From Methanosaeta sp. PtaB.Bin018 (GTDB lineage Archaea; Halobacteriota; Methanosarcinia; Methanotrichales; Methanotrichaceae), in contig MVQH01000024.1 in the NCBI GenBank assembly GCA_002067755.1, positions 1-56,177 of the forward strand: a stretch of DNA of 56,177 nt, in the 5' to 3' direction. A model generated the notes under the pieces. It did not search any database. It was not told the origin of the DNA and was given only the letters and a program-made list of their open reading frames with translations. Shown here in pieces: positions 1-56,177 of the stretch (positions are counted from its first letter, which is position 1; every line of letters starts with the position of its first letter). A program made the position numbers and the translations under genes.

Positions 1-324
1 TGAAACTCCCTGCAAGTAGGATTCGATTATCGCATTGAGCAGAGCCTTCTCTACCCGCGAATATCTGTCAAAAACCTTCGTCTCGAATGATATTTCGCGA
101 AATTGAGGCTTCTTGAGTCTGAGTTCTCCAACTCGCGTTTTAAGAGTTCTCTCTTTGTAGCCATTTCTATGAGCTTTTCGAGAATCAACTCGCTGGTACG
201 GCTCTGCATCTGCCTGCTGTATTGCTTCAAGCTGCATTACAAGATTCAAGAACCAGGTCAACAGCTTTTTCAATCCATCCTCTTGATCGATAAGGTAATC
301 TTCCAGGAATTCTATGGGTATCAT
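1..324 (-). CDS. IS256-family (Mutator-type) transposase, N-terminal part
   Basis: The minus strand is open from an ATG at 324 to the window edge, giving 108 codons with no stop. A ribosome-binding site (GGAGG) lies just upstream of this ATG. The residues RNGYKERTLKTRVGELRL, then FDRYSRVEKAL, then ESYLQGVS match the conserved N-terminal part of IS256/Mutator transposases, which cut and paste their element with a DDE catalytic core. That core lies beyond the window, so I cannot tell whether the gene is intact. The N-terminus is short and acidic. An AT-rich stretch near 392-417 could be the element's terminal inverted repeat, but the other end is not visible. Family assignment is good; activity is unknown. 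Confidence 0.8.
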   Translation of the reverse strand, partial: MIPIEFLEDYLIDQEDGLKKLLTWFLNLVMQLEAIQQADAEPYQRVDSRKAHRNGYKERTLKTRVGELRLKKPQFREISFETKVFDRYSRVEKALLNAIIESYLQGVS

Positions 325-592
325 GGCTCTGTTTCCTCCGTTTTCCCAAAGACTGGTTAGGATACAGGGCCTTTAATCTTTCTAATTATCAAATTACAGA
401 AAATCCGTTACACTGCCAAGTGCCATTACCAGAATTTGGCAACAGGCAAGAACGATGTTCGTCCAGTTAAGTTATCAGATTTGCAAAGAAAGATACCAGC
501 TTCGGCCTTCCCATTCGAATGGCCAAAAGACACTTGCGAGAGCCAAAATCAAACGACTTAATTCAATTTTGTAAGTACTGCATAAAACAAGC
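325..592. other. Intergenic flank of the IS256-type element
   Basis: No convincing gene on either strand. The first part carries the transposase leader with its ribosome-binding site. The stretch around 392-417, read on the minus strand as GTGTAACGGATTTTCTG, resembles IS256-type terminal repeats, but this is a guess without the opposite end of the element. Confidence 0.35.
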
Positions 593-1240
593 TCATTGCA
601 TGCCCAAGCGCTCTTTTATCGCCCGCACGTCAGATTGTACCTGCCTGAATTGAGCTGCATATCCTGGCTGGATGTCTTCTCGTATGCCTTTGATCTCTTC
701 AAGGACTTGAGGAATGGTATCGGTATTCTTCCGCACAGCTTTTATGTCTCCCTTCATCTCTTTTATGTCTCCCTTCATCTCTTTTATGTCTCCCTTCATC
801 TCTTTTATGTCTCCCTTCATCTCTTTTATATCTCCCTTCATCTCTTTTATATCTCCCTTCATCTCTTTTATATCTCCCTTCATCTCTTTTATATCGTCTT
901 TCATTTCCAAAAGCAGAGGTATCGCCTTGTTCATCTGAGATGCTGTGTTTATTGACGCGGATTGCCACAGCGGCATGACATCGCCAGCATATTCCTCTGA
1001 TAATACGTTATCCACATCAGCGAGCTGCGGCCGTTCTTTTCTCACAGAGCTATTGAATTTCATGATCCTTTGCTCATCGCCTTCGACCAGAGCTATGACT
1101 GCCTGTTGTCCTGCTTCATCATCATTGTATACTTCAAAGCCCCTGAGTGCGAGACGCATGGCCAGCTCGGTCAAATACGGCCTATAGCCGACATCATGCA
1201 CTTTGTGACCTATGATCTTGACTTTCAGCTTCATGTTCAT
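593..1240 (-). CDS. Acylphosphatase-like domain fused to a heptad-repeat coiled coil
   Basis: A 215-residue protein. Residues 1-75 look like an acylphosphatase fold. The loop HKVHDVGYR holds the arginine that binds acyl phosphate in this family, and VYNDDE supplies the position of the catalytic asparagine. Residues about 108-165 consist of the exact heptad EMKGDIK repeated about seven times, a highly charged predicted coiled coil. A further helical tail ends at IKERLGMQ. True acylphosphatases are about 90 residues and lack this tail, so a regulatory or scaffolding role is possible; the sequence does not decide it. The start may be the ATG at 1240 or the in-frame ATG at 1234; GGGATGA lies just upstream. 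The gene sits in an accessory stretch between a transposon and a broken toxin. Confidence 0.7.
   Translation of the reverse strand: MNMKLKVKIIGHKVHDVGYRPYLTELAMRLALRGFEVYNDDEAGQQAVIALVEGDEQRIMKFNSSVRKERPQLADVDNVLSEEYAGDVMPLWQSASINTASQMNKAIPLLLEMKDDIKEMKGDIKEMKGDIKEMKGDIKEMKGDIKEMKGDIKEMKGDIKEMKGDIKAVRKNTDTIPQVLEEIKGIREDIQPGYAAQFRQVQSDVRAIKERLGMQ
740..907 (-). repeat. 21-bp minisatellite encoding the EMKGDIK heptad
   Basis: Seven near-identical 21-bp units (740-886) and one diverged unit (887-907) lie in tandem inside the coiled-coil gene. On the plus strand the first four units read TTTTATGTCTCCCTTCATCT and the next three have ATA for ATG. This is a synonymous GAC/GAT change in the coded strand. 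The clustered variants show that blocks of units were copied by slippage or unequal exchange. The 21-bp period keeps both the reading frame and the coiled-coil phase. Confidence 0.95.
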
Positions 1241-1522
1241 CCCGAATATACATCCGCATGCTATTTGATCATTTCTCTGAAATCTTCTGCAAGCAGTATC
1301 TGTGCATCACCTGCCACACACGGCTGTGCTCTGCCACTACTGCCGCTGCTGGCGAGCCGTGCAGCATGTGGAGCACCAGCGCAGGAGGCGCGGGGGATCA
1401 AGTGAATTGCGACGGAGGGGATGATTGTGGAGGGCGTTTTATGCATCCCTCATTTGAACCTTGGCACAGCTCAATGTAGCCAATATCATATCTCGAAAAT
1501 GCGCCTAAGCTTTTGATTGACT

Positions 1523-1830
1523 TCAATCCTTCAGATCTCCACAAATCTCTCCAAGCTCGCCCTCTGCAAGGTCTTTGCTAATGGTCGATATCTTGGTCAA
1601 TTTCAAAATGGAAGTGGCCTTCAGCCCTGTGTTGTTAAACTCGGGATCGCCTGCATCAATAAGGATATCCCATTCAGGATATCCCATTCCGGAAACATAT
1701 TGAACATCGTCGTCGTAATGGAGGCCACAATCAAATCACGCCTTCCTTCAAAAATGACCAGCACAGGCCGGAGCTTCGCAGCAGTCTGATCTGTATAAGG
1801 CACTGGGATCAGGATGACCTTTCCCTTCAT
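1523..1830 (-). pseudogene. PemK/MazF-type toxin, frameshifted by a 14-bp tandem duplication
   Basis: The first part reads MKGKVILIPVPYTDQ, then AKLRPVLVI and RDLIVASITT, the N-terminal signature of PemK/MazF endoribonuclease toxins. The frame then runs into a stop after 69 residues. The other frame carries the expected C-terminal half: DILIDAGDPEF, then LKATSILKLTKIST, ending at a stop at 1523-1525. The switch falls exactly on two adjacent copies of a 14-bp sequence. Removing one copy restores a continuous protein of about 97 residues, the usual length of the family, joined as PEWDILIDAGD. A precise single-copy deletion could revert it, so it may be recently dead or phase-variable. No antitoxin gene is recognisable upstream in 1831-2059. 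Nothing convincing is coded in the 282 bases downstream (1241-1522). Confidence 0.85.
1662..1689. repeat. 14-bp perfect tandem duplication in the toxin gene
   Basis: The plus-strand unit AGGATATCCCATTC occurs twice without a gap (1662-1675 and 1676-1689). Its length is not a multiple of three, so it shifts the reading frame of the PemK/MazF-like gene. Confidence 0.97.
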
Positions 1831-2059
1831 TTGTACCTTACCTTTAAATATGCAATGCTATAGAGGTCGGGCTCGATTGGCCGGAGGTCTGCTAGCCAGA
1901 TGGGTGTTGCCCTGCTTCTCTTACGGTAGCGTCAAATTCACAACCTGATCCACCTGCCCGATGCTAGAAGGAGCATAAATTCAGAACCATATTACTATTA
2001 TTAATTCTGCAGAAAGCCTTTTCTATGAATAGTCAGAGGGAACAACTGGGTGATTTCAG

Positions 2060-2638
2060 ATGAGGACGTCTTCAGCTTTGTTATTTGTTTTGATGCTGGG
2101 TTTTATGGGATCGGCTACGCCTGAATTTGCAACTACTGGGCCGTATAACGTCTCCTTCGATATGAACACTTCTTTGAACTATACAGTGCATTCTGACACG
2201 CCTGTTAAGGATGAGATGCGAACCGCATATCCTCTGAGGATAAAGACCAATGAGAGCTTTTTTGCAGATGTTTTGATTTATAAATATGAGGATTTGACAG
2301 ACTCGACCCCGGAATTGTGGCGGACCATAAATCGCCAAGGCTTGAGCGAAAGAGGTTTGAGAAACATCACTTTGGCCACAGACATGATCATCGATGGCAT
2401 GCCTGCTTACGGACTTGCGGGGCAAGACTCTGCTAACAGGACATATTACACTGCCTACTACTGGCTCGATAGCAATGAGTGCGAGTGCGGCCCTGTCTCA
2501 GTTGGAACGACGAATGTAATTATCATCTCATCCTATCCGCTTGAATTAACAGGAAACTTGCTCGACACCCTACACATAGAGACGAGCAGGGTAGCTGAGC
2601 GGCAGGAGCCTCTTACTTTTGTGCCCCCTAAAGCGTAA
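2060..2638 (+). CDS. Secreted protein of unknown function
   Basis: A 192-residue protein starting at ATG 2060. Residues 1-20 form a hydrophobic export signal (ALLFVLMLGFMG). The mature part is polar and rich in Asn-X-Ser/Thr sites, which are common in glycosylated archaeal surface proteins. A Cys pair occurs in ECECGP. No second membrane segment or anchor is visible, so it is probably released or held non-covalently at the surface. I do not recognise a family. It stands alone: the gene upstream is a broken toxin on the other strand and the gene downstream, also secreted, is 275 bases away. The reading frame is supported by protein-like composition throughout. Confidence 0.7.
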   Translation: MRTSSALLFVLMLGFMGSATPEFATTGPYNVSFDMNTSLNYTVHSDTPVKDEMRTAYPLRIKTNESFFADVLIYKYEDLTDSTPELWRTINRQGLSERGLRNITLATDMIIDGMPAYGLAGQDSANRTYYTAYYWLDSNECECGPVSVGTTNVIIISSYPLELTGNLLDTLHIETSRVAERQEPLTFVPPKA

Positions 2639-2913
2639 CTGATGTCCACAGATCCACCAAGCTTCCTCTTTTTTCTGATATTTTTTAATTTTTGCATAAG
2701 TACTGCGTACAGTAATTGGATTCAGAGCATGAATTCAAGGACACCAGTTAGTAAAAACATATCTTAATTTGAATTCCTATTATTTAATAAAGAATGCTGA
2801 GATAATGAAAGGTGTCGTGTTAAGTGCGAGTTTGATGGGCGAATTGCACCTGACATTCGGTGCCCAGAAATATCGCAGTGAGATACGAAATAAAATTTGG
2901 GGGAAAGAATAGT

Positions 2914-3468
2914 ATGAAAAAAATGTTACTTGTAGCAATGTTGGTTGGAATGCTGCTGATCGGCGCTGCCTCAGCTAGCTGGGCTCGTCCGTCTTTTGGC
3001 AAAGCAATCGCAAACGCAGACGCGTATGCTAAGGGAAAGGCCACAATTGACCTCGATCCATGGACCGACGCCAAAATAACCACCATTTGGTCCGATGCAG
3101 GCGCTAACACCTGGACATTCGCAAATGCCAAGCTGGATCCAGTCTCAGAATCAGTTTCCAACGGCTGGGCAGTATCTCAGATGGCTGGCAAATTGACTGA
3201 GAACAAATGCCGCGGTCCAGAACAGACCGTACAGGTCGATCTGCTGCAGGCCTCTTCGATGGCTACAGCATTTAACTATGCTGAGGGCTCCAAGGTCGCA
3301 GATGGTAGCACATTCACAGCGAACATCGCAAATACATACATGTCTGATGATAAGATCTCCTCGCTCTCAATTGCAGACTCCTCATCGTCAGGCTTCGCCA
3401 TGGGATTTGCAGGAACGCCTATCACAAACCCACTGCCGCTGCCCGCCCTGCCAACCTTGAGCCAATAA
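2914..3468 (+). CDS. Secreted protein of unknown function, Ala/Ser/Thr-rich
   Basis: The frame is open from 2860, but the ATG at 2914 is preferred. It follows a purine-rich ribosome-binding site (GGGGGAAAG) and begins a textbook signal peptide, MKKMLLVAMLVGMLLIG with a cleavage region near ASASWA. The mature protein of about 160 residues is rich in alanine, serine and threonine, with little charge and recurring short polar-hydrophobic alternation (FANAKLDPVSES, FTANIANTYMS), suggesting a beta-rich extracellular fold. The C-terminus is proline- and leucine-rich. No known domain is recognised. A strong terminator and a mobile palindromic element follow directly. Confidence 0.75.
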   Translation: MKKMLLVAMLVGMLLIGAASASWARPSFGKAIANADAYAKGKATIDLDPWTDAKITTIWSDAGANTWTFANAKLDPVSESVSNGWAVSQMAGKLTENKCRGPEQTVQVDLLQASSMATAFNYAEGSKVADGSTFTANIANTYMSDDKISSLSIADSSSSGFAMGFAGTPITNPLPLPALPTLSQ

Positions 3469-3484
3469 GGGAAGACCGCTCATA

Positions 3485-3514
3485 ACTTGGGGCCATCCCA
3501 AGTCTCTTTTTTTT
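3485..3514 (+). terminator. Hairpin with T8 tail after the secreted protein gene
   Basis: ACTTGG at 3485-3490 pairs with CCAAGT at 3498-3503 around a short loop, followed by CTC and eight T residues (3507-3514). It lies 17 bases after the stop of the secreted protein. The same T8 tract borders the mobile element that begins at 3515. Confidence 0.75.
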
Positions 3515-3715
3515 GGTTCTTCGCTATCTCCTGTGGCTTAACTTGATCTACTATGCCTTTCATGGTTTAATCTCGTCTCTGTGCCTCTGTGTCTCTGTGG
3601 TTTTGTTCGGTAGCCGTAGGCTTAAATTTCAGCAACTTACTAACTAATACCACAGAGGCGCAGAGACACAGAGACAAAGAATCACTTCATTACCCACATA
3701 AAATAGCGAGGAGCC
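3515..3715. mobile_element. Nested-palindrome MITE, copy 1
   Basis: A 201-bp non-coding element. Its outer ends are imperfect inverted repeats: GGTTCTTCGCTAT on the left, and AATAGCGAGGAGCC on the right, whose complement begins GGCTCCTCGCTAT. Inside lies a second inverted repeat of about 27 bp built from CACAGAG units (3575-3602 and 3649-3675). It is flanked on both sides by exactly eight T residues (3507-3514 and 3716-3723), which fits an 8-bp target duplication but could also reflect termination signals. A second copy lies at 53574-53732. Ends starting GGCTCTTCG and 8-bp duplications suggest mobilisation by an ISL3-type transposase, which is inference. Confidence 0.75.
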
Positions 3716-3738
3716 TTTTTTTTAGTTACCTCTTTCAA

Positions 3739-4758
3739 TCACCTCAGCATCACCTTGCTTAAAGTTACAAGGAACAAGGCCATCAACAGCCATCCCAGAA
3801 GGGTCTCAAACACTGTCAGGTATTCATAGCCCTCCACGATGCTGAGATTCTGCGGGTTTCGCCCCAAGAACATCATGCTGCTGAAGTAGAGGGCATCATA
3901 TAACGATATGCTGGCAGCATGGTGCGAGGCCACAGCTGCGCTGAATTGCAGAGCGCTGCTAGCCCAAAAGATGACCGTGAAGATTACCATGATGATGACG
4001 CTCAGCAGTACAGTATGCGACGGACGCACTCCATAGCCGCATGACAGCCATACAAGACCATCGACAAGCCTTGGAAATATCTTCTTTGTGCGGGCCTGCT
4101 TTTCCTTTCTGTACTGATAGTAGCAGTTGTCCTCATCTTTGAACTGCTCCAGGTTCCTGAAGTTCTTGATCAATGTCAAATAAACCGAGCCGTTGAATGG
4201 AAGATGATCCCGTATCGAGTTCCACCGAACCACAATGCGATTGAAGTTGAAGTCCTTGAGATATATGTTGGACCCTTCTGCAAAGATGGCATCCGATAGC
4301 CTCAATGAGTAGATCTTGGCATTGGAGAGGATAAAGTTCTTGTCGAACCTCGCCCTGCCAAAATCTGCATCGTTGAACCTGGCCCTGGAGAAGTTTGCCT
4401 CAGTTCCGAAATGCGCCCTGGAGAAGTTTGCCTCACCCTGGAACTGCGACTCGGAAAAGCCTGCATCCTCATGGAAATGAGAGTCGGAGAAGTTGGCAGC
4501 CTTTGTGAAGACTGTGCCGTCGAAGTCGACCAGCTGGGAGAAAGAGGAATGGTCGAAGAATACATCCCCCTTGATGGTGGAGTACTCAATTTTTATTATT
4601 GATTTTATTATTTTTCTTTTATTTTTGTTCAGAGGAAGATCCAGACGGTGCAGATCGAGGTCTCCATAGATGATGATGTTCTCGTACTCAATCGGCTTTC
4701 CATCCTCGATCTTAGCCAGTATCTCGTCTGCCTTGATCATCAAAAGGTTATCGACCAT
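3739..4758 (-). CDS. Pentapeptide-repeat protein with a two-helix ion-channel domain
   Basis: A 339-residue membrane protein. Residues about 60-165 carry pentapeptide-type repeats, seen as successive FxxAxF and ANFS/ADFG motifs (AANFSDSHF, EANFSRAHF, ADFGRARF), which build a right-handed quadrilateral beta-helix. The C-terminal 100 residues have a transmembrane helix (LLSVIIMVIFTVIFWASS), a pore-loop-like stretch (LYDALYFSSMMFLG) and a final helix (LLGWLLMALFLVTLSKVML). That is the plan of the Ion_trans_2 potassium-channel fold, although the filter lacks the classical TVGYG. It likely forms an oligomeric channel with a cytoplasmic beta-helix, but selectivity cannot be read. It lies 12 bases downstream of thymidylate synthase on the same strand. 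Confidence 0.75.
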   Translation of the reverse strand: MVDNLLMIKADEILAKIEDGKPIEYENIIIYGDLDLHRLDLPLNKNKRKIIKSIIKIEYSTIKGDVFFDHSSFSQLVDFDGTVFTKAANFSDSHFHEDAGFSESQFQGEANFSRAHFGTEANFSRARFNDADFGRARFDKNFILSNAKIYSLRLSDAIFAEGSNIYLKDFNFNRIVVRWNSIRDHLPFNGSVYLTLIKNFRNLEQFKDEDNCYYQYRKEKQARTKKIFPRLVDGLVWLSCGYGVRPSHTVLLSVIIMVIFTVIFWASSALQFSAAVASHHAASISLYDALYFSSMMFLGRNPQNLSIVEGYEYLTVFETLLGWLLMALFLVTLSKVMLR

Positions 4759-4770
4759 GAACGTGCAGAG

Positions 4771-5442
4771 TTATCGATGGATGTAGATATCCCTTTTGGT
4801 GCGAATCATCTCCGCAACCCTGTCCCAGTCATGCTCGTAGATGTGAGCCGAGGCGCTCGTGGTGGAGATAGAGCCGGGCCTGGCGCCGATCTCTTTGGAG
4901 ACATGCTCCAGAACTCTCGCAAGGCCGTACAGGTTGGCTGGATATGCGCCTGCATAGTCATGGCTGCGGAAGAAGACCGAAAGGTTCAAGCAGCCATCGC
5001 GAAGCTTGAAGTCGTCCACAATCATGCAGGGAACCTCATCCTTTGCGCTATCCACCGGCGGAATCCAGGTCACTGCCGTGGCTCGGCGCGAGGAGGGCGA
5101 TGCCTTGAGGCGGCGAATGATCTGCTCAATTTGATCAATCGTCTCAGAGCAACCAGGCATGGACCAGGCTCTCAGGCGCTCCCCGTATGTATACTCAAAG
5201 CCAGGGTTCTCGCAGCTCAAGAGCTGGAGGGCATACTCATCCAGACGCTCCTCATTCCAGGAGTACTCAGGCGGGATCATCTCATGGTATGGATCTTCCA
5301 CCGCCACCTGGAGTGAGAGCAATTCCAGGATCCTAGTTCCTCGCTCATCCGATATCTCCTGGCCCTGCTGCCAGATGAGATTGAGGCCGCGATGCCAGGC
5401 ATCGGAGATGGTCCTGGCACGAATGAACCTGCCAAGCTTCAT
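4771..5442 (-). CDS. thyA: Thymidylate synthase, methanogen type
   Basis: A 223-residue protein recognised as the methanogen branch of ThyA. These enzymes methylate dUMP to dTMP with a folate-like one-carbon donor; in methanogens this is probably a methanopterin derivative, which is family knowledge. The nucleophilic cysteine lies in EVPCMIVDDF. The following RSHDYAGAYPANLYGL holds the conserved Arg-Ser, Asp and Asn-x-Tyr residues that bind dUMP. The C-terminal HIYEHDW is also typical. The length is shorter than bacterial ThyA (about 264), as expected for this branch. The pentapeptide channel gene follows 12 bases downstream. Smaller genes for a SAP-like protein and a glutaredoxin lie upstream on the same strand. 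Confidence 0.88.
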   Translation of the reverse strand: MKLGRFIRARTISDAWHRGLNLIWQQGQEISDERGTRILELLSLQVAVEDPYHEMIPPEYSWNEERLDEYALQLLSCENPGFEYTYGERLRAWSMPGCSETIDQIEQIIRRLKASPSSRRATAVTWIPPVDSAKDEVPCMIVDDFKLRDGCLNLSVFFRSHDYAGAYPANLYGLARVLEHVSKEIGARPGSISTTSASAHIYEHDWDRVAEMIRTKRDIYIHR

Positions 5443-5467
5443 AATTACAATGCCAAAAACAACCAGC

Positions 5468-5635
5468 TTATTTCATCTTTGACGTCTTGGACCCTTCTAG
5501 CTCTGCAATGGCCTCGGGCGGAAATGCCCGAACGATGTCTATCTTCTTGACACATCGGGTGGCAATGCCGTATTTCTTTGCAATTGGCCTCAGCTCTCTC
5601 ATGCTGTACTTCTTGGCTATCTCCTCAGCATCCAT
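5468..5635 (-). CDS. Small SAP/Rho-N-like protein
   Basis: A 55-residue frame starting at ATG 5635 and ending 25 bases before thyA on the same strand. The sequence YSMRELRPIAKKYGI followed by KKIDIVRAF fits the helix-extended-helix pattern of SAP or Rho N-terminal domains (L-R-x-I-A-K ... K-K-x-D-I-V), which bind nucleic acids. The tail is short and lysine-rich. A hairpin CGGGC/GCCCG within the coding region may be incidental. It is too short for certainty, but composition, clean start and stop, and the domain match support a real gene. It is probably transcribed with thyA. Confidence 0.6.
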   Translation of the reverse strand: MDAEEIAKKYSMRELRPIAKKYGIATRCVKKIDIVRAFPPEAIAELEGSKTSKMK

Positions 5636-5721
5636 AAAGACCCTCTCGACACAAGGTACTTAAATTTTTTCGGCACACAAATTTAAGAGACCAAGGCCCC
5701 AAAAGAGCGAGATGAGAAGTT

Positions 5722-5970
5722 CTAGCCCTTGAGGACGCTCGTCAGATCTTTGAGGGAATCTCCTATGAAGAGCTCTTCTACTGTGTAGAACTTCTCCTCA
5801 ATTTGAAGCACTGGCGCAGAAAGTGTGAATACGCCGTTTACGCGCAGCTCTGTGAGCGCTTCAGGAGTGCTCATATCCATATTCTCGAAAGAGATGCCCG
5901 CTTGAGTCAGCTCTTTTTTGAGCTTTTCGCATCTCGGACAGGATTGGGTGGAGTATACTCTGTACAGCAT
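5722..5970 (-). CDS. Glutaredoxin/thioredoxin-like small redox protein
   Basis: An 82-residue protein with the pattern of glutaredoxin-like proteins: a first beta strand (LYRVYSTQ), the redox motif SCPRC at residues 10-14, a helix KLKKELTQAG, and the cis-proline segment LSAPVLQI. The CPRC motif should cycle between dithiol and disulfide. Small proteins of this kind can reduce ribonucleotide reductases or other dithiol targets, but the partner is not shown by the sequence. The gene lies 20 bases downstream of a Cys-rich unknown and upstream of the SAP-like gene and thymidylate synthase, all on the minus strand, so co-transcription is plausible. Confidence 0.75.
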   Translation of the reverse strand: MLYRVYSTQSCPRCEKLKKELTQAGISFENMDMSTPEALTELRVNGVFTLSAPVLQIEEKFYTVEELFIGDSLKDLTSVLKG

Positions 5971-5990
5971 TCGATCCTCTCGTGGATTGT

Positions 5991-6326
5991 TCAGCGCAGC
6001 AGCATGGGGTATGACCTCTCAGCCCATACAGCGTATCCACACTTTATGGCCCTCTCGGCGCACTCCCTGCAGCAAGAGAAGTTGGCCATGTAATCAACGC
6101 CATCGATTTCGTGCTCCATTACCTGGTTACAACTGAAACCCGAGACCCTTCTTGAATCGAAGCCTTTGGCGAACTCATGCTCCTCCACCTCAGGAGGACG
6201 CTCTTCTACCAGCCAGTGCCTGGGAAGGAGGATTGGCAGGGTGGCCAGGTTCATGCCGCATCCACATGGGCCATAAACGTCTTCAAAATCCATATATATT
6301 ATCGCCTTGCTTTTATATTCGCTCAT
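5991..6326 (-). CDS. Cysteine-rich protein of unknown function
   Basis: A 111-residue soluble protein. It carries an N-terminal YGPCGCGMN motif, a GFSCNQ in the middle and FSCCRECAERAIKCGYAVW near the C-terminus. The seven cysteines are spaced as in metal- or Fe-S-binding proteins. I do not recognise the family. It is followed after 20 bases by a glutaredoxin-like gene, so a redox or metal-handling role is a reasonable guess only. An ATG at 6326 with a purine-rich leader (GGGAGAAGCGAAAG on the coding strand) supports the start. Confidence 0.65.
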   Translation of the reverse strand: MSEYKSKAIIYMDFEDVYGPCGCGMNLATLPILLPRHWLVEERPPEVEEHEFAKGFDSRRVSGFSCNQVMEHEIDGVDYMANFSCCRECAERAIKCGYAVWAERSYPMLLR

Positions 6327-6693
6327 CTTTCGCTTCTCCCTTTTAAATGGGATCGCTGCGGCCTAATAACATTTCCGATCTTCAGCTTCAGGTCTGCTTC
6401 ATGTGAGGGAGAAGCCCTGCGCTTCGGGGGCAGAGGAGTGCGTCACGGGCCAGATTAACCACTCCCTGCCGCAGGAATTGCTAAAAAATCTTTATTGGAG
6501 GTCCCATATAATACAAAAAATCTGAATCAGGCTAATTATGATAAATCATCATAATATTAATCCTCTTAAAGCTATGAAAAATTATATATGGAAATAAGAG
6601 TGCACAAATAGCTTATTTCAGCCTGTAGCTCTGGAAGGATTGCTTTTCCTGGCTATTTGAGCTGTAAAACCGTATTTATGAGGTGAATGACAA
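6327..6693. promoter_or_regulatory. Divergent intergenic region with the histone promoter
   Basis: The 367-base gap separates the Cys-rich gene (minus) from the histone operon (plus). An AT-rich archaeal TATA-like box, ATTATATATG at 6581-6590, would place transcription start near 6610 and give a leader of about 80 bases. A ribosome-binding site GAGGTGA lies just before the histone ATG. The first 150 bases are more GC-rich and show no gene that I trust. Confidence 0.55.
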
Positions 6694-6924
6694 ATGCCTA
6701 TACTTCCTGTAGCCCCTGTGAGCAGGCTCATACGCGAGGCCGGGGCAAAGAGGGTAAGCGAGGGCGCGAGGGATGCGCTGGCAGAGGTTTTGGAGAGCTA
6801 CGGCCTGGAAGTGGCCCGCGAGGCGGTCGGCTGGGCCAACCACGCCAAGAGAAAGACGGTCAAGGCAGAGGACATAAAGGAGGCAGTCAAAAGAGTTAAA
6901 CCTCCCGCAGTCTCTGAACGGTAA
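6694..6924 (+). CDS. Archaeal histone (HMf/HFB type)
   Basis: A 76-residue protein with the minimal histone fold. It opens with PILPVAPVSRLIREAGAKRV (alpha-1), continues with the long helix EGARDALAEVLESYG, and ends with the DNA-contacting loop NHAKRKTVKAEDIKEAVK. Archaeal histones dimerise and stack to wrap DNA without modified tails. The length is about ten residues more than HMfB because of a short VKPPAVSER tail. The start is supported by GAGGTGA seven bases upstream. gatE begins three bases after the stop and orc1/cdc6 four bases after gatE, so all three appear to be one transcription unit driven from the TATA box near 6585. Confidence 0.93.
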   Translation: MPILPVAPVSRLIREAGAKRVSEGARDALAEVLESYGLEVAREAVGWANHAKRKTVKAEDIKEAVKRVKPPAVSER

Positions 6925-6927
6925 TCG

Positions 6928-8826
6928 ATGGCTAACGTTCTGTCTGAGGGGCTAGACTATCGCACACTGGGCCTTGTATGCGGAATCGAGATCCACCAGC
7001 AGCTCGACACTGCATGCAAGCTCTTTTGCGGCTGCCCCACTAAACATCGAGAAGTTGATGAGTCTAACTTCGAGTTCTTCAGATACCTTCGGCCCTCGAG
7101 AAGCGAGCTTGGAAAGATAGATCGCGCTGCACTGGAGGAGGTCTTGGTATCGCGCAAGTTCGTCTACAAGTCCTACGACACCACATGCCTTGTCGAGGCA
7201 GATGAGGAGCCTCCACGAGAGATAAATCGAGAGGCTCTGGAGATATCGCTTGTCATCGCCCGTCTGCTCAATATGGAGATCGTGGACGAGGTGCATACCA
7301 TGCGCAAAATGGTGATCGATGGTTCCAACACCTCGGGCTTCCAGCGCACTGCATATATCGGATCCAGTGGAAGCATCAACACCAGCCAGGGACCTGTTGG
7401 CATCAGCATCCTCTGTCTGGAGGAAGAGGCAGCGCGCATTATTGCAGACAACGGAGACAGCCTCATATTTTCCCTTGACAGGCTCGGCATCCCTCTCGTG
7501 GAGATAGGCACTGCACCAGACATCGTCTCCCCAGCACATGCTCGTGAGGTAGCTCAGTACCTGGGAATGATCCTGCGATCAACCGGACGCGTCAAGCGCG
7601 GACTTGGCACCATCCGCCAAGATGTGAACGTCTCCATCAAAGGCGGAGCACGAGTGGAGGTAAAGGGCGTCCAGGCCCTGAACCTCGTCGACAAGATCGT
7701 GGAGTTCGAGGCATTGAGACAGAGCAGGCTGCTGGAGATAAGAGACGAGCTGCAGCGCCGCAAGGCAAGCGTGAGCGACAGGACATGGGATATCACAGAG
7801 CTCTTCACAAGCACGAGCTCAAAGGTAATGGCCAGGTCCCTCAAGAGCGGAGGAGTTGTTCTGGCAGGTCTCCTGAGAGGTTTTGAGGGGCTCGTGGGCC
7901 GGGAGATCCAGCCAGGCCGTCGCCTGGGAACTGAGATGTCCGACAGAGCAAAGCGTGCAGGCGTCGGCGGCATATTCCATACCGATGAGCTTCCAGGCTA
8001 TGGCGTGACCGAAGCAGAGGTAGAAGCTGTAAGGGCCTTGCTTGCAGCCGGAGATGGCGACTGTGTGGTTATGGTCACAGGCCCACGTGACAGAGCCGAG
8101 AATGCACTGCGGGCGGTACTAGTTCGGGCTCGAGAGGCCTTGTCCTGTGTGCCTGAGGAGACGCGCCGGGCCCTGCCTGATGGCTGTTCAGAGTACATGA
8201 GACCGCTGCCGGGATCTGCCAGGATGTACCCAGAGACCGATGTGCCATCAGTTGTGATCACCGAAGAGATGCTATCCCAGCTCAAGCTTCCTGAATTGTC
8301 CGCGGCTCGGGCGCAGCGCTTTGAGCGCGATCTGGGCTTGAACCCCGAACTTGCCCGCGTCATGGCTGCATCTCCAAACTACCAGCTCTTCGAAGAGATC
8401 GTGGCCGAGCATAAGATTTCTCCGTCTGTAGTGGTCAGGGCTCTGGAGACCATACCAATTGAGCTGGCCAGGGAGGGCGTTCCCATCTCCAATCTGACGG
8501 ACCAGCATTTCAGGGATGGCTTCGCCCTCGTCGCCAGCGGCCAGATCGCTAAGGAGGGCCTGGTAGATCTGCTGCGCACACTGGCTCAAAATCCCAAAAT
8601 AGATGCTTACGAGGCGTCCAGGACTGCAGGCCTTTTGGGTGTGGATGAAGCAGGCGTTCAGGCCATCGTCCGCGCAGTTGTGGAGAGCAAGATGGATCTC
8701 GTCAGGGAGAGGGGAGAGAGAGCCGCAGGCCCGCTCATGGGCCTGGTGATGAAGGAGCTGAGAGGCAGAGCAGATGGCGCTTTGGTGAGCGCCATATTGA
8801 AGAAGGAAATACAAGATATACTGTAG
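6928..8826 (+). CDS. gatE: Glu-tRNA(Gln) amidotransferase subunit E
   Basis: A 632-residue protein of the GatB/GatE family in its archaeal GatE form. GatDE converts Glu-tRNA(Gln) to Gln-tRNA(Gln). GatE phosphorylates the glutamyl group and binds the tRNA, while GatD (not in this window) releases ammonia. The N-terminal GLVCGIEIHQQLDT and the later IRQDVNVSIKGG and EVKGVQALN are family signatures. A GAD-like insertion occurs around residues 285-400 (RSLKSGGVVLAGLLRGF to LPGYGVTEAE), which distinguishes GatE from GatB. The C-terminal YqeY-like helical tail (ARTLAQNP region to LVSAILKKEIQDIL) contacts tRNA. Length is normal. It is the middle gene of a histone-gatE-orc1/cdc6 run. Confidence 0.95.
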   Translation: MANVLSEGLDYRTLGLVCGIEIHQQLDTACKLFCGCPTKHREVDESNFEFFRYLRPSRSELGKIDRAALEEVLVSRKFVYKSYDTTCLVEADEEPPREINREALEISLVIARLLNMEIVDEVHTMRKMVIDGSNTSGFQRTAYIGSSGSINTSQGPVGISILCLEEEAARIIADNGDSLIFSLDRLGIPLVEIGTAPDIVSPAHAREVAQYLGMILRSTGRVKRGLGTIRQDVNVSIKGGARVEVKGVQALNLVDKIVEFEALRQSRLLEIRDELQRRKASVSDRTWDITELFTSTSSKVMARSLKSGGVVLAGLLRGFEGLVGREIQPGRRLGTEMSDRAKRAGVGGIFHTDELPGYGVTEAEVEAVRALLAAGDGDCVVMVTGPRDRAENALRAVLVRAREALSCVPEETRRALPDGCSEYMRPLPGSARMYPETDVPSVVITEEMLSQLKLPELSAARAQRFERDLGLNPELARVMAASPNYQLFEEIVAEHKISPSVVVRALETIPIELAREGVPISNLTDQHFRDGFALVASGQIAKEGLVDLLRTLAQNPKIDAYEASRTAGLLGVDEAGVQAIVRAVVESKMDLVRERGERAAGPLMGLVMKELRGRADGALVSAILKKEIQDIL

Positions 8827-8830
8827 CCAA

Positions 8831-9964
8831 GTGAGCCCCGAGAAGGCCAAAAGGCCCGATATGCTCCTCTGGGAGGAGACGCTGTTCAAAGACAGGGATC
8901 TATTCGAGCTAGATTATCTGCCCGAACATTTCCTCCACCGTGAATCGCAGATGAACAGCCTAAAGTTCTGCATTCGGCCAGCGCTGCAGGGTGCACGGCC
9001 CATCAATGCCCTGTGCCTCGGCCCCCCAGGCACGGGGAAGACCACTGCCATCTTCAAGCTCTTCGAGGAGATCGAGGCGCACTCATCAAAAGTCGTTCCA
9101 GTCCACGTAAACTGTCAGATGGATACCACGAGATACGCAATCTTCTACCAGCTCTACAAGAAGCTCTTTGAACACACACCTCCTTCAAGCGGCGTCTCTT
9201 TCAAGCGCATCTTCGAGAAGGTAGCCCAACGCGCCGCAGACGAGGATCAGGTCTTGATCATAGCATTGGACGACATAAACTATCTCTTTCACGAGCGTGA
9301 AGTAGATCACATTTTATACTCACTCCTGAGAGCGCACGAGACATGCCCAGGCGCCAGGATGGGCGTGATAGGCGTTTTAAGCGAGCCTACGCTGAACTAC
9401 ATCCTCGACCCACGTGTTCTGTCAGTCTTTCAGGCGGAGGAGATCGCATTTCCACTTTATACCAGGGCCGAACTGTGGGACATTCTGAACAAGCGAGTGC
9501 AAATGGGCTTTTATCCAGGTGTGGTTGAGAAGGATGTCCTAGAAGCTGTGGTGAATTACACAGAGTCATGCGGCGACCTCAGGGTTGGAATTGATCTTCT
9601 CAAGAGGTCCGGCCTCTTGGCAGAGAAGCGCGCCTCAAGAACGGTCTCCCTTCAAGATGTCGAGAGCTCCTACGAGCGTTCACGGCTGGTTCACCTCTCG
9701 TATGCCCTGAAATCTCTGAAAGAGGACGAGCAAAAGGTGTTGCGTATGGCTGCAGAGCAGGATGGCTGTCGCGCTGGCGAGCTTTTCAGCCGTTTCCATG
9801 AGGAGACGGGCGCAGGATACACACGTTTCCACGAGATCCTCAACAAGCTCGATGCCATTCGGCTCATCGACACCGATTTTAGCGGATCGGGCGAGAGAGG
9901 CAGAAGCCGCACCATTCGCGTGCGCTATGATCCCAAAGAGATCCTGTGCAGGATCGGCTCCTGA
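8831..9964 (+). CDS. cdc6: Orc1/Cdc6 replication initiator AAA+ protein
   Basis: A 377-residue initiator ATPase that marks replication origins and loads MCM. It has a Walker A GPPGTGKTT at about residues 65-73, a Walker B LIIALDDINYL, sensor-like residues in GVIGVLSEPTL, and a C-terminal winged-helix domain (LKEDEQKVLRMAAEQ onwards) that binds origin DNA. The start is a GTG four bases after gatE; no better start is visible. The region directly around the gene does not show clear repeated origin boxes, so I make no claim of an origin here. The gene following it (pstC) is preceded by about 100 AT-rich bases that could carry its own promoter. Confidence 0.9.
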   Translation: MSPEKAKRPDMLLWEETLFKDRDLFELDYLPEHFLHRESQMNSLKFCIRPALQGARPINALCLGPPGTGKTTAIFKLFEEIEAHSSKVVPVHVNCQMDTTRYAIFYQLYKKLFEHTPPSSGVSFKRIFEKVAQRAADEDQVLIIALDDINYLFHEREVDHILYSLLRAHETCPGARMGVIGVLSEPTLNYILDPRVLSVFQAEEIAFPLYTRAELWDILNKRVQMGFYPGVVEKDVLEAVVNYTESCGDLRVGIDLLKRSGLLAEKRASRTVSLQDVESSYERSRLVHLSYALKSLKEDEQKVLRMAAEQDGCRAGELFSRFHEETGAGYTRFHEILNKLDAIRLIDTDFSGSGERGRSRTIRVRYDPKEILCRIGS

Positions 9965-10079
9965 TCATTTGAAAGAAGAGCTCTATATTCTTGAATTAGA
10001 ATAACTTACCTATATAGATCACATAGACAAGGACTTTAACTTGGAATGCGTTTCGAATTTATGTATGAACAGGCTGAGA

Positions 10080-10973
10080 ATGGTGGCGCCTCAAAAATAT
10101 AAGGAGAAGTTCATAGAGACGCTATTGTTTGTATCAGCCGTCACCTCAATTTTCATTATGCTTCTCATCTTCTATTACCTGATCTACGAAAGCACTCGTG
10201 CATTTCACGAACTGGGCCTCTTTTCGCTGCTCTTCGGCCGAAAATGGCACCCGGCAGGGGATATTTACGGCTTTCTTCCATTGATAGTCTGCTCTCTCAT
10301 CATCACCCTTCTCGCGCTTTTTATAAACATCCTAGTCGGTTTTCCTCTGGCCATCTACCTGGCAGAGCTGGCAGGTCCCAAAAAAAAGGCCGTATTGAAG
10401 CCTGCCATTGAGCTCTTGGCGGGAGTCCCGTCCATAGTCTATGGTTTCTTGGGAGTGATCATCCTTGTTTCCTACCTGCAAGACAGCTTTGATATGCTCA
10501 CAGGAAGATCGATCTTAGCAGGCTCGATATTGCTCGGCATCATGTTCATACCCTACCTCACCACAATCTGCGAGGATGCTTTGAGGGCGGTTCCCAGCGA
10601 GTTCAAAGAGGGCTCGCTTGCTCTTGGCGCCAATAAGTGGCAGACATTGAGGCATGTGACGATCCCAGCGGCATCGTCTGGGATTACTGCTGCCATCCTC
10701 CTCAACATCGGAAGCATAATCGGCGAGACGATGGCAGTGCTCCTTGTGGTCGGCAATGTCACAAGACTGCCTTCTCCGATTTATGATATCTTTGACCAGG
10801 GCGCAACCTTCACCTCTGTCATAGCCGGCGAGATGGGGGAGGTGGCCAGAGGGTCCCTTCACTATCACGTCCTCTTTGCAGTGGGCCTCGTCCTTCTCGT
10901 GGTTGTATCAGCTCTGAGCCTTATCGCGGATTTTGCGCGAGCCCGAATAAGAAAGAAGTTCGGAGGATATTGA
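10080..10973 (+). CDS. pstC: Phosphate ABC transporter permease PstC
   Basis: A membrane permease of about 297 residues from ATG 10080; in-frame TTG 10041 and ATG 10065 are alternatives. It has six hydrophobic segments. The ABC-interaction (EAA) loop is seen as LRAVPSEFKEGSLALGANKWQTL at 10570-10650, with the conserved G-A-x-K-W-x-T pattern of PstC. GVPSIVYGFLG is also a hallmark. With PstA it forms the phosphate channel powered by PstB. pstA starts on the base after its stop. Neither pstS nor pstB nor phoU lies in this window, so this permease pair is separated from the rest of the system or works with partners elsewhere. Confidence 0.9.
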   Translation: MVAPQKYKEKFIETLLFVSAVTSIFIMLLIFYYLIYESTRAFHELGLFSLLFGRKWHPAGDIYGFLPLIVCSLIITLLALFINILVGFPLAIYLAELAGPKKKAVLKPAIELLAGVPSIVYGFLGVIILVSYLQDSFDMLTGRSILAGSILLGIMFIPYLTTICEDALRAVPSEFKEGSLALGANKWQTLRHVTIPAASSGITAAILLNIGSIIGETMAVLLVVGNVTRLPSPIYDIFDQGATFTSVIAGEMGEVARGSLHYHVLFAVGLVLLVVVSALSLIADFARARIRKKFGGY

Positions 10974-12221
10974 ATGAAGATCAAGCCTGCATTGGCAGCA
11001 TCATTCGTTTTATCTGCATTCCTATTCGTGTCATCTGTGGTATGCCTCATACTGCAGCCTGATTTGAGCCGGCTGGCGCCTATCTGGAACGCCTGCCTGC
11101 TGGCGGATGTGCTGCTGCTCCTTGGATCCTATTTGGCTGCCAAAACTAGATCTCATAAGGCAGCATTGATCCTTGCACTGGACCTTTTCTTCTGTCTGGC
11201 AATCGTTCTTTTTACATTTTCCGGAGGGCTTCACCCTGGTTTTGCATTCAAGAGGCCTCTTGGCGTTGGCGCCACCTTTGGATATTCCTTTGTTCTCCCT
11301 CTTCTGGTGCTCTTTGCAAGCTTATTGAACATCAAGGATGCGCTTAACGTCGTACATGGCTACAGCCCCAAGGGACGGGAGGCCCTTGTATTTTTGGCCA
11401 TCAGATTATCAGCAATACTCTCGATCCTGCTACTGGGCGGAATTCTTCTCATAATAATCTACAAAGGAATCTGGGTCATCAACTGGGAGTTTTTGACCAC
11501 ACCGCACAGGAGGCTTGGGCAGGCAGGCGGAATCAGCACTGCCATAATGGGATCGCTCTGGATGGTCCTTGGCGCCATGATCGTATCGTCTCCTCTGGGA
11601 ATCGGCGCTGCCATCTACCTGCACGAGTACTCGAAGAACCAGAGGCTCAATCGGCTGATCACCATTGCCGTAAGCTGTCTGAACGGCGTTCCTTCTGTGG
11701 TATTTGGCCTCTTTGCACTTGCATTTTTAGTGACTATTTTCGGAGTGTCGCTTCTCACAGGCTCGATAATCCTGGGCCTGATAAACATACCAACCATAAT
11801 TCTGACCAGCCAGGAGGCCTTGAAGAGCGTTCCAAACTCCCTGAGAGAGGGTAGCATGGCATTAGGGGCAACTAAGTGGCAGACGATAAAGAAGGTCGTC
11901 CTGCCTTCGGCCATGCCCGGCATCCTCACAGGCGTCATAATGGGCGTGGCCAAAGCCTCTGGAGAGACAGCGCCGATAATGTGGACAGCAGTGACCTTCA
12001 CTGCCACGCCTGTCCAGATGATCTACGGTGTTATTCCGAATCTATTTCAACCGGTGAACAACCTGGACTATCATCTCTTGAATCTGATTTATTTTTTGGG
12101 TGCATGGGATGTTGAAGATAGGGCCTGGGGAACGGCGCTGGTCCTCATAGCCCTGGTGTTGGGCACGAATATGCTTGCGATCCTTGTAAGAAACCATTAT
12201 CGCAAGAAGATATCCTGGTAG
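10974..12221 (+). CDS. pstA: Phosphate ABC transporter permease PstA with N-terminal extension
   Basis: The ATG directly abuts the pstC stop. The C-terminal 270 residues are typical PstA, including LNGVPSVVFGLFALAFL and the EAA loop VPNSLREGSMALGATKWQTI. The full 415 residues exceed the usual 280-300. The extra N-terminal 135 or so residues hold about four hydrophobic segments (LAASFVLSAFLFVSSVVCLI, AALILALDLFFCLAIVLF, FVLPLLVLFASLL). The extension could be a fused membrane module; a later start cannot be excluded, but the tight coupling to pstC favours this one. It pairs with PstC to form the phosphate channel. Confidence 0.88.
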   Translation: MKIKPALAASFVLSAFLFVSSVVCLILQPDLSRLAPIWNACLLADVLLLLGSYLAAKTRSHKAALILALDLFFCLAIVLFTFSGGLHPGFAFKRPLGVGATFGYSFVLPLLVLFASLLNIKDALNVVHGYSPKGREALVFLAIRLSAILSILLLGGILLIIIYKGIWVINWEFLTTPHRRLGQAGGISTAIMGSLWMVLGAMIVSSPLGIGAAIYLHEYSKNQRLNRLITIAVSCLNGVPSVVFGLFALAFLVTIFGVSLLTGSIILGLINIPTIILTSQEALKSVPNSLREGSMALGATKWQTIKKVVLPSAMPGILTGVIMGVAKASGETAPIMWTAVTFTATPVQMIYGVIPNLFQPVNNLDYHLLNLIYFLGAWDVEDRAWGTALVLIALVLGTNMLAILVRNHYRKKISW

Positions 12222-12224
12222 TCT

Positions 12225-12719
12225 TCATTGAGAGCCATGCCAAAATTCGCTCTCCATATCAGCTGCAAAAAAGTCCATTACCTTGCCGAGCAGGCCACGA
12301 ATCCTTGCTACCTCGCCCTCTTGCAGGTCGCAAGGCATTAGCGGCAGAGACAACATTACAGCTGCGTCAAGCTGCAGCGAAGCCCTGGATCTTGGATGGG
12401 CCATCGCATCGAGCACGCACCTGCGAACAGCCTCAATGCTGCTACGTACAGCCTTCAGGTCTTCCTCGTTTTGCGTTGAGGACTTGGAGCTCATCGCCCA
12501 GGCATCTATGACAGCTAAGACGAGATCTGCTTTGAGCTTATCGGGAATATTTACCATCCTCAACAGGTCCACGATCAAGCCGAGCTTTATCGATCTGATC
12601 TCGCCTTCTCTTGTTACCAGGCCGTCCCTATCCAGAATTGCTTCATAGTATTCGAGCAGGCCAAGAAGATCCTCACCATTTCGAAGATCCTCACATCCGA
12701 TAGCATTAATCATCTTCAT
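12225..12719 (-). CDS. Conserved-looking alpha-helical protein, function unknown
   Basis: A 164-residue, largely helical soluble protein that converges with pstA, with only three bases between their ends. It has no signal peptide or membrane segment. Regular leucine spacing (LLGLLEYYEAILDRDGL, IVDLLRMVNIPDKL, LDAAVMLSLPLMP) suggests a helical bundle. The start may be ATG 12719 or ATG 12713. I do not recognise a family. Its position after pstCA on the opposite strand says nothing firm about function, although phosphate regulators such as PhoU are also helical bundles. No PhoU signature is seen. Confidence 0.55.
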   Translation of the reverse strand: MKMINAIGCEDLRNGEDLLGLLEYYEAILDRDGLVTREGEIRSIKLGLIVDLLRMVNIPDKLKADLVLAVIDAWAMSSKSSTQNEEDLKAVRSSIEAVRRCVLDAMAHPRSRASLQLDAAVMLSLPLMPCDLQEGEVARIRGLLGKVMDFFAADMESEFWHGSQ

Positions 12720-12917
12720 CCTCCAGCCATCTCAAAACAAAGATCATCTTGCCAGCGCAAAATGAGAGATTCCAAATCTGGCGACACTACAGACATGATT
12801 CAATCTGATATATGTGTCTTCTCTCATTAAACTATGTGTATGTATTTTGGATATATATTCTATATTCTCAAAATTCCTTCCATTCTTCAGAAGGCTCTTG
12901 CCACCATAACTGAGTCC

Positions 12918-13592
12918 TCATGGATCGGCCAAAAACTGAGTAAGAAATGGCGTGCCGGGATAATTATTATTTATCGTCCCCATGGAGAAGTCCTTGCCGA
13001 AGAGATACCTAGAGTTATATTGAGGCGCAATTGCTCCGATCTGCTGAGCCATCACATGTGTGCCAACTGGTTCGTAGTAAATAAGAGAGGATCCGCTGGA
13101 AGCTCCCCTGCCCAAATAGATGGGATCTAGATAGAGGGGCACTGCATAGGTTTGTTCCCCGACTCGAGCGATCCGAGAATATCGACTTCGCTGATCATAG
13201 CCTGCCTGTGGAACGAAAGGCTGTGTACATCTGCCTGAGACGTCGATCACCACTGCATTGCTGGCCTTATCGCCTATGACGTAAGAGAGTATGTGCTGCC
13301 CAACGGCATCTGCAATATATGTCAGCCGATCATAGCGCTGGAAATAATGATTGCTGTGAGATGCACTTCCATCAGGGTATATCTCATTTATGTAACCTCC
13401 CCCCTCTACAGGAGAGAGCGCTATCAATGATACAGTCTCCCCCTCGGTGATATCAATGTGCTCTGTCCAGCCTGCATCTCCATCAATCCTCAGAAGATAA
13501 CCAGCCGCCTGAGTGGCACACGATTGGCTTTCTACTTGAGCCATAGACAGATATATCAATAAAATTAATACGAACAATTTTCCCATAGACAC
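12918..13592 (-). CDS. Secreted protein of unknown function
   Basis: A 224-residue protein with a clear signal peptide (MGKLFVLILLIYLSMAQ, probable cleavage near VESQSC). The mature part is Tyr- and Ser-rich with paired cysteines in QSCAT and SGRCTQPF, and a region ADAVGQHILSYVIGDKASNAVVIDVSG that looks like a beta-sandwich. The C-terminal half is rich in glycine, tyrosine and asparagine. No anchor is visible. No family is recognised. The 198 bases downstream and about 125 bases upstream hold no other gene. It is probably an extracellular or envelope component. Confidence 0.7.
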   Translation of the reverse strand: MSMGKLFVLILLIYLSMAQVESQSCATQAAGYLLRIDGDAGWTEHIDITEGETVSLIALSPVEGGGYINEIYPDGSASHSNHYFQRYDRLTYIADAVGQHILSYVIGDKASNAVVIDVSGRCTQPFVPQAGYDQRSRYSRIARVGEQTYAVPLYLDPIYLGRGASSGSSLIYYEPVGTHVMAQQIGAIAPQYNSRYLFGKDFSMGTINNNYPGTPFLTQFLADP

Positions 13593-13718
13593 CCCTCTAT
13601 ATATTTTAGTAGGAATCCCCTCGTAGCTATTTCAATTAATAATTTTCTATGACTATCCTTTGAAAGCTGCTTTCCATCATGGACAATCTATATCAATTCC
13701 AAAGCACTTGACTCATTT

Positions 13719-14657
13719 ATGCGCATTTGCGAGGCCGAGTTTGGCGCCAACGTCGGCAAATATCACAAAGTCCTCTACCTATGCCACCGCAATGCCGATC
13801 CTGATGCTGTTGGGAGCGCTTTTGCTCTGAGCCAGGCCTTTGGGGGAACGCTCGGCGCCGTGGATGACCTGAGTCGCACAGGCGAGGCCTTGGCAAAGGC
13901 CATCGGAGCCGACGTCAAGATCAACCCAAGGGCAGAAGACCATGACCTGGTAGTGATCGTAGACACTTCGGTCAGGACCCAACTTGGAGGCTTCAAGCTG
14001 GCAAGATATGCTCTGATAGACCACCATCAGGACATAGGACTGCTGAATGAGGCTGAGTTTTACATCCAGAGACCTTCAAAGTCCACTGCAGAGATAGCAT
14101 GGGAGATTTTGAAGGAGAGCGGGGCGCAGACCAGCCGGGAGATGGCCATGGGCCTATTGGTGGGCATAATCTCTGACACAGGCCGGTTCAGGCGCTCAAC
14201 GCCGATGGTCTTTCGCGCTGCGGCCGAACTGCTCGAAGCAGGAGGATTTGAGTATGAAGATGCACTTCAAACCCTGTCCATCCCCGCTGACGCCTCCCGC
14301 AAGATCGCTATCCTCAAGGCCGTCACTCGTGCCAAGATCGACCGTCATGGAGACTGGCTGATCGCAACGACTGTGATCAACTCCTTTGAGGGCTCTTCTG
14401 CCATGGCGCTGGCAGACCTGGGAGCTGATGTGGCCTTTGCAGCAGGAAGGCATGGAGACCTCTGCCGCATAAGCGCCAGAGCTGGGCGAGAGGCTACCAG
14501 AATCGGCCTGAACCTGGCTGAGATCCTGTGCGAGGTAGGCAAAAATAACGGCGGCGATGGAGGCGGCCACATGGCAGCCGCAGCCCTTGAAGCCGTTGGA
14601 GAGCCTCGTGCCCTTTTAGAGGAGTGCAGAAAAAGAGCAACTAAAATCCTGCCTTAG
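13719..14657 (+). CDS. DHH/DHHA1 phosphoesterase
   Basis: A 312-residue protein with the two domains of DHH phosphoesterases. Domain 1 carries HRNADPDAVGSAFAL (metal-binding motif I), VIVDTS (motif II) and ALIDHHQDI (the DHH motif proper). Domain 2 (DHHA1) carries the GGDGGGHMAAAA substrate-binding loop. Members cleave short oligonucleotides, pAp or cyclic dinucleotides; which of these applies cannot be read here, though length and layout fit the nanoRNase/pAp phosphatase-like branch. The gene has no strong ribosome-binding site. Its last four bases overlap the end of pgk on the opposite strand. Confidence 0.88.
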   Translation: MRICEAEFGANVGKYHKVLYLCHRNADPDAVGSAFALSQAFGGTLGAVDDLSRTGEALAKAIGADVKINPRAEDHDLVVIVDTSVRTQLGGFKLARYALIDHHQDIGLLNEAEFYIQRPSKSTAEIAWEILKESGAQTSREMAMGLLVGIISDTGRFRRSTPMVFRAAAELLEAGGFEYEDALQTLSIPADASRKIAILKAVTRAKIDRHGDWLIATTVINSFEGSSAMALADLGADVAFAAGRHGDLCRISARAGREATRIGLNLAEILCEVGKNNGGDGGGHMAAAALEAVGEPRALLEECRKRATKILP

Positions 14658-15874
14658 GCTTTTCGCATCCTCAGAGCAGCACTCTTCAAAGCCTCTATGC
14701 CAGGCAGAGGCTCGCCCGAAAGATACGTGATGCTCGCTCCGCCGCCCATGCTCACGTGCGAGAACTTAGACTCCAGGCCAAGCTGCTCTATGGCCGCAAC
14801 GCTGTGCCCTCCGCCAGCAATGGAGTAACCAGACTCTGTGGCAGCCTTCAGTAGCTCTGATGTGCCGAGACGGAACTTCTCCTGCTCGAAGATGCCTGTC
14901 GGTCCATTCAGAACTGTAACCTTTGCCTCCTTCATCTCCTTGGAGTAGGCTACGATGGTCTCAAGGCCGATATCCGCTATCGGCAGGTCTGTCGGAATTT
15001 TGTTCACAGGGACTTCGACGCGCTCCCCGTTTTTGTTCAGAGCTACGTCCACAGGGATGGCGATCTTGCCAGGATATTCCTTGAGGAGCTTTGCGGCTAT
15101 TGGGATCTGCTCCAGATACTCTTGATCCTCAACGAACTTCCTGTTGGCCTCACCGACGTTGATGCCCGCAGCCATCATGAAGACCGTTGCCACTACACCG
15201 GACGTCAAGATTTTATCTGCCCCGCCACGGCCAAGGACGTTCTGGGTGACCTTGATGGAATCGTCAGCTTTAGTGCCGCCCAAGGAGAAGACTGTGGGAT
15301 GTTCATGCCCCTTCAGGCCCCTGTCCAAGGCGGTGATCTCCCTGTCCATGAGAAGTCCAGCAACGCTTGGCAAGACCTCTGTAAAGCCGACCACAGAGCA
15401 GTGTGAGCGATGCGACACCGCAAAGGCGTCGTTGACAAATATATCAAATAGAGGTGCGAGCTTTCTCACCATGTGGCTCTTGGCATGGTCAGCAGCCGTT
15501 CGGGTGATGTTCTCTTCTGCATAAAAGCGGGTGTTTTCGAGGAGAAGAACCTCTCCAGGCTCCATGGATTTTATAGACTCTCTGGCGTGAGAGCCGAATA
15601 TGTCATCAATATAGGTAACATCGCGGCGCAATAGCCGAGTTGCCTGGCGGGCATGAGCCTCCATTGTGGTATAGTCCTTCTTGCCTGCCCGGCTTTGATG
15701 CGCCATGAGGACCACCCTGCACCCCTCCAGGGCACGCAGAGTTTCTAAATGGCTCCTGATGCGCTTATCATCCAGAATGTTTCCGCCAGGGTCCATGGGA
15801 GAATTGAAGTCCACCCTTACCAGGACCCTTTTATTATCGAGTATGACGTCATCCAACGTAAGATAATCCTTCAA
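14654..15874 (-). CDS. pgk: Phosphoglycerate kinase
   Basis: A 406-residue archaeal phosphoglycerate kinase, which interconverts 1,3-bisphosphoglycerate plus ADP with 3-phosphoglycerate plus ATP. In an aceticlastic or hydrogenotrophic methanogen it would run mainly towards sugars. The N-terminal KRVLVRVDFNSPMDPGG is the substrate-binding signature, FSLGGTKADDSIKV and LNGPTGIFEQEKF are typical of the nucleotide domain, and the C-terminal SIAGGGHSVAAIEQLG and VSMGGGASITYLSG close the active site. It is transcribed alone, converging with the DHH gene, with an AT-rich promoter region upstream near 15915-15960. Confidence 0.95.
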   Translation of the reverse strand: MKDYLTLDDVILDNKRVLVRVDFNSPMDPGGNILDDKRIRSHLETLRALEGCRVVLMAHQSRAGKKDYTTMEAHARQATRLLRRDVTYIDDIFGSHARESIKSMEPGEVLLLENTRFYAEENITRTAADHAKSHMVRKLAPLFDIFVNDAFAVSHRSHCSVVGFTEVLPSVAGLLMDREITALDRGLKGHEHPTVFSLGGTKADDSIKVTQNVLGRGGADKILTSGVVATVFMMAAGINVGEANRKFVEDQEYLEQIPIAAKLLKEYPGKIAIPVDVALNKNGERVEVPVNKIPTDLPIADIGLETIVAYSKEMKEAKVTVLNGPTGIFEQEKFRLGTSELLKAATESGYSIAGGGHSVAAIEQLGLESKFSHVSMGGGASITYLSGEPLPGIEALKSAALRMRKA

Positions 15875-15944
15875 CTCGGTTCCTCCCGGTGTGTTACGGG
15901 TTGACAGAAGGGATATATATCATTGCTGATTTTGGGTAGTCTGA

Positions 15945-16035
15945 CTTAAATATGTTTATATGCCTTCAACGCACAATCTGGTTGAGGAGAGCAATGGAGG
16001 CAATAAGGAGTTATTTGATAGAAGGAGTTATTTGA
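15945..16035 (+). other. Promoter-like region with a 13-codon mini-ORF and a 17-bp repeat
   Basis: A TATA-like box (TTTATATGCC, 15955-15964) precedes a ribosome-binding site GAGGAG and the ATG at 15994. The frame MEAIRSYLIEGVI ends at 16035. It contains two copies of a 17-bp period, AAGGAGTTATTTGA at 16005 and 16022. One copy fewer would shift the frame and give a peptide of about 24 residues. This could be a broken small gene, a leader peptide or a small RNA. It lies between pgk (minus) and the HIT gene (minus), so it would be transcribed alone on the plus strand. Confidence 0.35.
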
Positions 16036-16100
16036 GAAGGTGGCAGAAGGCATCGGAATTGCGCACATGGAGTGCGAGAGGATGAGAAAACGAATGGCGA

Positions 16101-16577
16101 TCATCCAAGCTCCTCTTTTAATTTATGATAGGTCGCGCGCAGGTGCTCGGAGATGACCCGCGTATCCGAGAGCACTGGCATGAAATTGGTATCCCCATTC
16201 CAGCGCGGGACGATGTGCAGATGGATGTGATCCGCCACACCCGCTCCACCGACGATGCCCATATTAATCCCCAAATTAAATCCATCGGGCTTCATGGTTC
16301 TTTTTAGCAACTCCACTGCAAGATCTGCCAGCGCCATCATCTCTTGCTGCTCATCCGGAGACCATCCGGCCAGGGTGGCAGTATGGCGGTAGGGCACTAC
16401 CATCATGTGGCCGTTGTTATAAGGATATGCATTAAGGATGATGAAATGATGCTTGCCCCTGAAAAGTATGAGATTGTCTTCGTCCCTGTTCTCAGCAGGC
16501 TTGTCACAGAATATGCACCCTGCAGGCTTCCCGCTCAGAATATAGTCGATCCTCCAGGGCGCCCATAAGTTCTCCAT
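16101..16577 (-). CDS. HIT-family nucleotide-binding hydrolase
   Basis: The frame opens at 16622, but the ATG at 16577 (MENLWAPWRIDYI) gives the typical N-terminus and follows a GGGGATC ribosome-binding site. The 158-residue protein has CIFCDKP near the start, NAYPYNNGHMMVVPYRH in the core, and the histidine triad HIHLHIVPRWNGDTNF, whose middle histidine is the nucleophile. HIT hydrolases of this branch cleave AMP from dinucleotides or adenylylated substrates, and the Ap4A phosphorylase-like C-terminal WNGDTNFMPV supports that. It is the last gene of the DUF1786-bud32-alba-purN-HIT run, 13 bases after purN. Confidence 0.9.
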   Translation of the reverse strand: MENLWAPWRIDYILSGKPAGCIFCDKPAENRDEDNLILFRGKHHFIILNAYPYNNGHMMVVPYRHTATLAGWSPDEQQEMMALADLAVELLKRTMKPDGFNLGINMGIVGGAGVADHIHLHIVPRWNGDTNFMPVLSDTRVISEHLRATYHKLKEELG

Positions 16578-16590
16578 CTTGATCCCCAGC

Positions 16591-17199
16591 CTATTTCTTC
16601 TCGAAGATGAGCTTGCGGCCAACCAATTTATGCCTTTCCTCCAGGAACTTCTTGATGGCCTTTGGATAAGCCCTGTGTTCTGCCCTCTGAATTCTGGCCT
16701 TCAGGCTCTCATGAGTGTCATCATCCCGCACAGGAACTGGAACCTGCCAGACGATGGGACCGTGATCCACTTCCTCATCCACGATATGGATAGTAGTACC
16801 TGTCCATTTTACACCGTGGTCTAAGGCCTGCTGAAAGGCATCCATTCCCCGAAAAGACGGCAGAAGAGCAGGATGGATGTTCAGGATCCTGTCCTTGTAG
16901 TGCCTCACAAAAGCAGGAGACAGGATTCTCATGTATCCAGTGAGAACTACAAGCTCCACTCCTGCAGCATCCAGATGCCCAGCCAGCTGCAGGTCGTAGT
17001 CCTCGCGCGCCAGGCCCTTTGGGTCCAGATAGAGGCTAGGAACATCGAACTCCCTGGCAATCTTCAGGGCCCCTGCATCTGGCTGATCTGTAAGAACCAA
17101 TTTAACCTGGGATGGCAGATAGCCAGAGCGCTCTGCCAACAAGATGTAACGAAGGTTCTCGCCCCTTCCGGAGGAGATGACCCCAAGGGATGTCGTCAA
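16591..17199 (-). CDS. purN: Phosphoribosylglycinamide formyltransferase
   Basis: A 202-residue PurN, which transfers a formyl group from 10-formyl-tetrahydrofolate to GAR in the third step of purine synthesis. GVISSGRGENLRYIL forms the phosphate-binding loop. The active site is in ILNIHPALLPSFRGMDAFQQAL (Asn-x-His), and GTTIHIVDEEVDHGPIVWQ carries the catalytic aspartate. Many methanogens use formate-dependent PurT/PurP instead, so a folate-type PurN is slightly noteworthy; in this lineage the cofactor is uncertain. It starts nine bases after alba ends and is followed by the HIT gene after 13 bases. Confidence 0.92.
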   Translation of the reverse strand: MTTSLGVISSGRGENLRYILLAERSGYLPSQVKLVLTDQPDAGALKIAREFDVPSLYLDPKGLAREDYDLQLAGHLDAAGVELVVLTGYMRILSPAFVRHYKDRILNIHPALLPSFRGMDAFQQALDHGVKWTGTTIHIVDEEVDHGPIVWQVPVPVRDDDTHESLKARIQRAEHRAYPKAIKKFLEERHKLVGRKLIFEKK

Positions 17200-17208
17200 C
17201 CTAAAAGC

Positions 17209-17478
17209 TCACTTCCCGAGAAGGATCTCAATTGCAGAGACATTGGTCTCTCCGCGATCGGTATTGAGCTTCTCTGTCGAGATCTGTATGTCCTTCACAG
17301 TCACATCTGGCAAAAAGCGGGACCTTGACACCTCAGCCACGTCCACCGCCCTGGAGATCGCTCTACCCCGGGCCATGATCCTTACATCCTTTGCACCGCT
17401 GTTGAACTGTGTAACCACTGCCAGCACGTAGTTCATCACAGGTTTGCTGCCGACGAACACGACATCATCTTCTGCCAT
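17209..17478 (-). CDS. albA: Alba chromatin protein
   Basis: The open frame reaches 17544, but the ATG at 17478 follows GGTGAT and yields the normal 89-residue protein, [19 protein letters not shown]. The motif [12 protein letters not shown] is the hallmark of Alba and holds the lysine acetylated in Sulfolobus. [18 protein letters not shown] is the dimer and DNA-contact region. Alba dimers bind DNA and RNA without sequence preference. The window therefore encodes both main archaeal chromatin proteins, Alba here and a histone at 6694. It lies between bud32 and purN on the minus strand. Confidence 0.93.
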
Positions 17479-17564
17479 TGGCGTATCACCTTGGAATTTT
17501 ATTTGAACTTGCGCATGTATCCTAGATAAAGTTGCTGATGACATTTCTTGGGTAGATTATCGGG

Positions 17565-18137
17565 TCAAAGATACCTGCCCCGCGCCTTGATCTCCCTCAC
17601 CCTAGCCAGGACCGCCTCGGCGCCCGGGTAAGCCCTGGCATAGCCGACCTTGAAGGCCTCCTCAAGTTCCCCAGGCATGTCATGGGTGCTCTCCAGGGTC
17701 TGGAAGTAAACATGCACATCCACTCCTTGGGCCTCCACTGATTTTTCGTAAAACGACAGGCCGAAATCGATGAGGCAGATCTTTCCTGACCGCAAGATCA
17801 TATTCGATGTGGTGAGGTCGCCATGAATGATGCCTCCTTTATGCAGTCTGCCCACCATCTCTCCGACCTTCTCAGATATCTCAGGGGTGATGATATCTTT
17901 CAGCTTCTCTCCACGCACATGTTCCATCTTCAACTCGAAGCGAGAGATATCTCGGATGATGGGCGTTAGGACCCCGTGCCTTCGGGCGTCCGAGGTGATT
18001 TTGGCCTCTCGAAGAGTCCTCTCCTGCCGTATGCGCTCATCCAGCTCGGCCTGACGATAGCTTTTGGGCAGCCTCCACTTCCTCACAGTGCCATTCTCTA
18101 AAGTTATGATCGCTTCTGCGCCTCTGCCTATCTCCAT
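17565..18137 (-). CDS. bud32: Bud32, KEOPS complex kinase/ATPase, free-standing
   Basis: From ATG 18137 the protein has 190 residues, the length of a minimal Bud32. It has the small-lobe lysine in RKWRLPKSYRQAELDERI, the catalytic loop HGDLTTSNMIL and the metal motif LIDFGLSF, then the C-terminal ARVREIKARGRYL, whose basic end is typical. Bud32 works with Kae1, Cgi121 and Pcc1 to make the t6A modification of tRNAs that read ANN codons. In many euryarchaea Bud32 is fused to Kae1; here it is clearly a separate gene. The start overlaps the DUF1786 stop by ten bases, and alba follows. Confidence 0.92.
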   Translation of the reverse strand: MEIGRGAEAIITLENGTVRKWRLPKSYRQAELDERIRQERTLREAKITSDARRHGVLTPIIRDISRFELKMEHVRGEKLKDIITPEISEKVGEMVGRLHKGGIIHGDLTTSNMILRSGKICLIDFGLSFYEKSVEAQGVDVHVYFQTLESTHDMPGELEEAFKVGYARAYPGAEAVLARVREIKARGRYL

Positions 18138-19165
18138 AATTCTTCTTTCCTGTTCCAGGCCTCCACGAGGCCAAGGCATCCCGTGATCATCATATCCCCG
18201 CCAGGCGATGCCGCCACTGCGCCAGGCAGAGCACCGCTCTTTAAAAATTGCTCTCTGCGAGGTCCTGTGACGAGGGTTGACATGATCCTTTTTGGAACGC
18301 TCTCGATATAAGCTCCGTGGCCCCCATCATCGAATACCTCGGAGTTCTTCAATCTTCCGGAGCACAGCTTATCCACAAGACCCTTGAGCTTCTCAGGAGT
18401 GAGCTGAGAGGTATGATGCTCGAAGATGGCTGTGATACTCCCTTCGTCTAGCAGAGCCGCCACAGTGTGGCCGTTTCCAAAGTTGATGACAAGCGAAGGT
18501 CCTATGCATCGCGGATCCAGAGAGGCCCCGAAGACTGCCGCAGGGCCTGTGTCCATGATCAGCGGCTGAAATCCTTCATTGGCCAGGCAACTATAAACGG
18601 CCTGCATCCTGGTCATGGCCTCTGGCGGCTGCCGAAAGGCAAACGACCTCAATGTTCCTCCAGAACGAATGGCCTCTCTCAGATGCTCGAACCTGACTAC
18701 GCGATTTGACCTTTGCGGGGAATAGCCATGATCCTGCACAGCCACAGCCAGATCCCTCGGAAGGTCCAGTCCGAAGAGCTGGAAGGCCCTGCAAAGTGCC
18801 GGAAGATCCAGATCCCATGTCTGTATTGCCTCAGCCGATGCCGGAGCGTCTTCCCGAATTATGACGCCAAGAGCCTCTACTCGCTCCAGACTGTCGTTGA
18901 TGGTAGCGGCTGCCGTATGAGTGGCATAGACCTTCAGGCCTGCTGCCAGATGCCATCTCACTGCCGCTGTACAGGCGCCTCCGCCCATCGTCGGACCGTG
19001 CAAGAAGACATCTTTCCCAGCCAGACGTGCCCGATTTATCCTGTTTCCCACGATCACAGTTGAGCTTGGCAAAACCATCTTGGCTGAGCCTTCCAGAGGC
19101 ACATCCTCCTGGTAGTACAGGATATCCTGAGTGCCTGCGCCCACATCAATCGCTAAGAGCGACAT
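18128..19165 (-). CDS. DUF1786 actin-like ATPase-fold protein
   Basis: From the ATG at 19165 (MSLLAIDVGAGTQDILYY) the protein has 345 residues. The N-terminal AIDVGAGTQDILY resembles the phosphate-1 loop of actin/Hsp70/sugar-kinase ATPases, and LVINFGNGHTVAALLDEG resembles the phosphate-2 loop. MGGGACTAAVRWHL and DHGYSPQRSNRVVRF are family-typical. DUF1786 proteins are sometimes annotated as pyruvate formate-lyase activating enzyme-like, but there is no radical-SAM cysteine triad here, so that name should not be used. Function is unknown. Its end overlaps bud32, so translation of the two may be coupled. Confidence 0.8.
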   Translation of the reverse strand: MSLLAIDVGAGTQDILYYQEDVPLEGSAKMVLPSSTVIVGNRINRARLAGKDVFLHGPTMGGGACTAAVRWHLAAGLKVYATHTAAATINDSLERVEALGVIIREDAPASAEAIQTWDLDLPALCRAFQLFGLDLPRDLAVAVQDHGYSPQRSNRVVRFEHLREAIRSGGTLRSFAFRQPPEAMTRMQAVYSCLANEGFQPLIMDTGPAAVFGASLDPRCIGPSLVINFGNGHTVAALLDEGSITAIFEHHTSQLTPEKLKGLVDKLCSGRLKNSEVFDDGGHGAYIESVPKRIMSTLVTGPRREQFLKSGALPGAVAASPGGDMMITGCLGLVEAWNRKEELWR

Positions 19166-19240
19166 ATTCCACTCGAACCTCAAGGCTAATTAAGCGATCG
19201 TATGGGAAAAATTTTATCCTCATCGTATAGAAGAAAGCAC

Positions 19241-19717
19241 ATGATCATCGGTGTGATTGTCGCGAGCACATCCCGCTTTAAAAGATATGGGCCCGTAAAT
19301 AGTCCATCTGGGGCAGAGGACCTATCAGGAAAAGTGATCCAGGACATGATACGTGCAGCAGGATACACAGACCACTATCAGCTTGTGCCCGATGGCATCG
19401 AGACCATCAGGGACGCTCTGGGAGTGAGCTCCGCCGATGCAATAATCATCTGCGGCGGGACTGGTCTTACTCATCTGGATCTGACAATCGAAGCCGTCGA
19501 GCCCCTCTTCGAGAAGACGCTTCCTGGCTTTGGTGAGATCTTTCGCTGGAGGAGCCTGGAGGAGGTTGGAACGAGGGCCATGCTTACAAGGGCCTCAGCA
19601 GGAATATATCAAGGAAAGCCAATATTTTGTCTTCCGGGCACGCCAGAGGCTGCCCGACTTGGCACTGAGCTTATCCTGGCAGAAATAGAGCATATTATCA
19701 ACCATATTAGAGAATGA
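19241..19717 (+). CDS. moaB: MoaB/MogA-type molybdopterin biosynthesis protein
   Basis: The frame opens at 19202; the ATG at 19241 (MIIGVIVASTSRFKRYG) matches the usual N-terminus and gives 158 residues. The MPT-binding fold shows ICGGTGLTHLDLTIEAVEPL, with the conserved GGTG and the aspartate, and GKPIFCLPGTPEAARLG at the C-terminus. Proteins of this family adenylylate molybdopterin before metal insertion, here probably tungsten or molybdenum for formylmethanofuran dehydrogenase. moaC lies elsewhere in the window (37445). The five CBS genes begin about 125 bases downstream on the same strand, with their own TATA-like sequence near 19790. Confidence 0.88.
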   Translation: MIIGVIVASTSRFKRYGPVNSPSGAEDLSGKVIQDMIRAAGYTDHYQLVPDGIETIRDALGVSSADAIIICGGTGLTHLDLTIEAVEPLFEKTLPGFGEIFRWRSLEEVGTRAMLTRASAGIYQGKPIFCLPGTPEAARLGTELILAEIEHIINHIRE

Positions 19718-19844
19718 GCTAGCCACCATCCAGCGAATAAATAAAAAATAATATTAATCGTATTAAAACCTATTGAGGCGCAGTAGCCTTTTATATCTGT
19801 AGTACTCTGATAAGGATATAGAGCTATCACGGAGAGATAGGCCA

Positions 19845-20396
19845 ATGGAGACAGAGATTCCAGTGCGGGACATCATGACCCGCCCGGTGATCACAGCCGA
19901 TGCCGACCTAGACATTCTGAACGCTGCCAAGAGGATGGGCTCAGCCAACGTTGGAAGCCTGATAATATTAGCAGAGGGCAGGCCCATAGGCATTCTTACG
20001 GAGAGGGATCTGGTGAAGAAAGTTGTGGCTCAGGCGGCAGATCCCAGAAGAGTGAAGGTGGGAGACATCATGAGCGCACCTGTAGTCTCCATAGAGCCAG
20101 AGGCAAGCTTGCGCGAGGCTGCAGAGCTGATGCTGAAGTCCGGCGTCAAGAGGCTCCCCGTGATCTCCAATGGAGGGCTCATAGGAATAATAACTGACAC
20201 AGATCTGGTCTCTGGATCCTCTGTCGGCCTCAATGAGATTTTGAGCAATCTCATAGAAATGCACCGTGAGAGTGTTCACTTTGAGGAGACCATAGAGGTT
20301 GGAAGTGGAATTTGCGAACTTTGCGGCCAGCTCTCAGATTCCTTGAAGAGCATAAACGGCGAGCTTCTATGTTGGAGCTGCAGAGAAGGCAAATAA
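19845..20396 (+). CDS. CBS-pair protein with C-terminal zinc ribbon
   Basis: A 183-residue protein. CBS motif 1 spans residues 6-60 (VRDIMTRPVI to GILTERDLVKKV), CBS motif 2 spans 67-125 (VGDIMSAPVV to GIITDTDLV). A C-terminal ribbon has CELCGQ and CWSC, a four-cysteine zinc site. CBS pairs bind adenosine nucleotides such as AMP, ATP or SAM and act as energy or ligand sensors. The zinc ribbon may contact nucleic acid or a partner. It heads a run of five CBS genes; the next begins 28 bases after its stop. No enzyme domain is attached. A TATA-like CTTTTATATC near 19788 may be the promoter of the run. Confidence 0.88.
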   Translation: METEIPVRDIMTRPVITADADLDILNAAKRMGSANVGSLIILAEGRPIGILTERDLVKKVVAQAADPRRVKVGDIMSAPVVSIEPEASLREAAELMLKSGVKRLPVISNGGLIGIITDTDLVSGSSVGLNEILSNLIEMHRESVHFEETIEVGSGICELCGQLSDSLKSINGELLCWSCREGK

Positions 20397-20424
20397 TTTT
20401 ATACCAGCTTGCTGGACCGAGGAA

Positions 20425-21207
20425 ATGATTATGTTAGTTGAAGATATTTTGTCCAGAGATCCTCTTTACGTAGAGGATTCCACTTATCTGACTAAGGCGC
20501 GTCAATTGATCAGAGACCACCACGTGCGAGGGCTGCCGGTTGTGAACGATAACAAGCACGTATTGGGCATTGTTACTGCCCAGGATATGCTCAGAGTAAC
20601 CTCGACCAAGTCGAATGTGACCGTCGCAGGCTTCATGGTTCAGGCTCCACTCGTGACGGGACAGATGGACATGTTCGATGCGGCCCGTCTGATGCTCAAG
20701 GAGAAGAGCGCCTTGCTGCCTGTGATTGAGTCTATGGACAAGCCTCGCCTTCGGGGCGTAGTCACCCTCCTGGATGTATTCAAACACATAGACCTTGAGA
20801 AGGTTCCAAAAAAGCAAATTCAAGAGGTCATGAGCACCAAGGTCATAACTGCCAGCCCCGACGACCCTGTGACAAAAGTATGGGACAAGATGGTGGAAGA
20901 GGACTTTACAGGACTGCCAGTTGTAAAAGACGGCAAGCCCATCGGGATGATCACGAGGTTCGATATTCTTAAGAGAGGTTGGGCCAGGATCAGCAAAGAG
21001 AGCGAGACCAGGCCCGTCGATTCCACGCAGATGCGCATAGAGAAGCTGATGAGCTCTCCCATATACAGCATAAAGCCGGATGACAGCCTTGCCAGCGCCA
21101 TAGAGCTGATGCGCAAATATGAAATCGGCCGGATATCCATCGTGGATGAGGGGAAGCTCGTGGGGATAGTCGATAGGAACGATCTGATCAAAGGCTACCT
21201 TGGGTGA
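20425..21207 (+). CDS. Four-CBS protein (second of the cluster)
   Basis: A 260-residue protein made only of four CBS motifs, that is two Bateman modules. They begin at VEDILSRDPL, VAGFMVQAPL, IQEVMSTKVI and IEKLMSSPIY. The typical second half of each motif is seen in GIVTAQDML, GVVTLLDVF, GMITRFDIL and GIVDRNDLI, with the G-I-x-T/D-x-x-D pattern that binds the ribose of adenosyl ligands. No other domain is present. The start is ATG 20425, near GAGGAAATG, with ATG 20431 as an alternative. The next CBS gene starts just after its stop, which suggests co-translation. Confidence 0.85.
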   Translation: MIMLVEDILSRDPLYVEDSTYLTKARQLIRDHHVRGLPVVNDNKHVLGIVTAQDMLRVTSTKSNVTVAGFMVQAPLVTGQMDMFDAARLMLKEKSALLPVIESMDKPRLRGVVTLLDVFKHIDLEKVPKKQIQEVMSTKVITASPDDPVTKVWDKMVEEDFTGLPVVKDGKPIGMITRFDILKRGWARISKESETRPVDSTQMRIEKLMSSPIYSIKPDDSLASAIELMRKYEIGRISIVDEGKLVGIVDRNDLIKGYLG

Positions 21208-21214
21208 TCAAAAG

Positions 21215-22192
21215 ATGAGCAAAGGGCCAACAACCGGAAAAGAGGTAACAAGGATACCGAAGAAGAATGACAGGATGCCAGTAGCCCCAGGTTCAGGGAA
21301 AAGAGCACCTTTGCAATTCGATTCCCGACCTGCGAGGCGAACGGGCGAAGTTTTAAACGTAGCGTCCCCTGATGTCGTCACCGTCCCGCCCACTACAACA
21401 ATCATGGGAGCCATAAAGACGATGACATTTTATGGCTTTTCCAGGCTTCCCATAGCCGATGCTGGAACCAGAAGGTTGATAGGATTTGTGACATCTGTGG
21501 ACATCGTAGACTTCCTGGGCGGAGGCCTGCGTCATAACCTCCTGAGAGAGAAGTTTGGCGGCAACATCTTCACAGCAATCAATGCCGATATCAGGGAGAT
21601 CATGAGCACAAAGCTCACCTACGCCAGCGACAAATCCTCCTTGAATGACGTTTTGAAGCTGATGTACGAGAAGAACGTTGGTGGCCTCCCAATCGTTGAT
21701 GAAGAGACCCGCATCGAAGCCATAATAACCGAGGAGGACTTCGTGCGCTTCTGCAGCAGCCTGGATACAGGGCTGCTCGTCGAGTCGTTCATGAGCCCCA
21801 ATGTTGTGACGGCTCCAGCGCAAACCACCATCGAGAAGATGACCAGAATGATCATTCAGAAAGGATTCCGCCGCATGCCTGTCGTGCAGGACGGAGTTCT
21901 CATGGGCATGGTCACTGCATCAGACATAATGAAATATCTTGGCAGTGGCGATGCATTTGAAAAGGTCGTAACTGGTGACATTGCCGAGGTCATGAACCAG
22001 CCTATCAAGAGCCTCATCAAGAGCAGCTTAATTGTTACAGAAAAGAGGGCGGACTTGGGGGCTGCAGCCAAGAGGATGATGGATAACGACATTGGGTCTC
22101 TGCCTGTTTTGGACAGGGAGTCCTTAGCAGGAATTCTGACAGAGAGAGACTACGTGAGGGCATTGGCTGAGAATAGAGGGATACTATCATGA
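21215..22192 (+). CDS. Four-CBS protein (third of the cluster)
   Basis: The frame opens at a TTG at 21200, but the ATG at 21215 has GGGTGAT five bases upstream and is preferred. That ribosome-binding site lies inside the end of the previous gene. The protein has 325 residues. A basic, Pro-rich N-terminal tail of about 50 residues (KEVTRIPKKNDRMPVAPGSG) precedes four CBS motifs, starting at VLNVASPDVV, IREIMSTKLT, VESFMSPNVV and IAEVMNQPIK. The last motif has an insertion of about ten residues. The positively charged tail could bind RNA or DNA, as an inference only. The stop overlaps the next gene by four bases (ATGA). Confidence 0.85.
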   Translation: MSKGPTTGKEVTRIPKKNDRMPVAPGSGKRAPLQFDSRPARRTGEVLNVASPDVVTVPPTTTIMGAIKTMTFYGFSRLPIADAGTRRLIGFVTSVDIVDFLGGGLRHNLLREKFGGNIFTAINADIREIMSTKLTYASDKSSLNDVLKLMYEKNVGGLPIVDEETRIEAIITEEDFVRFCSSLDTGLLVESFMSPNVVTAPAQTTIEKMTRMIIQKGFRRMPVVQDGVLMGMVTASDIMKYLGSGDAFEKVVTGDIAEVMNQPIKSLIKSSLIVTEKRADLGAAAKRMMDNDIGSLPVLDRESLAGILTERDYVRALAENRGILS

Positions 22193-23049
22193 TCATAAAA
22201 AAAGTCAAAGACTACATGAGCGCTCCCATATACGTTATCGAGCGGAATGAGCCCATCCAAAGAGCCAGAAATCTGATGTTCAAATACGGCATTGGCAGAA
22301 TTCCTGTGATGGATAAGGGAGAGCTTGTAGGCATAGTTACAAAATATGACATCACCAACAGGCTCAACCAGGCGGCTCCTGAGTGGCGCAGACGGCCAAT
22401 TGACAAAATCCCCATCCAGGTGGTGATGACTGAAAAGCCCATAACCATTTTTCCCGATGCCACAATGCCCCAGGCGGCGGAGCTCATGGTCGAGAACGAT
22501 ATTAGCGGCCTGCCAGTGGAGCGCAATGGTGAGATCGTGGGCATGATCACCTCTCGAAACATGGTGAAGTACTTCTCAGAGCAGGATGTCAAAGCAACTG
22601 TCGGCGACCTGATGAATAAGAACATCCTGAACGTGCACAGGCACCACACAATAGGCCATGTCCTGGAGGAGATGAATGTGCAGGGCGTCAGCCGCGCCCT
22701 GGTCTACGAGGACAACGCAACTCCCGTTGGAATTGTCACCCGCTCGAGCCTCACGTTCTCTGATATCATGGGACCAAAGGATGAGATGGAGACCAAGAAC
22801 ATAAAGATGACTAGAAAAGAGAGCACAGCAGGCAGAAAACAATGCAGATATATAAGGCAGATGCCCTTTGTGGCCGAGGATATCATGACGTCTCCCATCA
22901 TCACAATTAATCCAGAGATAAAAGCGGTAGAAGCTGCCAAGACGCTCTCTGAGAAGAACATCATCGGCATGCCAGTCATGGAGAATGACAGTGTTGTGGG
23001 CTACTTCTCTGCCGATGAGATCATAGCAGAGATTGGGAAGTGGAAGTGA
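22189..23049 (+). CDS. Four-CBS protein (fourth of the cluster)
   Basis: A 286-residue protein with four CBS motifs, beginning at VKDYMSAPIY, IQVVMTEKPI, VGDLMNKNIL and AEDIMTSPII. Between motifs three and four lies a charged linker (DEMETKNIKMTRKESTAGRK) that is absent from the others. The start ATG overlaps the previous stop in an ATGA, and the stop overlaps the next ATG in TGATG, so the genes are probably translationally coupled. No catalytic domain is present. Ligand and partner are unknown. Confidence 0.85.
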   Translation: MIIKKVKDYMSAPIYVIERNEPIQRARNLMFKYGIGRIPVMDKGELVGIVTKYDITNRLNQAAPEWRRRPIDKIPIQVVMTEKPITIFPDATMPQAAELMVENDISGLPVERNGEIVGMITSRNMVKYFSEQDVKATVGDLMNKNILNVHRHHTIGHVLEEMNVQGVSRALVYEDNATPVGIVTRSSLTFSDIMGPKDEMETKNIKMTRKESTAGRKQCRYIRQMPFVAEDIMTSPIITINPEIKAVEAAKTLSEKNIIGMPVMENDSVVGYFSADEIIAEIGKWK

Positions 23050-23828
23050 TGCAGGTAAAGGACATAATGACAGAGCCCGTCACCATCGACAAATCTGAGA
23101 GAATCGGCCATGCGCTGGACTTGATGGAGAAGAACGACCTGCGCAGGCTCCTGGTGACCAACAAGGACAAGATGGGTGGCATAATAACCACAAGACAGAT
23201 CGCTCGTGTGCTTGGCACTCGAAAGAGCCTGGGCATGCCTGCATCATCGCTGCATGTGGCTGCAGCAACTATGGATGCTGTGATCAAGGTCTTGCCAGAT
23301 ATGAGCGTAGAAGATGCCATGGTCCTCCTGCAGAAGACATCTGTGCTGGTAGTAGTGGATGGCGACAAGATCCTGGGATGGATCCGGCCAAGAGAGATAT
23401 TGGCTGCGGTAAACGTTAGTGGCCAGGCCTCAGATGCCATGAGGTTCCCGCTGACCGCGAACCCCAACGATCGCCTGGTTCATGCCCGGCGCATGATGCT
23501 GGACAGAGATGTCGGAAGGCTGCCAGTTGTGGAATCCGGTCGGCTGGTGGGGATAATAACTGAGAGGGACATGGCAAGGGCCCTGCGGGCCTTTCGAGAC
23601 CTTAACGATACCGCCAGCAAGCAATATGCCCGCATCTACAACATACTGGTCGCAGACGTGATGACACATGATGTGTTGTACGTGTACACAGACACTCCCC
23701 TGGAAGATGTCAAGAAGACAATCCTCACTGAAGGCAAGGGGGGACTGCCAGTTCTCAATCGCAAGGAAGAGGTGGTTGGGATGATAACCAGGAGGTCGAT
23801 CCTCGATTATCTGGTGAGGGCCAGATGA
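23049..23828 (+). CDS. Four-CBS protein (fifth of the cluster)
   Basis: The frame can start at GTG 23040, but the ATG at 23049 overlaps the preceding stop by one base (TGATG) and begins directly at MQVKDIMTEPVT, so I prefer it. The 259 residues hold four CBS motifs: VKDIMTEPVT; the degenerate AATMDAVIKVL to GWIRPREIL; MRFPLTANPN to GIITERDMA; and VADVMTHDVL to GMITRRSIL. The second motif lacks the usual GI-T-x-x-D and may not bind a nucleotide. The stop overlaps the RNA ligase start by four bases. Confidence 0.85.
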   Translation: MQVKDIMTEPVTIDKSERIGHALDLMEKNDLRRLLVTNKDKMGGIITTRQIARVLGTRKSLGMPASSLHVAAATMDAVIKVLPDMSVEDAMVLLQKTSVLVVVDGDKILGWIRPREILAAVNVSGQASDAMRFPLTANPNDRLVHARRMMLDRDVGRLPVVESGRLVGIITERDMARALRAFRDLNDTASKQYARIYNILVADVMTHDVLYVYTDTPLEDVKKTILTEGKGGLPVLNRKEEVVGMITRRSILDYLVRAR

Positions 23829-24946
23829 ATCTGGGAAGGGTAGCAGAAAAACTTGGAATTACCAAAGAGAGACTGCAAAACCTGCATGAGGCTGTGGTAA
23901 GGCAATCGAGCTGGCCAGAGCCCCGGCTTCTGAGGTTTGAGAAAGCGACCTCGGGAATCGAGGCAGGTACAGTTGTTTTTGAGAACGGCGAGATCATTTA
24001 CGGCTATCCTAAAATTCGCCGCGCAATGATGCTCGCTCCGGCTGTAGATAGGCATTTTTCAGGCGTTGTGGCAGTCGAGGAGAAGATGAACGGCCACAAC
24101 GTGCGCATTTCTTCAGTGGATGGCGATGTGGTGGCTCTGACACGCGGCGGATTCATCTGTCCCTATTCAACAGAGGTCGCGCAGAGGCTACTGCCAGAGG
24201 AGATATTTGAAGAGCATCCAGATATCGTGTTATGCGGAGAGATGGTAGGTCCTGAGAACCCCTATGTCCCCAAGAGCATCTACCCCACAGATACCATAGA
24301 CTTCTATCTCTTCGACCTCTCACGGAAGAACTGCAAGAGCACTCTGGGAGTGCACAAGACGCACAGGTTTGCTGAGGATCACGGGATACGTGCGACTGCC
24401 CTCTTGGGGGAGTTTAAGAAAGACAAGGCCCCGGAGAAGATCAAGCAGATAGTGAAAAGGCTGGGTCGTCAGGGAAGGGAGGGCGTTGTGATGAAGGACC
24501 CGGATAATTTGGCAGCCCCGCTGAAGTACACCAGCTCTGAGACCAATTGCAGCGACCTTGCTGTGGCCTTCCGCTACTACAATGATTATGCCCTTGACTT
24601 CTTTTTGTCTCGTGCAATTCGGGAGGGCTTCCAGTCTGTGGAGTGGAAGGAGTCAGATGAGGAGAGGAGAGCAAGGGCTCTGCGCCTGGGCGAGAGCATT
24701 CTTTTGCCTATGGTCGACACCATTCAGAGAAAACAAGCTGGAGAAGATATCGCCCAGAAGGTGCAGATCAGAGTGAAGAGCCTGCGGACTGCACGGGAGT
24801 TTGAATATCACTTGAGACGCAGCGGCATGAGGGCGATATTCGATCAGCCAGAGCCAGATGATGATGGCTATCTGGTGAGGATCACAAAGCTCGTCATGAG
24901 CACAAATGATAAAACCCAGGCACTCCTGGAAGGTGAGACTTGGTGA
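23825..24946 (+). CDS. ATP-dependent RNA ligase, Rnl3 (Pab1020/MthRnl) type
   Basis: A 373-residue nucleotidyltransferase. Motif I is EEKMNGHNVRI at about residue 83, where the lysine forms the AMP adduct. Motif IV-like REGVVMKDP and motif V-like APLKYTSSE follow, and VLCGEMVGPENPYV fits motif III. The helical C-terminal part is that of archaeal Rnl3 enzymes, which form dimers and can join or circularise single-stranded RNA in vitro; the cellular role is unresolved. tRNA exon joining in archaea is normally credited to RtcB. The gene overlaps the last CBS gene by four bases and the next gene by four, so it is locked into the CBS unit. Confidence 0.9.
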   Translation: MNLGRVAEKLGITKERLQNLHEAVVRQSSWPEPRLLRFEKATSGIEAGTVVFENGEIIYGYPKIRRAMMLAPAVDRHFSGVVAVEEKMNGHNVRISSVDGDVVALTRGGFICPYSTEVAQRLLPEEIFEEHPDIVLCGEMVGPENPYVPKSIYPTDTIDFYLFDLSRKNCKSTLGVHKTHRFAEDHGIRATALLGEFKKDKAPEKIKQIVKRLGRQGREGVVMKDPDNLAAPLKYTSSETNCSDLAVAFRYYNDYALDFFLSRAIREGFQSVEWKESDEERRARALRLGESILLPMVDTIQRKQAGEDIAQKVQIRVKSLRTAREFEYHLRRSGMRAIFDQPEPDDDGYLVRITKLVMSTNDKTQALLEGETW

Positions 24947-26184
24947 AGGCCGATCTTATGAGTGAGATTGCTGATATCGAGATGGAAGGCCACCTCATCG
25001 ACTCACAGATCCTGACCAAAGTTCTGGATAAGGTCATGGACATGGGAGGCGAGTTTGAGATCAAGAACTTTCGGATAGGCCAAAGGAAGAACGACACCAG
25101 TTATGTGCAGATCACAGTCACTGGTGAGGACGCTGCACACCTGGACAGGATACTGCTTGAGCTTCACGCCTTGGGGGCACGTCTTGTGGAGATGGATGAT
25201 GTTCGCACAGCCATCGCACCTGGCGACATGGTTGTGCCCAGAGGGTTTTACTCCACCACAAATCATCCCACCTATGTGCGCTATCAAGGCGCTTGGGTGG
25301 AGGTTGAGCACAACCACATGGATTGCCTCATAGTCCTCAAGGATGGCCGTGCCATATGCACACCCATCGGCCACATCAAGAAAGGCGATCGCGTTGTGAT
25401 AGGAACATCAGGAGTCAAGGTCGTGCCGCCCGAACGTCCCAGGGAGAAGACGTTCTTTGGGTTCATGTCCAATGAGGTCTCCTCAGAGAGACCAAGTGGT
25501 GAGCTCGTCCGTCAGCTCGCCAGAGAGATAATTAGGACAAAAAGCGCCGGAGGGAAGATCGCCGTGGTTTGCGGACCTGCCGTAGTTCACACCGGCGCAG
25601 CACCATCCCTGGCAAAGCTCGTGCGGGACGGATATGTGGATGTGCTCCTGGCAGGAAATGCCGTAGCAGTGCATGACATCGAGCGCCAGCTCTTCGGCAC
25701 CAGCCTCGGCATGAACTGCGCTGGAAATGCTATTTCAGGAGGGCATAGGAATCATCTTTACGCTATCAGCGAGATCATGGCCAGCGGCTCAATTCGGAAT
25801 GCCATAGCAGAGGGCAAGCTCAAAGGAGGGATAATTTACGAGTGCATTAAGAGAGGCACGACCTTCGTCCTGGCAGGATCGATTCGCGATGATGGACCTC
25901 TTCCCGAGGTCATCACTGACACAGTGCAGGCCAAGGATGCCATGGATGCTGCGCTGCAGGGAGTGGACATGACGATAATGCTGGGAACGATGCTGCACTC
26001 CATCGCAGTAGGCAATCTGCTGCCCTCCTTCGTCAAGACCATTTGCGTCGATATCAATCCAGCAACAGTTACAAAGCTCATGGACAGAGGGTCTGCTCAA
26101 GCCATAGGCCTAGTGACGGATATTGGAATCTTCTTGCCTCAGTTGGCTGAGGAGATCGACAAGCAGAAGCAAGAGATGGTCTAA
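24943..26184 (+). CDS. Archaeal ornithine cyclodeaminase / LOR-SDH domain protein (TIGR00300 type)
   Basis: The GTG at 24943 overlaps the RNA ligase stop as GTGA and has GGTGA seven bases upstream, so it is preferred over TTG 24940. The 413-residue protein begins with the small LOR/SDH domain (VKADLMSEIADIEMEGHLID) and continues with a Rossmann-like part (KIAVVCGPAVVHTGAAPSLA, GNAVAVHDIERQLFGTSLG). Homologues are the archaeal ornithine cyclodeaminases, studied in Methanococcus maripaludis, which make proline from ornithine; they resemble the C-terminal part of cyanobacterial AgrE. That assignment is by family, not by visible catalytic proof. It is the last protein gene of the CBS unit. Confidence 0.85.
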   Translation: MKADLMSEIADIEMEGHLIDSQILTKVLDKVMDMGGEFEIKNFRIGQRKNDTSYVQITVTGEDAAHLDRILLELHALGARLVEMDDVRTAIAPGDMVVPRGFYSTTNHPTYVRYQGAWVEVEHNHMDCLIVLKDGRAICTPIGHIKKGDRVVIGTSGVKVVPPERPREKTFFGFMSNEVSSERPSGELVRQLAREIIRTKSAGGKIAVVCGPAVVHTGAAPSLAKLVRDGYVDVLLAGNAVAVHDIERQLFGTSLGMNCAGNAISGGHRNHLYAISEIMASGSIRNAIAEGKLKGGIIYECIKRGTTFVLAGSIRDDGPLPEVITDTVQAKDAMDAALQGVDMTIMLGTMLHSIAVGNLLPSFVKTICVDINPATVTKLMDRGSAQAIGLVTDIGIFLPQLAEEIDKQKQEMV

Positions 26185-26249
26185 AGCCCCCTCGTTGTGG
26201 ATCGCAAATCTTAAATTCGCAAGGATATGAGCTACTAAGAGCATCACAT

Positions 26250-26338
26250 GCCGCCGTGGCTTAGCCCGGTTAAAGCGGCTGATTCGTAAGGATATCCGAA
26301 AGATCAGCAGTCCATGGGTTCGAATCCCATCGGCGGCT
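26250..26338 (+). tRNA. tRNA-Thr(CGU) with a 14-nt intron
   Basis: The acceptor strands GCCGCCG and CGGCGGC pair perfectly. The D arm (GCTT/AAGC), the T arm (ATGGG TTCGAAT CCCAT) and a five-base variable loop are all present. The anticodon stem GCTGA/TCAGC only forms if 14 bases are removed after position 37. The spliced loop is TTCGTAA, anticodon CGU, which reads ACG (Thr). The discriminator is U and CCA is not encoded. It lies 65 bases after the cyclodeaminase gene. Confidence 0.95.
26289..26302 (+). other. tRNA intron with bulge-helix-bulge structure
   Basis: The 14-base intron sits at the canonical 37/38 position. The 5-bp anticodon stem, a 3-base bulge (AGA), a 4-bp helix (TTCG with CGAA) and a 3-base bulge (TAA) form the strict bulge-helix-bulge recognised by the archaeal splicing endonuclease. 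The terminal loop is very small (GGATATC), near the minimum for such an intron. Confidence 0.92.
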
Positions 26339-26360
26339 CTTTTGCTTTGCTCCTTTAAGC

Positions 26361-26441
26361 CTTTATAAGCAGTATTTAAGTGCTTTATAAGCAACTTATA
26401 AATCTTAAATACTCACATATATATACCTCCACTTTATAAAG
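26361..26441 (+). promoter_or_regulatory. tbp promoter region with repeated TATA-like elements
   Basis: Between the tRNA and tbp there are two copies of CTTTATAAGCA (26361 and 26383, 22 bases apart), then ACTTATAAATC, CATATATATAC and ACTTTATAAAGAGT. Several of these match the archaeal TATA box. Their repetition upstream of the gene for the TATA-binding protein itself suggests autoregulation, with TBP bound to decoy or competing sites, or several transcription starts. Confidence 0.55.
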
Positions 26442-26462
26442 AGTGTTTGGAGATATTTGCCT

Positions 26463-27014
26463 ATGGAGTCCACAATAAATATCGAGAACGTGGTGGCATC
26501 TACCAAGCTGGCGGAGGAGTTTGACCTACACAAGATCGAAGCCGAGCTGGAGGGCGCAGAGTATAACAAAGAGAAGTTTCCCGGCCTCGTCTACAGGGTC
26601 AAGGCCCCCAGGGCTGCTTTTCTCATCTTCACCTCTGGCAAGGTGGTTTGCACTGGGGCCAAGAACGTCGAGGACGTTCGCACTGTCATCACAAACATGG
26701 CCAAGACGCTCAAGTCCATCGGCTTTGAGAATATAGATCTTGAGCCCGAGATCCACGTTCAGAACATTGTGGCTTCTGCAGACCTCAAGACAGATTTGAA
26801 CTTGAATGCCATCGCCCTGGGCCTGGGACTTGAGAACATCGAGTACGAGCCTGAGCAGTTTCCCGGGCTGGTTTACAGGATCAAGCAGCCCAAGGTAGTT
26901 GTGCTGATATTCAGCTCCGGCAAATTGGTCGTGACTGGCGGCAAATCGCCGGAGGAGTGTGAGGAGGGCGTGCGGATCGTGCGGCAGCAGCTTGAGAACA
27001 TGGGACTGCTTTAA
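26463..27014 (+). CDS. tbp: TATA-box-binding protein
   Basis: From ATG 26463 the protein has 183 residues, the normal archaeal length. The saddle is built from two direct repeats: [20 protein letters not shown] with [18 protein letters not shown] and [10 protein letters not shown], then [19 protein letters not shown] with [18 protein letters not shown] and [10 protein letters not shown]. The paired phenylalanines that kink the minor groove are in FPGL and FLIF/VLIF. TBP recruits TFB and RNA polymerase at promoters. It follows the tRNA-Thr gene and an unusually TATA-rich leader. The short acidic tail of some TBPs is absent. Confidence 0.95.
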
Positions 27015-27112
27015 AACGATTTTCATTTTTTTGGGTTCATCCAATCTATCACGAAAATTACTTAAATTAAGGGCGCCAACTAAGATCTAAAAGTGATCTG
27101 GAGGGCGTGGCA

Positions 27113-27253
27113 GTGTTGGACTTTGGGGAGAGTTCAGTTCAAGGAACGTTCTTGGAGAGCCTGGATAAGAACAAATACAGCGACTTGGTCCTCTCTTGCA
27201 TTTTGATTCTGGCGTTCATCATACTGATAATTGTATCTGCCATGCTCACTTGA
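27113..27253 (+). CDS. Small single-pass membrane protein
   Basis: A 46-residue frame starting at GTG 27113, which has GGAGG eight bases upstream; GTG 27107 is the alternative. A hydrophilic N-terminal half (LDFGESSVQGTFLESLDKNKYSD) precedes one transmembrane helix (LVLSCILILAFIILIIVSAML) that ends the protein. This is a tail-anchored layout. It resembles neither SecE nor Sec61-beta clearly, so I leave it unnamed. It converges with hisS on the other strand. Confidence 0.5.
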   Translation: MLDFGESSVQGTFLESLDKNKYSDLVLSCILILAFIILIIVSAMLT

Positions 27254-27295
27254 AGGACGAGATTTATGCATTCTCTTTCGCGAATGCCCTTCGCC

Positions 27296-28642
27296 TCACA
27301 GGTATTTGAAATGCTCAGCCAGCCGCTCCTCGATCTGGGCCATCGTCAAGCTCTCTTGCTCTCCAGTCAGCATATTGCGCAAGACCAGCTTTCCAGAGTC
27401 CAGCTCATTTCTGCCTAATATTATCACGAACTGGGCGCCTGCTGATGCCGCTGCCTTGAGCTGCGCGCCAAGTCCCCTGCCCATGACGTCCAGAACGACT
27501 GGCACCTTTTGGCGTAGCTTCTTTGCAATCTTCGCAGCATCGGCTTTGACATCGGGAGTAAATGCCAGGAAGACTGGAGGGTTTCGCTCATCCTTTATCT
27601 GCACAATCTCCATGATGCGATCGAAGCCGAGGCCAAAGCCCGTGGACGAGGTCTCCTTGCCTCCGAAGAGGCTGGCCAGCTCATAGGTCCCCCCGCCGCA
27701 GATCTGCCGCTGCGCACCCAATCCCTCTGCGTAGATCTCGAAGACCGTGCCCGAGTAGTACTCCAGGCCGCGCACGATCTCGAAGTCGGTGGTGAAGTCG
27801 ACGCCATAGGCTTCGAGGAGCTCCACAGTCTCACGAAACTCATCAATCCTCAGCTCTGCGCTCACGAGACGGCCAGTGCGTGCCGAGGCCCTGCCGGCCA
27901 GCTCTGAAGATCCCGACGTCGCCCCTGCAGTCGAAGCCGACTCCTGAGCCCTAACTGCGCCCAGATCTCTTGCGATCTCTACGGCTTTATCCAGAGCATC
28001 TTTGCCCTTCAGATCGATCAACTCCAGCAGACCGAGATGATTTGCACCAATATCATCGAGGAGCTCAGCCAAAGCCTCGCGCTCTTTTTTGTCGATCATC
28101 CTCATGACCACTGGCCTGTGCTCTATGCCGATCTTGTCCATTAGGGATCTGATCAGCCCGAGGTATCCGATGTGGATCTCGCCAACCACATTGACGCTGC
28201 GCAGCGTCTGGTCTGCAAGCGCGATGACCTCAGCCTCAGAATCAGGCCTGGATCCGCCGATCAGCTCTGCGCCAAGCTGCCAGAACTCCCGGAAGCGTCC
28301 CTTCTGTGGCCGCTCATAACGAAAGCAATTGCCAAAGTAGTAGAGCCTCTGGGGCCGCGGAGCATTCTGCAGCTCAGAGACGTACATGCGCATCACAGGC
28401 GCTGTCAGCTCTGGTCGCAGGGCAAGATCGCGGCCACCCTTGTCCTTGAAGCTATAGATCTCGTCTATCACTGACTGGCCCGACTTTATGGTGAAGAGCT
28501 CCAGGTGCTCAAATGTGGGCGTGGCTATCTCCTGATACCCCCAGCGCCCTAAAATGCCCTCCATGGCCTTCCTGGCTGCGCTTCTCCGCCAGGCTTCTGC
28601 GGGAAGAAAGTCCCTGGTGCCTCTTGGTCTCTGTAAGATCAT
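27296..28642 (-). CDS. hisS: Histidyl-tRNA synthetase
   Basis: The frame opens at 28708; the ATG at 28642 gives the usual N-terminus MILQRPRGTRDFLPAE and 448 residues. Class II motif 2 is seen as YYFGNCFRYERPQKGRFREFWQ, the histidine loop as GLEYYSGTVFEIY, and motif 3 as TGFGLGFDRIMEI. The C-terminal anticodon-binding domain ends at LAEHFKYL. A low-complexity Ala/Ser/Gly stretch of about 35 residues (QESASTAGATSGSSELAGRA) lies between the catalytic core halves and is not usual. hisS lies about 97 bases downstream of the secreted B1 gene on the same strand. Confidence 0.94.
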   Translation of the reverse strand: MILQRPRGTRDFLPAEAWRRSAARKAMEGILGRWGYQEIATPTFEHLELFTIKSGQSVIDEIYSFKDKGGRDLALRPELTAPVMRMYVSELQNAPRPQRLYYFGNCFRYERPQKGRFREFWQLGAELIGGSRPDSEAEVIALADQTLRSVNVVGEIHIGYLGLIRSLMDKIGIEHRPVVMRMIDKKEREALAELLDDIGANHLGLLELIDLKGKDALDKAVEIARDLGAVRAQESASTAGATSGSSELAGRASARTGRLVSAELRIDEFRETVELLEAYGVDFTTDFEIVRGLEYYSGTVFEIYAEGLGAQRQICGGGTYELASLFGGKETSSTGFGLGFDRIMEIVQIKDERNPPVFLAFTPDVKADAAKIAKKLRQKVPVVLDVMGRGLGAQLKAAASAGAQFVIILGRNELDSGKLVLRNMLTGEQESLTMAQIEERLAEHFKYL

Positions 28643-28739
28643 ATCGCAAAGGGTCTTCGCGCGAAATGCCCATATAGTTTGTGATGAGAAAAGACAGCCC
28701 TGTCGCAAAGATCTGCTAGAGGCGAAAGTCCCCTCCGAT

Positions 28740-29432
28740 TCACTTAAGTCTTTCTTCGACCTCTGATGAGCAGACGATGATCTGCACAGGCTTTATGATT
28801 ATATTCGAAGTGGCCACTGCACTGCCACCCTCAACGGTATTTATGGCGCTGACAGTTATGCCGCTAACATCGATGTTCATGCTATTCCCAAAGCGCTGCG
28901 ATGGCCTGCCTTGCCTTGTAGCTTGAGAGCAGTTATCATTGATGCAAGAATTCAATTTATCGTCAACAATCTTTTCAATATCCTCGCCTTCGTCTGCGAT
29001 CGACCACTCTTTTTCCGAGTGCTCCTTGCCTGTAACACTGACGTCCAGAAGATTCGCCAGGCCTTGCGCCTCAGGGTCCCCGTTTTGGAGGTCATCGTAA
29101 AAGATATCCCTTTGTAGGAGGGCATTCATCGCCTTAAGATCTTGAACTTGATGATCGGAATTGGATTCGTTCAAGCGAACCTTCTCCACCACTGGTGCTG
29201 AATGAAGGATAAAATCCGCCCTATGAGTCGATGAGACCTGCGGCCTTCGCGAAGCCCAGGGAAAGATATGGGTATCATTATTGGGAAGCTTGAGCTGCCC
29301 TACATCCGATTCAAATTGAGGATGAATCGAATTTGATCGTTGTTCTGTCGCTGATGCTCCAAGCATCAAGCAGAGACAAACAAAAGTGGCCCCCACCAGC
29401 AATGCGCCGGTGGGCCCCATTTTTCTGTTCAT
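28740..29432 (-). CDS. Secreted protein B1 of a duplicated A-B cassette
   Basis: A 230-residue exported protein. The signal peptide is GALLVGATFVCLCLMLGASA. The middle region has LQRDIFYDDLQNGD, and the C-terminus carries NIDVSGITVSAINTVEGG then ATSNIIIKPVQIIVCS. Its paralogue at 30307 shares this C-terminus (VYVSNILVSAMNTVEGGN, ATSNIIISPVQ) and the RDI-Y/F-x-DD motif. The two cysteines in INDNCSQ may pair. There is no anchor. It begins 30 bases after A1 and is surely co-transcribed with it. No family is recognised. The conserved SAxNTVEGGxAxATSNIII block probably forms a beta-structured assembly or binding module. Confidence 0.75.
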   Translation of the reverse strand: MNRKMGPTGALLVGATFVCLCLMLGASATEQRSNSIHPQFESDVGQLKLPNNDTHIFPWASRRPQVSSTHRADFILHSAPVVEKVRLNESNSDHQVQDLKAMNALLQRDIFYDDLQNGDPEAQGLANLLDVSVTGKEHSEKEWSIADEGEDIEKIVDDKLNSCINDNCSQATRQGRPSQRFGNSMNIDVSGITVSAINTVEGGSAVATSNIIIKPVQIIVCSSEVEERLK

Positions 29433-29462
29433 ATACTACCCTTCAGGCCATGAGACCTGAAA

Positions 29463-29945
29463 TTACTGCTGGTTGGTGGCGATCTCTACGTTGTTTTGAG
29501 CCAGAGTAGACGCAGCGTTCCTCGCGAAGGGGAAGGCACCCTGAATGCCGACTCCGATGGCAGTGGCACTTCTGCTTCCTACCTCGATCTGCTCGACGTT
29601 GTACTTGGGACTGCAAGATGCACATGTGGCACTGTCGCCTGTATCCTGATTTTTCTTGATCTTCAGGTTGTTTTGTGCAGTGACGGCCGCTGAATTCGTG
29701 CCAAATGGTCCTACAAACTGCGCGCCTACACCGATTGACAGAGCGTTATCATTTCCTACCTTAACTGAGTCGTAGTTCGTATTTGACGCTGCAGGGAACT
29801 TGAATGCGCTGCCTTGGGTCTCAAAAATTCCCTCGCCCAGAACATCCACACCACCATTTCCAACTATTGCGCTTTGGGCCATCACTGGAGCCGCAAGAGC
29901 TGCCACAGCCATAGCCAGCACAAAGAATATTGCTACTCTTTTGAT
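29463..29945 (-). CDS. Secreted protein A1 of the duplicated cassette, apparent AUC start
   Basis: From the ATC codon at 29945 the protein reads (M)KRVAIFFVLAMAVAALAAPVMAQ, a perfect signal peptide. The only standard start downstream, GTG 29921, would leave a signal with no positive charge. GGTGAG lies four bases before the ATC, and a TATA box GTATATATATAATT lies 46-59 bases upstream. The paralogue at 30904 has the same arrangement. The mature protein is weakly repetitive: VGNDNALSIGVG, then AQNNLKIKKNQD, and VGSRSATAIGVG, then AQNNVEIATNQQ. The repeats are rich in N, Q, G and A, somewhat like curlin-type amyloid repeats. CASCSP may bind metal or form a disulfide. Confidence 0.7.
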   Translation of the reverse strand: MKRVAIFFVLAMAVAALAAPVMAQSAIVGNGGVDVLGEGIFETQGSAFKFPAASNTNYDSVKVGNDNALSIGVGAQFVGPFGTNSAAVTAQNNLKIKKNQDTGDSATCASCSPKYNVEQIEVGSRSATAIGVGIQGAFPFARNAASTLAQNNVEIATNQQ

Positions 29946-30080
29946 AGTCTCACCCCATAAATCTTTTTAGATTAGACTTAACTAAATCCCAATTATATAT
30001 ATACTTTTTGGCGTCTTTTTTAAAGATGTAATAGAATTATAGAGATATTTGAAACCAAAAATTTTCCATGCGATATTGGA

Positions 30081-30108
30081 GATGAGATATGCAAGATGAG
30101 ATATGCGA
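30081..30108. repeat. 14-bp near-perfect tandem duplication
   Basis: GATGAGATATGCAA at 30081-30094 is followed by GATGAGATATGCGA at 30095-30108, one mismatch in 14. It lies in non-coding DNA upstream of A1. Confidence 0.9.
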
Positions 30109-30181
30109 CCCATATAATGCAATCCCAAATAGCAAGCTTCGCATGGCCACAGGACTCAAGAGCTAAATGCAAAAGCCTCGG

Positions 30182-30253
30182 AAAAAACGCCCATGGCCCA
30201 AGGTCACCCATGTGGATGAAAATGGATCTTTGCGATAACCATTTTCATGCCAA
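30182..30253. repeat. 72-bp structured intergenic element, copy 1
   Basis: 67 of 72 bases match the copy at 39309-39380, with no gaps. It holds a short hairpin (TGGCC-CAA-GGTCA) and a 10-bp hairpin (ATGAAAATGG with CCATTTTCAT) around a 13-base loop. Two of the five differences lie in that loop and one changes an A-U pair to G-U on the plus strand, so pairing is kept. An A-rich start on the plus strand reads as a T-run on the minus strand. It may be a small RNA or a mobile repeat. Confidence 0.8.
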
Positions 30254-30306
30254 GAAACAGATTAGGTTTTTCGCCTTTGCTAGAGATATTGGGCCCATAT
30301 CGGGCA

Positions 30307-30870
30307 TTATTTCAACTTTTCTGATACCTCAGGGAGGGAGTAGATCATAGTTTGGACAGGACTTATGATTATATTGGACGTGGCTGCTGCATTGCCACCT
30401 TCAACTGTATTCATGGCGCTAACCAATATATTGCTTACATAGACATTAAGATGGTTTCCAACAAAACAGGACCCGTAACCTCTAGGCTCTCCATTCGGAT
30501 GATCGCTTCCATCAGTCAGACCGCCATCTACCCATATTTCCAAAGCGTTGCCAACAGGTTGGCGCCCCTGACCATCGGTCCGAGAATCATCCCAATAAAT
30601 ATCCCGTCGCTTTAATTCATTTGTTACAGATAGGTCCTCCACTTTTGCCTTTGAATGAGAGCCATTTATGAGAATCGCCTCATCGAGAAGCTCGAGCTGC
30701 CCTACTGCAGGCCTCTGCCCATGATGAACGAGATCAGATTGAAATTCTTTGACCTTATTGAGCGGCTCGGACAGATCAGGGTGATGCTCTGCTAAGGCCA
30801 AGATCGATAAAAAGCAAATAAAGAAAAAAACCACCAGCAGCATGCCAGTGGATTTTAGCAGGGCATCCAT
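30307..30870 (-). CDS. Secreted protein B2 of the duplicated cassette
   Basis: A 187-residue paralogue of B1 with a signal peptide (LLVVFFFICFLSILALA). It has the shared RRDIYWDDSRTD motif and the C-terminal block NVYVSNILVSAMNTVEGGNA, ATSNIIISPVQTMIYS. B1 has a longer middle section of about 40 residues that B2 lacks. B2 starts 33 bases after A2, the same spacing as in the A1-B1 pair, so the pair was duplicated as a unit. No anchor, enzyme motif or known domain is seen. The plus-strand reading of this area is not a gene. Confidence 0.75.
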   Translation of the reverse strand: MDALLKSTGMLLVVFFFICFLSILALAEHHPDLSEPLNKVKEFQSDLVHHGQRPAVGQLELLDEAILINGSHSKAKVEDLSVTNELKRRDIYWDDSRTDGQGRQPVGNALEIWVDGGLTDGSDHPNGEPRGYGSCFVGNHLNVYVSNILVSAMNTVEGGNAAATSNIIISPVQTMIYSLPEVSEKLK

Positions 30871-30903
30871 ACAGTACCGTCTTTTTAGGTCGGATATCAG
30901 GAT

Positions 30904-31362
30904 CTACTGCTGATTGTCCACGATCTTCACATTGTTGGCGGCTTGGGCAAATCCGAATGCAAGAGATTCTCTGTTGCCAACCTTGATCTGTGCGATGTTA
31001 AGCTTAAGACAGCTATCCTGACAGATTGGGTTGCCTTCTGCATCGTTAGCCACACATGGATCACAGGCGCCTGAGTCCTGGTTCTTCTTGATCTCCAGAT
31101 TATTCTGAGCATTGGCAGGACCATTGCTAAATCCGAATGGGAAGCTTTTGCCCATTCCAAATGCTGTAGCTTTATCGTTTCCCACCTGCACTGAGCCGTA
31201 GCTGGTATCTTGGTAGACAGGGAAGGTGAATGCGCTCCCATCAGTCTCGAAGATGCCATCGCCCAAAATGTCTACCTTGTCTCCACCCATTGCCGTCTGA
31301 GCCATAACTGGAACCGAAAGAAACGCCATGGCCAGAGCCACAAATACTCCTATTTTTTTGAT
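30904..31362 (-). CDS. Secreted protein A2 of the duplicated cassette, apparent AUC start
   Basis: From ATC 31362 the protein reads (M)KKIGVFVALAMAFLSVPVMAQ, a typical signal peptide, with GGTGAG four bases upstream; GTG 31341 is the first standard codon. The leader TATGGGGTGAGACTATCAAA is conserved with A1, and the TATA box (AAATATAAGT) lies at the same distance. The mature protein shares DGIFETDGSAFTFP, VGNDKATAFGMG, AQNNLEIKKNQDSG and the ending ANNVKIVDNQQ with A1. Four cysteines occur in the central insert (CDPCVAND, ICQDSC). Length 152 residues. Confidence 0.72.
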   Translation of the reverse strand: MKKIGVFVALAMAFLSVPVMAQTAMGGDKVDILGDGIFETDGSAFTFPVYQDTSYGSVQVGNDKATAFGMGKSFPFGFSNGPANAQNNLEIKKNQDSGACDPCVANDAEGNPICQDSCLKLNIAQIKVGNRESLAFGFAQAANNVKIVDNQQ

Positions 31363-31602
31363 AGTCTCACCCCATACATTCTTTAATATAGTCTTCTGTG
31401 GGTATTAATAATACTTATATTTTTTGGTAAGTTATACTCGATTTTTTCCCATGGCCGTCAGATAAAAACGCTGATATTCTACGATGATATCTAGAGTCCT
31501 ACGATGGTGTCTTGGGAGGGCACTCAATAAAAATGTAGGGGGATATGATTGAAAATCATAAATAATATAATAACTTTTGGTGGTAAAATAAAAATCGTAT
31601 AG

Positions 31603-33099
31603 TTAAAAGATCAGTTTGCGCACCTTCATTGTAGCGAGATCAACTATGGGTACCACGGCTGGCTGGGGCTGAATGTTCATCTTCTTTTGAAAATCGGTTT
31701 GAGACTGCCAAGTGCCACTGTTTATAACGGCAACCCCCTTGTACCTGGTAATCCCCACTGTATGCACATGCCCGCAATGCAATATGGCAGGAGGCCGGGA
31801 TATAACGTAATGATCCTCATGCTCAGGAGCAATGGACACGCGACCTCCATAGATGGGAGAGAGATGTCGCCTCCTTAGCATCTCCACCATGGCCTTCTCA
31901 GGCGCAGCATATGAGATGCCAGGCAGTCTGAGCACCAGATCATCTATGCTCCTGCCATGGTAGATCAGAACAGATACGCCACCTAACGTAACCCATGCAG
32001 GATTCCCCACAAATAACCCGCCCTCCCGGAAGTACCTTCGCACTGTTTCCGGCAGAGCTGGCTGGGGCTCGGCCTGGCGCACGATATCGTGATTTCCCGG
32101 TGAGATGATAACAGATACATCATCTCGTATGGCGTTAATGCGCTCAGCAGCAGCCTCATACTGAGCATAGATGTCCTTGATCGCAAGGTCCCCCTCCTGG
32201 CCAGGATAGATGCCTATGCCATCCACAATGTCACCCGCAATCACCGCGTACTTTACTTGGGACGCGAGGCCAGATGGATCTTCGACCTGTCCATTGAGCC
32301 ACTGAATAAATCTCTGCCAGGCATCATCCATGAAGTACTTGCTTCCAACATGAAGATCGGACAGAAAGATTGCACAGCCACTGCCTGCCTCCAGTGGAGC
32401 CGTCCGATTGGGTATATCAGGCCACATCAGGGACTTGACGAAGAGCCTTCCATTGCCATCCGACGTGCCGGTAATGCCAAGGACCTCATCTGGCAGTATG
32501 TTGCTCGACTGCTCATAGATTTGTGCATCTTTCTGAATGACTGCGACTATTAAGCCCGTGGGATCCTCCAGCTCTATGACCCGATTGCCCTTGGCCGTGG
32601 TATGAACATCCATGACCATGCCGATCAATGAGACCTCTCTGCCAGCTGTGCTTTTGCCAAGTGATTCTATAGGCCGAGCGTTCAGGCGGCGAGAGAGCAT
32701 CTCCCTGATCTTGATATATCTATCGCGAAAGTAGCGAATGAAGTCGTCATAGTCGCCCACACATGTGGACCTTCCGGTTATGTCACATTTCAATTCGGCA
32801 GCTGCGACCTGTGAGGAGGAGGTGCAAGAAGCCGGCAAGGCCGAAGGCCTCTCAATCGAAGCGTATGGCGCATCTGTCGATGCTAGGAGGCCGGAGACTT
32901 GAGATGCGCGAATCACTGCCACCGATCGATCCATTCGGCCGATGATGCTGCGGATCAGGTCGTCCTTTGAGCCCGGATAACTGCAAATGAGTTCAAGCGC
33001 CTCTGGCTCAAGCTGGTACCCCTGCTTTGCGAGCATCATGACGATACCTAGACGGGCGTCCAAAGCCCCGCTGATGCTAGAACGCGAGATCTCCATCAT
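31603..33099 (-). CDS. polB: DNA polymerase D small subunit DP1 (exonuclease)
   Basis: A 498-residue protein of the archaeal replicative polymerase PolD. The N-terminal 130 residues are variable with a helical segment. An OB-like region follows (SLIGMVMDVHTTAKGNRVIE). The calcineurin-like phosphoesterase has IFLSDLHVGS (metal site), VIAGDIVDGIG, ISPGNHDIVRQ and LHCGHVHTVG with VINSGTWQSQ. These motifs keep the residues expected of the 3'-5' proofreading nuclease. The catalytic DP2 subunit is not in this window. The gene is divergent from the signal peptidase gene with only 32 bases between their starts, leaving little room for two separate promoters. Confidence 0.93.
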   Translation of the reverse strand: MMEISRSSISGALDARLGIVMMLAKQGYQLEPEALELICSYPGSKDDLIRSIIGRMDRSVAVIRASQVSGLLASTDAPYASIERPSALPASCTSSSQVAAAELKCDITGRSTCVGDYDDFIRYFRDRYIKIREMLSRRLNARPIESLGKSTAGREVSLIGMVMDVHTTAKGNRVIELEDPTGLIVAVIQKDAQIYEQSSNILPDEVLGITGTSDGNGRLFVKSLMWPDIPNRTAPLEAGSGCAIFLSDLHVGSKYFMDDAWQRFIQWLNGQVEDPSGLASQVKYAVIAGDIVDGIGIYPGQEGDLAIKDIYAQYEAAAERINAIRDDVSVIISPGNHDIVRQAEPQPALPETVRRYFREGGLFVGNPAWVTLGGVSVLIYHGRSIDDLVLRLPGISYAAPEKAMVEMLRRRHLSPIYGGRVSIAPEHEDHYVISRPPAILHCGHVHTVGITRYKGVAVINSGTWQSQTDFQKKMNIQPQPAVVPIVDLATMKVRKLIF

Positions 33100-33131
33100 C
33101 GGAAAAAGTATAAGAACGTACCAACTGATAA

Positions 33132-33953
33132 ATGTGGCTGATGAAGATCGGAGAATGGTTCGAAAGCTTGCCCCTACCTGGTTTTGTCAAGGATATCATA
33201 TTCGTTGTAGTGGTTGTGGGTGGCATATCCCTTCTATCTCAACTTGCCCTGGGACTTTGGACGCCCATGGTAGCAGTGGAGTCGGGAAGCATGGTGCCAA
33301 ACCTAAACATCGGAGATATAATATTGGTGCAGGGTGCTGCGCGCACCGAGATTATACCATGGGATCTGGCGGAGAAGAGAAACTACAGCGCATTCAATAA
33401 ACCTGGAGATGTCATTTTATACAGGCCTTACGGAAAGGCGAGCCCGAACCTTCTGGATCAGCTGATGATGCTGGTAGGCTTGTCGCCTGGACAGGATAAA
33501 GCCACGCCCATAATCCATCGCGCACTGAGATATGTCAAAGAGGGTGAGCCCATGTGGAATGGCGGCCCTGTAGCTCCTTTTTCAGGATACATAACCAAAG
33601 GTGACCATAACGAGGTGATAGACCAGATGGCAGGCCAGATAATAGGCTCGGCCAACCTGTCCTACATTGAGGCACACCGTGACGAGATAAGAGTGGTAGG
33701 CAACGACATATTCATTGACAAGGAGACCGGCCTTGTGATCTACAGGACCAAGAATGGAACCTATGTCGGAGAAGGAATAAGCTATCGTACGCCTGTGAAG
33801 GATGAATGGGTCATCGGAGTGGCCAGGGCGAAGATTCCACTTGTGGGCTACATCAGACTGCTGCCCAACATAATCTACGACGAGGTTCGCAAGATCAAGA
33901 TAGCAGGCTTAGGACCTCACGAATCGATTTTCCTTGCCAAAACCGCCCAATGA
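33132..33953 (+). CDS. Signal peptidase I, archaeal S26B type
   Basis: A 273-residue membrane protease that cleaves export signals. An N-terminal helix (IIFVVVVVGGISLLSQLALG) is followed by the catalytic serine in VAVESGSMVPNL, the archaeal/ER-type histidine in TPIIHRALRYV (in place of the bacterial lysine) and the aspartate in YITKGDHNEVIDQ. A C-terminal hydrophobic stretch (IPLVGYIRLLPN) may be a second membrane contact. It would process the many secreted proteins in this window. Its 3' end overlaps the end of flpA on the other strand by 37 bases. Confidence 0.92.
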   Translation: MWLMKIGEWFESLPLPGFVKDIIFVVVVVGGISLLSQLALGLWTPMVAVESGSMVPNLNIGDIILVQGAARTEIIPWDLAEKRNYSAFNKPGDVILYRPYGKASPNLLDQLMMLVGLSPGQDKATPIIHRALRYVKEGEPMWNGGPVAPFSGYITKGDHNEVIDQMAGQIIGSANLSYIEAHRDEIRVVGNDIFIDKETGLVIYRTKNGTYVGEGISYRTPVKDEWVIGVARAKIPLVGYIRLLPNIIYDEVRKIKIAGLGPHESIFLAKTAQ

Positions 33954-34579
33954 TCCATGTGGTAGGGCAGAAGGTCCACAGACCATGAGAGGCTCAGGCC
34001 AGCCAGCTTTTTGATCTCAGAGTTATAGACTGCGTTCGGCGTTGCAGTGACATCTATGGAGCGCGTCTTCATCATGAGGATGAGAACGCCTCCGGGCTTC
34101 AGGTAGCGCTCTGAGTTCAAAGAGGCGATCTCCACCTGATTCCTCTGTGCGATATCCTGATAGACCATGTCCACCGGCTCCACCATAACGCAATACCCCT
34201 CTGGCCGGGCAGCGCTTGCGAGTATCGGCACGATGTTTTCGCGCCTCTCGCAGAGCCGGATCAGATCACGCATGGCTCGAGGCGAGAACTCCACTGCATA
34301 AACCAGGCCATCGGTCACTATGTCGCTTACGTGGCTGACAGTGGTGCCAGTGGCAGCGCCCAAATAGAGGACTTTTGCATCACGAGAGAGGTGAAGGCCT
34401 CTGCCTCCACCCTTAAGCAATAGAGCTGCCAACTTGGAGCGGGTCGGATCCCAGAGCCGATATCCATTTATTATGCGCTCCCCGTAAACTGGCTCCAGAT
34501 CGTGGGATTTGGTAGCCAATTTCTTCTGGCCATCCGTTTCAAGTAAGTAGACTCCAGGCAAGATCTCCACGGGGGGCAT
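33917..34579 (-). CDS. flpA: Fibrillarin, rRNA 2'-O-methyltransferase
   Basis: The open frame runs up to 34870, but that extension is an antisense artefact over nikR. The ATG at 34579 (MPPVEILPGVYLLETDGQKK) gives 220 residues. The SAM-binding core is seen in KVLYLGAATGTTVSHVSDIV, VYAVEFSPRAMRDLI and DMVYQDIAQRNQVEI, the lysine in LMMKTRSIDVT completes the family K-D-K-H-like set, and the C-terminus has LPYHMDHWAVLAR. With Nop5 and L7Ae it methylates rRNA and tRNA, guided by C/D box RNAs. It starts 11 bases after nikR and converges with the signal peptidase gene. Confidence 0.93.
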   Translation of the reverse strand: MPPVEILPGVYLLETDGQKKLATKSHDLEPVYGERIINGYRLWDPTRSKLAALLLKGGGRGLHLSRDAKVLYLGAATGTTVSHVSDIVTDGLVYAVEFSPRAMRDLIRLCERRENIVPILASAARPEGYCVMVEPVDMVYQDIAQRNQVEIASLNSERYLKPGGVLILMMKTRSIDVTATPNAVYNSEIKKLAGLSLSWSVDLLPYHMDHWAVLARKIDS

Positions 34580-34590
34580 TGAACCAGCCT

Positions 34591-35013
34591 TCAGAGCTCC
34601 TTGCCCACAGAGGTCGTCGTGAGTTTGACGTGCTTTACGCCCTTCAAGGCCATCATCTTCTCCGCGGCCTTTTTCACATCCTGCCCCTCTCCACGCAGGA
34701 CTATTACCTCCAGGCAGTTCTCCTGGTCCAGATGAACATGCAGACTGGACTGGATTGTGCTCCCGAATTCGTGCTGAATTTCGGTCAGGTTCTCCACCAG
34801 GCCCCTTTGAGAGTGGGAATAAACTAGTGTTATGACGCCCACCCTCTCGCCCTGCACGTCGCTCATCCATTCATAGTGAACGATGTAGTTTCTAATAGCG
34901 TCCCGGATACCCTCAGATCGCGAAGAGTAACCACGCTGCAAGATGATCTCATCGAATCTGGTGAGAAGCTTCTCAGGCAGCGAAACCCCGATTCTCATTA
35001 GTTCTTGTTCCAT
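34591..35013 (-). CDS. nikR: Nickel-responsive regulator NikR
   Basis: A 140-residue protein with an N-terminal ribbon-helix-helix DNA-binding domain ([18 protein letters not shown]) and a C-terminal ACT-like nickel domain. The nickel ligands are the family His-Cys set: H in YSHSQRG, H-x-H in [12 protein letters not shown], and C in that same stretch. With nickel bound, NikR represses nickel uptake genes; methanogens need nickel for F430, hydrogenase and CODH. The upstream 35014-35100 is AT-rich; no classical GTATGA operator is seen. flpA follows after 11 bases, an odd operon partner. Confidence 0.92.
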
Positions 35014-35149
35014 ATATTATCGCAGATGATATACCAATATTATTTAGTAATAAACTTAATGGCTGAAAATGTTATGATTAGCCGGTATCAGGATCTAGGA
35101 GGGAGAAAACCATAAAGAATATCCCTTATAGCGGAAAAGCGACAGGAAC

Positions 35150-35710
35150 ATGACGGATATCGCACTCATTGGCAGCCGTACATTCCTATTCGAGAAGCTC
35201 TTCCAGGAGCTCGGCGCAAGCTACCAATTCATTCAGGCTGGCATCCTTGGCAGCCCATTCTTGCCTCAGTACAAAATGATAATGATACCAACGGGCTTTG
35301 CAAATCCCCAGTACAGCGAGATCCTGCCAGCATTGCGGAGGATGAGGTCGAAGATTGCCGATTTTGTGAGTAGAGGGGGTGTGTTGACTGTGTTTGGGCC
35401 CATGGTGACATATCATGAGTACGAGTGGCTGCCACTGAGGCTCAAGTACTTTTGCGAACTGGGACAAAAAAAGGTCGTACGATCGCAGCATGAGTGCAGC
35501 TGCCTGCTCTGCACATCGACGCCTGAATGCGATGGCTACCTTCTGCCAGGAGAAGGCTTCGAAGCGGTTGTGAGGGATGAAAAAAACAGAGCTGTCCTTG
35601 TAGCAGCAAAATTTGGAGAGGGGCTTATCGTGGCCACCACTGTTCATGAATTTCCTGCTGCGAGATATATAAACTGGGCTTTGAGCAAGGCCAAGCCCGC
35701 CAAGATTTGA
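35150..35710 (+). CDS. Conserved protein of unknown function, GATase-like fold
   Basis: A 186-residue soluble protein. TDIALIGSRTFLFEKLFQ followed by MIMIPTGFANPQYSEIL and IADFVSRGGVLTVFGP resembles the class I glutamine amidotransferase or ThuA-like fold, in which a beta strand leads to a Gly-rich turn. The expected nucleophile (GxCxG) is absent. CSCLLCTSTPEC in the centre could bind a metal. AKFGEGLIVATTVHEFPAARYI is also typical of that fold. It probably is a structural relative without amidotransferase activity. The stop lies 12 bases before the next gene, which has its ribosome-binding site in between. Confidence 0.65.
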   Translation: MTDIALIGSRTFLFEKLFQELGASYQFIQAGILGSPFLPQYKMIMIPTGFANPQYSEILPALRRMRSKIADFVSRGGVLTVFGPMVTYHEYEWLPLRLKYFCELGQKKVVRSQHECSCLLCTSTPECDGYLLPGEGFEAVVRDEKNRAVLVAAKFGEGLIVATTVHEFPAARYINWALSKAKPAKI

Positions 35711-35721
35711 GGTGCGAAAAA

Positions 35722-35967
35722 ATGATTCTGGAAGATGGGATGCCTGCTATCAAGAAGAGCAAGATTCGCAAGGAGATAGAGGATTTGCTGGCAGATAAGG
35801 GCCTGGTTATGGAGAAGACCATCTCTGCATTCGATCTAGATGGTGGGGAGGTGCACCACTTTGACGACTGGGCTGAGCTTATGATTTTTTTAAAGGGCAG
35901 GAGAGGCCGCTGGTACATAACCACGCCCGGCCTGAGACGAGCGAATGATCTACCTGAAAAACGGTAG
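35722..35967 (+). CDS. Small conserved-looking protein of unknown function
   Basis: The frame opens at 35707, but the ATG at 35722 has GAGGTG seven bases upstream. The 81-residue protein begins MILEDGMPAIKKSKIRKEIE and contains ISAFDLDGGEVHHFDDWAEL, then a basic tail (FLKGRRGRWYITTPGLRRAN). It has no cysteine pairs, signal or membrane part. Charge pattern and size suggest a nucleic-acid- or partner-binding accessory. It is the second gene of a pair with the GATase-like protein and lies 65 bases before nnr. No family is recognised. Confidence 0.55.
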   Translation: MILEDGMPAIKKSKIRKEIEDLLADKGLVMEKTISAFDLDGGEVHHFDDWAELMIFLKGRRGRWYITTPGLRRANDLPEKR

Positions 35968-36032
35968 GCTACGATGCCACTTGGCACTGCCAACGGACAA
36001 CTTTTATCACTTCATAAAACCAGGGTTCATTC

Positions 36033-37442
36033 ATGAGACATATCTCATCAGAAGAGATGAATTCATTGGATATGAACTGCAAGTATTTCGGCCTCCTGCC
36101 TTTGCAGCTCATGGAGAATGCTGGCGCGGCCCTGGCGCGCGAGATCAAGGCCACAGCTACAGGTGAGAGGATTGCCATAGTAGCTGGCCGCGGGAACAAT
36201 GGTGGCGATGCACTCGTCGCCGCCCGTCACTTGGACGGATTTAGGGTCACTGTTTATCTCTTGGGCAGATCTGGGGATATAGCCACAGAAGAGGCAAAGA
36301 GGAACTGGGATATTCTGGAGCATCTGGGCTTTGATCTGAGAGAGGTCAGAGATCCTTCGGATCTGTCTTTGGGAGAATATGATCTTGTCCTGGATGCAAT
36401 CTTTGGCACCGGTGTGCACGGAACCGTAAAGGGCCTGGAAGCAGGAGCAATAGATGCCATCAACTCAGCGGGAAAGCAGGTCATTTCAGTGGATATCCCA
36501 AGCGGCCTTGGAACCAACAAGGCAGTGCGAGCAGACACAGTCGTGACATTTCACAGGCCAAAGCATGGCATGACAGGAATTGTCAAGGTTGTGGACATCG
36601 GCATACCTCCTGAAGCTGAGTTCTTCGCAGGCCCAGGAGACCTCTGGCTGGTTGGAAGGAGAGCTGCAGAGAGCCGTAAAGGAGACAGTGGCAGGATCCT
36701 GGTGATCGGCGGAGGACCTTATACAGGCGCCCCTGCCTTGACAGCCATGGCTGCCCTGAGAGCTGGTGCAGACGTGGTCACTGTTGCCACCCCAAAGAGC
36801 GCCTCGTCGACTATCGCCGGTTTCTCGCCGAACCTGATCGTTCGGGAGCTATCGGGCGATCATCTGCGCCCCAAGGATATGAGCGTTCTGAAGGATCTGA
36901 TAGCAAGACATGATGTTGTCGTCATGGGCATGGGCCTGGGACGCGACCAGGAGACCCTGGAGGCTCTTGCGCAGATAATTCCCATTTGTGGCAGAACAGT
37001 CATAGACGCAGATGCACTCATGCCAGATCTTCCATTGAAGGGGATAGTCACGCCCCACGTGGGCGAGTTTAAGAGGATAAGTGGGATCGACCTGTACGGA
37101 TCAGGTTATCGGGAACGCATCGATCCCCTGAAGAAGTATGCTCGTGAGAAGGGGCTGGTCGTCCTGCTCAAAGGCAGAGTGGGTCTGGTCTCAAACCTCA
37201 TCACTGACGGAGAGATCATTAGGGCAAACGCCAATGGAAACCCGGGCATGACAGTAGGAGGGACGGGCGATGTTCTGGCAGGAGTCACAGCTGCATTCTT
37301 TGCCAGGACCACAGCCCTGCGGGCGGCGACTGCCGCAGCCTTCGTCAATGGACGGGCTGGCGATATGGTCTATGCAGAAAAGGACTTCGGCATGGTGGCA
37401 ACAGATGTAATTGAGAAGATCCCCTTGGCGATGAGGCTATAG
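36033..37442 (+). CDS. nnr: Bifunctional NAD(P)HX epimerase / ADP-dependent dehydratase
   Basis: A 469-residue fusion. The N-terminal YjeF_N domain (residues about 1-210) has MRHISSEEMNSLD, VAGRGNNGGDALVAARHL and LDAIFGTGVHGTVKG, the epimerase nucleotide fold. The C-terminal YjeF_C domain has RILVIGGGPYTGAPALTAMA, MGMGLGRDQET and NPGMTVGGTGDVLAGVTAAF, the ADP-dependent dehydratase site. Together they repair hydrated NADH and NADPH. Length and order match the archaeal fusion. moaC begins three bases after its stop. Confidence 0.93.
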   Translation: MRHISSEEMNSLDMNCKYFGLLPLQLMENAGAALAREIKATATGERIAIVAGRGNNGGDALVAARHLDGFRVTVYLLGRSGDIATEEAKRNWDILEHLGFDLREVRDPSDLSLGEYDLVLDAIFGTGVHGTVKGLEAGAIDAINSAGKQVISVDIPSGLGTNKAVRADTVVTFHRPKHGMTGIVKVVDIGIPPEAEFFAGPGDLWLVGRRAAESRKGDSGRILVIGGGPYTGAPALTAMAALRAGADVVTVATPKSASSTIAGFSPNLIVRELSGDHLRPKDMSVLKDLIARHDVVVMGMGLGRDQETLEALAQIIPICGRTVIDADALMPDLPLKGIVTPHVGEFKRISGIDLYGSGYRERIDPLKKYAREKGLVVLLKGRVGLVSNLITDGEIIRANANGNPGMTVGGTGDVLAGVTAAFFARTTALRAATAAAFVNGRAGDMVYAEKDFGMVATDVIEKIPLAMRL

Positions 37443-37444
37443 AG

Positions 37445-37903
37445 ATGGCAGAGGAGGAGAAGCTTGTAGGGATGGTGGACATAACAGAGAAGCCCCCAGT
37501 CATCCGGACTGCCACAGCTCGCGGCTCGATCAAGCTCAGGGAGGCCACCCTGGAAGCTGTGAGATCTGACAGTGTGAAGAAAGGTGATGTCCTGACCGTC
37601 GCCAGGCTGGCTGCAATTCTCGCTGTCAAGGACACTCCCCGCCTGATTCCTCTGTGCCACCCCATCCCCATCACTGGATTGGATGTCGACTTCGTTCTGG
37701 ACGAGGAGCAAATGAGTGTTACAGTCACTGTGACGTCCTTGGGCAAAACAGGTGTGGAGATGGAGGCATTGACTGGTGTCTCAGCCGCATTGCTCAATGT
37801 CTGGGATATGGTAAAGTATCTGGAGAAGGATGAGACTGGGAACTATCCAGAAACGCTGATAGAGGAGATAAAAGTATTGGAGAAGAGAAAGGGCGATACA
37901 TGA
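37445..37903 (+). CDS. moaC: Cyclic pyranopterin monophosphate synthase
   Basis: A 152-residue MoaC, which converts the 3',8-cyclo-GTP made by MoaA into cPMP, the first stable intermediate of molybdopterin. MVDITEKPPVIRTATARGSI is the N-terminal signature, IPLCHPIPITGLDVDF holds the catalytic His region, and GVEMEALTGVSAALLNVWDMVK is the second signature. A methanogen needs the cofactor, with W or Mo, for formylmethanofuran dehydrogenase. It is coupled to nnr by a three-base gap. It converges with trpS. Confidence 0.93.
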   Translation: MAEEEKLVGMVDITEKPPVIRTATARGSIKLREATLEAVRSDSVKKGDVLTVARLAAILAVKDTPRLIPLCHPIPITGLDVDFVLDEEQMSVTVTVTSLGKTGVEMEALTGVSAALLNVWDMVKYLEKDETGNYPETLIEEIKVLEKRKGDT

Positions 37904-37928
37904 ACGAGAGCATGGGATCACACGACGC

Positions 37929-39257
37929 TCACGCTTTGATCCCAAACTCAGGGAGCCTCTCCCTTGCCGCCTCACGCGCCTTCTGATGCTCTGTCAGAAA
38001 CTTCCAAATGCGCTCTGCCACATCCTTCTTGCATGTCCCGCACATGCGCCTGCCAGAGCGGCACTCTGCATCCAACTCTAAGAGCTCTTTGTCATCGTCA
38101 GAGAGGTGGAAGACCAAAAATTCATAAATGGAGCACTTATCTGGCTCTCCTCCCAACTTCTTTTGCTCTGCCAGGCTCTGGCGGCCCCCAGTGATCGCCT
38201 TCATGATCTTCCTGGCTGCTTCTTTTGGCTCCTCCGTCAGTGCGATGTGGCTCTCAGGCCTTGAGGACGACATCTTTCCCCCAGTAAGCCCTGTCATGAA
38301 CCTGTGATAGATAGAGGCTGGTGGTATGAAGCCAAAATCTCCGTGGTCCGTCTCCAACTTTATTACACGCCGATCGATCTCCTCCAAGAGGGCTCCTGAG
38401 ATCAGGGCTTCGCGGTCATGGATCTCAGTGACATCGATGTGCTCTTCATACCTTTTGACCCTTCCATAGCCTGCATCCTTCAACATGGATTCTGCTGCCC
38501 TCATCAGATGCTCTCCTGCCGCCTTGCCCCGGATGCTCACATAATCGCCTCTGACCTCTACAAGAAACTTTCTCATTCGATAGGCCAGGTCGCGTGTGAG
38601 CTTGATGTGAGGATCCTGATCGGCACCAACTGGAATCACAACCGGCTTTGGGCCGCCAAACCCTTCGAGCTGCGGCTGAAGTATGTCTGCGCTCTGGGCC
38701 ATGACGCTCTCCATATGAGATATGCGGGTCTCGCCAGAGAACCCATAGATAGCGCTCACCTCGGAGAAGTTGGAGACAATTCCCAGCTCAAATGCAAGAT
38801 CCCTCATCAACAAGTTCTCGGACTGAAAGTAAATGTGGCCTGCAGGCTGAAATCCCAGGGCGATGAGGCTTAGAATGTACTCGTTGATGCCTAGATCCCT
38901 GCACCTGCTCCAGCTTATGCCACGCACAGCATGAGCCTCCATATTGGCGATGGCTGCGAATGCATCGCCTCCGTGCTGCTGGTGCCAGATGATCTCGTTC
39001 ATGACCATCATGTGGCCAAAATGCACTCTGCCAGATGGCATGAAGCCGCTCATGACTGCGAAGGGCTTGTGCTGCTGCATGGCCTGCAGCACGGAATCGT
39101 AGTTTCTGTGGCCGAAGATTATCTTGCGCCTCATGTATGGATGAGGATCCTCGAGCTTTGGAAGGATCTCATCGAAGCTGGATATCCCGAACTCTTCAAA
39201 GAGCTTGGAGTAATCGTCTACGTGAACTGCGCCCCAGGGATCAAGCTTCAATTCCAT
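37929..39257 (-). CDS. trpS: Tryptophanyl-tRNA synthetase
   Basis: The frame opens at a TTG at 39269, but the ATG at 39257 ([11 protein letters not shown]) is the usual archaeal start; 442 residues. The class I HIGH-like motif is [11 protein letters not shown] and the KMSKS-like motif is [31 protein letters not shown] is the tryptophan-pocket region. The C-terminal [18 protein letters not shown] may be a metal knuckle. It converges with moaC. Its leader contains the second copy of the 72-bp structured element, about 50 bases upstream of the start. Confidence 0.94.
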
Positions 39258-39671
39258 GGCAGCAGGCAATGTTGACTATGATATATCTATCTTCTCGTTC
39301 TATTCACAAAAAAACACCCATGACCCAAGGTCACCCATGTGGATGAAAATGGACCTTTGCGAGAACCATTTTCATACCAAATCATTCCGATTCCAAGTGG
39401 CAGAGGGACGTGAGACAAGTCAGAGATAAATCAACAGTGGATTTTTATTTTTCTATGATTTATGAATAGAAGATATTCGAGATGGGAGCGCAAGTTGCAT
39501 TCTATTGAATTTATAAATTTTTATGATATTATAACCATAAATGGAGATAGGACCTTCACCAAACTGCATATTAACTGTAAAATCTTAAGACAAAACAAAA
39601 ATAAACATCATCGAAATAAACTATTTATATCATAAAGTATTTGTTATATACAAAAATAGAATGAGGTCGAA
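39258..39671. promoter_or_regulatory. Divergent intergenic region between trpS and the HTH gene
   Basis: An AT-rich region of about 410 bases. It contains the second structured element (39309-39380) near trpS. The part near 39500-39650 is extremely AT-rich with several TATA-like stretches (TTTATAAATTTTTATGATAT, CTATTTATATCAT), one of which probably starts the HTH gene. No protein gene is seen. Confidence 0.5.
39309..39380. repeat. 72-bp structured intergenic element, copy 2
   Basis: It matches 30182-30253 at 67 of 72 bases. Here the short hairpin is fully paired (TGACC-CAA-GGTCA) and the long one is identical in both arms. Read towards trpS on the minus strand it ends in seven T residues, so it could be a leader terminator or a small RNA. 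Both copies lie upstream of a minus-strand gene in the same orientation. Confidence 0.8.
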
Positions 39672-40067
39672 ATGAGACAATTCTCTGTGAAAGTTTTGGA
39701 TGATGCTGACCGGGAATTCGTGGAAGTTCTGAGAGATCTCGGTATTCCAAGAAATGTGGCCAGCATGATCACATATCTTGCCAATGTGGAGGAGGCCACT
39801 TCCAGGGAGATCGAGATCGGCTCCAACCTCAGACAGCCAGAGGTAAGTATTGCAATGCGCACTTTGCGCAATAACAACTGGGTTGAAGAGCGCGAGATCA
39901 AGAAAGATGGAAAAGGCAGGCCAATGAAGGTCTATCGGCTCACGATCTCCTTGGAGGAGATCATCAAGCACTTCGAGGAGGAGAAGAGGAGAGAATCGGC
40001 CAAGACCATGGAAAGCATAGAAAAGCTCAAGGAGCTGAGCAAGGGCTTGAGCGTCACGCCTTCGTGA
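39672..40067 (+). CDS. Winged-helix transcriptional regulator
   Basis: A 131-residue protein starting at ATG 39672 after GAGGTCG. The helix-turn-helix is in EATSREIEIGSNLRQPEVSI then AMRTLRNNNWVEEREIKKDG, with a wing KGRPMKVYRLT. That is the pattern of MarR/ArsR-like archaeal regulators. The C-terminal helix IIKHFEEEKRRESAKTMES is probably the dimer coiled coil. The N-terminus has DLGIPRNVASMITYLAN, which is typical of a group of euryarchaeal regulators. The target is unknown. It is transcribed divergently from trpS. Confidence 0.8.
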   Translation: MRQFSVKVLDDADREFVEVLRDLGIPRNVASMITYLANVEEATSREIEIGSNLRQPEVSIAMRTLRNNNWVEEREIKKDGKGRPMKVYRLTISLEEIIKHFEEEKRRESAKTMESIEKLKELSKGLSVTPS

Positions 40068-40129
40068 ATTAATGGCAAGGCCAAGATGGTGAAATAGGAC
40101 CTATGGCCCGAGCCGATTCCTAACTGAGG

Positions 40130-40252
40130 CTACGTCTCCACTTCGCCTCTGCCCCTTAGATCATCGAGGTTATCTTCCAGGAGTTTTTTGCTCTTGATCT
40201 CTTCCTTCTTGCCACCCTTTCTCTCAGCATTTCGCTTCTTGAACTCCGCCAA
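40130..40252 (-). CDS. Small lysine- and glutamate-rich protein
   Basis: A 40-residue frame starting at TTG 40252 with GAGGTGA six bases upstream. The sequence is AEFKKRNAERKGGKKEEI followed by KSKKLLEDNLDDLRGRGEVE, highly charged and helical. It lies directly downstream of the methyltransferase gene on the same strand (37 bases between stop and start). The strong ribosome-binding site and the position favour a real gene, but its size keeps confidence low. Function unknown. Confidence 0.4.
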   Translation of the reverse strand: MAEFKKRNAERKGGKKEEIKSKKLLEDNLDDLRGRGEVET

Positions 40253-40289
40253 AAGTCTCACCTCAATTCATCCATTGTGGCGACTGTAA

Positions 40290-41228
40290 TTAACCTTTCC
40301 GTCGTCCTTTCCTTCTGCCTAGATATGCCCACTGATCGTAAATTCCTTTGGAGTCGCGATTGTCGATTACCTCCCCAGTCCATCCTGCCTCATCGAAGGC
40401 CTTCGCGATGAGTTCAGCCTCTCTTTGTGTGTAAGTTGTATAGAGGACTCCCTCCCTTGCCAGGCCTGATGCCAAAAGCAGAATTTCCCTCCACAGCGGC
40501 CAGTTAAATTCATCGATCAGGCCGACCATGAATCCCAGTACGAACTGAAATGACTGCGAAGAGAAGAATCGAGGCAAAAGTCTGGCATCTAATACGAAGC
40601 AGCTACCTGGGTCCATCAGGTCGCTCTTCATGGCCTGACACAGATCGCAGAGATCTGAGTCCATACAGATGGGATGGTGCCCCAGTCGCATCAGTGCCTG
40701 AGTGGCCATGCCACTGCCGCAGCAGATCTCCAGTATGCTTGCATCTCTAGGTATTATAGGCTCGATAAAAGATTTTAGCCGCTCTATTCGCTCTTCCACG
40801 TAAAGAGGGGCTCCTTTCATAAGGCATTCATCACAGAACAATTCTTCCATGAGCGATATGGCAAAATATTCCGTCAGAGCAAGGAAAAAATCCTCCTCTA
40901 CAACTTGCACACTCTTGCTGACCCGAGAGATCCATCTGTCTGCATTTTCCTCTACAATTTTCTGATCTGAATATCTATCCGTCAGCAATAGCCAGAACTC
41001 TGCAGGCTGCTTGATGTGCAATGCCACGCCAAGCCCCAGGATTTCGATACATTCGTCGACATCCTGTTCCGACTGCAATATCTCCTCAGTAACTGGCAAG
41101 TACAGGAGGTCCTTCAGGGACTCTTCGGCCAGAAATATGCTCTCCTCAGCCCCGATGTCCAATAAGCGATGTAGTAGCACATGATCTTCATCTGCTCCAC
41201 AGGATATCAAGCTTCCTCGCGAGGTCAT
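40290..41228 (-). CDS. SAM-dependent methyltransferase with a novel N-terminal half
   Basis: A 312-residue protein. The C-terminal half has the Rossmann methyltransferase signatures ILEICCGSGMATQAL (motif I), ICMDSDLCDLCQAM (motif II) and FVLGFMVGLIDEFNWPLW, ending in a beta strand near GIYDQWAYLGRRK. The N-terminal 150 residues are acidic and helical (ESIFLAEESLKDLLYL, EILQSEQDVDECIEILG) and unlike any methyltransferase cap I recognise. The substrate is unknown. It diverges from the MutS-like gene with about 45 bases between, containing a TATA-like ATATATTATATTC. Confidence 0.75.
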   Translation of the reverse strand: MTSRGSLISCGADEDHVLLHRLLDIGAEESIFLAEESLKDLLYLPVTEEILQSEQDVDECIEILGLGVALHIKQPAEFWLLLTDRYSDQKIVEENADRWISRVSKSVQVVEEDFFLALTEYFAISLMEELFCDECLMKGAPLYVEERIERLKSFIEPIIPRDASILEICCGSGMATQALMRLGHHPICMDSDLCDLCQAMKSDLMDPGSCFVLDARLLPRFFSSQSFQFVLGFMVGLIDEFNWPLWREILLLASGLAREGVLYTTYTQREAELIAKAFDEAGWTGEVIDNRDSKGIYDQWAYLGRRKGRRKG

Positions 41229-41273
41229 GTCGGCGGAACAGATATATTATATTCCCTTCAATATGCTGCTTGA

Positions 41274-43271
41274 TTGAAGCTGGTGGATCTGCCCGGTGTG
41301 GGCTCTCGCATAAGGGAGCGCCTGATCGAGCATTATGGTTGCGAGGAGAACGCCTTGCAGGCCATCCTTGATGGAGACGTCACTGGCCTGACCAGAGGCT
41401 TGAGCGAACGCCAGGCTCTCCTCCTGGTCCAGTATGCTCGCGGAATGAAATATGGCACCAAGCCTGACGATTTCCTCGCAACCGATGAAGTGTCCAGAGC
41501 ATATCAGATGCTGATAGCTCGGATTGAAAGCTATGCTCATACAGAATACGCCCGCCATAAGATAGCCACGCTATTCCCATCCTCCTCTACAGGGCTCTTG
41601 GCCGAGAACCGAAAAATTGTAGAGACTGCGATAGAATACGCCAGGCTGACGCATGGGCAGGGCATAAGCGATCTGCTGAGCATGATCAAGCCCTTGAGAG
41701 AGAGAGCACCCTCGCGAGTGCGAGAGAGAGCTGTGGCAGTATCTTCCGCGAAAGCCTTCCAGCAGTTGAAGGCGCGTGGGCTTGACAAGCTGATCGACCT
41801 GTACCTGACTGAGAGCCCAAGGGAGATTGTGGACCTGGCGGCAAGCTACAGCCACGTCAGCTTCGTTGGTGAGGAGATCGACGGCCCTCCTGGAATCGAG
41901 CTCGCCCTGTCACTCGATGAGTGGTATCTGGCTCCAGAGGCTGTTTTGGGATTTTTCACAGACAACCTGGACACACTCGTGTCAGCGACAAAGGCAGCGC
42001 TGAAGCTTAGGGACCTCGGCGTGAGCAGCTTTGCTGGATGGGACGATTTTGCGAGATGCATCTGCAAATTAGATGAGAGAGATGATCGCGAGGCTGAGCG
42101 TCTTTCCAGGATTGCTGAACGCCTCAGAGAATGCGTTCGCGATGCAACGTCGTGGGCCAATGATGAGCTTAAGAAAAAGATTGAGATGAGCTCTCTGACG
42201 CTGGGCGGCAATGATCTGCTCATGGTAATGAGCCGGGGCGAAGGAGTCCAGGAGCTCTTAGAATTGCAGATGAAGGGCATCTTTCAAGAGACACTTTTGG
42301 AGGCAAAAGCCCACATAGCCCGCGATCTGGAGCTGAAAGGGCCAGAGACTGTCTGGCTGGATGAGATGTTCCCTGAGAAGGTCTGCTTTCCCCTGGAGAT
42401 CGACCGCCAGGCTTTGCACTCCTTTGAACAGGAGCTGAGAAGCAGGATTGAAGAGAGGGGGCTCAAGGCTAGGAGAGATCTGGCCCACGACCTTGAGAAC
42501 GGAAAGGGGTCCGCATTCGAGCTGGTTCATGCCCTCATGGAGTTCGACTTCTTACTTGCGTTGGGCACATTCGCTCTAGATGAGGAGCTATGCATGCCAG
42601 AGATCGCCAAGGAGCCATGCCTGAGCTTTGAATATGGCAGGAATCTCTCATTGAATAAACCCGATCTGGTGAGTTATTCCCTGGGCACAATGGAACATCC
42701 TGAGAAGGTGGTCATCCTCAGCGGTGTGAACTCAGGCGGCAAGACATCGCTTCTGGACCTCATAGCACAGATAGTGATCCTGGGCCACATGGGATTGCCT
42801 GTGCCTGCGAGGCAGTGCAAGATGAGCCTCTTTCAGGAGATGTACTACTTCAGCAAGAGCCGCGGCACCCTTTCAGCAGGCGCATTTGAGACGGCCATAC
42901 GCAAATTTTCAGTCGTGGAGAACCAGAAACGAAAGCTGGTTTTGGCGGACGAGCTGGAGGCGATCACAGAGCCTGGAGCCTCGGCGCGCATCATCGCATG
43001 CATGCTCGACGAGCTGAACAGCTCAGACTCTTTAGCGGTCTTCGTCAGCCATCTGGCAGAGGATATCAAGCGCTATGCCGAAACTGCTGTGCGGGTGGAT
43101 GGAATCGATGCAGAGGGCCTGGATGAGGAGAACAATCTCATCGTGAACAGGAGCCCGAAGTACAATTACCTGGCCAGGAGCACTCCTGAGCTGATTTTAG
43201 ACCGGCTGGTGCGGTCAGCAAAAAGCCCGGAGCGAGAGTTCTACGCCAGGCTGCTGGCCAAGTTCAGGTGA
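41274..43271 (+). CDS. MutS-related ATPase with N-terminal helix-hairpin-helix
   Basis: A 665-residue protein from TTG 41274. Residues 1-30 (LVDLPGVGSRIRERLIEHYG) are a helix-hairpin-helix DNA-binding motif. Residues about 160-460 form a helical clamp-like core. The C-terminal ABC ATPase has the Walker A VNSGGKTSLLD at about residue 483, then FSKSRGTLSAGAFETAI (signature region) and VLADELEAITEP (Walker B), with IIACMLDEL. It belongs with archaeal MutS-like proteins related to MutS2/MutS5 rather than with mismatch-recognising MutS, as there is no F-x-E domain I. Role: probably DNA structure or recombination control, an inference. Confidence 0.82.
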   Translation: MKLVDLPGVGSRIRERLIEHYGCEENALQAILDGDVTGLTRGLSERQALLLVQYARGMKYGTKPDDFLATDEVSRAYQMLIARIESYAHTEYARHKIATLFPSSSTGLLAENRKIVETAIEYARLTHGQGISDLLSMIKPLRERAPSRVRERAVAVSSAKAFQQLKARGLDKLIDLYLTESPREIVDLAASYSHVSFVGEEIDGPPGIELALSLDEWYLAPEAVLGFFTDNLDTLVSATKAALKLRDLGVSSFAGWDDFARCICKLDERDDREAERLSRIAERLRECVRDATSWANDELKKKIEMSSLTLGGNDLLMVMSRGEGVQELLELQMKGIFQETLLEAKAHIARDLELKGPETVWLDEMFPEKVCFPLEIDRQALHSFEQELRSRIEERGLKARRDLAHDLENGKGSAFELVHALMEFDFLLALGTFALDEELCMPEIAKEPCLSFEYGRNLSLNKPDLVSYSLGTMEHPEKVVILSGVNSGGKTSLLDLIAQIVILGHMGLPVPARQCKMSLFQEMYYFSKSRGTLSAGAFETAIRKFSVVENQKRKLVLADELEAITEPGASARIIACMLDELNSSDSLAVFVSHLAEDIKRYAETAVRVDGIDAEGLDEENNLIVNRSPKYNYLARSTPELILDRLVRSAKSPEREFYARLLAKFR

Positions 43272-43304
43272 GCATTTTATATTCTCAGTCAGAGAGTTAT
43301 TTCA

Positions 43305-43523
43305 ATGGAAGTCTGGCAGATAGTCGTGATCTGTATTCTGATGATCCCCCTCTTCCTGGCAGCCAACTACTTCATTGTGAAGAAGATGGCAGCGGAGAGA
43401 AGGTCGCGCGACGATCGGATAGATAGGGCAGTCTCCGAGAGCGTGGCTGCGAGCTATGCAGATAAAGATGCGCGCTATCAGACCTGGCCGAAGTACAAGG
43501 CGGCGAGGAAGAAGAGACGGTAA
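43305..43523 (+). CDS. Small single-pass membrane protein
   Basis: A 72-residue protein with an N-terminal transmembrane helix (IVVICILMIPLFLAANYFIV) and a highly charged cytoplasmic tail (KKMAAERRSRDDRIDRAVSE, ending KKRR). The tail is helical, possibly a coiled coil. It follows the MutS-like gene by 33 bases on the same strand. The start is ATG 43305. No family is recognised; the tail suggests interaction with nucleic acid or acidic partners. Confidence 0.6.
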   Translation: MEVWQIVVICILMIPLFLAANYFIVKKMAAERRSRDDRIDRAVSESVAASYADKDARYQTWPKYKAARKKRR

Positions 43524-43717
43524 AGCTCATCCGTGATTGCCGGTCTTTGCCTTTCATCACTTTTATCGGTTTAAGATTGTCCTTGTGAAGAGCATCATTT
43601 CTTGAGGGGCTGATCCTCACGGGGCTCTGGGCAACTTGAGATACTGATGGAAAAAATTAAATAAGACATCCTTGTGATAAGTACTGAAAATACTGACTTA
43701 AAGTAGGGGCAGAATTT

Positions 43718-46700
43718 GTGCCTGTTGAGGCCGATGTAGCATGTGGTGAGTTGGGTAGGCATGAAACAAGTCGTAAAAATAATTTTAGATATTGTGTAGT
43801 CAGTATTATTATTCATATAATATTGCTATTGATAATCGCTCCTGCCGCAGCTTCATCACTAAGCATCAATTCTCCACTGGAATTTGACGTTGGCGCCTCC
43901 CAGGCCTGTAACCTGGAATTCGTTTGCGATGAAGACACCAGAGTACTATCAGCGACCGTTCAGATTCCAGAAGCGTTCTCCTGTTCGAAAGACTCGAAGA
44001 TCGTCTTAGATGACCTCGAATCATCTTACGATCCACTCGTGGATGGACAATTCGTCAATTGGGATCTGAATGCTGCGCTGAGATCATGTCGACACATAAC
44101 GATCAATGAGGTTGAGCAAAATCCCGAGGGCCCCGACTCAGGAGATGAATGGATTGAGATCTATAACCCTTCGTCTTTTGATGTCGATGTTGGTGGATGG
44201 AAGCTTGTCGATGGCTATTCTGGAAAAACAGAATTCATATCGGAGGGCACTGTAATCGCTGCGGGCGGCTATCACGTCATCGCCTGGACCAATGGCTCGC
44301 TGATCAACTCTTATCCAACAAAGATCACCCTTTTTGATTCTTCAGGCAAGGAGATCGACTGCACACCAGAGGCAAAAGACGAAAAGAACAACGACCTGTG
44401 CTGGGCACGCTATCCCGACGGCAAGGATCTGGGAGATGATCAAGAGTGGAGATTTCAGGAGGCAACGAAGGGTTCATCGAACGGTGGGAGCACCTCCAAC
44501 ATCTATGCTGGGGAGACTGTGGCATTGCAGTTTAACCTCACACCAGGCTGCAGCGCTCCGAGCAACGCGACGCTCTTTGCGAAGCTATCCTCCTCTTCTG
44601 GAGAGGTCTTTGCAAAATCGGCTACATCAGCTGTACGAAGAGCTGACCTGAGCGTCTCTGTTACGCCTGACCGATTTGAAGCCGCAAAAGGAGATGAGAT
44701 AACTTGGACGATCGTGGTGAGAGATGATGGCGATGGGGTTGCATACGACGTTCAGGTCAATGCTACTTTAAATGAGGGCCTGCAACTGCTTGAAGTCGAC
44801 TCTCCAGGCAAGCAGCTCGAGTGGAGCTACGATTATCTGAACCCAGGAGATGAGAGGGAGGTCAGAGTTGTGGCCGAGGCTGTGTTATCATGTGATAACT
44901 ATTCCAACATCGTCGTTGCCAAATGGGGACCGGGACCCTGCCAGGGGGTCCGGCAGGCATCAGCAGTTGACAGGAGAACAGCCATTCAAAAGCTCCCGGA
45001 CGAGCCCCATCGCCTCGCTCCGGGCGAAGTCATAAGCTACGGGATCGATGCCGACCTGCCGATGGGAGCCAAAGACTTATGGATCAATGATACCATCCCC
45101 AGCGGGCTGAACTACAACAGCAGCAGCCTATCCTTGCACGGAGTTGAACCGCAAAAAGAGACTAAGAGATCTACCGAAGATGGATCTCAGCAGATCTGCT
45201 GGTTCTTCGGAGATGTGGGCCCAGCATTAAGAATCGAGATTGAATATAATTGTGCTCTGGCGAATTCGCCTGAAAACCAGGACGGCGCCATCCTGAGGGG
45301 CACAGAAGCCTGCATGACCTGGAGTGACGGGCAAGGAGCAAAGGTGGACAGGGATGCAGCTGGATCGATCACAGTAGCTGAACCAGATCTTATCCTGGAG
45401 GCATCTACCACATCCAAAGTTGCCGGCATCAACGACAACATATCATACACTCTGGCCGCCTACCACTCGGCTAAAAGCCACGCACCTGCCTTTGACATAG
45501 AACTGCAAGATCTCCTGCCAGACAGCATGGCCTATTTGCCGGGCTCTGCTAGGGTCCTGTCAGGGCCTCCGGCCACCTTTGACGCTGACAGCCTGATATG
45601 GCACTTCGATGCCATAGATCTTGGCTGGGACAGCAGCCGGAAGGTTCTGATCACATTCAATGCAACCTGCAAAGCGAAGCCTGGTGATGCCATCGTCGAT
45701 GAGGCCATTTTGACCTGGACGAGCATAGCAGGCGATAGTGCTGATGAGAGAGCAGGCACAGGCGGCGTGAATGATTACCTGCGAAGGTCCTCGGCGCAGG
45801 TAGTCGCCATGGGCCTCTCAATCAGCAAGAAGGCTGATCCAGACCCAGTAAAGGTGGGAGAGACATTGAGCTACACGCTTACATACGAGAATGAAGGCTG
45901 CACAGTGGCAAACAACGTCACCATAATCGACGAGCTCGATCCAGGCGTGTCCTTTCTCTTTGCCGACCCAGCTCCCGCAAATGCGGATAACAACACCTGG
46001 AAGATCCATCGGCTGGCACCAAATGAGCCCCACAGCATAGAGATCAAGGTGCGTGTAGACGAAAGCCTTGAGTGCGGCTTTGTGCTTGCAAATCGCTTCA
46101 CAATCAAGTCCGACGAGCTTGGTCCGAAGAGCGGCACAATTTATACCAGGGTTCTGAATGAGACCAGGCTCGACGTTAACAAGACATCTCTGCAGAAGGC
46201 AGTGCGCAGAGGCGAAGAGATATGCTACGTCATAAAAGTCCATAACGGCGGCGGCCAGCCCGCCACCAACGTCATCGTAAGGGATGTCTTTGACTCACCA
46301 GTGGAGTTCGTCTCCGCCTCTCCGAAACAGGCGGGCGATGGCATCTGGAGATTCGACTCTTTAGCGCCCGGGGAGCTCATTGAGATCCATCTGACTGTGA
46401 GGGTCCCCCGCATGGATATGAAGTTCGAAGGCCATCAGAAGATCACTGGATTCGGCTTTGTCAACGCCTACAGGGATTACACCACCTCCCAGAGATGCTC
46501 CACACTCACCAACAGGGTTTACGTATCATCCGATCAAATGCAGCTTTCTGGAATGTCGAAAGTGAAAATCCTCGGAGAGGAGGGCACGAGCCTTTGCCTT
46601 CGCGAGCACGGAAGCGGGGATTACGAGAGATCAGAGGATCTGCATTTTCTCCTTTCAAACAAATCCATAGGTCTGAGCCAGAGCATGAAGGCTGTTTACC

Positions 46701-48010
46701 GTCCCACCACATTTATGCTGCCGAAAAACAGTTCTCAGCGCATCTCATCCCTTTGGTCAACGGAGGAGAGTGTCAAAAACAAAATTACGAATACAGAATT
46801 TTGCGAATTGCACAGATACTCGACCTGGCTAGACCACGAAAGCCATTTCGAACTGGACGAGAATGGCTCACGACTCGAGATGGAATCGGATTTTCGAGGT
46901 CTGGCATCCATTGGAGTGCAAAAGAGGACAAAGGATTATATCGCAACGACCGAAGACGATATCTCCAAAGAGGAGTACATTGGAGGTTTCCTGGTTTGGG
47001 AGAAGATAGACGACTCGGGCCAGAGCCTGATTTGGGATCGATCTGTATCGGGCCAAGGTTACTTGAATGCAGATGTGAAGATCAAAAACGCACAAGGAAG
47101 CCATGAATCCGGCACAGGTGCCTTTCAGTCTGATGAGCGAATTGAGACATTGAGCAACTTCATGAGGAAGGATATAGATGCAGCGCATCTTGCCCAAAGC
47201 TATGAGATCTCGCCCAGTACACATATCAACATATCTCAGAGATTCACAGAAGGAATGTGGTCTCAAACTCCATCCAGCTTCATTGGTGAGGAGGTATCGG
47301 GCGCAAAATACCTGAAGAAGAACGCAACTTTTTGGGGCCTCAGAGCCATGGAGAGCGAGATCAATTTCTCGGGGACTGCAAAGTTGCGGACTGCGTATGC
47401 AGCATCCGAAAGACAGAAGGTGGATGAGGAGGAGACCCTCATAGGCGACTTCGATATCAAGAGAAAGCTCATGATCTCTTGCAGCTCAAAGTACGACAGG
47501 CCTCATCTTTATCTTCAAAAGAAGGGGCGACTGATCGGAGACGTGGCAGCGTATACCATCACCATCACAAACGATGGCAATGCTGCACTGGGGCCGCTAT
47601 TCCTGCGAGACACATTCCCCCCAGGTTCAAGATTCCTCAACGCCTCCTTGCGACCTGTGAAGCTTGAGAGCAATAGCTGCAACTGGACCTTGCTCCATCT
47701 TGCCATCGGCGACTCGGCGAAGATCGAGATATATCTTGACACTGCGAGATGCGATGGAGATATCATTAACCTGGTGGAGGCCACTGGCGCTCAGGGAACC
47801 ACTGAAAAGAACCAGTCGATCATCTACCGGGCGTGGCTGGACAGCAGCGCACGCGAGGTTTTGCCCGCAGACATCACCTGCCCGTGGTCAGTAGAGGAAA
47901 AATCCGATGAAATTGAATATCTCGACCCTGTGCTGGCCAAGTGGGAGGATAGGGATGGCAGTGCCTGGCCATTGAACTGCCCAAACATCGATGATGCTGC
48001 CACAACTTGA
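43718..48010 (+). CDS. Giant surface protein with lamin-tail and DUF11 domains
   Basis: A 1430-residue exported protein from GTG 43718. The hydrophobic signal or anchor is at residues about 27-48 (VVSIIIHIILLLIIAPAAAS). A lamin-tail domain occupies about 126-230 (ITINEVEQNPEG, DEWIEIYNPSSFDVDVGGWK). DUF11-type beta-sandwiches then follow near 309-405, 555-690, 700-815 (LSISKKADPDPVKVGETLSY) and 815-915. Residues about 930-1260 form a charged region (LREHGSGDYERSEDLHFLL) that recurs in the next gene. A last DUF11 unit (YTITITNDGNAALGPLFLRD) ends the protein. Many N-x-S/T sites fit glycosylation. No sorting tail is visible. Likely a cell-envelope or adhesion protein. Confidence 0.85.
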   Translation: MPVEADVACGELGRHETSRKNNFRYCVVSIIIHIILLLIIAPAAASSLSINSPLEFDVGASQACNLEFVCDEDTRVLSATVQIPEAFSCSKDSKIVLDDLESSYDPLVDGQFVNWDLNAALRSCRHITINEVEQNPEGPDSGDEWIEIYNPSSFDVDVGGWKLVDGYSGKTEFISEGTVIAAGGYHVIAWTNGSLINSYPTKITLFDSSGKEIDCTPEAKDEKNNDLCWARYPDGKDLGDDQEWRFQEATKGSSNGGSTSNIYAGETVALQFNLTPGCSAPSNATLFAKLSSSSGEVFAKSATSAVRRADLSVSVTPDRFEAAKGDEITWTIVVRDDGDGVAYDVQVNATLNEGLQLLEVDSPGKQLEWSYDYLNPGDEREVRVVAEAVLSCDNYSNIVVAKWGPGPCQGVRQASAVDRRTAIQKLPDEPHRLAPGEVISYGIDADLPMGAKDLWINDTIPSGLNYNSSSLSLHGVEPQKETKRSTEDGSQQICWFFGDVGPALRIEIEYNCALANSPENQDGAILRGTEACMTWSDGQGAKVDRDAAGSITVAEPDLILEASTTSKVAGINDNISYTLAAYHSAKSHAPAFDIELQDLLPDSMAYLPGSARVLSGPPATFDADSLIWHFDAIDLGWDSSRKVLITFNATCKAKPGDAIVDEAILTWTSIAGDSADERAGTGGVNDYLRRSSAQVVAMGLSISKKADPDPVKVGETLSYTLTYENEGCTVANNVTIIDELDPGVSFLFADPAPANADNNTWKIHRLAPNEPHSIEIKVRVDESLECGFVLANRFTIKSDELGPKSGTIYTRVLNETRLDVNKTSLQKAVRRGEEICYVIKVHNGGGQPATNVIVRDVFDSPVEFVSASPKQAGDGIWRFDSLAPGELIEIHLTVRVPRMDMKFEGHQKITGFGFVNAYRDYTTSQRCSTLTNRVYVSSDQMQLSGMSKVKILGEEGTSLCLREHGSGDYERSEDLHFLLSNKSIGLSQSMKAVYRPTTFMLPKNSSQRISSLWSTEESVKNKITNTEFCELHRYSTWLDHESHFELDENGSRLEMESDFRGLASIGVQKRTKDYIATTEDDISKEEYIGGFLVWEKIDDSGQSLIWDRSVSGQGYLNADVKIKNAQGSHESGTGAFQSDERIETLSNFMRKDIDAAHLAQSYEISPSTHINISQRFTEGMWSQTPSSFIGEEVSGAKYLKKNATFWGLRAMESEINFSGTAKLRTAYAASERQKVDEEETLIGDFDIKRKLMISCSSKYDRPHLYLQKKGRLIGDVAAYTITITNDGNAALGPLFLRDTFPPGSRFLNASLRPVKLESNSCNWTLLHLAIGDSAKIEIYLDTARCDGDIINLVEATGAQGTTEKNQSIIYRAWLDSSAREVLPADITCPWSVEEKSDEIEYLDPVLAKWEDRDGSAWPLNCPNIDDAATT

Positions 48011-48036
48011 TCAGATGGGTATGATCAGATGGGTAT
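48009..48036. repeat. 14-bp perfect tandem duplication at the surface-gene stop
   Basis: GATCAGATGGGTAT occurs twice in direct succession (48009-48022 and 48023-48036), and GATC of a third unit follows. The first copy overlaps the stop codon of the giant surface gene, so duplication changed only the 3' untranslated region. Confidence 0.95.
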
Positions 48037-48246
48037 GATCGGACGTATACTGGAATGGACTGAGAAAATGATCTTATAATAGATAATTACTTTGTTTTAT
48101 ATTTTTTAGTAAGTACTATAGATTACTGCCAGCTTATTTACTTTAGAATAACTATAAAATTCACTAATATGGCGTTATGATCCACAACTGGAGAAATTAT
48201 AATAAAGGTATCTTATACTAATATTGCAGAGTGAGGAGGGGTTGAG

Positions 48247-51200
48247 ATGAAAAGGCTCTATAGATTCCTGGCCATTGTAATAATATTAATTATATCACAA
48301 AGTGGATGTGTTAGTGCTTTAAGCGCAACTACAGTTGGCGCAGACCTAATTACCGTCACCACTGTAGGCCATGGTATTAAAGATGCAGGCATCATTTACA
48401 TCACAATCGATGGCGATGCGACGCCATATCCAACCTATTGTATGGATATCGATATAAGTACTCAGAATGGCAATAGATACGAGCTCGGCGGATCTGGAGC
48501 AGATCCGAACATCATCTGGATATTGAATAATTACTATCCCAATACAGGCCTTCCAGACGGTTTAAGCAACAGAGAAAAGGGGGCTGCAGTCCAACTGGCC
48601 ATCTGGCATTTTTCCAACGGCTTAGATCTCAGCTCCGGCACTCCAGAGGATGTATTCGCAGCCGCGAGGGCCATTGTCGATTATGCTTCAAGTGCATCCA
48701 TTCCTCAAATACCATCCACTTTAGATCTTGCACCCTCATCCTCTACGAACCCCTTGGGCGCTCAGCACACTGTGACTGCAACCGTTTTGGATCCAAGCGG
48801 GAGGGCAGTCTCGGGCCAAGAGGTGACATTCTCGGTTGCAGGAGCGAACCCTTCCGCGAATCCTGTCAGCGTCGTAACTGATGCCAATGGTCAATCGACA
48901 TTTACCTACACAGGAACCAATGCTGGCGACGACACAATCGCTGCGGCCACAAGCTTCATAGTTCCCTCAGGCGCAATATGGCTTGGCGTGACGCCCTCCA
49001 TTCAACGCCTCGTTATGGCACAAGATGTGCCAAGATCCCTGACACAATCTGCCACGAAGAGATGGAGCGACTCGACGCTCCCGACGATTTCCTCAGTCGT
49101 GCCCTCAACCAATACACCATGCGGCAATGAGAATGTCGACATAACGGCGCATGTCATCGATAACATTGCAGTAACATCTGTAACACTGGTTTACACCGAT
49201 CAGACCGGCCAGCATACAGTGGATATGACAGGACCTGATGGTTCCAGGGAAGGCGATTGGGTTGGGAGCATACCAGGGCATGATGCAGGAACTACTGTGA
49301 CTTACAAAATTTCAGCCCGGGATCAGGACGGAAACGAGGCCACATCTCCATCGGAGGGAGATTATGCAGTAAGATGGAGAGATTGCGCTGCTCCAAATAT
49401 CTTATCTGTAGATGTAGAACCCCTGAATCCCTGCGCCAATGAAGAGGTCGTTTTGATCGCACATATTACAGACGATGACGGTGTGGTATCCGTAAATCTG
49501 ATTTATGGCTCATCAACCACCCCCATGGTGCTGCAACAAGGCGGGAACGCCCAAGACGGAGTCTGGATGAGCCAGTCGCCAATACCAGGCCAGATTGCTG
49601 GCAGCAGGCTGGAGGTCCAGGTTGAGGCCACAGATGCTTCAGATAGGTCCACAACAGTCAGCCAGTTCATCCACTGGCGGGACTGCAAAGGCCCGATGAT
49701 CACTGAAATTACTCCTGGAAGCGTCGATGTTTGCCAGGGCTCAAGCGTTGAGATCACAGCCCGCGTCACAGGCACAGCAAACATAAATGAGGTCCATCTC
49801 GTCTACGCAGATCCTTTAGGGACTCACGATGTGCTAATGGATCCTGACGCCAGCGATATGTGGACCTATACATTGAGCGGTTGCCCGACGGGAACAACCA
49901 CCGAGTACTACATCTTAGCCATCGACACCAGCGGTCAGAGCACGCGATCAGATACGTATACCCTGAACTGGATAAATTGCGGCATCACTAAATCTGCATC
50001 CTCACAAACAGTCTCTCCAGGCGGGCTCGTGACTTACACCATTACGTACACCAATTACTGGGATGATGCAGTGATAGACGAGGATTATCCTGACAAGATG
50101 ATCTTCATTTCTGCGTATCCACAGCCAGATACCGGAACGAATAACAGATGGACGATACCCTTGGGTAAGGGAACGATCACAGTGACGCTGAGAGTTCCGG
50201 CGTCTTCCAATACAAAGTTCAATTTTGAGCAGGAGGCAAGTGGGGTGGGTTTCGTCAGGTCTTGGAAGGATCTGTCTACAGCTCGTGAACCATACGACTT
50301 GGTAAATAAGGTTACGATGTCAAGCCCCAACTCCCCACCCCAAATAGCGACGAGCAGCATCACTGTCACAGGCGGCACTGGGGTTGAACTCAGCCAGAGG
50401 GAGAGCGGAAGCGGCGAGTACCTCAGAGAGGATCTCATAACGTACAACAGGAAGAAGAACTACATCAAGGAGGAGAGCAACCTATCAGTCAAGCATCAAA
50501 GCACCTCTTTTGCCCTTCCGGAAGGGCGGACATTGAACTTCAACTCTACCTGGAACGAGGCAGAATGCGTCAAGAACTACCTCACTTCAGAGTCATTGAA
50601 TGAGCTTTATCGATATAGCACCAAGATCGATAGAACCAGCCTGCTTGAGATGGAGGGCAACAACACGAGGATGGAAGTGAGCTCGGATTTCCAGGGCACT
50701 CGCCACATGGGATATGTGAAGGTTGCAGAGACGGACGAAAAGGGGCACATTACTTTGGAGAAGGAAGCAAGCTCTGACTATTCTGGGAGCTTCAAGGTGA
50801 TTGAGAAGCTGGGCACGACATACACCAATGGATCGACAGCCATAACAGATGTAAAGCATTACGATGAGCCTCATTTGACAGTTTATCAGAGGGGTGAGCA
50901 GGATGCGACGGACAGCATCAATTTGAGCTACACCATCTCCATATTGAATGACGGCAACGCTGCGCTTGGGCCGATCTATGTCAGGGATGTCTTCCCAGCT
51001 GGCACATACTTCCTCGACGCCTCGATCAAACCATCAGAACCGCGAAGGTCTGAGCTTTTCGAGTCGAGATATGCCAACTGGACATTCACTCACCTGCCCA
51101 TAGGCCAGGCGGTTACAATTCAACTTCGTGTCCTAAGATATGTGGCAGTTGATGTGCCAATCAATGTGGTTTATGTATCTGCAGGCTACGACGGTCGGTG

Positions 51201-51396
51201 GATATATGCTAACGACTCCACAGCCACGAACGCCGACTATTTGAGCTGCTCGCCTCAGGGCATCTGCACAAAAGCCCAGGCAGGAGGGGGCTGGAACCCG
51301 CCTAACTGGGGATTCGACCTCTCTTGGGATACCTGCGACACTTGTTACAGAGCTGGTTCAAACGCCCAAAGCAACTGCGCGGCATGCAATGTATGA
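48247..51396 (+). CDS. Surface adhesin with apparent thioester (TQXA-like), Big and DUF11 domains
   Basis: A 1049-residue exported protein; ATG follows GGAGGGG. Signal peptide residues 1-25. Residues about 28-145 match the TQXA/thioester domain: Cys65 in YPTYCMDID and Gln116 in AAVQLAIWHF, the pair that forms an internal thioester in Gram-positive adhesins. A bacterial-Ig-like domain (QEVTFSVAGANPSANP) follows. Then come three repeats of about 100 residues that start at PCGNENVDITAHV, PCANEEVVLIAHI and VCQGSSVEITARV and end in WRDC or an equivalent. A DUF11 unit, a region shared with the preceding gene (LSQRESGSGEYLREDLITY) and another DUF11 unit lead to a Cys-rich C-terminus (CDTCYRAGSNAQSNCAACN). 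Confidence 0.85.
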   Translation: MKRLYRFLAIVIILIISQSGCVSALSATTVGADLITVTTVGHGIKDAGIIYITIDGDATPYPTYCMDIDISTQNGNRYELGGSGADPNIIWILNNYYPNTGLPDGLSNREKGAAVQLAIWHFSNGLDLSSGTPEDVFAAARAIVDYASSASIPQIPSTLDLAPSSSTNPLGAQHTVTATVLDPSGRAVSGQEVTFSVAGANPSANPVSVVTDANGQSTFTYTGTNAGDDTIAAATSFIVPSGAIWLGVTPSIQRLVMAQDVPRSLTQSATKRWSDSTLPTISSVVPSTNTPCGNENVDITAHVIDNIAVTSVTLVYTDQTGQHTVDMTGPDGSREGDWVGSIPGHDAGTTVTYKISARDQDGNEATSPSEGDYAVRWRDCAAPNILSVDVEPLNPCANEEVVLIAHITDDDGVVSVNLIYGSSTTPMVLQQGGNAQDGVWMSQSPIPGQIAGSRLEVQVEATDASDRSTTVSQFIHWRDCKGPMITEITPGSVDVCQGSSVEITARVTGTANINEVHLVYADPLGTHDVLMDPDASDMWTYTLSGCPTGTTTEYYILAIDTSGQSTRSDTYTLNWINCGITKSASSQTVSPGGLVTYTITYTNYWDDAVIDEDYPDKMIFISAYPQPDTGTNNRWTIPLGKGTITVTLRVPASSNTKFNFEQEASGVGFVRSWKDLSTAREPYDLVNKVTMSSPNSPPQIATSSITVTGGTGVELSQRESGSGEYLREDLITYNRKKNYIKEESNLSVKHQSTSFALPEGRTLNFNSTWNEAECVKNYLTSESLNELYRYSTKIDRTSLLEMEGNNTRMEVSSDFQGTRHMGYVKVAETDEKGHITLEKEASSDYSGSFKVIEKLGTTYTNGSTAITDVKHYDEPHLTVYQRGEQDATDSINLSYTISILNDGNAALGPIYVRDVFPAGTYFLDASIKPSEPRRSELFESRYANWTFTHLPIGQAVTIQLRVLRYVAVDVPINVVYVSAGYDGRWIYANDSTATNADYLSCSPQGICTKAQAGGGWNPPNWGFDLSWDTCDTCYRAGSNAQSNCAACNV

Positions 51397-51415
51397 GTCT
51401 GAGCTGAAAAGTCGA

Positions 51416-52621
51416 TCAGAAGTCCATCAAAGACCTTTGAGGCGGACGAGATTGCGAGATCTCGGCTTTAGGAAGCCTGATCTCCCCATATCTTCCGCCA
51501 CCGCCAGGGATGACAACCACTTTTCCAGACCTAAAAGCATCAATGGCAGCTAAGATCCTAGGCTCAGATTTCAGCTCGGCAAGATCTGCTCTCACAAGCA
51601 CATCGATCTCCGTTCGATCTGCTGTCAGCTCATTCCAGCGCTTCTGCACGCCGACGGCCGTGGCGCTCTTGTTCCCCATCGCAAGGGCGATGATCTCGGC
51701 CAGGGGAATTAGGTGCAAGTAAGGCGGTCGATGGCCGGGATGCACCGGCTCGGGATAGTCAGCCAAAAAGTTCACCCGATCTTGCACACCCAGCTTGATC
51801 TGACCCCGGCACTCAGGGCAGCGACCCATAAACTCGTCCTTCTGAGATGCGCTATACTGATGGAAGCAGCGCGTGCAAGCAGTGCGATTGTACTTTCCTT
51901 CGGCTGGGTAAAAGCCGACGTTCAGAGTTGGCCTGCGCCCGCCCTCGCGCCTGATGGCCAGGGCGAGGTCCTTGTAGCTCGGCGCGTCCATCTCCATCTG
52001 GTTGAACTCGCGGGCGAGTTTGTTTGCGCGGGGTGAGTGTGCATCTGAGTTGGACAGAAACGTCCGGCTGGCGAGATCGGCAATTCTATCTGCATAGTCG
52101 GTGTCGGCGCTCAGGCCAAGCTCTATGAACCTGATCGCATCCGCCTTCTCCTGGTAGCATTCACTCAGGGATCTGTAATGGGCGAAGATCCCCGTCCAGG
52201 GCGTGAAGGCGTGGCTTGGCCCGATCAAGCCATCTGCCTCCAGCACCACATCCGCAATCTCTGCCCCGCTCATTTGCAGCCTTGGCCGCCCATCCGTTCT
52301 CAAGTTCGTCGATCTGGAGGCAAAGCTCTCCTGCAGCTCCTTCGCCTTGGAGATCTCCGGAAGCAGTATGAGATGATGCACGCGGTGCGAATCCTCTACC
52401 TCCACGCTCAGGACGAAGAGCGTGTCTCCTAGGACAAAGAGCCCTTCGTCTTCTGGAAGCGCCTTGACAGCGTCCAGCCACTCGGGAAGAAGGCAATCGC
52501 CAGTGCCAACTATCTTCACCCCCTTCCGCGCCGCTTCCCTGGCGATCTGTGGCAGCTCCATATCTTGGGAGACGGCGGCCGAATACTTGGAGTGGATGTG
52601 AAGATCCACATTAGCCAGCAT
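51416..52621 (-). CDS. endoQ: Endonuclease Q (PHP-domain DNA repair nuclease)
   Basis: The open frame reaches 52915, but the ATG at 52621 (MLANVDLHIHSKYSAAVSQ) starts the PHP domain and gives 401 residues, the family length. The metal residues are in NVDLHIHSKYS, VGTGDCLL, GPSHAFTPW and SNSDAHSPRA. A zinc finger has CTRCFHQY and CPECRGQ. EndoQ cuts 5' of deaminated bases (uracil, hypoxanthine, xanthine) in archaeal DNA. The last residues, QRSLMDF, fit a PCNA-interacting peptide (Q-x-x-L-x-x-F). It is divergent from larB, with about 45 bases between the starts. Confidence 0.9.
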   Translation of the reverse strand: MLANVDLHIHSKYSAAVSQDMELPQIAREAARKGVKIVGTGDCLLPEWLDAVKALPEDEGLFVLGDTLFVLSVEVEDSHRVHHLILLPEISKAKELQESFASRSTNLRTDGRPRLQMSGAEIADVVLEADGLIGPSHAFTPWTGIFAHYRSLSECYQEKADAIRFIELGLSADTDYADRIADLASRTFLSNSDAHSPRANKLAREFNQMEMDAPSYKDLALAIRREGGRRPTLNVGFYPAEGKYNRTACTRCFHQYSASQKDEFMGRCPECRGQIKLGVQDRVNFLADYPEPVHPGHRPPYLHLIPLAEIIALAMGNKSATAVGVQKRWNELTADRTEIDVLVRADLAELKSEPRILAAIDAFRSGKVVVIPGGGGRYGEIRLPKAEISQSRPPQRSLMDF

Positions 52622-52666
52622 CACTGTCTGATCTCCTCCCTTAGGGATAAACCCTTTATGCTCTCT

Positions 52667-53464
52667 ATGCGTCATTTCTGGATTGTGAGAGAAAGCCTGA
52701 GAGAGGTGCTCGAAAGCTTTGGCCAGGGTGAGATCTCTTTGGAGGAGGCCCAAAGCCGCATAAAAGTCCTGAGCTACCGGGCAGTAAGAGACGTGGCCAA
52801 GCTGGATGTCTGTCGCGCGGATCGCATCGGCATCCCTGAGGCCATATTGGCGGAGGGCAAGGACAAAGCTGATCTGGTCGACATTTCTCTTGCTCACCTG
52901 GAGGAGACGGGGCATGTGATCATCACCCGCATCTCGACTGAGCAGCTAGAGAGCCTGCGGGCCGCAAAGCTGCCAAAAGGCGCCAGGCTTGAACATAACC
53001 CCTGGGCAAGAACAGTGGTCCTGAGATCCTGCGAAAGAAGGGCTGCAGTAGGCATGGTGGGAATCTTGACAGCAGGTACCGCAGACATTCCAGTTGCAGA
53101 AGAGGCCAGGGTGGTAGCAGAAGAGATGGGCTGCAATGTGGTCTCTGAATACGACGTGGGAGTTGCCGGCATCCACAGGCTATTCCCAAGCCTGGAGAAG
53201 ATGTCAGACGCCGATGCCCTCGTAGTGGCTGCTGGCAGGGAGGGCACCTTGCCGGCGGTCGTGGCAGGACTTGTGGATGCTCCAGTAATAGGCCTGCCTG
53301 TCTCGACAGGTTACGGCCTGGGTGGCAGCGGCCTGGCAGCCCTTTACTCCATGTTGCAGTCATGCTCAGTCCTTACCGTAGTTAACGTAGACGCGGGCTT
53401 TGTAGCTGGCGCTTTTGCGGCAAAGATCGCCAAACAAAAAGCTTATGGCCAAAAACAGTATTAA
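52667..53464 (+). CDS. larB: LarB, pyridinium-3,5-biscarboxylic acid mononucleotide synthase
   Basis: The frame opens at 52565; the ATG at 52667 (MRHFWIVRESLREVLESF) gives 265 residues and avoids overlapping endoQ; ATG 52658 is also possible. The AIR-carboxylase-like C-terminal half (RAAVGMVGILTAGTADIPVA, SEYDVGVAGIHRLF, LPVSTGYGLGGSGLAALYSM) is the PurE-related core. LarB carboxylates nicotinate adenine dinucleotide in making the nickel-pincer cofactor of lactate-type racemases. LarC and LarE are not in this window, so the pathway is only partly visible. It is close to nikR only in a broad sense. Confidence 0.9.
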   Translation: MRHFWIVRESLREVLESFGQGEISLEEAQSRIKVLSYRAVRDVAKLDVCRADRIGIPEAILAEGKDKADLVDISLAHLEETGHVIITRISTEQLESLRAAKLPKGARLEHNPWARTVVLRSCERRAAVGMVGILTAGTADIPVAEEARVVAEEMGCNVVSEYDVGVAGIHRLFPSLEKMSDADALVVAAGREGTLPAVVAGLVDAPVIGLPVSTGYGLGGSGLAALYSMLQSCSVLTVVNVDAGFVAGAFAAKIAKQKAYGQKQY

Positions 53465-53573
53465 ATTATTGTCAGAAAAGTATTTATACGATCAAAAGGC
53501 TGGTAATCGTGAGCGGGTACACTCATCTTTTTTACTAACCCCCACTCCCCTACCCGCTCAATACTCATTTTCA

Positions 53574-53732
53574 GGCTCCTCGCTATTTAGTATGGGTGAA
53601 CTTGAATCGCAAAATCTCTGTGTCTTCGTGACTCTGTACTGAAACGTGATTCGCTAACTGAACCACAGAGACACAGAGGCACAGAGGAGATATTTTATGC
53701 CCGATCTCACCCACACAATTTAGCGAAGAGCC
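53574..53732. mobile_element. Nested-palindrome MITE, copy 2, with 8-bp target duplication
   Basis: A 159-bp element with outer inverted repeats of 26 bp: the left end begins GGCTCCTCGCTATTTAG, and the right end reads in complement GGCTCTTCGCTAAATTG. An inner CACAGAG-type repeat (53612-53637 and 53660-53687) is also present. It is flanked by a perfect 8-bp direct repeat CATTTTCA (53566-53573 and 53733-53740), clear proof of transposition. It is related to copy 1 at 3515-3715. Confidence 0.85.
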
Positions 53733-53740
53733 CATTTTCA

Positions 53741-54134
53741 ATGCCCATTGCCCTTCGATAAATCTGCCTGGAAAACAAGCATCAGCGCAATCGGATTGGG
53801 AGATCCAGGGCGAGGGCGAGCAGCATTCTGGCCAACCCTCGCTTACTGGCGTTGAATGGACGCATGGAATACCAAGTTATCCCAATACACTTTCCTTTAT
53901 ACAAGTTGGTTTTACTTAAGGCTTTCGGTGTAGAGATACTTTCACGACGCCCAGAAGAGCTTTAATACTCAGTAACGACCAGACTACCAAGCGTTTCCTT
54001 TATTACTTCGAGGAGACATATTAGCCTTAAAATTTTGATGAAGTTTGGGGCGCAAAGCCGATAAGCAAAAATGCATTAATAAGTTGATGTTAGAGAGGGT
54101 GCGTCATGTTTCTTTATCGTAGAGGGGATGGGCA
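53741..54134. other. Intergenic region upstream of nrdD
   Basis: No credible gene in these 394 bases. The last part contains AT-rich promoter-like sequence (AAATGCATTAATAAG near 54070) and the ribosome-binding site GAGGGGAT before the nrdD start. I see no recognised riboswitch or NrdR box. Confidence 0.4.
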
Positions 54135-56177
54135 TTGAGCAGCAGAATCGTTCAGCAGACCCTGGAAGGGTTGGCCGTCTCGGCCATGCCAAGGGTCAGG
54201 ACTACAGATGGCCATCTCCTGGACTGGGACAGAGAGGCCATAGCCAAACAACTCTTGAAGGAGACAAAACTATCAGAACAATTTTATAAAGAGCCTGGCA
54301 TCACAGAAGATGAAGCAAAGGATATCGCCAAAGAGGTGGAGCGCCGGGTAAGGTGGATGAATGTCCGGTACCTCAGTGGTCCTCTGGTAAGAGAGATCAT
54401 GAACGTGGTCCTCCTGGAGAGGCAACACACTGAGTGGAGGAACATCTGCACGCGAGTTGGAACGCCTGTCTACGATGCTCACCTCATCGATATCGGCACT
54501 GGCTTCGAGGCCAAGGAGAATGCTAACCTGCAGGAGAACGCCGAGACCAGCCACAAGAAGAAAGCGGACAAGATCAGCAAGGAGCAGTACCTGCTGCTTC
54601 TGCCGCCGTACCTCGCAGACCGTCACCTTGCAGGCGATCTTCATATTCACGACCTGGAGTACTTCGGAACCAGACCGTTTTGCATTGACGGGAGCACAGT
54701 CGTGCCTGTAATCTCGAAAGGCAGGCATATAACTGTGCGGCTAGATGAGCTGCCCTTCGAGGGCGATTATTATTATCCTGAGAGTCTCTTTGCCATCTCA
54801 CCCCAGGGACCCAAAAAGGTCAAAAAGGTCTCGCGACGCCCAGCCGATAAAGAGCTGCTGAAGATAACGACCTCCAGCGGCAAGTCCCTGAAGGTCACCA
54901 GAGAGCACAGAATACCGGTAAAGGGCGAGGGCATAAAAAGGGCGGAAGAGATTAAACCAGGGGACATCTTGGGCGGAGCCCGTGAGTTTGGCCTAAATCT
55001 GCGTGGCAAGCCCATAGAAAGCTTAGATCTGATAAGCGAATTCGTGGATAAAGTTCCTGCTTCACTCCTGGAGAATATCTTTGTGCGCGGCGCTCGTTCC
55101 CTCTTCCAAAAAATTATCGCCGAAGGAAAATGCAGGTCATTCTCGGAGATATCCAGAGCGTTGGGTGTCGAGCACCACAAGGAGTGGTTCACCAAGGGCA
55201 TAATGCCCATCTCACTCTTCAAGAGATTCTGCGAGCTTTATGATCAGAACCACTCTATGGATTTGAGGTTAGGCGTGGCTGGCAGTGAGCACGATCTTCC
55301 CGTGATCTTTCCCCTTACCTCGGATGTCGCTAAGCTGCTGGGCTTCTTCATCTCTGAGGGCAACTACAACATCCAGGAAGCCTGCAGTTACAATTTGGCT
55401 ATAACCGGCAGCGAGCATTCAGAAGCAGTAAAGTGCTATGCTAGAGGCGCTCTCAATAGCTACGCAACTCTGACCGAAGGCAATCCCTCCACAAGAGTGA
55501 TTTATGGCATAGAGGGTGAATGGGATAAAGCCAAACAAGTATACTTTGGCGGCAAGCTGATTTACTTGCTCTTCAGGTACGTCTTCGGCATATCGGGCAA
55601 AAGCCACAATAATAGGCTTCCCAATATCGTTTACCATCTGAACGACGAGCTTCTTTCTAGCTTCCTCAGTGCACTCTTTACCGGCGATGGCTCAGCATTC
55701 TACCGGCCGGAAAAATCCGATTGCATCGTAAACTATACCACAGCTTCGGAGATGCTACGCCAGGAACTTTCTTTGCTCCTGACATCCTTGGGAATTAATC
55801 CGCAAATAGTGGAGCTCTACGAGGGTGAGGAGAGGCGAACCCTTTACAGGATACAGCTCAATGGCTTCCGGAACATCTTGGCCTTCAGCAGAGTGGCAAA
55901 ATTTTACGACGAGAGACAAGGGCACATCGAGAGGTTCTTGGCTGCCGTCAATGAGATTCACAAGAGCCCGAGACAGGAAGTGGTCACGGAGATCGTTCTT
56001 ACCAAGCCTTCTGGTGAATATGTCTACGACCTGTTCCTCGAAGGAGAAGACGAAGAGAGCCACACTTATTTTGCCTCAGATGGCCTGCTGATTCACAACT
56101 GTCAGGACTGGGATCTGCGCTACTTCTTCTACTACGGCCTGATGCCAGATGGCCTGGGCACAAAGGCCAGCGTTGCA
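54135..56177 (+). CDS. nrdD: Anaerobic ribonucleoside-triphosphate reductase, intein-containing, cut by window end
   Basis: Starts at TTG 54135, with GAGGGGAT upstream and an in-frame stop just before. The first 80 residues carry an ATP-cone (RTTDGHLLDWDREAIAKQL), the allosteric site of class III reductases. The catalytic barrel begins around LPPYLADRHLAGDLHIHD. The extein stops at FGTRPF and resumes after the intein with CQDWDLRYFFYYGLMPDGLG and GTKASVA, which is the standard NrdD sequence. The C-terminal glycyl-radical loop lies beyond the window. The frame is open throughout; the gene is only functional if the intein splices out. NrdD makes dNTPs under anaerobic conditions with NrdG as activator. 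Confidence 0.92.
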   Translation, partial: MSSRIVQQTLEGLAVSAMPRVRTTDGHLLDWDREAIAKQLLKETKLSEQFYKEPGITEDEAKDIAKEVERRVRWMNVRYLSGPLVREIMNVVLLERQHTEWRNICTRVGTPVYDAHLIDIGTGFEAKENANLQENAETSHKKKADKISKEQYLLLLPPYLADRHLAGDLHIHDLEYFGTRPFCIDGSTVVPVISKGRHITVRLDELPFEGDYYYPESLFAISPQGPKKVKKVSRRPADKELLKITTSSGKSLKVTREHRIPVKGEGIKRAEEIKPGDILGGAREFGLNLRGKPIESLDLISEFVDKVPASLLENIFVRGARSLFQKIIAEGKCRSFSEISRALGVEHHKEWFTKGIMPISLFKRFCELYDQNHSMDLRLGVAGSEHDLPVIFPLTSDVAKLLGFFISEGNYNIQEACSYNLAITGSEHSEAVKCYARGALNSYATLTEGNPSTRVIYGIEGEWDKAKQVYFGGKLIYLLFRYVFGISGKSHNNRLPNIVYHLNDELLSSFLSALFTGDGSAFYRPEKSDCIVNYTTASEMLRQELSLLLTSLGINPQIVELYEGEERRTLYRIQLNGFRNILAFSRVAKFYDERQGHIERFLAAVNEIHKSPRQEVVTEIVLTKPSGEYVYDLFLEGEDEESHTYFASDGLLIHNCQDWDLRYFFYYGLMPDGLGTKASVA
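54681..56099 (+). mobile_element. NrdD intein with LAGLIDADG homing endonuclease
   Basis: A 473-residue in-frame insertion. Block A is CIDGSTVVPVI with Cys1, block B is TREHRIPV (Thr-x-x-His), and the endonuclease blocks are LLGFFISEGNYN and FLSALFTGDGSAF, the two LAGLIDADG-type motifs with their acidic residues. Block F is VYDLFLEGEDEE and block G is ASDGLLIHN, followed by Cys as the first C-extein residue. All residues for splicing are present, so it should be active. It inserts at the RPF|CQDW site, in the catalytic region of NrdD. Confidence 0.93.

Follow-up and report, generated by a model that had tools for sequence, protein, structure and literature searches.

Where does translation begin in two paralogous secreted-protein genes that have no standard start codon at the expected place? 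The window, the whole stretch of 56,177 nucleotides that was analysed, corresponds to contig C24 in a genome of 2.23 Mb (G000), and both genes lie on its reverse strand. Gene A1 (29463..29945), read from ATC, has 160 codons and specifies a signal peptide followed by two imperfect beta-rich repeats ending NN-x-x-I-x-x-NQ. Gene A2 (30904..31362), its paralogue, has 152 codons when read from ATC, and the two proteins are 53% identical over 133 residues. The signal peptides were judged by eye, from a signal-peptide-like N-terminus. Near-identical loci (L109 and L110, 97–98% identity) are found in Methanothrix sp. MAGs. As the original prediction had it, neither gene contains an in-frame ATG, GTG or TTG from the upstream stop as far as mid-signal peptide. 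In A1 an in-frame TAA lies a few codons 5′ of the ATC and the first in-frame canonical codon is a GTG at 29921; the first in-frame GTG of A2 is at 31341.

A1 and A2 have the same leader, TATGGGGTGAGACTATC, and both genes begin inside ...TATGGGGTGAGACTATCAAA. The putative ATC start codons (29943..29945 in A1 and 31360..31362 in A2, reverse strand) were in both cases placed by the homologue column and by the onset of the coding signature. Upstream of each is a Shine-Dalgarno (SD) sequence, GGGGTGAG, at 29949..29956 in A1, where it is conserved in 71 leaders and its spacing is the genomic norm, and at 31366..31373 in A2, where it was assigned from homologue leaders. The predicted distance of four bases between SD and AUC is correct if counted from GGTGA (4 nt), but it is 3 nt if counted from GGTGAG. 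A mini-ORF, ATG-GGG-TGA, overlaps the SD of both copies as noted earlier (29950..29958 in A1 and 31367..31375 in A2, reverse strand), and any role for it is putative. TATA-like boxes were recognised by sequence at 29994..30003 in A1 (TATATATATA, its position kept in homologues) and, also from homologues, at 31412..31419 in A2 (TATAAGTA), both on the reverse strand. They lie about 53–54 nt 5′ of the ATC in both copies, in agreement with the equal distance originally claimed. The spacing from TATA box to transcription start is established in archaea, and it predicts a leader of about 25 nt here. Each A gene is followed on its 3′ side by a reverse-strand gene with an ordinary ATG start, B1 (28740..29432), encoding a secreted protein, after A1, and B2 (30307..30870) after A2; both were assigned as ORFs with B homologues.

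The start column was compared across 82 A genes from 10 genera of the methanogenic Methanotrichaceae. Protein searches detected A-family members in 24 of the 26 genomes from the genus and in 10 of the 11 genera of Methanotrichaceae. None was found in six genomes (G041–G046) of genus g9, though this belongs to the same family, and no homologues were found in viral contigs. The column contains ATC in 37 genes, ATT in 28, ATA in 10 and ATG in 7, and no other codon, so that AUH (AUC, AUU or AUA) occupies it in 75/82 homologues and ATG in 7/82, counts that cover related copies and are not independent. The conservation of ATC in related leaders that had been proposed as support is thus found in the broader form of ATC, ATT or ATA. 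In genus g1 every readable copy has one of these three codons at the column, and an ATG start was counted in 1/60; in L068 an ATG directly precedes the column codon and was counted as the start. In g8, all seven genomes examined use ATA, and an in-frame TGA stands a few codons 5′ of it (TGA-AGG-GGT-GAG-ACT-ATA-AAG-AAA). The column's first two bases, A and T, are 100% invariant in a set of 71 distinct non-ATG leaders, in which the third base varies between C, T and A.

In g4, g5 and g11 the column holds ATG, preceded by the same SD (GGTGAGACT-ATG, GGTGAGACC-ATG and GGTGAAACT-ATG); in g6 and g7 an ATG lies near the column. SD and spacing are retained in L152, L153, L166 and L167, all with ATG at the column. 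Genome G028 carries two paralogues, L151_1 (ATC) and L152 (ATG), that group as sisters with an SH-aLRT value of 100. A tree of the family, built from few columns and with several long branches, requires at least six ATH/ATG changes, four of them forced by starred branches, and about 20 third-base changes at the start codon overall. That ATG should nevertheless be found in only one of 60 g1 genes is suggestive, but no more, of selection against AUG in the genus Methanothrix.

If the column is the first codon, coding constraint should begin there. Substitution rates at codon positions 1, 2 and 3 were 0.19, 0.10 and 0.33 for codons +1 to +12, compared with 0.34, 0.29 and 0.20 for codons –15 to –6, and 0, 0.47 and 0.15 for codon –1, where changes are mostly at the second base (T/I). 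The third-position excess typical of coding sequence sets in exactly at the start-column codon. In 61 of the 75 non-ATG genes the stretch from the upstream stop to the column is free of in-frame ATG, GTG and TTG, and the in-frame stop leaves as little as one codon 5′ of the column (L052, with TAA directly before ACT-ATT). An ATG elsewhere in the leader of homologues had been named as an observation against an AUC start; the other 14 of the 75 do contain an ATG or GTG in frame upstream of the column, but at scattered positions. Four orthologues (in G004, G005, G010 and G025) have an in-frame ATG seven codons upstream and possibly start there. In alignment A1, Ile1 is the one residue of the signal peptide that never varies. 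This comparative evidence identifies the codon that follows GGTGA at four bases as the first codon, which in nearly all Methanotrichaceae members is AUH.

The SD itself is strongly conserved. In the 71 leaders T(–7) and G(–11) of the core GGGGTGA are present in 100% and the other core bases in 93–99%; A(–3) is likewise present in 100%. The distance of 4 nt from GGTGA to the start falls within the 4–6 nt peak of ordinary starts, as determined for 300 predicted genes of the complete-looking Methanothrix-genus genome G001.

The AUH codon might instead be reached by termination and reinitiation, with ribosomes starting at the ATG of ATG-GGG-TGA, stopping at the TGA inside the SD and, held by the SD, restarting at AUH a few bases downstream. 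An in-register ATG...TGA within four codons is present in 58/71 distinct leaders, with two main spacings (ATGGGGTGA in g1 and ATGAAGGGGTGA in g8 and g11), and archaeal termination-reinitiation is documented (PMC6728339). However, AUH is kept in the 13/71 leaders that lack the mini-ORF, and T(–12) of its ATG is conserved in 72%, no more than its upstream neighbours. The mini-ORF is also found 5′ of the ATG-start genes L166 and L167 and is therefore not tied to AUH, and the 5′ end of the transcript is expected only about 13 nt from its ATG. We regard reinitiation as rather unlikely to be the explanation, although it may be a contributing route.

The same element could be read as a programmed +1 frameshift site, at which a shift on GGG-TGA would fuse the ATG start to the signal peptide and give M-G-E-T-I-K. 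The layout ATG-GGG-TGA-G, found in most g1 copies, does resemble a prfB-type site, which also has a short zero-frame ORF ending in TGA beside an SD, followed by a +1 frame without a start. Unlike in prfB, however, the mini-ORF is not universal, being absent from 13/71 leaders (for example L006, ACGGGGTGA; L046, TCGGGGTGC; L048, AAGGGGTGA; and L052), and the codons upstream of the column evolve as non-coding: codons –5 to –1 show no coding selection, and the mostly second-base changes at codon –1 are not coding-like. Some homologues moreover have ATG at the column, and the only programmed frameshift reported in archaea by 2021 was a –1 event (PMC8211752). The +1 shift included in the original prediction thus appears very improbable.

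A start at the first downstream GTG, ATG or TTG inside the signal peptide, where automatic annotation would place it (GTG 29921 and GTG 31341), has hardly any likelihood, as the position scatters from codon 3 to codon 12 among homologues, the codons right after ATH already evolve as coding sequence, and, in line with the loss of positive charge foreseen for the window genes, every K/R of the first eight residues would be deleted in 75/75. Gene callers limited to ATG, GTG and TTG therefore shorten A signal peptides, and the proteins may go unrecognised as secreted. A dedicated initiator tRNA with an NAU anticodon, reading AUH as a cognate start, would account for the retention of AUH over other near-cognate codons, but it is equally implausible: with the pattern GGGCTNATAACCC, one CAU site was found in each of G000 and G001, both of them Met(CAU) tRNAs according to ARAGORN, and no other NAU initiator tRNA in the window genome; a GAT match in G030 was not called as a tRNA, and the AUA users of g8 would require yet another anticodon.

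We therefore consider it probable that translation of the A genes begins at AUC, by direct SD-led initiation at AUH, with output probably capped or regulatable and AUG probably selected against in Methanothrix. The family-wide ATH, its exchange with ATG at the column, the onset of coding and the loss of K/R from any downstream start all argue for the AUC start that was first proposed. With an ordinary CAU initiator tRNA and a conserved SD and spacing, the simplest model is that a strong SD rescues initiation by near-cognate pairing. The SD (GGGGUGA) would anchor the 30S subunit and Met-tRNAi(CAU) would pair with AUH at its first two positions only, so that the protein would still carry an N-terminal methionine before the signal peptide is cleaved. 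As cleavage is expected, a search for peptides of the mature protein would be a weak test of the start. The combination of a weak codon and a strong SD would probably give capped or regulatable output of an envelope protein. Work on S. solfataricus, cited in PMC6237735, describes destabilisation by aIF1 of archaeal initiation complexes on non-AUG mRNA, and output from AUH should then be reduced and factor-sensitive.

AUH codons are, to our knowledge, among the rarest start codons in prokaryotes, and their textbook case is infC, in which AUH is a feedback device. The infC AUU start serves self-regulation (PMC9410913; Butler et al. 1987, listed in PMC9845219). The A genes resemble bacterial infC (IF3) and pcnB, both with AUU starts, in that AUH replaces AUG, and as at infC-like starts the AUH column is conserved (75/82) and an SD stands at functional spacing. 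They differ in being archaeal, in making up a large family of paralogous secreted proteins that have nothing to do with translation factors, and in having no known feedback loop. A is not infC itself, being a secreted beta protein without a Pfam or NCBIfam match and not IF3. Non-AUG starts as such are normal in archaea, where AUG, GUG and UUG are used (PMC7531240), and about 5% of unannotated small ORFs of M. mazei start with CUG (PMC11456600). GUG, UUG and CUG are first-position variants of AUG, whereas the AUH of the A genes is not. We found no report in the open-access literature of an AUH start as a conserved archaeal feature. A start known in bacteria from a few genes such as infC thus appears, from the sequence comparison, to be used here for archaeal envelope proteins. 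A multi-genus, multi-copy AUH family with a few AUG relatives would provide natural paired constructs for the study of archaeal initiation (SD, aIF1 and Met-tRNAi) on near-cognate starts.

AUH does not seem to be a general start in the clade. The paired B genes mostly use AUG (ATG in 58/69 ORFs by the first canonical codon, many B homologues having the N-terminus M...PTG..LVG), which speaks against AUH as a widespread habit. In 20 stretches of G001 totalling 400 kb there was no enrichment of AUH after SDs, 39 per 1000 compared with about 20–54 for non-start codon groups, which likewise argues against general use. A search of three genomes for SD-AUH-K/R sites gave 19 matches, about twice the per-codon control rate, and outside the A family only an S-layer-type gene resembled a gene start. 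B is a second secreted protein, ending in SNIIIxPVQ-type repeats, and its homologues were found at the A loci of most genera examined.

The S-layer-type gene (L196, G000:C71:5321ff; homologues L188–L210 in G000–G025) adjoins a NifH/CfbC-like gene and seems to have no canonical start in many Methanothrix. All g1 homologues read have an ATH-K/R pair (ATC, ATA or ATT, then AGG, AGA, AAA or CGA), and in L191, L200 and L202 an ATA directly follows an in-frame TAG and is aligned with the ATG of L189, L190 and L194. A formate/nitrite-transporter-like family, named from sequence and not by profile search, has ATG at the start column in 23/28 readable sequences; the exceptions are single cases of ATA (L238, G001:C1:2336128), ATT (L254, G027, directly after an in-frame TGA), CTG (L251, G031), GTG and TTG. 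The single AUH cases suggest that the clade can drift into AUH starts; the A family is the reverse, AUH being the rule. A 501-codon secreted ORF (L234:3003-4505, reverse strand; G001:C1:2323003-2324505) has AGGAGGGAGAGAT-ATC-AGG upstream and no upstream canonical start, and is a possible further AUC start. It is conceivable, though on balance unlikely, that AUH starts behind strong SDs are a common control of envelope genes throughout Methanotrichaceae: those of the A family, that of the main S-layer protein and sporadic genes for membrane or secreted proteins. Start-codon stringency, for instance the level of aIF1, would then set envelope output across the clade.

The A protein gave no match in Pfam, NCBIfam or PDB sequence and fold searches. 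AlphaFold models it as all-beta with two imperfect repeats (pLDDT 64–75). It is a beta protein that is secreted or located at the cell surface, and the gene for a second secreted protein lies beside its own. Any role in a matrix or in association with the sheath is a guess. The archaeal SH sheath proteins of Methanothrix and Methanospirillum (PMC11576556) are comparable: A, too, is secreted, all-beta, multicopy, 150–160 aa long and found in Methanothrix. A1 and A2, at 160 and 152 codons and with a signal-peptide-like N-terminus by eye, fall in the SH class of a signal peptide and 150–350 aa. SH proteins have a core of two six-stranded beta-sheets; the A model is all-beta at pLDDT 75, with no match in the PDB search. 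A differs from SH in that the searches gave no sequence or fold match and in being absent from genus g9. A is not MspA, which is 60.9 kDa (PMC6242892). A curlin-type amyloid was also rejected, the curlin repeat profile being absent from the Pfam matches of 40 A members. One A-type beta repeat was seen in long ORFs of 431–610 aa (G009:C130:5558, G015:C3:18576, G047:C48:17997 and G024:C7:8052), and the repeat therefore also occurs in larger proteins.
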